32,768 bases of DNA from Bdellovibrionales bacterium. GTDB taxonomy: Bacteria; Bdellovibrionota_C; UBA2361; RFPC01. The notes under the pieces are model-generated. The model ran no database searches, was not told the DNA's origin, and saw nothing but the letters and a program-made list of their open reading frames with translations. Below, piece after piece: positions 1 to 32,768 of the stretch; position 1 is the first letter of the stretch, and each line of letters starts with the position of its first letter. The position numbers were made by a program, and so were the translations under genes. The stretch covers positions 1 through 32,768 of the forward strand of contig JAGRAO010000010.1 in the NCBI GenBank assembly GCA_020434565.1, read 5' to 3'.

Positions 1-195
1 CACGATACCATCAATGGGCAAGAACTCGCGCTCTCTGATGAAACCAACCTCTTTCTCGGACCGGAAGTAGTCGCGACGGTAGGAAACAATCTTTTTGTCT
101 CTCTTGCATTTGATTTCGCGGTCAAAAATGACGACGCCGAGCGGGAACTTGCCTCAAAATACCGCGCACAAGCAAGCGTTATCTATACCTTTTAG
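1..195 (+). CDS. C-terminal end of an outer-membrane beta-barrel protein (partial, 5' end outside window)
   Basis: The frame is open from base 1 to the TAG at 193-195 and gives 64 residues. The tail alternates polar and hydrophobic residues (ATVGNNLFVSLAFDFAV) and the last strand ends in ASVIYTF. A final aromatic strand with a C-terminal Phe is the usual BAM-recognised beta-signal of Gram-negative outer-membrane barrels. Too little is present to say whether it is a porin, a transporter-like barrel or another family. The barrel assignment is inferred from the pattern, not from a recognised domain. No clear terminator follows it. Confidence 0.6.
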   Translation, partial: HDTINGQELALSDETNLFLGPEVVATVGNNLFVSLAFDFAVKNDDAERELASKYRAQASVIYTF

Positions 196-246
196 AGCCT
201 TGATCGACAGAAAAGCTCGTAAAGCTCCAGGCTAAGGCTACCTGTT

Positions 247-261
247 TGTAAATTTTTTACA
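247..261. promoter_or_regulatory. TGTAAA-TTT-TTTACA inverted repeat upstream of secreted-protein gene
   Basis: A perfect 6+6 inverted repeat with a 3-base AT spacer lies about 77 bases before the ATG at 338. A TTGTAA (246-251) and TATCTT (271-276) pair nearby resembles weak -35/-10 boxes with a long 19-base spacer. A further small hairpin, CCTTGA/TCAAGG (281-286/294-299), lies in the presumed leader. A regulator site or promoter is possible but not shown. Confidence 0.25.
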
Positions 262-337
262 TAAGAACTCTATCTTCTCTCCTTGAGCACCGTTCAAGGT
301 GGGCAGAATTGTGGTTATCTTCTTCAACGGAGGTTTT

Positions 338-970
338 ATGCGCTCTACTCTTAGGCGTGCGGGGCTATTCGCGTGCCTTTCGGTTCTCTTCTCGCTCTCG
401 GCCCAGGTCCTTGCTGAAGGAATGGTCTCTCAAACACGAGAGTTCCACTTTACGAAAATAAGCCCACCAGCTCCACTTTCGTTCGATCCTTTCGACACCC
501 AAGGTGGCACTCGCACCTTGAGCAAAGTGGTTCTCTCAATCGCAGGAATATCACACCTTCTTCCATTGAGCTCTGGCAACTGGCCAGAAGACGTTGAGAC
601 CGGGCTCTACTGCAAGGTAAACGAAGATCTGTCGTTTCCAAAGAGTCCTTGCAACTATGAGTTTCTGAGTGAGCTCTCTCTTGCATTTCCATTTGGGTTG
701 ACTGCTCTCGCTTCAGTTCCGAGCAACTACGGCGAAGCTCCTATTCTCCAACCTGGCGAAGGGGTAGCTCTTGACGTAATCGAGGATCTCTCAGGATCAG
801 TTGAATCGACTTCTCCAATTGCTTTGATCTTCTTTAGTGGTCCAAATCCTATTCCGGCGAGCCTCTCTGGTAGTGGCCCGTTGAGTGTTTCCTCGAACCT
901 TTCAAGTGTTTGGGTGGGAAATCCAGGATGGGATGGAATCATCACCCTCACCTACCACTTTAACGATTAA
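338..970 (+). CDS. Secreted protein, choice-of-anchor E-like
   Basis: The protein has 210 residues. The ATG at 338 is preferred over an in-frame GTG at 299 because GGAGG (329-333) sits just before it and the resulting N-terminus is a clean Sec signal peptide (MRSTLRRAGLFACLSVLF, cleavage near VLAEG). The mature part starts with a strand-rich segment containing LSFDPFDTQGGTRTLSKV and ends with IITLTYHFND. This resembles the 'FDp.lGtL..V.l' start and 'vt.tYty' end of choice-of-anchor E exported proteins. That family is of unknown function and is usually tied to a C-terminal sorting tail, which I do not see here. Two Cys (in LYCKVN and SPCNYE) could form a disulfide. The next gene, also exported, follows after 29 bases, so co-transcription is likely. 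Confidence 0.6.
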   Translation: MRSTLRRAGLFACLSVLFSLSAQVLAEGMVSQTREFHFTKISPPAPLSFDPFDTQGGTRTLSKVVLSIAGISHLLPLSSGNWPEDVETGLYCKVNEDLSFPKSPCNYEFLSELSLAFPFGLTALASVPSNYGEAPILQPGEGVALDVIEDLSGSVESTSPIALIFFSGPNPIPASLSGSGPLSVSSNLSSVWVGNPGWDGIITLTYHFND

Positions 971-999
971 CACAATCTCGATTTTCGGAGTATTTAGTC

Positions 1000-1719
1000 A
1001 TGAAGCAAAAACATTTCGCGATTCTCTGGTCTCTCTCTTTGGCAATCCTTGCATCTTCAGCGTGGGCCGATACGCAGACTCACAAAATGAGGGCGACGCT
1101 CTCTGGTGGCTCACAAGAAATAGCACTCCCAGCGCCAAGGGCGAATGGACAACTCAGCAAGGTCACTCTTGAGATCCTTCCTGATTCAAGATCCACTGTT
1201 GATGCTGCTGTGTTAAATCTCTCAAATGAAACGCAGGTAGGCTGTTTTCAAGGAGCGCTCTCAAGCACTCTCCAGATACAAATTGCAGATACAACTGTGC
1301 AATTACATCAGATTGCACATCCGCAAAGGATCGAAATCGCTGGAGCAATTGAGCCGTTTCACTATGTTGAGCGAAGCAAAACTGTCTATTTCAACAGCGA
1401 CACAGGAGAGGTCTCTTCGGCGCTCGCAAGCGATCTGGAAACACTTCGCACAAAAGCTCTCTCGGGTAATGGAAATTCTCTTATTGTGAAAACCGGAGAA
1501 AAGCTGGGTCTCAATCACAAGGCGCTTTCAGGAGTACCTGGTGCTGAATTTTGCTACGGGCTTCCTCTTTCGGAACAATCGGAGGTGGAACTTGCGGTTA
1601 CATACACCTATGCAACCAAGAAAAAATCCGCGTCCAACTCAATCGCGGCAACACAACAACCGACTTTTGAAAAAGCCGTGTCTAAGCGCAGTTCTCTTAT
1701 CGGTACGGCAACACATTAG
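1000..1719 (+). CDS. Secreted protein of unknown function
   Basis: The protein has 239 residues. CGGAG lies about 10 bases before the ATG. The N-terminus (MKQKHFAILWSLSLAILASS, then AWAD) is a typical signal peptide with an AxA cleavage site, so export to the periplasm or beyond is likely. The mature part is strand-rich. It opens with a segment like that of the preceding protein (ANGQLSKVTLEI versus TRTLSKVVLSI) and has a similar 'ELAVTYTYATK' strand near residue 210. It may therefore be a distant paralogue with a 29-residue basic/polar tail. One Cys lies near residue 81 (VGCFQG) and one near 185 (EFCYG). No catalytic motif is visible. A strong GAGGAGG immediately after its stop serves the next gene, which suggests an operon of exported proteins. 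Confidence 0.6.
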   Translation: MKQKHFAILWSLSLAILASSAWADTQTHKMRATLSGGSQEIALPAPRANGQLSKVTLEILPDSRSTVDAAVLNLSNETQVGCFQGALSSTLQIQIADTTVQLHQIAHPQRIEIAGAIEPFHYVERSKTVYFNSDTGEVSSALASDLETLRTKALSGNGNSLIVKTGEKLGLNHKALSGVPGAEFCYGLPLSEQSEVELAVTYTYATKKKSASNSIAATQQPTFEKAVSKRSSLIGTATH

Positions 1720-1736
1720 AGGAGGAAAGTACGAGA

Positions 1737-3347
1737 GTGCGATTTCTTCGATATTCTTCATTCTGGCTTGGCTTCCCCTATCCCGATTGCTGGAGAGCGG
1801 GAAGCCAGCTGCATTCTCGGAGGGACTCGAGAGGAGAGAAAGCCGGACAACTCTTGAGAATTCTGGTCACGCTTTCCTTTCTCTCAGTACTGTTTCTTTC
1901 TGAGAACTGCTTTGCTCTATCTCCCTCAGAACTCTGCGCGGCTGATATCGATGGAGACCACCTTATCGGATATGGCGATGTTGTGATCATTCTCACCAAT
2001 TGGTCAGGCGAATTGCCAACCGATGAGCCAGGCGATGTGGATGGCGATGGCAAAGTCAACCTGCTGGATCTTGTCATCGTACTTTCGCACTACGGAGAAG
2101 TGGCTGATTGTACGAGAGCCTCCGACCAGAGATTTTCAGACCACGGCAAGACTCACCCAGAATGCGTTGATACGGACGGCGGACAAGTGATCGATGTAAA
2201 GGGTACAACCTCTCTCTATTCCGATATCAATTCACCTTCTCCACTCTTCTCTCACACAGATTTTTGCCTACCTCCCAACATTCTCAACGAGCGGAAAGTC
2301 ATGGAACACTACTGCTCGATAGGAGAAGACGGCCGCTCGATCGTTCGTCGCAGGATCATCCTCTGCGGGTATCCGCATCCAGACAAAGAAGTTCAAGGAG
2401 ATGAATACAACCTCGATTGGTGTGAAGATGGGAGATGCATGAACCTTGTTCCATGCTCAAGCGACTCGGAGTGTGGGACAGAGAAGATCTCTGATCCCTA
2501 CTGTTTAAACGAGGAAGAGTGTCGTGACAAACTCTCGCCCCGTTGCTTTTTCCCTGGTCTCCCAAACGCCCACTGCGGATTTGATATCGAAACGATCTGC
2601 ACCCCATGCCCGGCAGGCGGCGTTTGCGATGAAGTCGAGGGAATCTGCCATCAGAGGGAGATTTGTGAGAGGCCCGTCGATGTCGCTCTCGTGATTGACC
2701 GCTCAGGAAGCATGAGCCAACCGTGCTCGGATGGGAGTTGCTCTCTTAAACTCAACGCCGTTCGTGAAGCCGTTAACGGATTCCTTTCTGTGCTCCCGTC
2801 AGAAGATCGCTTTGCGCTCACTGATTTTTCAAGTAGCACGATGCCCCATTGGTATCAGCCATATACTTTTGATCGCGCTCTCCTCTCTCAACTCTTGAGC
2901 TCGCTTTTTGCCCACGGTGGAACATTTATAGAGCAATCGCTCGCTTTCAGCGCTGAGCAGGGCTCGGAGAATGCGCGGGACAATGTACCAAAGGTTGCAA
3001 TAGTCCTCAGTGACGGCGAAATACAAGATCTCCCAGCCGATGATTCCGAAAATGATGACGCCGTTTCAGCTCTCCTTGCCTTGCATGGCTCAGGGACAAC
3101 CGTTTATGCGATCGGCTTTGATATAGACACAGGCTCAGACGCAGAATACAAACTCAAACAACTTGTAGCGACTGATCCAGTGCACTATTACTCGGCTTCT
3201 GGCGCGCAAGAATTGGAATTGGTCTATCAGACGCTTACGTCAATTATCTGTTCATGTGGAAATGGAGCACTCGACGAGGGCGAGGAGTGCGATGACGGAA
3301 ACAATGTCGGAGGAGATGGGTGTGCTCCGAACTGTCGAGTCGAATAG
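1737..3347 (+). CDS. Secreted dockerin-like + von Willebrand A domain + Myxo-type Cys repeat protein
   Basis: The protein has 536 residues from a GTG start 11 bases after GAGGAGG. A TTG at 1854 would give a more standard signal peptide (RILVTLSFLSVLFLSENCFA), so the first 39 residues are uncertain. Domains in order: two EF-hand/dockerin-like calcium loops (ADIDGDHLIGYGD near 69-81 and DVDGDGKVNLLD near 100-111); a Cys-rich stretch (143-305) with a CVDTDGG...DFC...HYC pattern; a vWA domain (313-503) with MIDAS residues DRSGS 321-325, Thr396 and Asp426; and a Myxococcus-type disulfide repeat (507-534, CGNG..DEGEECDDGNN). The vWA MIDAS binds a divalent metal and usually mediates adhesion. The protein lies 350 bases upstream of a minor-pilin operon, so a pilus-tip or surface-adhesin role is a reasonable inference. 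No sortase or PEP-CTERM-like tail is seen. Confidence 0.8.
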   Translation: MRFLRYSSFWLGFPYPDCWRAGSQLHSRRDSRGEKAGQLLRILVTLSFLSVLFLSENCFALSPSELCAADIDGDHLIGYGDVVIILTNWSGELPTDEPGDVDGDGKVNLLDLVIVLSHYGEVADCTRASDQRFSDHGKTHPECVDTDGGQVIDVKGTTSLYSDINSPSPLFSHTDFCLPPNILNERKVMEHYCSIGEDGRSIVRRRIILCGYPHPDKEVQGDEYNLDWCEDGRCMNLVPCSSDSECGTEKISDPYCLNEEECRDKLSPRCFFPGLPNAHCGFDIETICTPCPAGGVCDEVEGICHQREICERPVDVALVIDRSGSMSQPCSDGSCSLKLNAVREAVNGFLSVLPSEDRFALTDFSSSTMPHWYQPYTFDRALLSQLLSSLFAHGGTFIEQSLAFSAEQGSENARDNVPKVAIVLSDGEIQDLPADDSENDDAVSALLALHGSGTTVYAIGFDIDTGSDAEYKLKQLVATDPVHYYSASGAQELELVYQTLTSIICSCGNGALDEGEECDDGNNVGGDGCAPNCRVE

Positions 3348-3698
3348 CCTCCAAAGATCCCTAAGAAATAACTGTGTTTTTAGGCACACCGAATTTCAAG
3401 TAGTGCTCACCGAAGGGAGAAGCAGAAGAAAATCAACGCGTTAAATCTCGATTCTCTCTTGAAATCTGCCTCGTACGAGTTTTTCGCAGCTAACGCTCTA
3501 TCCTTAAGTTTCAACAGGAAAGATTCGATTTTCTCCTAAGGCATTCATCTCGAAATGGCGTAGAGCAATCTACGAAGTAGGCCTAATTTTGGAGCGAGCG
3601 AGAGAGCGAGGAATCCTTCGGAATACTCTGATCCGAAGTGCTGACCGTATTTTTTTCATCTCTGAGTTCATCCAAAATCCATATTAAGAAATTGGTCG
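3348..3698. other. 351-base intergenic region before the pilin operon
   Basis: No convincing ORF or RNA gene is seen on either strand. A weak AT-rich hairpin (CTAAGAAA / TTTTTAG, about 3360-3382) follows the vWA gene. A 7-bp hairpin CTTCGGA/TCCGAAG (3616-3622/3632-3638, 9-base loop) is followed 11 bases later by a T run (3650-3656). It could be an imperfect terminator or part of the pilin leader. The pilin promoter presumably lies here, but I cannot point to clear boxes. Confidence 0.4.
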
Positions 3699-4307
3699 AT
3701 GGTTGCGCGAGCTTTTAAACAATTGAGCCAAGCCGGTTTTACTCTTTTTGAGGTCCTGGTTGCGTTTGCGATTTTTTCAGTCGTCATTACAGCGGCAACG
3801 GCCTCATTCATTACCTATCTGAAGACAAACAAAGCTGGGGAGGTGCGCTTCGAAGGCGCGCACGTTGCACAGACAGTCATTGACTCGCTCCGATTTCAAG
3901 ATGTCGAAGATATGCCATCGAGTGGGAGTGATTCTCCAGTTTCTATTACGTTGGACGATGGGCGAACATATCAGGCTACCGTGACCTATTGTTCGGATGC
4001 GAGTTTTTGCTCTTCGGATGAAGTTCGCCACATCAGTATCGTCGTCACATATAACGGCGATGTTGTCTATCGAACGGAGACAGTCTTCACAGGACTCGAA
4101 AAGGGATACGGGAGTACCAATTCAAGTTCGTCCTCGAGTTCCTCTTCCAGCTCATCCTCAAGCTCCTCGTCTTCCAGTTCATCTTCGAGCTCATCATCGA
4201 GCTCTTCGTCATCGTCGTCTTCAAGCTCATCATCGTCTAGTTCATCGAGCTCATCATCTTCTTCGAGTTCAAGCGGACAACAAAACTGCAAAACGTACAA
4301 ATGCTAG
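3699..4307 (+). CDS. PilV-like type IV minor prepilin with 51-residue poly-Ser tract
   Basis: The protein has 202 residues. The N-terminus has a short basic leader and the prepilin signature G^FTLFEVLVAFAIFSVV at residues 13-29. Prepilin peptidase should cut after Gly13, and Glu is at mature position 5. The globular part (about 40-135) resembles PilV/pseudopilins. Residues 142-192 are 51 uninterrupted serines, followed by a ten-residue tail GQQNCKTYKC with two cysteines. All six serine codons are mixed in the tract, so it is not a simple triplet expansion. Other Cys lie near residues 98 and 104. The role is probably as a minor pilin of a type IV pilus, with the Ser run acting as a flexible or O-glycosylated linker that displays the Cys tail (inference). 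The gene opens a four-gene operon and only a weak AAGAA precedes the ATG. Confidence 0.8.
   Translation: MVARAFKQLSQAGFTLFEVLVAFAIFSVVITAATASFITYLKTNKAGEVRFEGAHVAQTVIDSLRFQDVEDMPSSGSDSPVSITLDDGRTYQATVTYCSDASFCSSDEVRHISIVVTYNGDVVYRTETVFTGLEKGYGSTNSSSSSSSSSSSSSSSSSSSSSSSSSSSSSSSSSSSSSSSSSSSSSSSSSSSGQQNCKTYKC
4122..4274 (+). repeat. Poly-serine coding tract (51 codons)
   Basis: Fifty-one consecutive Ser codons drawn from TCA, TCG, TCC, TCT, AGC and AGT in irregular order. The codon mixing shows the protein sequence, not the DNA repeat, is what has been kept. The antisense strand reads as an acidic Asp/Glu-rich frame, which is an artefact of the composition. Confidence 0.95.
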
Positions 4308-4318
4308 GGAAGAACGAG

Positions 4319-4759
4319 ATGAGAGCACATGGCGACATAGGATTTAGTATTCTCGAGCTCGTCATCACAGTTGCGCTTATGGCTGTTCTCACCACCGTTG
4401 CGGTCAGCAATATCAAAGAGCTTGAGAACCCTCTTGCGGATGCTTCGTATCAGGTCTCAAGATTCATCCGTCTCGTTCGCGCAAGGGCAATTTCGCAGAC
4501 TATTGTGATTGTCATTCAGCCGAGCTCTACCTCTGAAATTGTTTCCTTTAGTTCAAACGATTGTGCCGGAACGCTTACTGCCATTGACGACCTCTCACTT
4601 TCACTGCCGGATGGCTCAAGCCTCACTTCGACCGATTGGTCAGCGTGTCTCAATCAGCGAGGCTTGTCGGATACGAATCTTGTCTTTCAGATCCAAGATA
4701 TTGAAGGAAAAACAAGAACGATTGAGCTTGCGCTTGGAGGAGGGGTTCAGATCCAATGA
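4319..4759 (+). CDS. GspH/FimT-like type IV pseudopilin
   Basis: The protein has 146 residues. The ATG at 4319 is preferred to the in-frame ATG at 4301 because AGGGAAG (4306-4312) is well placed for it and the leader becomes short (MRAHGDIG). The prepilin signature is G^FSILELVITVALMAVL with Glu at mature position 5. The rest fits the small GspH/FimT minor-pilin fold (SRFIRLVRARAISQ segment, then strands; two Cys in NDCAG and SACLN). It would be cleaved and N-methylated by prepilin peptidase and help initiate pilus or pseudopilus assembly. It follows the PilV-like gene after 11 bases and overlaps the next gene by ATGA (4756-4759), consistent with translational coupling. Confidence 0.8.
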   Translation: MRAHGDIGFSILELVITVALMAVLTTVAVSNIKELENPLADASYQVSRFIRLVRARAISQTIVIVIQPSSTSEIVSFSSNDCAGTLTAIDDLSLSLPDGSSLTSTDWSACLNQRGLSDTNLVFQIQDIEGKTRTIELALGGGVQIQ

Positions 4760-5676
4760 AAGACTCTCCACTTTTCCGCGTAACGAAGACTCGCTCATGG
4801 AGGCATTCCGGATTTACCATTATGGAACTTCTGGTTGCGGTGAGCATGACGTCGCTCATCATGTCTCTTCTCGTTGGAACAGTCTTGTTTATGCATGACG
4901 GCTACCACACTGACATGGTACGCACTCAAATAAACGGGAACCTCCGCTCAGGGCTTGACGTATTGTCAATGAACATCAGGCAAGCAGGAGAAAATCTCCA
5001 ATCAGCTTTTCCAGCAGTAGTCCTTGAAAATGGAACCGAAGGCGCCGCAGACGTTTTAAAGCTACGACGCAACAAAATTAAGGAAGTGCTTGCGCTGTGC
5101 CAAGATATCAGCGCAGGCACGACTTCGCTTCCTGTTTCCCGAAACGATCTCTCAGTTTCCCAATGTGTAAACTCAAACGTCCAAGGGAGCTGGGAAGCTT
5201 TTCAGACAGCTCGAAACGATGATGGCGGTAGTACCCGTATCTTTATCTTCGATCTCTCAAGCAGAGACGGTGAATTTCTCGACTATACAGCAGATAGCTT
5301 TGCTTCAAGCGTTTACACCTTAACGACCTCTGCCGTGTCAAACGCCTATTCAGCACTGACGACAGCTATCTACGTTCTCGAAGAGTATCGTTTCGCCGTA
5401 AATCTCGGGAACAACACTCTTACGCTTGAATTTGAAGGCGACGCGACTCAAGACAGCACCGTCGCTTTTGACGTGACGGACCTCGACGTGACCCTTCTTA
5501 TGGACGACGACACCGAGATCGAGGAGCTCCTCGAAGATGACGGCACTTATGACTGGAAAGACATTCAACTTGTAGAGGTAACGCTTTCTGGCTCGAGGGA
5601 GCGAAAGGGAATAGCTTATTCGACTTCACTCTCAGCAACTTATTTTCCTCGAAACGTGCTCTCATATGATGGGTAG
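4756..5676 (+). CDS. PilW-like type IV minor pilin
   Basis: The protein has 306 residues. It starts in an ATGA overlap with the preceding stop. A 19-residue basic leader ends in the signature G^FTIMELLVAVSMTSLIM (residues 19-35), with Glu at mature position 5. The following segment (NGNLRSGLDVLSMNIRQAG, about 61-79) is typical of the PilW family, where a long helix leads to a large strand-rich C-terminal domain. Cys in LCQDIS and QCVN could pair. PilW proteins are minor pilins needed to prime pilus assembly and, in some species, to anchor the tip protein. The C-terminus is acidic (DDDTEIEELLEDDGTYD). The order PilV-FimT-PilW-PilX matches minor-pilin operons of many proteobacteria. Confidence 0.8.
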   Translation: MKDSPLFRVTKTRSWRHSGFTIMELLVAVSMTSLIMSLLVGTVLFMHDGYHTDMVRTQINGNLRSGLDVLSMNIRQAGENLQSAFPAVVLENGTEGAADVLKLRRNKIKEVLALCQDISAGTTSLPVSRNDLSVSQCVNSNVQGSWEAFQTARNDDGGSTRIFIFDLSSRDGEFLDYTADSFASSVYTLTTSAVSNAYSALTTAIYVLEEYRFAVNLGNNTLTLEFEGDATQDSTVAFDVTDLDVTLLMDDDTEIEELLEDDGTYDWKDIQLVEVTLSGSRERKGIAYSTSLSATYFPRNVLSYDG

Positions 5677-5680
5677 AAGT

Positions 5681-7597
5681 ATGAAGAAGTTAAGACACAC
5701 CTCAGGTATTGCGCTCCTTTCGGTCCTCTTTCTGCTGACGTTAATGGCCAGTCTCCTCGGAGCCTACCTGATCGTCTCTCACACAGAACTCAAGATGGTG
5801 CGGAGTTCGCGAGATAGCCAGAGTGGGTTCAACGCAGCTGAGGCTGGATTGAACGTGCGGGCGGAGCAACTTCGCCAAGTCTTTCTTGACTACGCCCTTC
5901 CTTCTGGCGACTCACCAACTAGCGTTACCGATTGTGACGAAGGCGATCTTGGTTCGGGTGACTATGCCTGTTCGACTATAACACTCGGGAATAACCACAG
6001 CGCGACGACCTACGTAGAAGAGGACCCAGACAATCCCAGTACAACCGTAATTCCTCCCGGAGAAACGTTTGCAGGTTTGAGCGCCATTGAATATCGCTAC
6101 AACGTTCGTTCAGTTGGAAGAAACTCTCTTGGGAGCAACGAAGCGATACTTGATCTCACATTTCAAGCCCGTCGAGTGCCGCTCTTTCAATTCATGGTTT
6201 TCTTTGAAGAAGACCTTGAGATCTTCAACGGAGCGGTCATGACCCTGGACGGCCCAGTTCATACAAACGGAGACTTTTATGCTGGGACACAAGACGGCGG
6301 AACGACAAACTATACCGGGCAGGTCAGCGTCGCCGGCAACCTTTATAGAGGACTCAAGTCAGTGAGCAGCTGCTCAGGTTATTCGGGAACATCAAAGGTT
6401 TCGGACACACCAGATCGCTCCGCTCCAAACTACATAAACCTCCCCGCCTGTTCATCAAGTCGGTTTGAAATTGACGACGTCGAAGAGTGGCAGGGAAATA
6501 TCAATCTCGGAATTGAACCCGTCACCGTTCCTTCACCAGAGGACATGGATGCATTCAGTGACGGAGAATATTGGCAGCGAGCTGACCTACGACTCGCTCT
6601 TCGACTTGATGGATCAGGGAATGTGATCACGACGAATTCGCCAACTGGGGTAGAAGTCGTAAACGCTGCTGGTGTTACAGATACTGCTCTTACGACCCTC
6701 CTGCACTCGGCAAGCTGCCCGGGACTCATTTCAGAGGGCGCAAGTTCGTATGTCGTCGGAAATAGAAATTCAAGTGATGGCTCAGGAAACCGACTACGCC
6801 TTTACCGTGAGTATCAGATTTATCCAGCGACCAATAACTATCAACAGACAATTGAGATTGACATGCAGGGCTTACTGAACTGTATTCACGCGCAGCCGAG
6901 CATCATGGGCGGAAAACTTCTATCAGACGAAACCGAAGAGGGACTCGTTTTTTTCTTTGCAATAGATGGACCGTTAGCGGATGCCTCCCAGAACAATTAC
7001 TCCGTTCGAATTCGAAATGCGGCAACTCTCCAATCGAGCACCGCTGGAGCGCCCGACGTCGAGGGCTTGACGATCGTGACTGACCAAGGTCTTGTGGTGT
7101 GGGGAGACTACAACTCAAACGCTGCAGAGTGGGTTCCATCGGCACTGCTCGCTGACACCGCCTGGCTCCTTTCAAACAGTTGGGTGGATTCGGATTCAGA
7201 ACAAACAGATCGCTACTATCGAGATGGTAACGAAACGACAGTAAATGCGGCTGTGCTTTCCGGTATTCGGAGAACTGGTGGAATAAACGGAGAAGATGGC
7301 CAAGATCACGGCGAAGACACAAACGGTGGAGGCGCCATTAATGTTTTTCGATTTAACGAGTGGTTTCGGATCGGCTCGTCCGATATTCCAGATTTTCACT
7401 ATACTGGCTCGATGGTAAGTCTCGGAGCTCCCCGGAAATCACAATCGACCTGGGGACCTTTCACTTACTACAGCGCTCCAAACCGAGATTGGAGTTTTGA
7501 AGACCGTTTTAATGATCCAGAGAACCTTCCTCCAATGACTCCTGTGTTTGTTTATTTAAGGCAGGAACTGTTTGTGAGAGACTACGTCGTCGACTAG
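5681..7597 (+). CDS. Large PilX-like pilus assembly protein (PilX N-terminus + DUF4900-like body)
   Basis: The protein has 638 residues from ATG 5681; an ATG at 5666 inside the end of pilW is the alternative. The N-terminus SGIALLSVLFLLTLMASLLG is a PilX-type hydrophobic segment, followed by an AAEAGLN motif (near 55-61 from the upstream ATG) found in PilX and related pilus proteins. It is far longer than classical PilX (roughly 170-200 residues). The body contains FFEEDLEIFNGAVMTLDGPV and HTNGDFYAG, typical of DUF4900-like proteins that sit with pilin genes in deltaproteobacteria and others. The C-terminus (MTPVFVYLRQELFVRDYVVD) is soluble. It closes the pilin operon; 53 bases separate it from the next gene. 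It probably forms part of the pilus-tip or priming complex. Confidence 0.75.
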   Translation: MKKLRHTSGIALLSVLFLLTLMASLLGAYLIVSHTELKMVRSSRDSQSGFNAAEAGLNVRAEQLRQVFLDYALPSGDSPTSVTDCDEGDLGSGDYACSTITLGNNHSATTYVEEDPDNPSTTVIPPGETFAGLSAIEYRYNVRSVGRNSLGSNEAILDLTFQARRVPLFQFMVFFEEDLEIFNGAVMTLDGPVHTNGDFYAGTQDGGTTNYTGQVSVAGNLYRGLKSVSSCSGYSGTSKVSDTPDRSAPNYINLPACSSSRFEIDDVEEWQGNINLGIEPVTVPSPEDMDAFSDGEYWQRADLRLALRLDGSGNVITTNSPTGVEVVNAAGVTDTALTTLLHSASCPGLISEGASSYVVGNRNSSDGSGNRLRLYREYQIYPATNNYQQTIEIDMQGLLNCIHAQPSIMGGKLLSDETEEGLVFFFAIDGPLADASQNNYSVRIRNAATLQSSTAGAPDVEGLTIVTDQGLVVWGDYNSNAAEWVPSALLADTAWLLSNSWVDSDSEQTDRYYRDGNETTVNAAVLSGIRRTGGINGEDGQDHGEDTNGGGAINVFRFNEWFRIGSSDIPDFHYTGSMVSLGAPRKSQSTWGPFTYYSAPNRDWSFEDRFNDPENLPPMTPVFVYLRQELFVRDYVVD

Positions 7598-7650
7598 AGA
7601 ACCTTTTAGGGGTTTTCGAATAGAATGGGGTTCTTCATGATGTGGGCTGT

Positions 7651-8337
7651 ATGGGATCAGCCCTCTTCATAGTCACTCTTCTGCTTGCTTTCTGCAGCAT
7701 CGTCTACGAGCTTCTTCTCGGACAGCTCCTATCTGCTTTTCTTGGGAATACGATCGTTCGATACAGTGTCACTGTAGGGCTTTACATGAGTTCCATGGGC
7801 TTCGGTGCTCTGTTGCTTCCCAAGCGTTTTCAAACAGAATGCTTCGTTGGGCTTCTCAAAGTCGAGCTCGCTCTGAGCATTATCGGCTCGTCTGCGGCGA
7901 TGATCTTGCTTGCCTCAAACTTCATGGGACTTCAGGGCCTTCCATTCTCATTTCTTGCCCACTCTCTTATTGTTGTAATCGGCGTCCTCACTGGTTTTGA
8001 GATCCCGCTCCTCATTGCTATCGGAAATTCACTGAAACCACAAAGTGAAGCTCGTGTTCTCGGTGTAGACTATCTCGGAGCATTTCTCGGATCAGTACTC
8101 TTTGCCTTCTTTTTTTATCCTCACGTTGGGATCTTTTTAACAGCCTTCATTGTCGGACTCATAAACGCCTTGGCTGGGCTCTCTCTCTTTCGATTCTGGT
8201 CTCTTTTTCAAGAGACCGAACGAACTCAATCAAAATTTTTTCTTGTCGCCCTCCTGTTCATAGCGGTAGTTCTCCTGATTCTTATCGCAAACGGTGACTC
8301 AATCGAGCAACTTGGAACACGGATGTACCTCCAATGA
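7651..8337 (+). CDS. Membrane-only paralogue of the SpeE membrane domain
   Basis: The protein has 228 residues; a GTG at 7642 is an alternative start and neither has a good ribosome-binding site. It is almost all membrane segments, about six or seven. It matches the N-terminal half of the downstream membrane-anchored SpeE: 'CSIVYELLLGQLLSAFLGN' against 'CSIGYELLIAQSLALLASN', and 'GFEIPLLIAIGN..VDYLGAFLGS' against 'GIELPFLIEAGK..FDYFGSLVGG'. There is no Rossmann or aminopropyltransferase domain. The ORF stops with GDSIEQLGTRMYLQ, where the paralogue continues with 'GIEQFFLKRFY' towards its catalytic part. It may be a free-standing membrane subunit or the remnant of a truncated SpeE-like gene. 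It ends 6 bases from the convergent stop of the next gene. Confidence 0.75.
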   Translation: MGSALFIVTLLLAFCSIVYELLLGQLLSAFLGNTIVRYSVTVGLYMSSMGFGALLLPKRFQTECFVGLLKVELALSIIGSSAAMILLASNFMGLQGLPFSFLAHSLIVVIGVLTGFEIPLLIAIGNSLKPQSEARVLGVDYLGAFLGSVLFAFFFYPHVGIFLTAFIVGLINALAGLSLFRFWSLFQETERTQSKFFLVALLFIAVVLLILIANGDSIEQLGTRMYLQ

Positions 8338-8343
8338 TGCGGG

Positions 8344-10449
8344 CTAGCTTGCAGGCAAGGGCTCACCTCGATTCCACCGGATAACTGACCACACGTCAGA
8401 AAAACTATCGGTCCACGGCTCAACATCGGCTCTCTCCCGCACCTCGTCTCCTTCAAATCGCGCGTCTCTGAGGAGACGTTCGTTAGAAGTCACGAGCGTC
8501 CAGCTGACGGCACGAATTCCTCTCTCTCTCACTCCCTCGGATGATAGGAGAAGACAATGTTTCGAAAGAATCGCAGCATTTGCCGCGACTACAGGGAGGA
8601 GATCGGCGAGATTTGAATCAAAGAGGACGGCGAGAACCCCATCTGGCTTCAAATGCTTCCAGTACAATTCAAATGCCTCACGAGTCAGAAGATGCGTAGG
8701 GATAGAGTCAGAGTTGAACGCATCGAGAATCACAATATCAGCCTGAAACGGTCCATTTTCAGCCAACGCATGTTCAAGCCCGAGCCGTCCATCTGCGAGT
8801 GTAATTCGTTCAGCTACCGGACTCTTGGAGAGATATGTAAAGTACTGTGTCGCGATATTTACGACGGCAGGATTGATTTCAAAGTACTGAAGAAAATCTC
8901 CTCTGCGCAAATACGATGAGATTGCTCCAGTTCCAAGACCAACGGCGACTACTTGTATGGGCTCGACCTCGAAGGATCCTTCCTCTGCGAAACGGTTGTA
9001 AAAGGCAAAAAGCTCGCCAATTCCACTTAATGGAGAGTAATAGGAGACGGGAGATGTCGCTCCCCTTCCATCTCTATCAAAAATCTGAGCACCGTGTTCA
9101 ATCGTGCCATGTTGCAGAACTCGAACAGTAGCTCCGTCATCGATCTCTCGTTCATAGACGATTGATCGTCCGTAAAAATTCCGCTTTCCATAAAGCACTC
9201 GCTCTTTCGAGGAGATCTGCTCGAAGCTAAGAAAGGAATAGCCCACAACTCCCATCAGTCCCAGGACAATAAGCATCCCTCGCGAGAAGCTCGCAAACTT
9301 CCCCAGGCCATCCTTGCCCATACAAAATAGAGCGAGAAGGTATACGAGCAAGAGACCGATACTCCTCTCATGAAAAGAGTTAAAGAGGTTCGGAGCGATC
9401 ACTGAAACAAAGACTCCTCCTAAACTCCCCCCGAAGGCAATCACAACGTAAAAGGTTGTCAACTTTGACTGCTTTGGCTTTGAAGACGCCAGCTCGCCGT
9501 GCAAGAAAGTACAAAAAACAAAGAGGCTGCTGAGCGAGATGAGTATCTCCTGCCACAGAGCAAGCGAGGCGACTCGGGCGAGGGAAAATCCCCAAAGAAC
9601 AAGTGCAAGGAGCACAAGGCAGCGAAATGAATTCGAGAGATGAACTCCCTCGATCGAAAAGGCGAAAACATAAGTCAAAAGGTACAATCCCAAGGGCACG
9701 ACCCAGAAAAGCGGAAATGGTGCGATATCTATAGTAATATACTGGCTGATACTTAAGAGGATAACGGTTCCAGTAAACGACAGAATAATCCAATATCCCA
9801 CTAGACGGAGGCGAAGAGGTTGAGCCTTTTCTCTCAAGTGCTCCACAAAAGGGTTTTGCCGAAAAGCGAGAAGACAGAGAACCGAAACCGTAGCGAGAAA
9901 AAAGAGCAGATATCCGAATACCCAGAGTGCTCTCTGATTCTCAAGAGAGAAGAAGCGCTCAAGGTAAAGTGGATAAATCGCCAAGCCAAAGAGAGAAGCA
10001 GCATTCGAAAGAGAATAGAACGTGTACGGCTTACCATCTCCTACAAGCGTTCCCCACCAATGCTGAAGAAGAGGGCTCGTCGCGCAAAGGAGAACACTCG
10101 GGGCACCGACTTCCACAATCAACAGGAAGAGTAAGCGAACAAGAGGCTTTGAGGACTCATCGGTTCCAAGATTGCTTGTGGATCCAATCGATAACCACAA
10201 AAGAGTGAGCGAGAGCAGCACACCGTGAATGACGAGTTGATGCTTCTGACTTTGGACTTTGCTTAAGAGAAAGGCGTAGGAATAGCCGCCGAGCAAGACA
10301 AGCTGAAAGAACATGAGGCACGTTATCCACACCCCAGCCGCTCCTCCAAACTCAGGAAGAAGAGATTTGGCGATCATCGGCTGGATAACAAAGAAGAGAC
10401 AAGAGCTTAGAGCGATAGACGCTGCCCAACTCACTCGTTTTACTGACAT
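8344..10449 (-). CDS. Fused multi-pass membrane / spermidine-synthase-like protein (MFS-SpdSyn type)
   Basis: The protein has 701 residues. The ATG at 10449 is chosen over an upstream TTG/ATG extension (to 10557) because the N-terminus then begins just before the first helix. GGATGG lies 4-9 bases upstream. The first 420 or so residues are membrane helices with the family pattern FFVIQPMIAKSLLPEFGG, then AAGVWITCLMFFQLVLLGGY. The last 260 are a SAM-type Rossmann domain: VVAVGLGTGAISSYL (motif I), YFEINPAVV, then VILDAFNSDSIPTHLLTREAF. This is the layout of proteins annotated 'fused MFS/spermidine synthase'. The nucleotide motif is GLGTG rather than the GGGDG of true aminopropyltransferases, so the substrate is uncertain. 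It faces speD (start-to-start 131 bases, divergent) and is convergent with the membrane-only paralogue. Confidence 0.85.
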   Translation of the reverse strand: MSVKRVSWAASIALSSCLFFVIQPMIAKSLLPEFGGAAGVWITCLMFFQLVLLGGYSYAFLLSKVQSQKHQLVIHGVLLSLTLLWLSIGSTSNLGTDESSKPLVRLLFLLIVEVGAPSVLLCATSPLLQHWWGTLVGDGKPYTFYSLSNAASLFGLAIYPLYLERFFSLENQRALWVFGYLLFFLATVSVLCLLAFRQNPFVEHLREKAQPLRLRLVGYWIILSFTGTVILLSISQYITIDIAPFPLFWVVPLGLYLLTYVFAFSIEGVHLSNSFRCLVLLALVLWGFSLARVASLALWQEILISLSSLFVFCTFLHGELASSKPKQSKLTTFYVVIAFGGSLGGVFVSVIAPNLFNSFHERSIGLLLVYLLALFCMGKDGLGKFASFSRGMLIVLGLMGVVGYSFLSFEQISSKERVLYGKRNFYGRSIVYEREIDDGATVRVLQHGTIEHGAQIFDRDGRGATSPVSYYSPLSGIGELFAFYNRFAEEGSFEVEPIQVVAVGLGTGAISSYLRRGDFLQYFEINPAVVNIATQYFTYLSKSPVAERITLADGRLGLEHALAENGPFQADIVILDAFNSDSIPTHLLTREAFELYWKHLKPDGVLAVLFDSNLADLLPVVAANAAILSKHCLLLSSEGVRERGIRAVSWTLVTSNERLLRDARFEGDEVRERADVEPWTDSFSDVWSVIRWNRGEPLPAS

Positions 10450-10580
10450 TTTGCCATCCGACCCACTATAGAACGACGGTAAACTGACTTGGAGCTTGAA
10501 ACAAGCTGCTCTGATTGTTCGAAGAGCTCTACACGATAGAGCGGAATCGTGAATCAAAACCCGGACATCTTAAAGGAATC

Positions 10581-10967
10581 ATGGGCTTTCGTGAATCTCC
10601 TCACAATCAACCAATGGAATTTGTCCACCTGCTTGGGCTCCATACTCTCGTTGAGTATGTCGGCGGGAATCGAGAAGTCCTCGCTCGAGCCGACGCACTT
10701 GAGCCGATTCTTTTAACAGCGGTTGAAATCTGTGGCGCGACGTATGTCGATCACCGGATAAACCAGTTTTCTCCGTACGGGGCAAGTGGTGTAATCCTTA
10801 TTGCTGAGTCACACATGAGCTTCCACAGTTGGCCAGAACACAACTACATGGCTCTTGATCTCTTCACATGTAGTTCGACTATGGATCCAACAGAAGCCAT
10901 CGACTACATAGCAGAGAAAATAGAAGCACAGACGTTCCACACGCGTGTCCTTCAACGAGGCTATTAG
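10581..10967 (+). CDS. speD: S-adenosylmethionine decarboxylase (pyruvoyl, prokaryotic short form)
   Basis: The protein has 128 residues from ATG 10581, preceded by AAAGGA; TTG/ATG alternatives give extra or fewer residues at the N-terminus. It makes decarboxylated SAM, the aminopropyl donor for spermidine. The signature GASGVILIAESHMSFHSWPE holds the self-cleavage site. Ser77 (in AES) becomes the pyruvoyl group, and His82 and Cys97 (DLFTC) are the processing/catalytic residues. Their spacing (5 and 20) equals that of the Thermotoga enzyme (Ser63, His68, Cys83). The length fits the short (SpeH-like) class. It lies 25 bases before the speE start used here; an upstream GTG at 10945 would make the two genes overlap. 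Co-expression is therefore very likely. Confidence 0.93.
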   Translation: MGFRESPHNQPMEFVHLLGLHTLVEYVGGNREVLARADALEPILLTAVEICGATYVDHRINQFSPYGASGVILIAESHMSFHSWPEHNYMALDLFTCSSTMDPTEAIDYIAEKIEAQTFHTRVLQRGY

Positions 10968-10992
10968 CTCTCTCCTCTCTTATGGCTCCCCT

Positions 10993-12846
10993 ATGAATAC
11001 GGCCCCGAAAAGCCTCATCGCCGAAGTAAAGAGCAATTGGATTCTCCTGCTGTTAACCCTCGTAGTTGCTGCATGCAGCATTGGGTATGAACTCCTCATA
11101 GCTCAGTCGCTCGCTCTCCTCGCCTCAAACGGGGTGATTTGGTACAGCGTTGTCATCGGCTGCTTCCTTCTCGGATTGGGTCTTGGCTCATTTTGCGCTG
11201 ACATACTGATGAAGAAGGTGGGAGAATTAGACCCTGCTATCTGGAGAAAACTCGTTCTCGTCGAGCTGCTTCTCTCAGTGGCTGGTTTTCTTGCCGTCCC
11301 TACCCTTCACGGTGCTCACTCCGTCTACAGTTTTCTCGACTATTGGAACTATACAAACATCGGGCTCACCCTCTTTTTTGGAACGGCGCTCGGGGCAACT
11401 CTCTTCATAGGGCTCCTTACTGGTATTGAGCTCCCCTTCCTCATCGAAGCAGGAAAGCATTCCTCCCCTCAGCCAAGGACGACGAACCTTGTCCTTGCCT
11501 TTGACTATTTCGGCTCTCTCGTTGGAGGACTTTTATTCGCCCTCTATCTTGTGCCCAACTTCTCGACACTTTTTATCGGAACTGCAATTGCTTCAATCAA
11601 TCTCGCTGCTGCAATGGCTATCGCAGCTCTCTTCTGTAGGAAAAAAGTCTTTCTGAGAGCTGTGACTATCGGGGCAGCACTCATGACTGCTTACGGTTCT
11701 GTCTTTTTGTATCAAGCAGGTATTGAGCAATTTTTTCTCAAGCGATTTTACTGCTACAGACTCTTAAGTCGATCTCTTTCTCATTTCTTCTCTCTCGGAA
11801 ACGAATACCCAGATATCCTGCGAGTCCGCTCACCGTATCAACGAATCGATCTCTTGCACGATATGGAAGGAGACGGGACAGATCCATTTGTTCAGGGTAT
11901 CTCATCAAAATTTACGCAGAATCCTGACTGGCCTCACAACTATCTTCTCTTCCTCAACGGTGATTGGCAGTTCCACTCAAATCATGAAGAGGTGTATCAC
12001 GAATGGTTTGCTCATGTGCCGATCATAAACACCGGCAGAGTTCCCAAAAACGTTCTGGTCCTTGGCGGGGGTGACGGATTGCTCATTCGAGAGCTGTTAC
12101 GCTATCCGGAGATTCAAACGATAACCCACATAGACCTCGATAGAGCACTCATTGAACTTGCAAGTACGAATGAGATCTTTCTCAGACTGAACGGAGGAGC
12201 CCTTTCGGATTCAAGGGTAAAAAGGGTCATCACTGACGGCTTGCAGTTCGTGAGAAAGAGCCGCGAATCTTTTGATGCAGTTTATATCGATTTTCCAACT
12301 CCGACCGACTATGACCTCTCGAAACTGTATAGCCGAGAGTTTTACACTTTTGTTCGCAGGAGACTCACTCCTACTGGTTATATGGTGTTCGACTCAGTGA
12401 GTACCGGGGCGTTTTCAGCTCCAGATGCCAATGGGAATCAAGCGTTTCGAGATGACAACCGCTGGCTCGATTTTGCGAACACGCTCAACGCTGCCGGGTT
12501 TACACGGCTTGTACCGTTCAACTCATTTCTTGGATTCGATCAATCGAAGGCGATTGAAATGGCCAAGTCCGCCTATTCAGCAGAGGATGCTGCGTTCCGT
12601 TTGCAAGTGTATGTTCTTCAACGCCAACAAGGATTTATTATGGCGGGATTGCCCGGGACTCTCTTCGGCCATCCATACCGAAAACCTCCCGGTCACGATC
12701 TCTATGCTTTAAATGACCTCCGCTATAAATTGTCGTTTAAAGCGCAGTATCCTATGCCTGAGAAAATCAATTACTCTCTCGTAAACTCAGTCTTCCGGCC
12801 CCGTCTCGCGATAATGCCGATTTGGTACGCCAGGTTGCCTTTCTAG
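10993..12846 (+). CDS. speE: Membrane-anchored polyamine aminopropyltransferase (spermidine synthase)
   Basis: The protein has 617 residues from ATG 10993; an overlapping GTG at 10945 is possible. It transfers the aminopropyl group of decarboxylated SAM to putrescine or another amine. About seven membrane helices fill residues 15-245. The catalytic part follows: LNGDWQFHSNHEEVYHEWFA (near 322-340), VLVLGGGDGLLIREL (GGGDG 358-362), IDLDRALIE, ITDGLQF, and YIDFPTPTDYDLSKLYSREF. The last fits the 'vDlPDP...LY..eFY' loop of membrane-fused SpeE proteins, with Asp as catalytic base. Acid-pair and YHE motifs are kept, so activity is expected. The C-terminus (FRPRLAIMPIWYARLPF) looks complete. It follows speD directly. 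Amine specificity cannot be read from the sequence. Confidence 0.9.
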   Translation: MNTAPKSLIAEVKSNWILLLLTLVVAACSIGYELLIAQSLALLASNGVIWYSVVIGCFLLGLGLGSFCADILMKKVGELDPAIWRKLVLVELLLSVAGFLAVPTLHGAHSVYSFLDYWNYTNIGLTLFFGTALGATLFIGLLTGIELPFLIEAGKHSSPQPRTTNLVLAFDYFGSLVGGLLFALYLVPNFSTLFIGTAIASINLAAAMAIAALFCRKKVFLRAVTIGAALMTAYGSVFLYQAGIEQFFLKRFYCYRLLSRSLSHFFSLGNEYPDILRVRSPYQRIDLLHDMEGDGTDPFVQGISSKFTQNPDWPHNYLLFLNGDWQFHSNHEEVYHEWFAHVPIINTGRVPKNVLVLGGGDGLLIRELLRYPEIQTITHIDLDRALIELASTNEIFLRLNGGALSDSRVKRVITDGLQFVRKSRESFDAVYIDFPTPTDYDLSKLYSREFYTFVRRRLTPTGYMVFDSVSTGAFSAPDANGNQAFRDDNRWLDFANTLNAAGFTRLVPFNSFLGFDQSKAIEMAKSAYSAEDAAFRLQVYVLQRQQGFIMAGLPGTLFGHPYRKPPGHDLYALNDLRYKLSFKAQYPMPEKINYSLVNSVFRPRLAIMPIWYARLPF

Positions 12847-13032
12847 GCGATACAAGCTTTATCGGCTATAGTCATGGGCTTCGGGGATATCCGCTTGCTC
12901 AGCATGGTATCATTCCGCCGAGAGAATCAGGTGGGTTCTGCACTGAGGAGTGCCAGCTTCAAGAACACATATGACCTATGATAACAATTCTCAGTTTTAT
13001 CTTTCGAGACCACTTTTCGTTCGGACATCTCT

Positions 13033-13863
13033 ATGAGCACAGATCTTGAAAGAGCGCTTATAGATTTTATCTCACGAGAGGGCCCGACCCCGACGACTGA
13101 ACTCCTTGCTCGGCTCAAGAAGAGCACAGGGTGCTCTCGAGCATCCTTTTACCGCGAGCTGAAGCGTCTCGAAGATGAGGGAGCAATTCTCATTCTTGAA
13201 AGTGTGGTTCACCTTTGTCACGCTCACTTTACAGCGCGAAGACTTGAGCAGTCACACACTGAAGACGCCGCGTTGCAACAGGCGGAAGAGATGATGCGCT
13301 CTGTTGAAAGCGCTCCCCTTAAGTGGACGACTGATACTCTGTCACGAGTTCACGCCCTTTGGAGTACTGTAGCCCTCACAGTTCTCAAGACACTCGATGG
13401 AGCCGGCTACGTTGGGTGGTCGCCTCACCCGTGGTTTCATCTCACGAATAAAAATCTTGAAGAGCAGGCTCTTACTGCCCACTTCGCTGACCGACATTCT
13501 TTTACAACGATTATTGGGCCATCGGGGAAATTGGGAGAAGCATACATTGACTACTTTAAGGATCGAGGTGGTCTTGTTCGGAGAGTGGACCGAATTCCGA
13601 ACAATCTTGAAGGAACTCATCTCTCCGTTATCGAAGATTACATTATAAAGATCCAACTCGACACTGACCTTCACGGCTATCTTCAAAAGCTCTTCTCGAA
13701 CGACATACATCGTACAGAAATCAACTCTGCGGAGAAATCCACGCTCAATGCAATGAGAGGAACGCATACGATTGAGCTTGAAAAAAATCCTTCAAAAGCA
13801 GAGAAGATATTGTCACTTCTCTTACGCTCGAGCGTCGCCGATTCAGACGATAGCACACTGTAA
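13033..13863 (+). CDS. Winged-helix DNA-binding protein of unknown function
   Basis: The protein has 276 residues with no clear ribosome-binding site. Residues 1-60 look like a winged helix: a first helix (DLERALIDFISREG), PTPTTELLARLKK, then the recognition-helix-like CSRASFYRELKRLEDEGAIL and a wing (ILESVVHL). A middle helical part leads to a mixed alpha/beta domain (about 125-240; HPWFHLTN, FTTIIGPSGKLGEAYIDYF, HLSVIEDYIIKI) that I do not recognise. The N-terminal wHTH plus an effector-like domain suggests a transcription regulator. It lies 186 bases after speE and 46 bases before the MscS-like gene, so it could be transcribed with the channel. Confidence 0.6.
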   Translation: MSTDLERALIDFISREGPTPTTELLARLKKSTGCSRASFYRELKRLEDEGAILILESVVHLCHAHFTARRLEQSHTEDAALQQAEEMMRSVESAPLKWTTDTLSRVHALWSTVALTVLKTLDGAGYVGWSPHPWFHLTNKNLEEQALTAHFADRHSFTTIIGPSGKLGEAYIDYFKDRGGLVRRVDRIPNNLEGTHLSVIEDYIIKIQLDTDLHGYLQKLFSNDIHRTEINSAEKSTLNAMRGTHTIELEKNPSKAEKILSLLLRSSVADSDDSTL

Positions 13864-13909
13864 CCCCGCCCCTTTCCACCTGAGGCCAAAATCGCTAGCA
13901 TCGGAAGCC

Positions 13910-15571
13910 ATGAAACAGATCGTTCATATCTTCTATCTTGTTTGGCTGCTCACTCTCCCAGCCCATCTGCTCGCTCAGTCCGAGAACCCCAACGATCTCG
14001 AGCAGAATCTCCTTCAAGTTCTTGAATTGAGAGATTCTTTAAAAGAGCAACTCTCACAGAAGCAAAAGGAGTTACGAAGTCCTCAAGCGGCTGGTCGTCA
14101 AGAAGAACTGGAAAACGAAGTGCGTTCTCTGTCGGCCCGAATCGAGGAGGTCCAAAATAATTTTAATGAAATTGCACTGGGGGTAGACCTCTCTAGCCTT
14201 TCTCGCAGCCGAGATAAAAAAGTTTTTTCGTGGAGCGATGAACTTCGCGAACTCCTCGGGCCGCTGATTTCGGAAATGCGAGATTTAACAAGTCGTCCTC
14301 GAGAGATTAGCCGCCTGAAAGATGATCTCGCCCTCTACAAGCAACAGAAAAAAACGGCAGAACAGGCGGAGCAAAATCTGCAACTTCTTGGCAAAAAACT
14401 CACCCACAAGAGTCTCGAGGAACCGATTGGAGCTCTCTTAGCGCAGTGGGAATCTCGTCTCAAATCACTCAACGCCGATCTCGCCATCACTGAGGAAAAG
14501 CTCAATCAAAAGATGGCCGAACGAAAGTCATTTAGCGAAACGTTGGAGAGCTTCTTTTCGCTCTTTTTTGAGAGCCGCGGCAGAAACCTCTTGGTCGCGT
14601 TTATCGTTGCCATCCTCGTTTGGGTAGTCCTTCGACACTCACCGAGATTTCTCCTCGTTCGACTCGGTGAACGCGGGAAACGCCTCTCGAAAGCAGGAAA
14701 GATCGTTCAAGTTGTTGGGCTCGTAACGAGCACCGTCGGAGCTGTGCTTGCGTTCCTGGGAATGCTGTACCTCTTTGAAGACTGGGTTCTGCTGCTTATT
14801 TTTTCGTTACTTTTCCTTGGACTTCTCTGGACCATGAAAGACACACTCCCAGAGCTCTGGCAGCAGTTGGCACTTCTGCTGAATTTGGGTCCGGTTCGTG
14901 AAGGAGAGCGGGTTGAAGTCCGAGGACTCCCCTGGCTCGTACAGACTATTGGATTTTATTGTTACCTAAAGAATAACTCTTTTTCGACAGGGCGAGTCTT
15001 GCGCCTTCCGATACAGGACCTTATGTCGCTCCGTTCTCGTCATATGCGACCTGATGAAAAGTTATTTCCAACAAAAGAGGGTGACTATGTAACCTTCTAC
15101 GATGGAATCTATGGAAAAATTACCTTTCAAAGTCCTGATTACGTCGAGATTACAGGTTTTGGTGGTAGTAAATATTACGTAAATACTATCGAGTTCTTGG
15201 CGGCCAAGCCCAGGGTTCTTAGCGATGGGTTTGGCGAGCAGGTAACCTTTGGTGTTGATTATCAGCATCAGGAGTTCTCTACCGAGGTAATCCCGAGCAA
15301 GCTGAAAGAGCGAATTCAAATAGAATTCGATCGAAAGCATTTAACGGAACAGGTCGATTCTCTCCAGGTCGAATTCAAAGAGGCCGGTGCTTCTTCACTC
15401 GATATCGCAATCGTCGTTGAATTTAAGGGTGAAGCGGCAGGGAGATACTTATCACTTCCGCGCATCATTCAGCGTGCATGTGTTGAAGCGTGTAACGAAA
15501 ACGGCTGGGTTATTCCGTTCGGTCAACTCACTGTGCATATGGCTTCTCAAGAAGAGAAACCTGCTTCATAA
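13910..15571 (+). CDS. MscS-family mechanosensitive channel with long periplasmic coiled coil
   Basis: The protein has 553 residues. The ATG at 13910 (GGAAG just upstream) starts a signal peptide (MKQIVHIFYLVWLLTLPAHLLAQ); longer in-frame starts overlap the previous gene. Residues 25-225 are helical and charged with heptad-like patterns (LEQNLLQVLELRDSLKEQL; EELENEVRSLSARIEEV), like the periplasmic coiled coils of KefA/MscK-type channels. Membrane helices follow near 235-325 (LLVAFIVAILVWVVLRHSP; VVGLVTSTVGAVLAFLGML; WVLLLIFSLLFLGLLW). Then comes an MscS beta-domain (PVREGERVEVRGLPWLVQTI, DYVTFYDGIYGKI) and the alpha/beta C-terminal domain. It would release solutes under hypo-osmotic stress. 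The pore helix is less Gly/Ala-regular than in E. coli MscS, so gating may differ. Confidence 0.8.
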   Translation: MKQIVHIFYLVWLLTLPAHLLAQSENPNDLEQNLLQVLELRDSLKEQLSQKQKELRSPQAAGRQEELENEVRSLSARIEEVQNNFNEIALGVDLSSLSRSRDKKVFSWSDELRELLGPLISEMRDLTSRPREISRLKDDLALYKQQKKTAEQAEQNLQLLGKKLTHKSLEEPIGALLAQWESRLKSLNADLAITEEKLNQKMAERKSFSETLESFFSLFFESRGRNLLVAFIVAILVWVVLRHSPRFLLVRLGERGKRLSKAGKIVQVVGLVTSTVGAVLAFLGMLYLFEDWVLLLIFSLLFLGLLWTMKDTLPELWQQLALLLNLGPVREGERVEVRGLPWLVQTIGFYCYLKNNSFSTGRVLRLPIQDLMSLRSRHMRPDEKLFPTKEGDYVTFYDGIYGKITFQSPDYVEITGFGGSKYYVNTIEFLAAKPRVLSDGFGEQVTFGVDYQHQEFSTEVIPSKLKERIQIEFDRKHLTEQVDSLQVEFKEAGASSLDIAIVVEFKGEAAGRYLSLPRIIQRACVEACNENGWVIPFGQLTVHMASQEEKPAS

Positions 15572-15650
15572 GCTTTTACTTCGGACGACGTATCCACCCT
15601 CAATTTTCCCGCGTACGTATGCAACGCTCTCACGTACCTAAAGGCTTCTA

Positions 15651-15662
15651 TTCCATATGGAA
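15651..15662. promoter_or_regulatory. 12-base palindrome TTCCATATGGAA
   Basis: A perfect 12-base palindrome lies 88 bases before the next start codon, in the 178-base gap after the channel gene. It could be an operator half-site pair, but a palindrome of this size can also arise by chance. No other copy was noticed in the window. Confidence 0.2.
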
Positions 15663-15749
15663 ATCGTCTTTCTTCCCTAAAAGGAAACCCTTTCGATCAG
15701 AAGCGCAATAACCTTATCTGGGAAAAAAGGGCGTTCTTGGGAGGCAATC

Positions 15750-16211
15750 ATGACCAAATTTGACGATCGCGCTGCTCGCGATCCTTTTCGTGAACTCGCC
15801 GTAGATGACCCCCTGTCTGATCAACGAGTTCTGGACTTTCAAGCTCACATCATTGGACTTGTTGAACAACTCGCAAATCCCGAAGAAAGCCCTGAGAAAA
15901 GGGATCTCGCGAAACAAGAGCTTGAAATCCTCTTAGACGATCGATTCGTTCAAGCTCGAATAATACAAGCGTATGCCGGAACGCTTGACCCCGGCTCTGC
16001 TCAACGAGTGATCGTTGCAACAATCGGAGCGGAGTTGGAAACATCGCATAGAGCTCTCCTCCAGAACCTGCGGTTTTTAGAAGACCTCTCGGGGCAAATG
16101 GACGTAGAAAAGGCCCTTCAGGCCACAAGGCGAACTATAGAGCCCTCGCCCAGAAGCAGTGATCCAACTATTAGACATTTGCTTGAGTGCCTCCGTGCTC
16201 ATTCGTGGTAG
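15750..16211 (+). CDS. Small soluble helical protein of unknown function
   Basis: The protein has 153 residues. GGGAGG (about 15738-15743) before the ATG is a strong ribosome-binding site. The sequence is acidic, hydrophilic and probably all-helical (VLDFQAHIIGLVEQLANPEE, LEILLDDRFVQARIIQAYA, LLQNLRFLEDLSGQMDVEKA). There is no signal peptide, membrane helix or Cys-His cluster apart from one Cys near the C-terminus. I do not recognise the family. It stands alone, with gaps of 178 and 248 bases on either side. A long hairpin downstream (16346-16394) could serve as its terminator or belong to the next gene's leader. Confidence 0.65.
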   Translation: MTKFDDRAARDPFRELAVDDPLSDQRVLDFQAHIIGLVEQLANPEESPEKRDLAKQELEILLDDRFVQARIIQAYAGTLDPGSAQRVIVATIGAELETSHRALLQNLRFLEDLSGQMDVEKALQATRRTIEPSPRSSDPTIRHLLECLRAHSW

Positions 16212-16345
16212 CTGCGGAGGGTTTTCTCCAAACTCCCTCATTCCCCTCGCTTAGAAACTCTTGAGCATATAAGCCCCAAATATCACTAGCTGTTTTTCCC
16301 ATCAGATAAGCGAGTGACGCTCTCGTCGGCCCATAACACTCATCT

Positions 16346-16394
16346 GGAGGAGTGTTGTTCCACATGCTTCGTCTGAAGAGTGGAACGCTCCTCC
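16346..16394 (+). promoter_or_regulatory. Long RNA hairpin upstream of the codon-biased gene
   Basis: GGAGGAG (16346-16352) pairs with CTCCTCC (16388-16394), then GTTCCAC (16357-16363) with GTGGAAC (16380-16386), then CTTC with GAAG around a GTCT loop. That is 18 base pairs broken by a 4/1 internal loop. A run of five T follows about 9 bases later (16404-16408). It may be a terminator of the upstream gene, or a structured 5' leader of the gene at 16460, whose start lies 65 bases downstream. The GGAGGAG arm is itself Shine-Dalgarno-like, but no good start follows it. Confidence 0.5.
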
Positions 16395-16459
16395 TCACAT
16401 GGCTTTTTGATGGGTAGAAGGAATTCTCGTTTCAAGCACTCGAACAAAAGGAGAGCTTC

Positions 16460-17011
16460 ATGCGTATTTCCCGTTCGACTCCCAGTACGGCGATGAGCAA
16501 CCCTGATCCCGACCTGCGAGTCACTGATTCGGATCTCACGGAGGGAATGACCTCGGGGGATTCGCGGGAAAGTGGCGTTTCGATCAAGCCGGGCAGCGAA
16601 TGTGCCCTGGCCGATCGCGACATCATGGAAGAAGTCGAGAGCGGGATCGTTCCGATGCGCCCGCGTGTTCAGGAGCCCAAGTGGCCCAATCGCGCGTGCA
16701 ATCGGTACCCCGGTCGTCGATTCCTCACACAGCACCGTCACATCCGCCGTGCCCGTCGCCTTAAGTGGCTTCTGGCCCAGGAAGATCTGATCGACGCCTT
16801 CACCACCCGTGAGGTGTTCTTCGGTGACGATCGGTTCTTTGACCTCCGCGATGAGCAGGAGAACTGGATTCCGGAGGGGTACGAGGCAACGGTCGACGAG
16901 TGGATGCACCGAGAGCGCGAGCGCGATCTCCCGTTCACTCTCAGCGACGAGAGGGCTCGTTACGAGTACCTCGACTGGTGGGAGGAGCGCGAGATGAGCC
17001 ACGCAGCTTGA
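16460..17011 (+). CDS. Unrecognised charged protein with GC-rich, highly biased codon use
   Basis: The protein has 183 residues. AAAGGAGAG ends a few bases before the ATG, the best ribosome-binding site in the region. The N-terminal 60 residues are Ser/Asp-rich and probably disordered. The C-terminal part is rich in Arg, Asp, Glu and Trp (RRARRLKWLLAQEDLIDAF, DEWMHRERERDLPFTL, YEYLDWWEEREMSHAA). No domain is recognised; no signal or membrane segment is seen. Codon use differs sharply from all neighbours: Arg is mostly CGT/CGC with few CGA/AGA, and GC-ending codons dominate. Two sampled 60-base lines are 60% and 62% GC against 52% in a neighbouring line. This fits either very high expression with codon selection or recent transfer; the strong ribosome-binding site and structured leader favour expression. 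Confidence 0.75.
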   Translation: MRISRSTPSTAMSNPDPDLRVTDSDLTEGMTSGDSRESGVSIKPGSECALADRDIMEEVESGIVPMRPRVQEPKWPNRACNRYPGRRFLTQHRHIRRARRLKWLLAQEDLIDAFTTREVFFGDDRFFDLRDEQENWIPEGYEATVDEWMHRERERDLPFTLSDERARYEYLDWWEEREMSHAA

Positions 17012-17251
17012 GTTCGCCAACAACTTGAATGACTTCTCGGTCGAGTTCCGCGAAAGCTGAACCCGACCTTTCGGTTTCCGAGAAGGTTCTTGACCCATCA
17101 AGAGCCACCCTTCTTTTACCTGAGCACTGCAAAAGCCGATACGGCGTCTTGACGGAACAGGGGATGAAAGACTTCTCAGAGAGAACGAGGAGCGCTTGTC
17201 CCAAAGAGAAACAACAACACCGACACTGACCTCAAACCACTTCTAGAGTTT

Positions 17252-17494
17252 TTAATCCTTTGCCATCTCACCGAGGGCCCGAGACAGACGACGCTCGACA
17301 GAAGTCTCGATAGAGGTCATCGGTCTCACATCCGCGACGATTCCTCGTAGGGTTTCAGGAACCTGAGCTTCCAGCAAAGAGATCCCTTCTTCAATGGAGC
17401 GAGAGTCTCCAGATTCTAAGCGAGCTTCTGCTTCTCGTCGGGCTTGATCTTGATCGAGTGTTACTCTTGATGGTTGCGGAGCGTTTAGTGTCAT
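17252..17494 (-). CDS. Small hypothetical protein
   Basis: The protein has 80 residues. The ATG at 17494 is preferred to a TTG at 17509 because GAGGAA (17502-17507) stands 7 bases before it. The protein is hydrophilic with a charged, probably helical run (LDQDQARREAEARLESGDSR, SVERRLSRALGEMAKD). No Cys, signal peptide or membrane helix is seen and no family is recognised. It lies 95 bases after the next gene on the same strand and could share its transcript. The 240 bases between this stop and the codon-biased gene hold nothing I can support. Confidence 0.55.
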   Translation of the reverse strand: MTLNAPQPSRVTLDQDQARREAEARLESGDSRSIEEGISLLEAQVPETLRGIVADVRPMTSIETSVERRLSRALGEMAKD

Positions 17495-17589
17495 GAGCTT
17501 CTTCCTCAAATCGAATCAACGTACTTCCACTTATACCATTGGCAAGAACAATAACCTCGCAAGAACTCACGTTCGACCGAAGAATCCAA

Positions 17590-17925
17590 TCAGCGATTCT
17601 CACATTGTCTGGTTGACGGGAACCGGTCGCTTTCACGCATAACCTTTTGAACTATCGACGAAAGATCCTCTCGCCCACCATATTGGCTCTGAAGTGAGGT
17701 GACAATCGCTCCGCGCCCCATATGTGCATCAATTTTTGAGCAAATTGCGCCAACTAATTCTCGAGGAATCTCAAGATGTCCCTCTCCCGGACGAATTCGG
17801 AGAGCAATAAAGTCTATTCGATCAAGATCCGAATCCTTCTGTGGCTCCAGGGCGGGAAGTCCTGCACGCGGCCCCCATTCCGGGGTAACTAATTGAGTGC
17901 GAGATATTGCAGGTGCCGATCGCAT
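17590..17925 (-). CDS. Small hypothetical protein
   Basis: The protein has 111 residues. The ATG at 17925 follows CAGGAGG (17931-17937) at a 5-base spacing, which settles the start. It is soluble, with a central segment of mixed charge (DRIDFIALRIRPGEGHLEIP, RELVGAICSKIDAHMGRG) and a C-terminal helix-like run (DLSSIVQKVMRESDRFP). Two Cys are present. No family is recognised. It probably heads a two-gene minus-strand unit with the 80-residue protein. The 232 bases before its start (to 18157) contain a GAGATC/GATCTC repeat but no clear promoter. Confidence 0.6.
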   Translation of the reverse strand: MRSAPAISRTQLVTPEWGPRAGLPALEPQKDSDLDRIDFIALRIRPGEGHLEIPRELVGAICSKIDAHMGRGAIVTSLQSQYGGREDLSSIVQKVMRESDRFPSTRQCENR

Positions 17926-18082
17926 AATTCCCTCCTGAATCATTTTAAGGGCGAGCGAAAGGCTATCAATTTATCGTCGATTGTCCAGTTTTGGGAGTTA
18001 ATTCCGGCAATATGGACTGTGAACATTTTATGAGAAAGCTCCTGTTGCCCCGTTGCTTGAAGTGGAACGAGATATTTTTTAC

Positions 18083-18102
18083 GAGATCAATGAATAGATC
18101 TC
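18083..18102. repeat. Inverted repeat GAGATC-N8-GATCTC
   Basis: A perfect 6+6 inverted repeat with an 8-base AT-rich spacer lies between two minus-strand genes. It is placed where a promoter operator for the 111-residue gene or a weak terminator for the 110-residue gene could lie. No T run follows on the minus strand, so a terminator is unlikely. Confidence 0.25.
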
Positions 18103-18157
18103 TCGATTCAATTACTCAAAAAAACCAGTAATACCCGAGGGTAAACAAAGCAAAAGA

Positions 18158-18490
18158 TTAGAAGCGTACATAACCCTGATCAGGAGAGTATGCCGCTTGT
18201 TGGATCAATGGAGTCGGTGGACAACGCCGAACTGGAAGTGGTCGTGCGCTCCCTTCTTCTGCTCTTACAAGGCGAAGAAGTGGCGCATCTGCGGAATCTT
18301 CGCGAACGACTCTCAGCTCAAAGCTGTACTGAAAGAGTTTCCCCTGCAAGACATCCGCATGGGTCGGAAGATCAATCTTCTGAAGAAGAGTTTCAATTGT
18401 CGGGGGAATCTCCGGGACAAGAAGCCCGACTTCGGCGTAGATCCATCTTCCCACCAAAATCGATATTAAGAGAGAAATGAGAATCCTCAT
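18158..18490 (-). CDS. Small exported or membrane-anchored hypothetical protein
   Basis: The protein has 110 residues. GGAGG (18494-18498) lies only 3 bases before the ATG at 18490. The N-terminus (MRILISLLISILVGRWIYAE) is a signal peptide or membrane anchor, which is the main reason for choosing this strand over overlapping plus-strand frames. The rest is polar with Pro-rich stretches (VPEIPPTIETLLQKIDLP; RCPPTPLIQQAAYSPDQ). One Cys remains. No family is recognised. Confidence 0.5.
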   Translation of the reverse strand: MRILISLLISILVGRWIYAEVGLLVPEIPPTIETLLQKIDLPTHADVLQGKLFQYSFELRVVREDSADAPLLRLVRAEEGSARPLPVRRCPPTPLIQQAAYSPDQGYVRF

Positions 18491-18784
18491 TGGCCTCCGA
18501 GAAAAACCTGTTCAGTGAGGAACTACAAAAAACGCGTATATCGGGACTACCTATTCCTCTTATCTCGGGTTTCGAGAGCTCTGCTTCAAGTAACAAGCTA
18601 ATCCTTTGAAAATACGTCGATTCGAGTCATTTGCTCCTCCTCCTAAGACGGTCAGCGACCCAAATCCATCGAGCTCTTCAGGTTTTTGAAGGAAATAGGC
18701 CGAATTTGTTCCCTTTCGCTTGGTGAAGCGTTAAACACAGATCATCGAATTAGGAAATCAATCGCGATCCTGGCGCAACCTCAG

Positions 18785-19705
18785 ATGAAAATTAGAATAA
18801 ACCCCAAGCTCATCTCGCCCTTGCTTTTTTCGTTTTTGGCTCTCTCGACGCCGCTTTTTGCCCAGCAGTACATAACGATCGACCATAACCTTGGATTGTA
18901 TTGTGCGGTGTATCCTGATAACTCGTTGGCACTGGCGGGACTGAATACTTCAAATGGCAATCTCGTAGTAAGCCTTCTTGATGCCGATGAGAAGATTTTA
19001 GATCTCGATTCAAAGATTAAAGGTTTAAAAAAGAGACAGCAAAAACTCCGCAAAGTCATTCACGCGAACAGCCCCTCAAAAATCTCCTCAGACGTAAAAT
19101 TCCTCATTAAAGTCGTTCTCAAAGTCGTCAAAAACAAAGACATTAAGCTCTCAGACAGAGTCGTGGTTAAAGAATCTCGTAAACTCATCAAAAAATACGA
19201 CGCTCAGATCGACAACTTTCGTTCGGTCCGAGAAAAAGTAGCGATGTGCCGAGATCAAGAAGAGCCGCCCTCTCCCTCTTCGGCGACTGTGAAAATCGTT
19301 GACTTTGTTTTCACCCATCCAGATCAAGGCATAGACTACTACCTCGCTGGCTTGGCGCTCGTAGCAACGGTTGACCCAAAGGTCATTCGAGGCTCAATGT
19401 GTGTCACGGTTACTGAGCGGGCTAATGGCGATATAGGCAAACTCTTCCCTTACGAAGACTATATTCAGCTTGTGCGGAATCCGTGTCTCTATTTTTACGG
19501 CACTGCTTTTCAGAACTATCCACTCTGCACAGGAGAACTCGTGGACGGAAACCCAAACACCGTCGTGGCCTGGTTTGATGTCGTTATCTCGTCTGCTCCC
19601 ATTTCACAAACCTACTTTGATAAGTGGGAATCTATGAAAGAGCGAATTGAGCCTATCTCAGCTCGACCTCGAACGAAGAGATCCCCCTGCCTTGGGGAGA
19701 GCTGA
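18785..19705 (+). CDS. Secreted protein with a basic helical region, unknown function
   Basis: The protein has 306 residues. The ATG at 18785 gives a standard signal peptide (MKIRINPKLISPLLFSFLAL, cleavage near LFAQQ); an in-frame TTG at 18686 would add 33 residues that do not look like protein. Residues 65-165 are Lys-rich and helical (LDSKIKGLKKRQQKLRKVIH; VVKESRKLIKKYDAQIDNF), probably a coiled coil. The C-terminal half is strand-rich with six Cys, likely disulfide-bonded in the periplasm or outside the cell (MCVTVTERANGD; NPCLYFYGTA; YPLCTGEL). No known domain is recognised. A 5-bp hairpin CGCTT/AAGCG (18717-18730) lies 54 bases upstream. It stands alone between two gaps of over 200 bases. 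Confidence 0.6.
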   Translation: MKIRINPKLISPLLFSFLALSTPLFAQQYITIDHNLGLYCAVYPDNSLALAGLNTSNGNLVVSLLDADEKILDLDSKIKGLKKRQQKLRKVIHANSPSKISSDVKFLIKVVLKVVKNKDIKLSDRVVVKESRKLIKKYDAQIDNFRSVREKVAMCRDQEEPPSPSSATVKIVDFVFTHPDQGIDYYLAGLALVATVDPKVIRGSMCVTVTERANGDIGKLFPYEDYIQLVRNPCLYFYGTAFQNYPLCTGELVDGNPNTVVAWFDVVISSAPISQTYFDKWESMKERIEPISARPRTKRSPCLGES

Positions 19706-19773
19706 CCTCCCGCCTTATAGAAACTGAGGGACGAGGCAACTGCTTGAATTGATAGAGAGAACTCAAGTGCAAG

Positions 19774-19799
19774 GAGGACTTCATCGCCTTGACGTCCTC
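19774..19799 (+). terminator. Possible hairpin after the secreted-protein gene
   Basis: GAGGAC (19774-19779) pairs with GTCCTC (19794-19799) across a 14-base loop, 69 bases after the stop. There is no T run behind it, so it is at best a Rho-dependent or non-terminating structure. Confidence 0.2.
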
Positions 19800-19930
19800 T
19801 AAGGCTCTGCAAGGAGCTTTGGCCTGAGCGCCATGAGCGAGTTGTCTTACAGAAAAATCAGGTACTTCGGTCCCTCATTTTGCCTCGAGAAATGCCGATA
19901 GTGATCTTGGAAATCTCTGAGGAACGCAAT

Positions 19931-20539
19931 ATGACAAACACTTCAGTGCATGATCAGCAAGCAGAAGAGAAAGACCTTGAGCAGACGATCTTTGAGATAG
20001 CAGAGCATCAACGAGATGAAGACTACTATTCGCTCTACTCTTTACTCCGCGAAAGAACAGTCTACTTGCCAATCGATGGCGATTCTCTCTCTCCTTCGGC
20101 GAAAACTGGCGAACGACACGCAACAACCGCAAACGAAGGTCTCAACGCGAGACTCGTTCAAATCGATCAATGTGAAGAACCTTTTCTGCTTGCCACCACC
20201 AACTCCGAGAATCAAAGCCTCAAAGATGCTTACGTAGAAATCGAATGGATTGAGTTCCTCAAGATGGCTTCCCAACTTCCGGATCTTGGAGGGATTATGC
20301 TTCAAGGAGAGAAATCGTGGGTGGCGTTTGATTCAGCAAGAGTCTCTTTTATTCTTGAATGGTACGAGAGAATCACCGATCCAGGTTTGGGCATTCCCCT
20401 GCTTCCAATTGTCTTTGTTGGTATAGCCTTTTTGACGTATTTCTTTGGTTGGATAGTAATTGGTGGGGTCGTGGCTCTCGCCGTTGCCATGACGGTCGGA
20501 ACGATTGTCTACGATAAAATTAAAGGCAAAACGAGCTAA
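19931..20539 (+). CDS. Protein with possible SseB-like domain and C-terminal membrane helices
   Basis: The protein has 202 residues. GAGGAA (19919-19924) is 6 bases before the ATG at 19931, which decides the start over 19880. Residues 10-140 have the layout of SseB N-terminal domains: an initial helix (LEQTIFEIAEHQRDEDYYSL), LLRERTVYLPID, a polar loop, PFLLATTNSE, and GIMLQGEKSWVAFD. The match is only moderate. Residues 150-195 are two close membrane helices (IPLLPIVFVGIAFLTYFFGW; VVALAVAMTVGTIVYDK) with a short lysine tail. It is probably a soluble head anchored to the inner membrane. SseB-like domains occur in many otherwise uncharacterised proteins, so the function is unknown. Confidence 0.55.
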   Translation: MTNTSVHDQQAEEKDLEQTIFEIAEHQRDEDYYSLYSLLRERTVYLPIDGDSLSPSAKTGERHATTANEGLNARLVQIDQCEEPFLLATTNSENQSLKDAYVEIEWIEFLKMASQLPDLGGIMLQGEKSWVAFDSARVSFILEWYERITDPGLGIPLLPIVFVGIAFLTYFFGWIVIGGVVALAVAMTVGTIVYDKIKGKTS

Positions 20540-20558
20540 GAGCGCCCTACTCTTTGTC

Positions 20559-20978
20559 CTATGCAGCTCCAGTTCGAGAGAGCGGCTTTCTCCTGAGAGC
20601 CGATATACGGCGTGCTTCTCCAGCTCTCCTTCCTACCGCACTCCAGACATGTTCAATCAATCCTTCTTGGACGACGGCAAGACCGAGTTTAGTGGGCGCG
20701 TATTCTTTAATAGGTTTATTTGTATTGGCGTATCCAATTGTTACTAAATCGAGTCGGCTCAAAGAATGAAGAAGCTGTGCCATGCTCATTGAATTGAGAT
20801 CCACCTTCTCTTTGTGAGCTTCAATCATGCCACACATCACAGGACCTCCCCGTCGTTCAAATTCACGGACAAGGCAGACGAGTGCCAATCCGTGCTGCTC
20901 TGAGAGCTTTGCCAGCTTCCCGAAGAGTTCACGGGGTTCGCGAGCAGCAATCACCTGTGCGGCAAGGTCAATCCTCAT
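20559..20978 (-). CDS. Small hypothetical protein, possibly winged-helix
   Basis: The protein has 139 residues from ATG 20978. The frame stays open upstream (ATG 21119, TTG 21134), but those extra residues look unlike protein and none of the starts has a Shine-Dalgarno. The visible helices (LFGKLAKLSEQHGLALVCLV; SMAQLLHSLSRLDLVTIGYA) followed by YAPTKLGLAVVQEGLI resemble the end of a winged-helix regulator, where a '.T.lGl..v' wing is common. The tail is Arg-rich (RRAGEARRISALRRKPLSRT). It is convergent with the SseB-like gene, 19 bases away. The call as a DNA-binding protein is tentative. Confidence 0.45.
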   Translation of the reverse strand: MRIDLAAQVIAAREPRELFGKLAKLSEQHGLALVCLVREFERRGGPVMCGMIEAHKEKVDLNSMSMAQLLHSLSRLDLVTIGYANTNKPIKEYAPTKLGLAVVQEGLIEHVWSAVGRRAGEARRISALRRKPLSRTGAA

Positions 20979-21220
20979 ATCCGCGGAAAATCTGGCACTT
21001 TGAGGGCTCTGCACTGGTTTACTCCTAGTGAAACATGAGCCTCGAAGGATATTCCGCTCCCTTTTCCTAAGCAAACCATTCGACTCGTCAGCGGATGTCC
21101 CCGAAGGGTGAGTGACCATTCGAAGCCAGCTCAACGAAGCCTATAATGTCCTAACCCCTCGGTAAGAGGAAAATCTCTTCACCTTCGCCTAAGAAACGAC
21201 AAATTGATACGATACGAGTG

Positions 21221-22168
21221 ATGATTCTCGACGATGGATACGGCGCAGAACGCCATGAATCTCCGGATCGAAGAAGTGAGTTTTCGCCGAAGCTCACAAA
21301 GCTCGTTGAAGCACTGCGAGAGAAAATAGATTGCCCTCAATCGTTCGATGATTTCGTTGACCTTGTTGCAGCTCGAATTGATCCCGAAGAGCGAATCGAA
21401 CTCACGAGACTTCTTCAAGAGGAGTTGCAAAACCCTTTCCGCTGTAGTGAGAGAGCTCGACAATGCGGAGTAACGCTCTCTGTGCTTGCGAAACCTCCAA
21501 GGGAAAATACACCAACTGGGGATTTTTTTGACGCCTTCGAAGTGCCAGATCGTAGGTTCAGCATCTTCATCGGAGATGCTGTCGGGCACGACACCCAAAC
21601 CGCGTGGGATAACTCTGCCCGGTTTAATCTCTACACCCGAGAGCCAAACTTCATAGAGAGAGCCTTTCCTCATGGAGTCACGGCACAGAAGGTCCTTGAG
21701 TATATTGACCAGTATTGCAATTTTCGCGGCACACCTGGTCTCGATGCGGTCGTGGCCTCACATGTTCTCTTAGATCCACAGACGGGAGAATTCTCTTTCG
21801 CAAACGCTGGGAATACCCCCTATCTAGGCATCATTCGAGCAACTGGCGAGCTTGAGTTTCTCAGAGCATGCGGAGGCCCTTTAGGTCATCCCGAACTTTT
21901 CGAATATTTGCAGAGTGAACCAAATTGTATCCACGGAAAGCTCGAACACGGAGATGTGGCGATCATGGCCTCAGATGGACTGTTTGATGGAGTTCACATC
22001 TCTGGACAAAAAATGTCTGACTCATTTCGCGAAGTTCTCGAGGATCTTTTAGGGAAGTCAGTAACCCCGCAACAAGTGCTCGCACATGTATACTCTCATC
22101 TTCGCTCCACAAAAGACGATCTCGTCATCTGCGCTTTTGGATTGTCGCCCTCGACCGGCATTCGATAG
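21221..22168 (+). CDS. PP2C-type (SpoIIE/RsbU-like) serine/threonine phosphatase
   Basis: The protein has 315 residues from ATG 21221 (a GTG lies directly before it; no ribosome-binding site). The N-terminal 85 residues are helical and unrecognised, in place of the PAS, GAF or HAMP parts common in this family. The phosphatase domain (about 86-310) has the metal-binding Asp residues in place: TGDFFDAFEV (near 99-108), FIGDAVGHD (118-124), FANAGNTPY (193-201), GDVAIMASDGLFDG (245-257) and KDDLVICAF (298-306). These enzymes dephosphorylate anti-sigma-factor antagonists in partner-switching pathways or act on other phosphoproteins. No antagonist (STAS) or anti-sigma kinase gene is in the window. 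It is followed by an unknown soluble protein and a hybrid kinase on the opposite strand. Confidence 0.85.
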   Translation: MILDDGYGAERHESPDRRSEFSPKLTKLVEALREKIDCPQSFDDFVDLVAARIDPEERIELTRLLQEELQNPFRCSERARQCGVTLSVLAKPPRENTPTGDFFDAFEVPDRRFSIFIGDAVGHDTQTAWDNSARFNLYTREPNFIERAFPHGVTAQKVLEYIDQYCNFRGTPGLDAVVASHVLLDPQTGEFSFANAGNTPYLGIIRATGELEFLRACGGPLGHPELFEYLQSEPNCIHGKLEHGDVAIMASDGLFDGVHISGQKMSDSFREVLEDLLGKSVTPQQVLAHVYSHLRSTKDDLVICAFGLSPSTGIR

Positions 22169-22183
22169 AAGTCCTTTCGCGAA

Positions 22184-22246
22184 CTTAGCGCTTTTATATG
22201 CCGACAGACCTACCGTTATTCGCAAAGCAGTCCCTCTTGCGCTAAG
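22184..22246 (+). repeat. Nested inverted repeats between phosphatase and the next gene
   Basis: CTTAGCGC (22184-22191) is perfectly complementary to GCGCTAAG (22239-22246), 47 bases apart. GCGAA (22179-22183) also matches TTCGC (22219-22223), which would compete with the first pairing. Both lie within the 112-base intergenic segment. An RNA structure controlling the gene at 22281 is possible. Confidence 0.3.
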
Positions 22247-22280
22247 ATGCCGCCCCCCAAGAAGTTTGGAGGTACCACCA

Positions 22281-23450
22281 ATGGATCCGACATCCCACCA
22301 TCTGGAACCACGTCCTGAAAGAGATCCCCAGCTCCACGCTGCGATTTTAAGAGCTCTAGAGAGCGCGGAGTTAGAGCTCCTTGGACCCGAGGCTCCGCTT
22401 CCAGAGGGAAAACTTCGATACTTTCTCTCTGATTCCAACGGCGGTATTGGCTACGTTGATGTGGATGATTTTTTGCAGGCGGCCGTCATCTCTGAATTCT
22501 ACGAACAAGATCCCGTGGTAAGAGAACGGGCCGGTGCTGGGCTCACGTTTGAGCTCGTAGAAGTAATTTCACCAGGAGACACACCTTCAGCTTCTGCTCG
22601 ACACATCATTGGCCAACAACCCGATGGAAGCGGATTTGTCCTTTCTCAGAACCACGATTTTCGAAGAAGTCTTCCTCGTCAAGAAGAAGTAGAAGTGTGC
22701 ATGTGCGAACTGAAACCGATTGTTGGAGGAGTCGTCGTTCAGGAAGAGGATTTTGAGCATTGGCTACCGATTGAATCTCGTGAAATCTCTTACCCGCCAG
22801 ATAAAGTTCCCCAAACCGACTTTCCTCTTTCGAAAGCGAGAGGGCTTTTAGAAGGAGAGGCTTCATTCCGTCTCCTTCCCGAAGGACTCGGCTCTGTTCG
22901 ATCCAAACTGCCTATGAGCCCCGTGCTATCGCTTTTTGTTCGAGGTGCTGGAATAGAGTTAAATCTTGAGGGGGCTTCCGGAGAATTTGAAGATCTCGGA
23001 GCGTTGCATATTCTCAGCGAGATAGGGAAACGGTTCCACACTCTCCAAGAAACACTTCCCCCGCACACGAACCCAAGGCCCGAGATCATAAGATGCTGCA
23101 CCAATGGAGACGGACTCGTGCGGGCTACCCTCGCGCTTGAGCCTCACTTCTCACTCGGAGAGGGCGACACCCTCGGCACCTTTGAATATCGAGTTCTCGA
23201 TCTCGCGAATCAACCCGAAAGGCTCGGCGAAGCCGTGCTTCAACCGTTTTTGCAGGCGTTCGCGACCTCCCTGCGTGTAAAAGCAACTCTTATGCAACAA
23301 GTACTCGCGTTGCGTCCGGGATCCACTACGAATGAAGAAATTATTCATGGTGCGTTGGCGCTTGGCAAAGCAGCCCGTGCACTGGCGCTCGGAATAGCCC
23401 AGGGAAATGTCCTGCGGATATCTGAAATTCCAAAAGGAAGCGACTCATGA
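22281..23450 (+). CDS. Large soluble protein of unknown function
   Basis: The protein has 389 residues. GGAGG (22268-22272) is 8 bases before the ATG at 22281, which decides the start; the long upstream extension overlaps the phosphatase and is not real. The protein is acidic, without signal peptide or membrane helix. Helical ends (LHAAILRALESAELELLG; VLQPFLQAFATSLRVKATLM) flank a strand-rich middle (LTFELVEVISPGD; GVVVQEEDFEHWLPIE; LSLFVRGAGIELNLEGASGE). No motif or family is recognised. It lies 112 bases after the phosphatase and may be its partner. Its stop is 21 bases from the convergent stop of the kinase. Confidence 0.65.
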   Translation: MDPTSHHLEPRPERDPQLHAAILRALESAELELLGPEAPLPEGKLRYFLSDSNGGIGYVDVDDFLQAAVISEFYEQDPVVRERAGAGLTFELVEVISPGDTPSASARHIIGQQPDGSGFVLSQNHDFRRSLPRQEEVEVCMCELKPIVGGVVVQEEDFEHWLPIESREISYPPDKVPQTDFPLSKARGLLEGEASFRLLPEGLGSVRSKLPMSPVLSLFVRGAGIELNLEGASGEFEDLGALHILSEIGKRFHTLQETLPPHTNPRPEIIRCCTNGDGLVRATLALEPHFSLGEGDTLGTFEYRVLDLANQPERLGEAVLQPFLQAFATSLRVKATLMQQVLALRPGSTTNEEIIHGALALGKAARALALGIAQGNVLRISEIPKGSDS

Positions 23451-23471
23451 ACAGCGGCTTCAACATCGCCT

Positions 23472-25358
23472 TTACGAAGTCCATCGAACGAGTAACTCGA
23501 GGAGGTCTCTTTTCCCAAACGGCTTTGCCAAATAATCGTTTATGCTACTCGACATCAATCGTTCACGATCTCCAGCCATCGCACTCGCCGTTAACGCAAT
23601 GATAGGAATAGCTTTGCCTCCTTCAAGAGTTCGAATTATCCGGGAAGCTTCGATTCCATCCATAACAGGCATCTGAATGTCCATAAGCACGATATCGTAG
23701 CGGCCGGCTTTAAAGAGAGAAACGGCTTCCGCTCCATTCTTCGCACACTCAACTGTGTGCCCAAATTTCTGCAAGAGAAGAGACAGTGTTCGTCTATTTA
23801 TTGGATTATCTTCGACAAATAAGACAGAGAGAGGTCGAAGTTCGGGGAGCTCTTCAGATTGATTCGAGACGTTTTGACCGGAAAATTCTCCCTGAGATAC
23901 AAATCGTAGAAGGGGAAGAACAACCTCAAATCGCGCGCCCTCCTCTTGCTTCTCAATCAATCGTATCGAACCACGCATGAGCTCGACGAGTCTGGCGCTT
24001 ATGGTAAGTCCCAATCCAGTTCCACTAAACGCTCTCGTAACAGTCGCATCTCCTTGAGCAAAAGCCTCGAAGATATTTTCTGATTCGTCTGGATGGACGC
24101 CAATACCTGTATCGTTTACGACAAACTCAACGAGATCTTCGGGCCCCTGCGATCGAACCCTCCTCACGGCAAGAGTCACCTGCCCCCCAGCTTCTGTAAA
24201 CTTTACGGCATTTCCGGCAAGATTATGTAAAATCTGAACGATTCGGTTCCCATCAGTAAAATACTGATCAGCAAGATCACCACCAATATCAACGATAAAC
24301 TCGATATTCTTCTTCCGGGCTAACGGGCCGTGAACCTTTTCCACTCCGGAGATTAAAGCGCGTAGTGACACGACTCCTTGAGAGAGTACTATTTTATTTG
24401 CTTCAATTTTTGAAAAATCGAAAATCCCGTTAATTATCCTCAAGAGCGATTCGGCAGACTCAGTAATAGTCGAAACGAGCCCCTGTTGATAATCATTCAA
24501 TTCTGAAGACGAAAGGAGTTCCGCGGTAACAAGGACTCCATGCATCGGCGTTCTAATCTCGTGACTCATATTTGCAAGAAATTGGCTCTTGAGTTCAGCT
24601 ATTCGAACGAGCTCCTCTTTCGCCTTTTGCTCTGAGGTAATATCCGTTGCTATCCCAGCAATTGCATAAATCGAACCGTCCGCATCAAAAAGAGGCATTT
24701 TTGCTGAGATATACGTATGGAGACCATCATCTTGCGGGGCTTGCTCGAGGAGTTCAACCTTCTCTCCCCCTTCAAGTACCATTCGGTCTACCCTTTGGAA
24801 TTTCTCAGCAGCTTCAACCGGAAAAATCTGATAATCGTCCTTCCCCAGATACTCACCTTCTATTCGAAACAGCTCTCGAAACCTCTGATTCATAAAGAGA
24901 TATCGACCCTGCCTGTCTTTCGCAAAAATCACAGCTGTTGTTGTATCAAGAATAGCGTGGAGGATCTCTTCGCGTTGGTCAAAGGCTGAAGAAGACGTCT
25001 TTCCGGGTTCTATCCTCTGAACCGATCCACTCACGACTTGCGCTTCGAGGTTCTTGAGAAAACGAAATTCAACTTCTCCTTTGGAGGTTCCATCGCCCTT
25101 CAATCGAAACCGTTTTAATCCAAACTTCTGGCTCCCTTCCAATAGAGAAATTTTCGTATGAGAGAGTTCGTCGGCATGCCGAAGATCAAATGCCTGGAAG
25201 AGATCATCAATCGACCCAGGAGTTTGAGTCCTTTCTAAACCCAACACAGCCGCCAAATTTGGAGAACACCAGAAGGCATTTGAATTGAGCGCCAACTCAA
25301 AAAAGCCCTCTGAGCAGCATGAAAGGATTCGTTCTAATCGCTCACTGTCGTTATTCAT
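23472..25358 (-). CDS. PAS-containing hybrid sensor histidine kinase/response regulator
   Basis: The protein has 628 residues from ATG 25358. Domains: a PAS-like region (about 8-115); a second PAS (128-245, ending in GIATDITSEQKAKEEL); HisKA with phospho-His266 in FLANMSHEIRTPMHG; HATPase_c with N-box NLAGNAVKF (379-387), DTGIG (416-420) and GTGLGL (446-451); and a REC domain with VEDNPINRR, phospho-Asp560 in LMDIQMPVMDG and Lys612 in LAKPF. All key residues are present. There is no membrane segment, so it senses a cytosolic or diffusible signal. The REC is C-terminal and there is no Hpt domain, so phosphate must pass to a separate Hpt protein or the REC acts in another way. No Shine-Dalgarno is visible; its start overlaps the stop of a small upstream ORF (ATGA), suggesting translational coupling. 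Confidence 0.9.
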   Translation of the reverse strand: MNNDSERLERILSCCSEGFFELALNSNAFWCSPNLAAVLGLERTQTPGSIDDLFQAFDLRHADELSHTKISLLEGSQKFGLKRFRLKGDGTSKGEVEFRFLKNLEAQVVSGSVQRIEPGKTSSSAFDQREEILHAILDTTTAVIFAKDRQGRYLFMNQRFRELFRIEGEYLGKDDYQIFPVEAAEKFQRVDRMVLEGGEKVELLEQAPQDDGLHTYISAKMPLFDADGSIYAIAGIATDITSEQKAKEELVRIAELKSQFLANMSHEIRTPMHGVLVTAELLSSSELNDYQQGLVSTITESAESLLRIINGIFDFSKIEANKIVLSQGVVSLRALISGVEKVHGPLARKKNIEFIVDIGGDLADQYFTDGNRIVQILHNLAGNAVKFTEAGGQVTLAVRRVRSQGPEDLVEFVVNDTGIGVHPDESENIFEAFAQGDATVTRAFSGTGLGLTISARLVELMRGSIRLIEKQEEGARFEVVLPLLRFVSQGEFSGQNVSNQSEELPELRPLSVLFVEDNPINRRTLSLLLQKFGHTVECAKNGAEAVSLFKAGRYDIVLMDIQMPVMDGIEASRIIRTLEGGKAIPIIALTASAMAGDRERLMSSSINDYLAKPFGKRDLLELLVRWTS

Positions 25359-25570
25359 GACCAACCACTTCTGAAGAGGAATGGAACAACAAACGAACCA
25401 CTAGAGGCAAGAGTTAAATGGGCGAATGACCCGCGGATGGCATCCTCCTCTCCTTCGTAAGCCACGTTGAAGGCCAAACCGAGAAGAAAAAAAGTTAGGC
25501 CGACGAAGAGTCCTACTGCCCTGAAAGAATTGGTCTTTAAGAGCCGATTGGCCTGCTCTGCGCTACGCAG
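25355..25570 (-). CDS. Possible small membrane protein translationally coupled to the hybrid kinase
   Basis: A frame of 71 codons is open from just after a TAA (25571-25573) to a TGA that overlaps the kinase start as ATGA. It encodes a hydrophobic segment (AVGLFVGLTFFLLGLAFNVA), an acidic loop (EGEEDAIRG) and a second hydrophobic stretch (SSGSFVVPFLFRSGW), a sensible two-helix membrane topology. It fills the space between two genes with no overlap. The problem is the start: the only early candidate is CTG at 25570; TTG (25477) or GTG (25465) would lose the first helix. It may use a rare start, or be a decayed gene. The kinase has no ribosome-binding site of its own, which supports coupling. 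Confidence 0.35.
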   Translation of the reverse strand: MRSAEQANRLLKTNSFRAVGLFVGLTFFLLGLAFNVAYEGEEDAIRGSFAHLTLASSGSFVVPFLFRSGWS

Positions 25571-25642
25571 TTAATGGGAAAACTGCACATTAATAAGCTA
25601 TTCAGAGCGCCTCTCCACCATAACTCATGCAAGGTTTTTCTT

Positions 25643-28348
25643 ATGAGATTATCCATGGCTCGTCTTTTTAATCCAAAGAGTGTCACTGTTTTTATTTTGG
25701 CGCTTTTTACGATCCTCACTCAAAGGCAACTGTTTGCTGCAGAAGGTGCACGCATCCTCGTTGGAGTGATTCAGACTCACGCATCATACCGGTCAAGAGT
25801 TGTATGTAAGAATAGAGGTGCTAAAAGCCTCGCTCTTCGCGTGCGCTACATCCTTCCCACGGGAGAGACTCTCGGGAAGAAAAAGTTTCAACTTCTCTCT
25901 CATGAACATAAACGGCTCCCTTTCAAACGAAGAATGAAAGGATCGGATCATTCTTCGATACTTTACGAGATACGTACTCAGAGAGAGGTTTCCTGTGCGA
26001 CCCTGTACTCTCCCCTTCACTCTTCGGCTCTTTCGAATGCTCAATCTGGGGAGTCTATGATCCCTCTAAAGGTGCCTGCCAAGATCATCTCAGAGTCTCC
26101 CCTTTCTCCTGGACCGGAGGAACTCCCGTTCCACGAGCAGCAAGAGAATCAGGTCAACTGTCAGTTGGCCGATTTGAATGCAGATCGCGTTGTGTCAATT
26201 CTTGACTATTTAATTGCGCTCGAGCGCTATCTTACAGGGGAGGAACTCCCCGATATTGATTCGAATGGAATTCGAGATCAAAGAGACTTAAACGCTCTCT
26301 ACGGGTGTTTCGGAACCCAGCTTACACCTGGAACTCCAAGCATCACCTGCTCAGATTCAGACGAGGGAGTTGATCCTTTTACCCAAGGGACAGTTCGAGT
26401 ACGAGAAGAAAGCTCAGACTCATCTCGTATTTCTGAAATTGCGACTGACTTTTGTGTTGGAAACAGCATTTACGAGTTTTCCTTTGGCCCCGCATGCGTC
26501 GGACAAGAGGGCGCTCATATAAGGGGGGAACAGATAGACTGTGCCGCACTTGGAAGATTTCGGTGCGACTCAGAGAGAGGAGCCTGTGTACCCCTCGAAT
26601 CTCCATCAAACGCCCCACCCCAAGTATCAGCGGGCGGAGATCTTGAAGTTACTCTTCCAGAGGGATCGGTCTACCTTTTTGGTTCGGTAACTGATGATGG
26701 TTTCCCTTCTGGTACTGTGAGAATTACGTGGTCACTCGTTGACGGTCCAGAGCAAATCACTTTTTCAAACTCGCATTCACCGATTACTCGAGCAAACTTC
26801 ATTTCTCCCGGTACCTATATCCTACAACTCTCGGCATCTGACGGAGAGGCAACCTCAAGTGATACCGTTTCTATTTCAGTACGAACAAGGACAGAAGAGT
26901 TTCCAGTGCTTGTTCCCGGTGATGGATTTACTGACGATAATTCGATCGGTGTCGATCCGAGAGGGGAAAGCTCAGGCTCGACAGCCTCAAAGGCAATTGC
27001 GCGCTGGGACGTTGTGCCGTGGCGCGATATTACGGAGCTCTCTTACATAGGCGTGCTTGCTTTCCATGCGGAAGGAATTGAGCGAGTAGATTTTAGCCTT
27101 GAAGGAGGAGCATGGACTTCTGTATATGAACCGCGACTCAATCCGGACACGCAGGTAGAAGAGTATACTGCAGCGATCGATCCGACACTTCTTGAAGATG
27201 GTGCCATTGAGATCCAGGCTATTGTTTGGCCTCAACAAGGTTCTCCACGGATTCTCGCGGGAGCTATCAACGAAAATACAATTTCTACTGGCGAGCACAG
27301 CATGGAGCTCTTTTCAAACGGGTCTGGTAGCCTTCCAACTGCCGAGATTTGGATCTCACCAACCGGATCCGACGATACCGGAAACGGCACTTCTGCACTG
27401 CCCTTCGCTACCGTAAAACGTGCTTTGTATGCGAGCACAGCGCGAGGACGAAACGTGGGAAGCTCCGTTGAAGCAGACGGTACAACGGTCTTTCTTGCAG
27501 AGGGAGATTATGGGTGGAGCAACGGGGTTGAGTATTCTACTGCCTATTCTCGATGGGTAACCATTACTGCCGCGCCCGGAGCCAACCCCGATCTCGTAAG
27601 AATCTCTTCTCGAGGAGTAGATGACCATGGTCTCCGTATAAGTCGGATACGACTCTTGAACCTCACTATCATGCAGGATGGAGAAAATACCCGCGCTTCG
27701 GTCACTGGTACAGGAGCTAATAGGGCTCTTTGGATCGATCACAGCGTGATGCAGGGATCTTCTCGCCGATCGGAGTTTGTGGGTGGATTTCAGTATCGGT
27801 TTATAACTTCGACTTCTAAGATTTTTGGCCGAAATGCCTTTCGGAGCTATCACTTGGTGCGGAATTGTACAGCCCTCCATATCGGTGAGGATGGAGTCTC
27901 AGATTCAAAGCTCGTAGTGAACACGAGTGTTCACGATATTTCTCCTTTTGATTCACAGGTTCATCCCGATGGGGCAGCGTATTGGCCCTCTGAAAATGTT
28001 ATTCTCTTCAATGTATCCGCGACAGGCCTCGCAAGCTCTCAAGGTCTTTTCTTTGGTGATATGCAGGATATGGCGATAGTAAACTCTCTCTTTGACAACC
28101 AAACTGACGTACCGCCACAAGTGGGGCTTGTTTTTCATCTCCTCGGCCAGCAGACACGAAACGTCTACTTTCTCAACTCGACTTTTATCGGTGGATCAAA
28201 CTTTCGAGTCGACCGTGGATTTGCTGCTGACCCATTGATGCCTGTCGTTCTTGATAACACCTTTTTTTCAACGGCCTCGGGGAGACCCGCGCCGAGCTAT
28301 GATATTCCTGGTGTTGAGTACCGTAACGAACCCGCAAGCCACCCATAA
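25643..28348 (+). CDS. Secreted dockerin-like + PKD-like + right-handed beta-helix protein
   Basis: The protein has 901 residues. The ATG at 25643 (CAAGG 8 bases upstream) gives the signal peptide SVTVFILALFTILTQRQLFA. Domains: an N-terminal strand-rich region; EF-hand/dockerin-like motifs (ADLNADRVVSILDYLIAL and DIDSNGIRDQRDLN, about 176-220); a Cys-rich module (236-316; CSDSDEG...TDFC...ACVG); a PKD/K319-like immunoglobulin-fold domain (about 325-413; FGSVTDDGFPSGTVRITWSL, SPGTYILQLSASDGE); an unassigned 140-residue part; then a DUF1565-like start of a right-handed beta-helix (IWISPTGSDDTGNGTSALPF near 569) with repeated rungs to the end. Beta-helices of this type are often polysaccharide lyases or adhesins, but no catalytic motif is evident. 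The first two modules match those of the vWA protein at 1737. Confidence 0.8.
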   Translation: MRLSMARLFNPKSVTVFILALFTILTQRQLFAAEGARILVGVIQTHASYRSRVVCKNRGAKSLALRVRYILPTGETLGKKKFQLLSHEHKRLPFKRRMKGSDHSSILYEIRTQREVSCATLYSPLHSSALSNAQSGESMIPLKVPAKIISESPLSPGPEELPFHEQQENQVNCQLADLNADRVVSILDYLIALERYLTGEELPDIDSNGIRDQRDLNALYGCFGTQLTPGTPSITCSDSDEGVDPFTQGTVRVREESSDSSRISEIATDFCVGNSIYEFSFGPACVGQEGAHIRGEQIDCAALGRFRCDSERGACVPLESPSNAPPQVSAGGDLEVTLPEGSVYLFGSVTDDGFPSGTVRITWSLVDGPEQITFSNSHSPITRANFISPGTYILQLSASDGEATSSDTVSISVRTRTEEFPVLVPGDGFTDDNSIGVDPRGESSGSTASKAIARWDVVPWRDITELSYIGVLAFHAEGIERVDFSLEGGAWTSVYEPRLNPDTQVEEYTAAIDPTLLEDGAIEIQAIVWPQQGSPRILAGAINENTISTGEHSMELFSNGSGSLPTAEIWISPTGSDDTGNGTSALPFATVKRALYASTARGRNVGSSVEADGTTVFLAEGDYGWSNGVEYSTAYSRWVTITAAPGANPDLVRISSRGVDDHGLRISRIRLLNLTIMQDGENTRASVTGTGANRALWIDHSVMQGSSRRSEFVGGFQYRFITSTSKIFGRNAFRSYHLVRNCTALHIGEDGVSDSKLVVNTSVHDISPFDSQVHPDGAAYWPSENVILFNVSATGLASSQGLFFGDMQDMAIVNSLFDNQTDVPPQVGLVFHLLGQQTRNVYFLNSTFIGGSNFRVDRGFAADPLMPVVLDNTFFSTASGRPAPSYDIPGVEYRNEPASHP

Positions 28349-28359
28349 TGAATTCATCG

Positions 28360-28382
28360 AGAACACCGCTTGGCTTTGTTCT
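28360..28382 (+). terminator. Possible hairpin after the beta-helix gene
   Basis: AGAACA (28360-28365) pairs with TGTTCT (28377-28382) across an 11-base loop, 12 bases after the stop. There is no T run after the stem, so it is only a weak terminator candidate. Confidence 0.25.
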
Positions 28383-28438
28383 TCATTCCCTGAATACCCC
28401 CGGCTAGATAGTTCGGACTGATCCCCATACATAGTCTT

Positions 28439-28463
28439 GAGTAGCTCCACAAAGCTGCTACTC
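28439..28463 (+). promoter_or_regulatory. Leader hairpin GAGTAGC/GCTACTC
   Basis: A perfect 7-bp stem (28439-28445 with 28457-28463) with an 11-base loop stands 25 bases before the start codon of the next gene. The loop contains AGCT-type self-pairing with the stem base, so two alternative foldings exist. No T run follows, so a leader structure is more likely than a terminator. Confidence 0.35.
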
Positions 28464-28487
28464 TCATCCAATTCAAAGGGAATTATT

Positions 28488-29126
28488 ATGCAGTCTCCAC
28501 TGAACATCATCGGCCCACCCCAAGGCGAAAAACATCATCTTGAAGTCGTTGTCCCGGACAATCTCGACGAGTGGCCGAGTCTTCCTGGATTTCCAAAGCC
28601 CTCGACCGAATATGAGGAGATGCAGCTGGTCTCAAGACTCCAATCGATGATTGAACACGGACTTGAGTCTGAACAAGGGCTTTTCACGATTGTTAACGGC
28701 AATATTCCGGCGATTTTCACCAACCGTGACCCAGAAGAGATTCTCGAAAGTTTACGGAGAACAGAAAATGCGGCCATGGATTCGATGTTCGATCCTATCA
28801 AACTTGGTCTTGGCTCGATCCAGAGAGCATTATTTCAAACCCTCTTGCGAGAAAAGCTCCTTGAGCAGGGAGAGGAATCTCCAACTCTTGAACCTTTGAA
28901 CCTTGAGGCTCTTCGTGGTCTCCTAAACGAAATTCTACCAACCGCTGCAACTCGAATGCATCAGGCTGAGGGAGAGGACAAAATCCTCGCAGCGCAGCTC
29001 ATTTGCCTCTGCCGAGCAACGTTTTATGTCCCGGGCGGGCCTTTAGTTCTCTTCCCTGAGGGGATGCACCCGATAGTAGATAGCTTGTATTATCGCGCTA
29101 AGAAAATAGTAAGGAGTGGGGAGTAA
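28488..29126 (+). CDS. Soluble protein of unknown function
   Basis: The protein has 212 residues. AAAGGG (28475-28480) is 7 bases before the ATG at 28488; the longer frame start at 28437 lies inside the leader hairpin and is rejected. It is acidic and largely helical (EEMQLVSRLQSMIEHGLESE; LLREKLLEQGEESPTLEPLN; LEALRGLLNEILPTAATRM), with no signal peptide or membrane helix and two Cys (LICLCRA). No family is recognised. The N-terminal layout (short strand part, then helices) and acidic Glu-rich composition loosely recall the soluble proteins at 15750 and 22281, without clear alignment. It precedes the DUF2256-photolyase pair by 80 bases. Confidence 0.6.
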   Translation: MQSPLNIIGPPQGEKHHLEVVVPDNLDEWPSLPGFPKPSTEYEEMQLVSRLQSMIEHGLESEQGLFTIVNGNIPAIFTNRDPEEILESLRRTENAAMDSMFDPIKLGLGSIQRALFQTLLREKLLEQGEESPTLEPLNLEALRGLLNEILPTAATRMHQAEGEDKILAAQLICLCRATFYVPGGPLVLFPEGMHPIVDSLYYRAKKIVRSGE

Positions 29127-29206
29127 TTCCGACTTCTTTCCGGTGGTCTGCCATTTTTCTACCCCCCTTCCTCTAGCGATGCGTCGCGCAGCGGAGGGTA
29201 TGGTGT

Positions 29207-29398
29207 ATGAAAAAATCTCATTTCCCGACGAAGGTGTGTCCGACCTGCAATCGGCCGTTTTCCTGGCGAAAAAAATGGACCCGGTGCTGGGAAAACGTAA
29301 AGTACTGCAGCAAGCGGTGTGCTGGGGCAAAAAAACCCAAGGAAGAGCGTGTCCAACGAAGCTTTCTTGATACTCGGAAATCAACTTTTCCCGCTTGA
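29207..29398 (+). CDS. DUF2256 zinc-finger-like small protein
   Basis: The protein has 63 residues. GGAGGG (29193-29198) precedes the ATG at 29207. The protein has the DUF2256 pattern: [19 protein letters not shown], then [12 protein letters not shown]. Cys11, Cys14, Cys34 and Cys38 form a likely zinc site. The domain is known mainly from its place next to, or fused to, photolyase/cryptochrome-family genes. That is the case here: the photolyase-related frame begins inside its 3' end. Its role with the photolyase is not established. Confidence 0.85.
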
Positions 29399-30839
29399 GC
29401 TCCTCCCCTTTAAGGGGAAAAAAGTTTTCATGGCTGAAGATTTTAGCCTCTGTACCCATTTCGCCTACCACAAACACAAACTCATTCTCTTCCTAGCTGC
29501 AATGCGAGAGTACGGAGACGAACTTCGTCGCCATGGTTTTGAGCCGTACTACCATTTTCTCAGGGAAGAAAGCGTTAGTCAGAGTTACGAAGAGAAGCTC
29601 GTCGATTTCCTATTTAAGCAGAAGATCAAGGTTCTTCACTGTTTTGAAATTGAAGACAAATTTTTTGAATCGCGAATTTCTCTCTGTTTGAAAGACAGCG
29701 GGATTACTCTCGTAACTCATCCAACTCCAATGTTTCTCTTTTCCCGTGAGGATTTTCGAGATTACAACCGCTCGGTCCGAACCCCCTTCATGAAAACCTA
29801 TTACGAAGAGCGGAGGAGAAAGACCTCATACCTTATGGCAGAGGGGAAACCCCACGGAGGAAAATTCAGCTTTGACTCAGAAAACCGAAAGAAACTTCCA
29901 AAGGGGAAAACTTGCCCCACCGTCACCTTCCCGAAAACAACGAGACATGTTCGCGAGGTTTCTTTACTCGTTGACTCACTCTTCTCGAGCCACCCCGGTG
30001 AGTCGAGCAATTTTTGGCTTCCCGTAACACGAGACGCAGCCCTCAAGTGGTTTCATCTCTTTCTTGAGCAACGGTTTCAGGACTTCGGTCCATACGAAGA
30101 CGCTCTCTCCGGGAAGGAGCCTTTTCTCTTTCACTCAGTATTGAGCCCCATGCTTAATCTCGGACTCCTCACTCCAAAGGAAGTCATCGTTTCGGCAATT
30201 GAGAGCGCCCAGAAAAACGACATTCCTCTCAATTCCCTTGAGGGCTTTGTCCGACAAATATTGGGATGGCGAGAATTTGTTCGAGGAATTTACCGAGAAT
30301 ACAGCGAAACGCAGGAAACGAGGAATTTTTTTGGTCACTCTCGCAAACTTACATCAAGGTGGTACACAGGCGAACTCGTGCTCCCACCACTCCAAGATGC
30401 AGTCAAAAAGGCTATCCGCTTTGGCTACAATCACCATATTGAACGGTTGATGATTATCAGCAACACCATGCTTCTTCTTGAGGTGGATCCAAAAGAAGTC
30501 TATCGCTGGTTTATGGAGATGTATGTCGATTCAAGCGACTGGGTGATGGGACCAAATGTTTTTGGTATGGGACAATTTAGTGATGGCGGAATTTTTGCAA
30601 CAAAACCTTACACCTGTGGGTCAAACTACATTCGAAAGATGAGTGACTACATAAAGGGAGATTGGTGTGACGCACTCGATGGGCTCTATTGGCAGTTTAT
30701 TGAGAAGCACAGCGATTTTTATCTCTCCAGTCCCCGTATGGGACAGATGGTGTACCTCCTTGAAAAAATCGGTACAGAAAGAAAAAAGACTATTTATTCT
30801 GCCGCCCAAAAATTCCAGAAAGCAGTCACAGAGCCTTAG
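29349..30839 (+). CDS. Deoxyribodipyrimidine photolyase-related protein (PhrB/FeS-BCP family) apparently without most Fe-S ligands
   Basis: The protein has 496 residues from GTG 29349 (GGAAG just upstream), overlapping the DUF2256 gene by 50 bases; GTG 29319 is the alternative. The N-terminus [13 protein letters not shown] fits the 'LGDQL' start of the family. FAD-domain motifs: [15 protein letters not shown] (302-316), [17 protein letters not shown] (360-376), [20 protein letters not shown] (395-414) and [19 protein letters not shown] (416-434). Family members repair (6-4) or related photoproducts and normally carry a [4Fe-4S] cluster held by four Cys. Here, by remembered alignment, the 'TDMNCL' Cys is Pro (GELVLPPLQ), the 'YCkgC' pair is missing ([12 protein letters not shown]) and only one Cys remains, with the loop shortened. 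The cluster is therefore probably lost. Confidence 0.85.
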
Positions 30840-32768
30840 AGGGCCTCACTTGCTTTTTGATCGGGGCGTAATCCAACCCGCAGCACCTCATCCACTGCCC
30901 GCGAAAAAGTATGCCCTTTCAGAACCGGCCGCAGGACGCCTCCCGAAGAGAGACGAAAGGCATTGAGTAGACCGGATGAGGCTTCTATCTCGCCTTCGGC
31001 CTCTTTGATCTCGAGGAGAAGCGCAGCAAGATTTTTCAGTGCCTGCTCAATCCCAACGACATCTGCATGATAGAAGTAATGAATTTTTCCATTTGGGAGA
31101 TGAAGTGGTGTTTCCTGAGGGCGAAGAGGTGAGAGATATTCACCCGCCACACACCGCTTTGCGATATCAAGAAGATTGTTCTCCGCTTCGGCAAGAACTG
31201 CTATGCGCTTGCTTCCACCTACTTGCTTGAGATTCTCATGCGTCAAACGGCTTAGACTCCCAACCGAGTCTCCGATCAGTTTCTTGATATTCTCTCTTCG
31301 CAGTTCGGGGTCTTCAATAAATCGAGAACTGCCATAACGGGTACTCTCACGAGGAAGATAATTCAGTGGATGTCGATCTGGCGGAGTACTCCCAAGCACT
31401 TTCTGTGCTCTCTTGACGAGTGGCTCGAGCCTATTCGCAATGCCACAAACGCTCGCCACGAGAGCATCTTCTTCTACATCATCGAGATTTCCCCATTTTC
31501 GACGAATAAGTTCATCTTGGTTCGCGACAATTTCTTCCTCTGTCAGATACAAAGCACTGAAATAGGCGCTCGCTGCGTTGTTGGGAATGTAATCATCAGG
31601 AAGCGAGGTATCGAGAAGTTCCAAATCGAGAAATCGCTTTCGAAGAGTTTCAACTGTCGAATTTCTCTTTACGCCAACCAACCCACATACCGCATTGTAG
31701 TGCGGCATATCCTTGTTCACCAAATCGAGATTCGGGAACCGACAGCGAAGCGCCTTTTCCCGATTGGAATGAGCGAGGCTCGGTCCAACAACGTCCTTTA
31801 CGAGAAGAGGATTCCGGATTGAAAGTCCGCCGTTTGAGACTGTAAGTGGAGCGTTTGGTGAAATATCACCCGAAACAACACCTGCACCTATCAGCTCCTT
31901 TACCAGCGAATAGTAACGTTTCGATGAGAGGCGGGTGTCGGAACGATCTGTACCTTCAGCCGGAAGCCCAAGGAGCAGAGCAATCTCTCTGTCGTACGAC
32001 GGTTCCTGTAGCGATGGGATTCGTTCCGAGACAAAACTCGCAAACAGTTGACGAGCTGGTTGGGAAAGGGCCGGGACAGGAAAAGGAGAACCCTTTGAAA
32101 AAAACGCCGAGAGGAATTCCTGCAAACGCGCGCGTTCAGTGTTGACGAAGCCAGCGAACTCTTCTTCGCTTTGAATACAGAGAGAGAGAAGTCGAGGATC
32201 TTTCGATAAGAGCGGATGGGCATCGACCCAATGGCTGAGAAGAGTTATCCCGTGAGGCTCCTCAAGCTTGAGATCGTACCGTTCAATTTCAAGCCCTCGA
32301 CTTTCACCCGGAGTGTAGAGGTCCTCTCGAGTAAGATGTAAAGATACTTTTTCAAGGATCTTATCGAGAGCGGAATCGACTTCCGCACTACTGCGATCAA
32401 AGAAAGACGCGAGATCCTCAATTGTCAGCCCATCAAAAAAATAGAGTTCCAGAGCAACCATCTCCCTCGGCGGAAGGGTATCTGTCGCCCTTAAGAAAAG
32501 AGACTGTGCATACTCATCAAGGCGAATCTTAAGTAGCGCTTCTCGCCGTACAAGATCGGGCGGTGAAGGCAAAGCTTCTTTTTCCGTGACTTCAGAATCT
32601 TCCTCTTCAGATTCGTCTATCAGCGAGCACTTGCCACTTGCTACATCTTTACAGAGAAGATCAAGCCCTGTGAGTTTCGGAAAGGAGGAACTCGATAGCT
32701 CTACAGAGGTATTGTCTGCTTCAATCGCTGTTCTGTCTGGGTTTGTACTTCTTTGTCGATACTCTTCT
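30836..32768 (-). CDS. Sigma-70-like regions 3.2-4 with a long C-terminal extension (partial, 5' end outside window)
   Basis: The frame is open to the window edge (643 residues visible); the apparent TTG start at 32572 is inside the gene. The visible N-terminal 75 residues resemble sigma region 3.2 with an acidic linker (SLIDESEEEDSEVTEKEALP), followed by a region-4-like helix-turn-helix (about 77-140: LFLRATDTLPPREMVALELY, FFDGLTIEDLASFFDRSSAE, VDSALDKILEKV). In sigma factors this part contacts the -35 element. Beyond it lie some 500 residues of helical, soluble sequence not seen in normal sigma factors (RYYSLVKELIGAGVVSGDIS; YNAVCGLVGVKRNSTVETL; HENLKQVGGSKRIAVLAEAE). Whether region 2 exists upstream cannot be seen. 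The stop overlaps the photolyase stop by 4 bases (convergent). Confidence 0.6.
   Translation of the reverse strand, partial: EEYRQRSTNPDRTAIEADNTSVELSSSSFPKLTGLDLLCKDVASGKCSLIDESEEEDSEVTEKEALPSPPDLVRREALLKIRLDEYAQSLFLRATDTLPPREMVALELYFFDGLTIEDLASFFDRSSAEVDSALDKILEKVSLHLTREDLYTPGESRGLEIERYDLKLEEPHGITLLSHWVDAHPLLSKDPRLLSLCIQSEEEFAGFVNTERARLQEFLSAFFSKGSPFPVPALSQPARQLFASFVSERIPSLQEPSYDREIALLLGLPAEGTDRSDTRLSSKRYYSLVKELIGAGVVSGDISPNAPLTVSNGGLSIRNPLLVKDVVGPSLAHSNREKALRCRFPNLDLVNKDMPHYNAVCGLVGVKRNSTVETLRKRFLDLELLDTSLPDDYIPNNAASAYFSALYLTEEEIVANQDELIRRKWGNLDDVEEDALVASVCGIANRLEPLVKRAQKVLGSTPPDRHPLNYLPRESTRYGSSRFIEDPELRRENIKKLIGDSVGSLSRLTHENLKQVGGSKRIAVLAEAENNLLDIAKRCVAGEYLSPLRPQETPLHLPNGKIHYFYHADVVGIEQALKNLAALLLEIKEAEGEIEASSGLLNAFRLSSGGVLRPVLKGHTFSRAVDEVLRVGLRPDQKASEAL

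What the first reader, a model, noticed from the sequence alone, without database searches (positions are those of the whole stretch)
7651..12846. Polyamine island with three SpeE-related membrane proteins around one SpeD
A membrane-only paralogue, a 701-residue fused membrane/spermidine-synthase-like protein with GLGTG in place of GGGDG, SpeD, and a catalytic membrane-anchored SpeE are packed in 5.2 kb. This suggests polyamine synthesis coupled to membrane passage, or a modified product, not plain cytosolic spermidine synthesis.
Basis: partly seen in the sequence, partly recalled or inferred. Interest (0 to 1): 0.6.

Follow-up and report, generated by a model that had tools for sequence, protein, structure and literature searches.

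The report
Conserved membrane aminopropyltransferase operon with SpeD
Four neighbouring genes form a membrane-bound version of the spermidine-making machinery whose three core parts have stayed together in bacteria of several phyla, probably adding the aminopropyl group of polyamine synthesis to something other than ordinary putrescine.

Summary
All four genes are there: A, a 228-231 aa membrane-only protein; B, a 701 aa MFS/spermidine-synthase-like fusion with GLGTG; C, SpeD; D, a membrane-anchored SpeE with GGGDG.

A, C and D form an ancient module. A scan with A's peptides found 26 complete A genes; all 26 lie beside a D-type 7TM-SpeE and 24 have SpeD adjacent or fused (Bdellovibrionota, Omnitrophota, Verrucomicrobiota, Pseudomonadota, Myxococcota, Chloroflexota). 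In Bacteriovoracaceae SpeD and A are one protein. The window's genome has a second A-C-D copy. B is optional; the same four genes recur in three related genera and, in another order, in three marine gammaproteobacteria.

D keeps the decarboxylated-AdoMet site and catalytic Asp, but the acceptor-binding Asp is lost in 20 of 26. DUF350, partner of the known SpeD/7TM-SpeE clusters, is absent from this genome and rare where A is present. Putrescine and probably homospermidine are made elsewhere in the genome; no cytosolic SpeE was found.

Best reading: SpeD feeds a membrane A+D aminopropyltransferase acting on a non-standard acceptor, with A in the place of DUF350. It is a new variant of a published kind (Li et al. 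2019). The acceptor is unknown.

The parts
7642..8337 (+). Gene A: membrane-only paralogue of the 7TM domain of 7TM-SpeE (ATG at 7651 gives 228 aa)
   Evidence: NF002956 E 4e-41, profile 21-234/522 only; 54-56% identical orthologues in three related genera; 26 complete A genes in the genome-contig scan, all beside D
8344..10449 (-). Gene B: MFS-fold membrane domain fused to a spermidine-synthase-like domain, GLGTG at residues 504-508; optional partner
   Evidence: NF037959 40.2 bits; no Asp/Glu at the dcAdoMet position in 11 members; AF2 pLDDT 81, pTM 0.85; Foldseek to spermidine synthases (1.4e-6) and MFS transporters NorC (3.0e-5), VMAT2, sialin
10450..10580 (.). 131-bp divergent intergenic region between B and C-D, the expected promoter region (no strong sigma-70 match found)
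   Evidence: coordinates
10581..10967 (+). Gene C: SpeD, class 1b AdoMet decarboxylase, 128 aa from ATG 10581
   Evidence: TIGR03330 117.5 bits; aligns to T. maritima AdoMetDC 1vr7 at 4e-24 with the pyruvoyl Ser, His and Cys present
10945..12846 (+). Gene D: 7TM-SpeE; likely start ATG 10993; seven TM helices at residues 32-255, aminopropyltransferase domain about 290-633
   Evidence: PF01564 88.8 bits; NF002956 280 bits; Foldseek to polyamine aminopropyltransferases, 1uir E 5.5e-12; AF2 pLDDT 91.3, pTM 0.87
12289..12300 (+). D-F-P-T motif of D (residues 449-452): catalytic Asp kept, canonical acceptor-binding Asp at +3 replaced by Thr
   Evidence: canonical 7TM-SpeE have D-L-P-D

Best explanation
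SpeD (C) makes decarboxylated AdoMet. D, a SpeE domain on a 7TM anchor, transfers the aminopropyl group at the inner face of the membrane. A, a 7TM paralogue without a catalytic domain, is the dedicated membrane partner of D; the two would form a hetero-oligomeric membrane domain that holds or presents the acceptor and recruits SpeD. The acceptor is probably not free putrescine bound in the classical way; a membrane-associated or larger amine is more likely. A takes the place held by the small membrane protein DUF350 in the known SpeD/7TM-SpeE clusters. B is an accessory MFS/SpeE-like fusion in some lineages that probably does not bind decarboxylated AdoMet. Shown: gene content, conservation, linkage, fusion, catalytic residues, loss of the acceptor Asp, absence of DUF350. 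Inferred: the A-D complex, the acceptor, and B's role.
For: Linkage: 26 of 26 complete A genes from an A-only peptide scan lie beside a D gene, and 24 of 26 have SpeD adjacent or fused. SpeD-A is one 356-aa protein in Bacteriovoracaceae. The own genome has a second A-C-D copy on C376. A, D and SpeD distance matrices agree (r 0.74-0.85, permuted maxima 0.41-0.51), and the tree separates A and D deeply. Chemistry: in 26 D proteins the Gln, Tyr-His, GxGD, Asp431 and catalytic Asp449 positions are invariant, but the acceptor Asp at +3 is kept in only 6 (window: Thr); canonical 7TM-SpeEs keep D-L-P-D. SpeD Ser and His are invariant. Separate polyamine route: SpeA, agmatinase and a DHS-like enzyme on C44. 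Ordinary ~300-aa SpeE coexists with the module in 7 of 21 genomes. DUF350 is absent from G000, G002, G003, G005, G008 and G034, is found in the relatives carrying the canonical cluster, and in only 2 of 21 module genomes.
Against: No experiment and no complex prediction. 6 of 26 D proteins keep the acceptor Asp. 14 of 21 module genomes show no ordinary SpeE, so D could be their spermidine synthase. Distance-matrix agreement is also expected from shared inheritance. Two A-D pairs lack an adjacent SpeD. No conserved neighbour reveals a substrate.
Confidence: 0.5

Rival explanations
1. Synthesis coupled to transport: D makes spermidine or a related triamine at the membrane and the A/D 7TM domains (and B's MFS domain) move the product or substrate across the membrane.
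For: Glutamates E23, E75 and E120 of A match E49, E107 and E162 of D and are invariant or nearly so in A, D and canonical 7TM-SpeE; B's membrane half has an MFS-transporter fold.
Against: The 7TM domain has no known transporter homologue in the Foldseek list shown; the acceptor Asp is mostly lost; B is absent from most modules.
Confidence: 0.2
2. Protein or lipid modification: the module aminopropylates the N-terminus of exported proteins or a lipid head group, by analogy with the fungal 7TM N-terminal histidine methyltransferase; in this class the target could be type IV pilins, whose genes precede A.
For: The fungal 7TM-SpeE-like enzyme modifies protein N-termini (PMC10349129); minor pilin genes lie directly upstream of A in the window, G003, G005 and G041.
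Against: Pilin linkage is not seen at the own second module or in other phyla; the fungal enzyme lacks the Asp that D keeps, so it uses AdoMet, not decarboxylated AdoMet.
Confidence: 0.15
3. Ordinary spermidine synthesis by a membrane-anchored SpeE; A is a non-essential anchor and the 7TM domain only localises the enzyme.
For: No cytosolic SpeE found in the own genome or in 14 of 21 module genomes; the dcAdoMet site and catalytic Asp are intact; putrescine can be made.
Against: A is conserved at 54-56% across genera with invariant intramembrane residues and never occurs without D; 7 of 21 genomes also have normal SpeE; a homospermidine-type route is present.
Confidence: 0.15

Closest known systems
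SpeD + membrane-fused spermidine-synthase-like gene clusters with DUF350 (Li et al. 2019, Biochem J 476:2579, not held here; related 7TM-spermine-synthase/PspA/DUF350 operons in PMC11237479)
   Same: SpeD linked to a 7TM-SpeE of the PRK03612 family; aminopropylation of another substrate has been proposed
   Different: No DUF350, band-7 or DUF4178 beside the window's module; a membrane-only 7TM paralogue (A) is always present instead; D mostly lacks the acceptor Asp. The canonical version occurs in the same class (L160, L162, L163)
NF002956/PRK03612 polyamine aminopropyltransferase (single-gene 7TM-SpeE)
   Same: Domain order, 7TM motifs, GGGDG and catalytic Asp of D
   Different: D scores 280 bits against a 472 cut-off; A is the membrane half alone
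NF037959 fused MFS/spermidine synthase (gene B)
   Same: MFS-like fold plus SpeE-like domain; above the cut-off by 0.2 bit
   Different: Linkage to an A-SpeD-D module
Fungal 7TM N-terminal histidine methyltransferase NHMT (PMC10349129)
   Same: Seven TM helices followed by a SpeE-like domain
   Different: NHMT has Ile where dcAdoMet-users have Asp/Glu; D keeps Asp; homology of the two 7TM domains not tested

Membership tests
7TM-SpeE, PRK03612/NF002956 (gene D) | 7TM domain followed by an SpeE domain | tested here: met
   AF2 model, seven helices 32-255 plus SpeE fold
7TM-SpeE, PRK03612/NF002956 (gene D) | Whole-protein score above the NCBIfam equivalog cut-off (472 bits) | tested here: not met
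   279.8 bits
7TM-SpeE, PRK03612/NF002956 (gene D) | Acceptor-site D-x-x-D motif | tested here: not met
   Window D-F-P-T; Asp at +3 in 6 of 26 module D proteins; canonical ones D-L-P-D
Spermidine synthase / aminopropyltransferase (gene D) | GxG(D/E)G and catalytic Asp | tested here: met
   D377 and D449 in 26 of 26
Spermidine synthase / aminopropyltransferase (gene D) | Makes spermidine from putrescine | not testable with these tools
   Needs an enzyme assay
Spermidine synthase / aminopropyltransferase (gene B) | Asp/Glu in GxG(D/E)G | tested here: not met
   Absent in 11 of 11 family members aligned; the requirement is stated in PMC10349129
MFS_SpdSyn, NF037959 (gene B) | Score above cut-off, MFS fold plus SpeE-like domain | tested here: met
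   40.2 against 40 bits; Foldseek
SpeD class 1b AdoMet decarboxylase (gene C) | Family score and Ser/His/Cys self-processing and catalytic residues | tested here: met
   117.5 against 75.65 bits; residues
SpeD neofunctionalised to ODC/ADC | Diagnostic substitutions of PMC10407285 Figure 8 | tested here: inconclusive
   The WPE motif typical of SpeD is present, but the figure itself was not readable
Li et al. SpeD/7TM-SpeE/DUF350 cluster | DUF350 linked to the pair | tested here: not met
   No PF03994 in G000
NHMT-type 7TM methyltransferase | No acidic residue in the GxGxG motif | tested here: not met
   D has GGGDG

The most novel reading that the evidence does not exclude
A-SpeD-D is a previously undescribed hetero-oligomeric membrane aminopropyltransferase in which a catalytically empty 7TM paralogue is an obligate partner, and which uses decarboxylated AdoMet to modify a protein, lipid or other non-polyamine acceptor at the membrane.
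Probability: 0.3. Interest if true: 0.75.

Novelty: new variant of a known kind. Interest (0 to 1): 0.5.

Why it matters
What SpeD and membrane-fused SpeE-like proteins do outside spermidine synthesis is an open question. A three-gene module with a catalytically empty membrane partner, a natural SpeD fusion, and a cultured host (marine gammaproteobacterium HTCC2080) gives a defined system for finding the acceptor, and a marker (gene A) that separates this version from the DUF350 version.

Tried and rejected
(1) Gene A as a decayed fragment of a duplicate SpeE: rejected; it is conserved at 54-56% in three related genera and 26 complete copies are adjacent to D. (2) GLGTG as a peculiarity of this protein: rejected; family-wide. 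(3) A type IV pilin target as the main reading: demoted; pilin synteny is confined to four related genomes and absent at the own second module. (4) A conserved neighbour naming the substrate: none found; an HGSNAT-like acyltransferase precedes the module in L039, and a similar membrane protein without a Pfam hit lies near it in five Bacteriovoracaceae loci and in L073, too patchy to use. (5) DUF350 in the own genome: none. (7) Li et al. 2019 is not held, so its content beyond its citation in PMC11237479 rests on my memory of the abstract. (8) Promoter and terminator scans were at background.

Full report
OBSERVATION. A is 7642-8337 (+); a scan against NCBIfam matches only the membrane half of PRK03612 polyamine aminopropyltransferase. 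B is 8344-10449 (-), 701 aa, an MFS/spermidine-synthase-type fusion (NF037959) with GLGTG. C is a class 1b SpeD. D is a 7TM-SpeE with GGGDG. A and B converge (6 bp apart); B and C-D diverge across 131 bp; C and D are tightly coupled.

CONSERVATION. A search of 58 genomes with B found the full set A / B / SpeD / D in two members of the same family (G003, G005) and one of another family in the class (G041), with A convergent to B and B divergent from D. In G041 SpeD lies on the other side of D. An A alignment used on the GTDB-based genome collection gave 41 loci: 26 complete A-only genes, one truncated at a contig end, and 14 single-gene 7TM-SpeEs. All 26 complete A-only genes lie beside a D-type 7TM-SpeE, and 24 have SpeD between, next to, or fused to them. 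The organisms include MAGs labelled Bdellovibrionales, Bacteriovorax, Omnitrophota, Verrucomicrobiales, Legionellaceae, Pseudohongiella, Luminiphilus, Deltaproteobacteria (Myxococcota) and Dehalococcoidales, and the cultured strain HTCC2080. In HTCC2080, Luminiphilus and Pseudohongiella the order is B-A-SpeD-D on one strand, so B's association recurs in a different layout. In five Bacteriovoracaceae loci SpeD and A are one 356-aa protein followed by D. The own genome has a second A-SpeD-D copy on contig C376, cut by the contig end inside D.

EVOLUTION. A tree of the 7TM domains groups A, D and single-gene proteins with the fewest label changes possible (2); the main A clade of 21 has support 95/93, and the D set lies on one side of a branch with 93/87. 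The A proteins of Bacteriovoracaceae and two Myxococcota fall outside the main A clade. A and D are therefore old paralogues. Pairwise distances of A, D and SpeD agree across loci (r 0.74 to 0.85), as expected if the set travels as a unit, though common descent alone would also give this.

CHEMISTRY. In 26 D proteins the residues corresponding to dcAdoMet binding and catalysis are invariant (Q342, Y351-H352, G374/G376/D377, D431, D449). The second Asp of D-x-x-D, which in spermidine synthases holds the acceptor amine (established knowledge of the SpeE family), is retained in 6 of 26; in the window it is Thr452. Five canonical 7TM-SpeEs examined keep D-L-P-D. D's model is confident (pLDDT 91.3, pTM 0.87) and matches only aminopropyltransferase structures among the listed hits. 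SpeD keeps its self-processing Ser and His in all 25 sequences examined and Cys in 23. B's family has no acidic residue at the dcAdoMet position in 11 of 11 members; its model (pLDDT 81) resembles spermidine synthases and, in the membrane part, MFS transporters.

POLYAMINE CONTEXT. The own genome carries, on C44, SpeA, agmatinase and a deoxyhypusine-synthase-like protein in a row. DHS-like proteins are a known bacterial homospermidine route (PMC10407285); this one scores below the equivalog cut-offs, so homospermidine is probable, not shown. No cytosolic SpeE was found in this 84%-complete assembly. Among 21 module-bearing genomes of other lineages, 7 also carry an ordinary SpeE of about 300 aa and 14 do not. 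The module is therefore not simply a stand-in for SpeE, although it could be one in some hosts.

KNOWN RELATIVES. SpeD linked to a membrane-fused SpeE-like protein and DUF350 is published (Li et al. 2019, not held; cited in PMC11237479, which describes 7TM-spermine-synthase/PspA/DUF350 operons and suggests aminopropylation of other substrates). That canonical type occurs in this class too (L160, L162, L163: band-7, DUF4178, DUF350, 7TM-SpeE, with SpeD nearby in L160 and L163). DUF350 is present in the relatives with the canonical type and absent from G000, G002, G003, G005, G008 and G034, which carry only the A module; G037 and G041 have both types and have DUF350. Of 21 further module genomes only 2 have DUF350. 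I read A as filling the membrane-partner position of DUF350; this is inference from a presence/absence pattern. I found no description of the membrane-only paralogue or of the SpeD-A fusion in the held literature.

MECHANISM. Shown: linkage, natural fusion, catalytic competence by residues, altered acceptor site, membrane topology by prediction. Inferred: A and D form one membrane complex fed by SpeD; the acceptor is not classically bound putrescine. Three membrane glutamates invariant or nearly so in A, D and canonical proteins (E23/E49, E75/E107, E120/E162) suggest a cation-binding or amine-binding path shared by the whole 7TM family, so transport remains a live rival. A has an invariant Arg40 where D has Trp66 in 25 of 27 sequences, which would suit two non-equivalent halves of a hetero-oligomer.

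VERDICT. A real, conserved and apparently undescribed arrangement: a new variant of a known kind. Function unproven; interest moderate.

Noticed in passing
window 3699-7597 (+): Four minor-pilin-type genes (N_methyl and PilX_N motifs) run directly into gene A; the pilW-like and pilX-like genes also precede A in G003, G005 and G041, but not at the own second module or in other phyla.
   Followed up: partly
window 4128-4262: The pilV-like protein carries a long poly-serine stretch, encoded by imperfect 12/24/39-bp TCA/AGC repeats.
   Followed up: no
G000 contig C44 18445-22248 (L152 4446-8249): SpeA-agmatinase-DHS-like row, a probable homospermidine route, common in the class.
   Followed up: partly
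L052, L054, L065, L067, L070 (about 8640-9711): SpeD fused to the 7TM membrane-only protein in Bacteriovoracaceae, with W-to-Y in the usual HTWPE motif.
   Followed up: partly
L039 7916-8953; L052 7504-8631; L073 12559-13644: HGSNAT-like membrane acyltransferase directly upstream of A in L039; a similar membrane protein without a Pfam hit directly upstream of the SpeD-A fusion in Bacteriovoracaceae and near the module in L073.
   Followed up: no
L040 7788-8171 and L042 9690-10073: The SpeD of HTCC2080 and Luminiphilus has Ser in place of the catalytic Cys.
   Followed up: no
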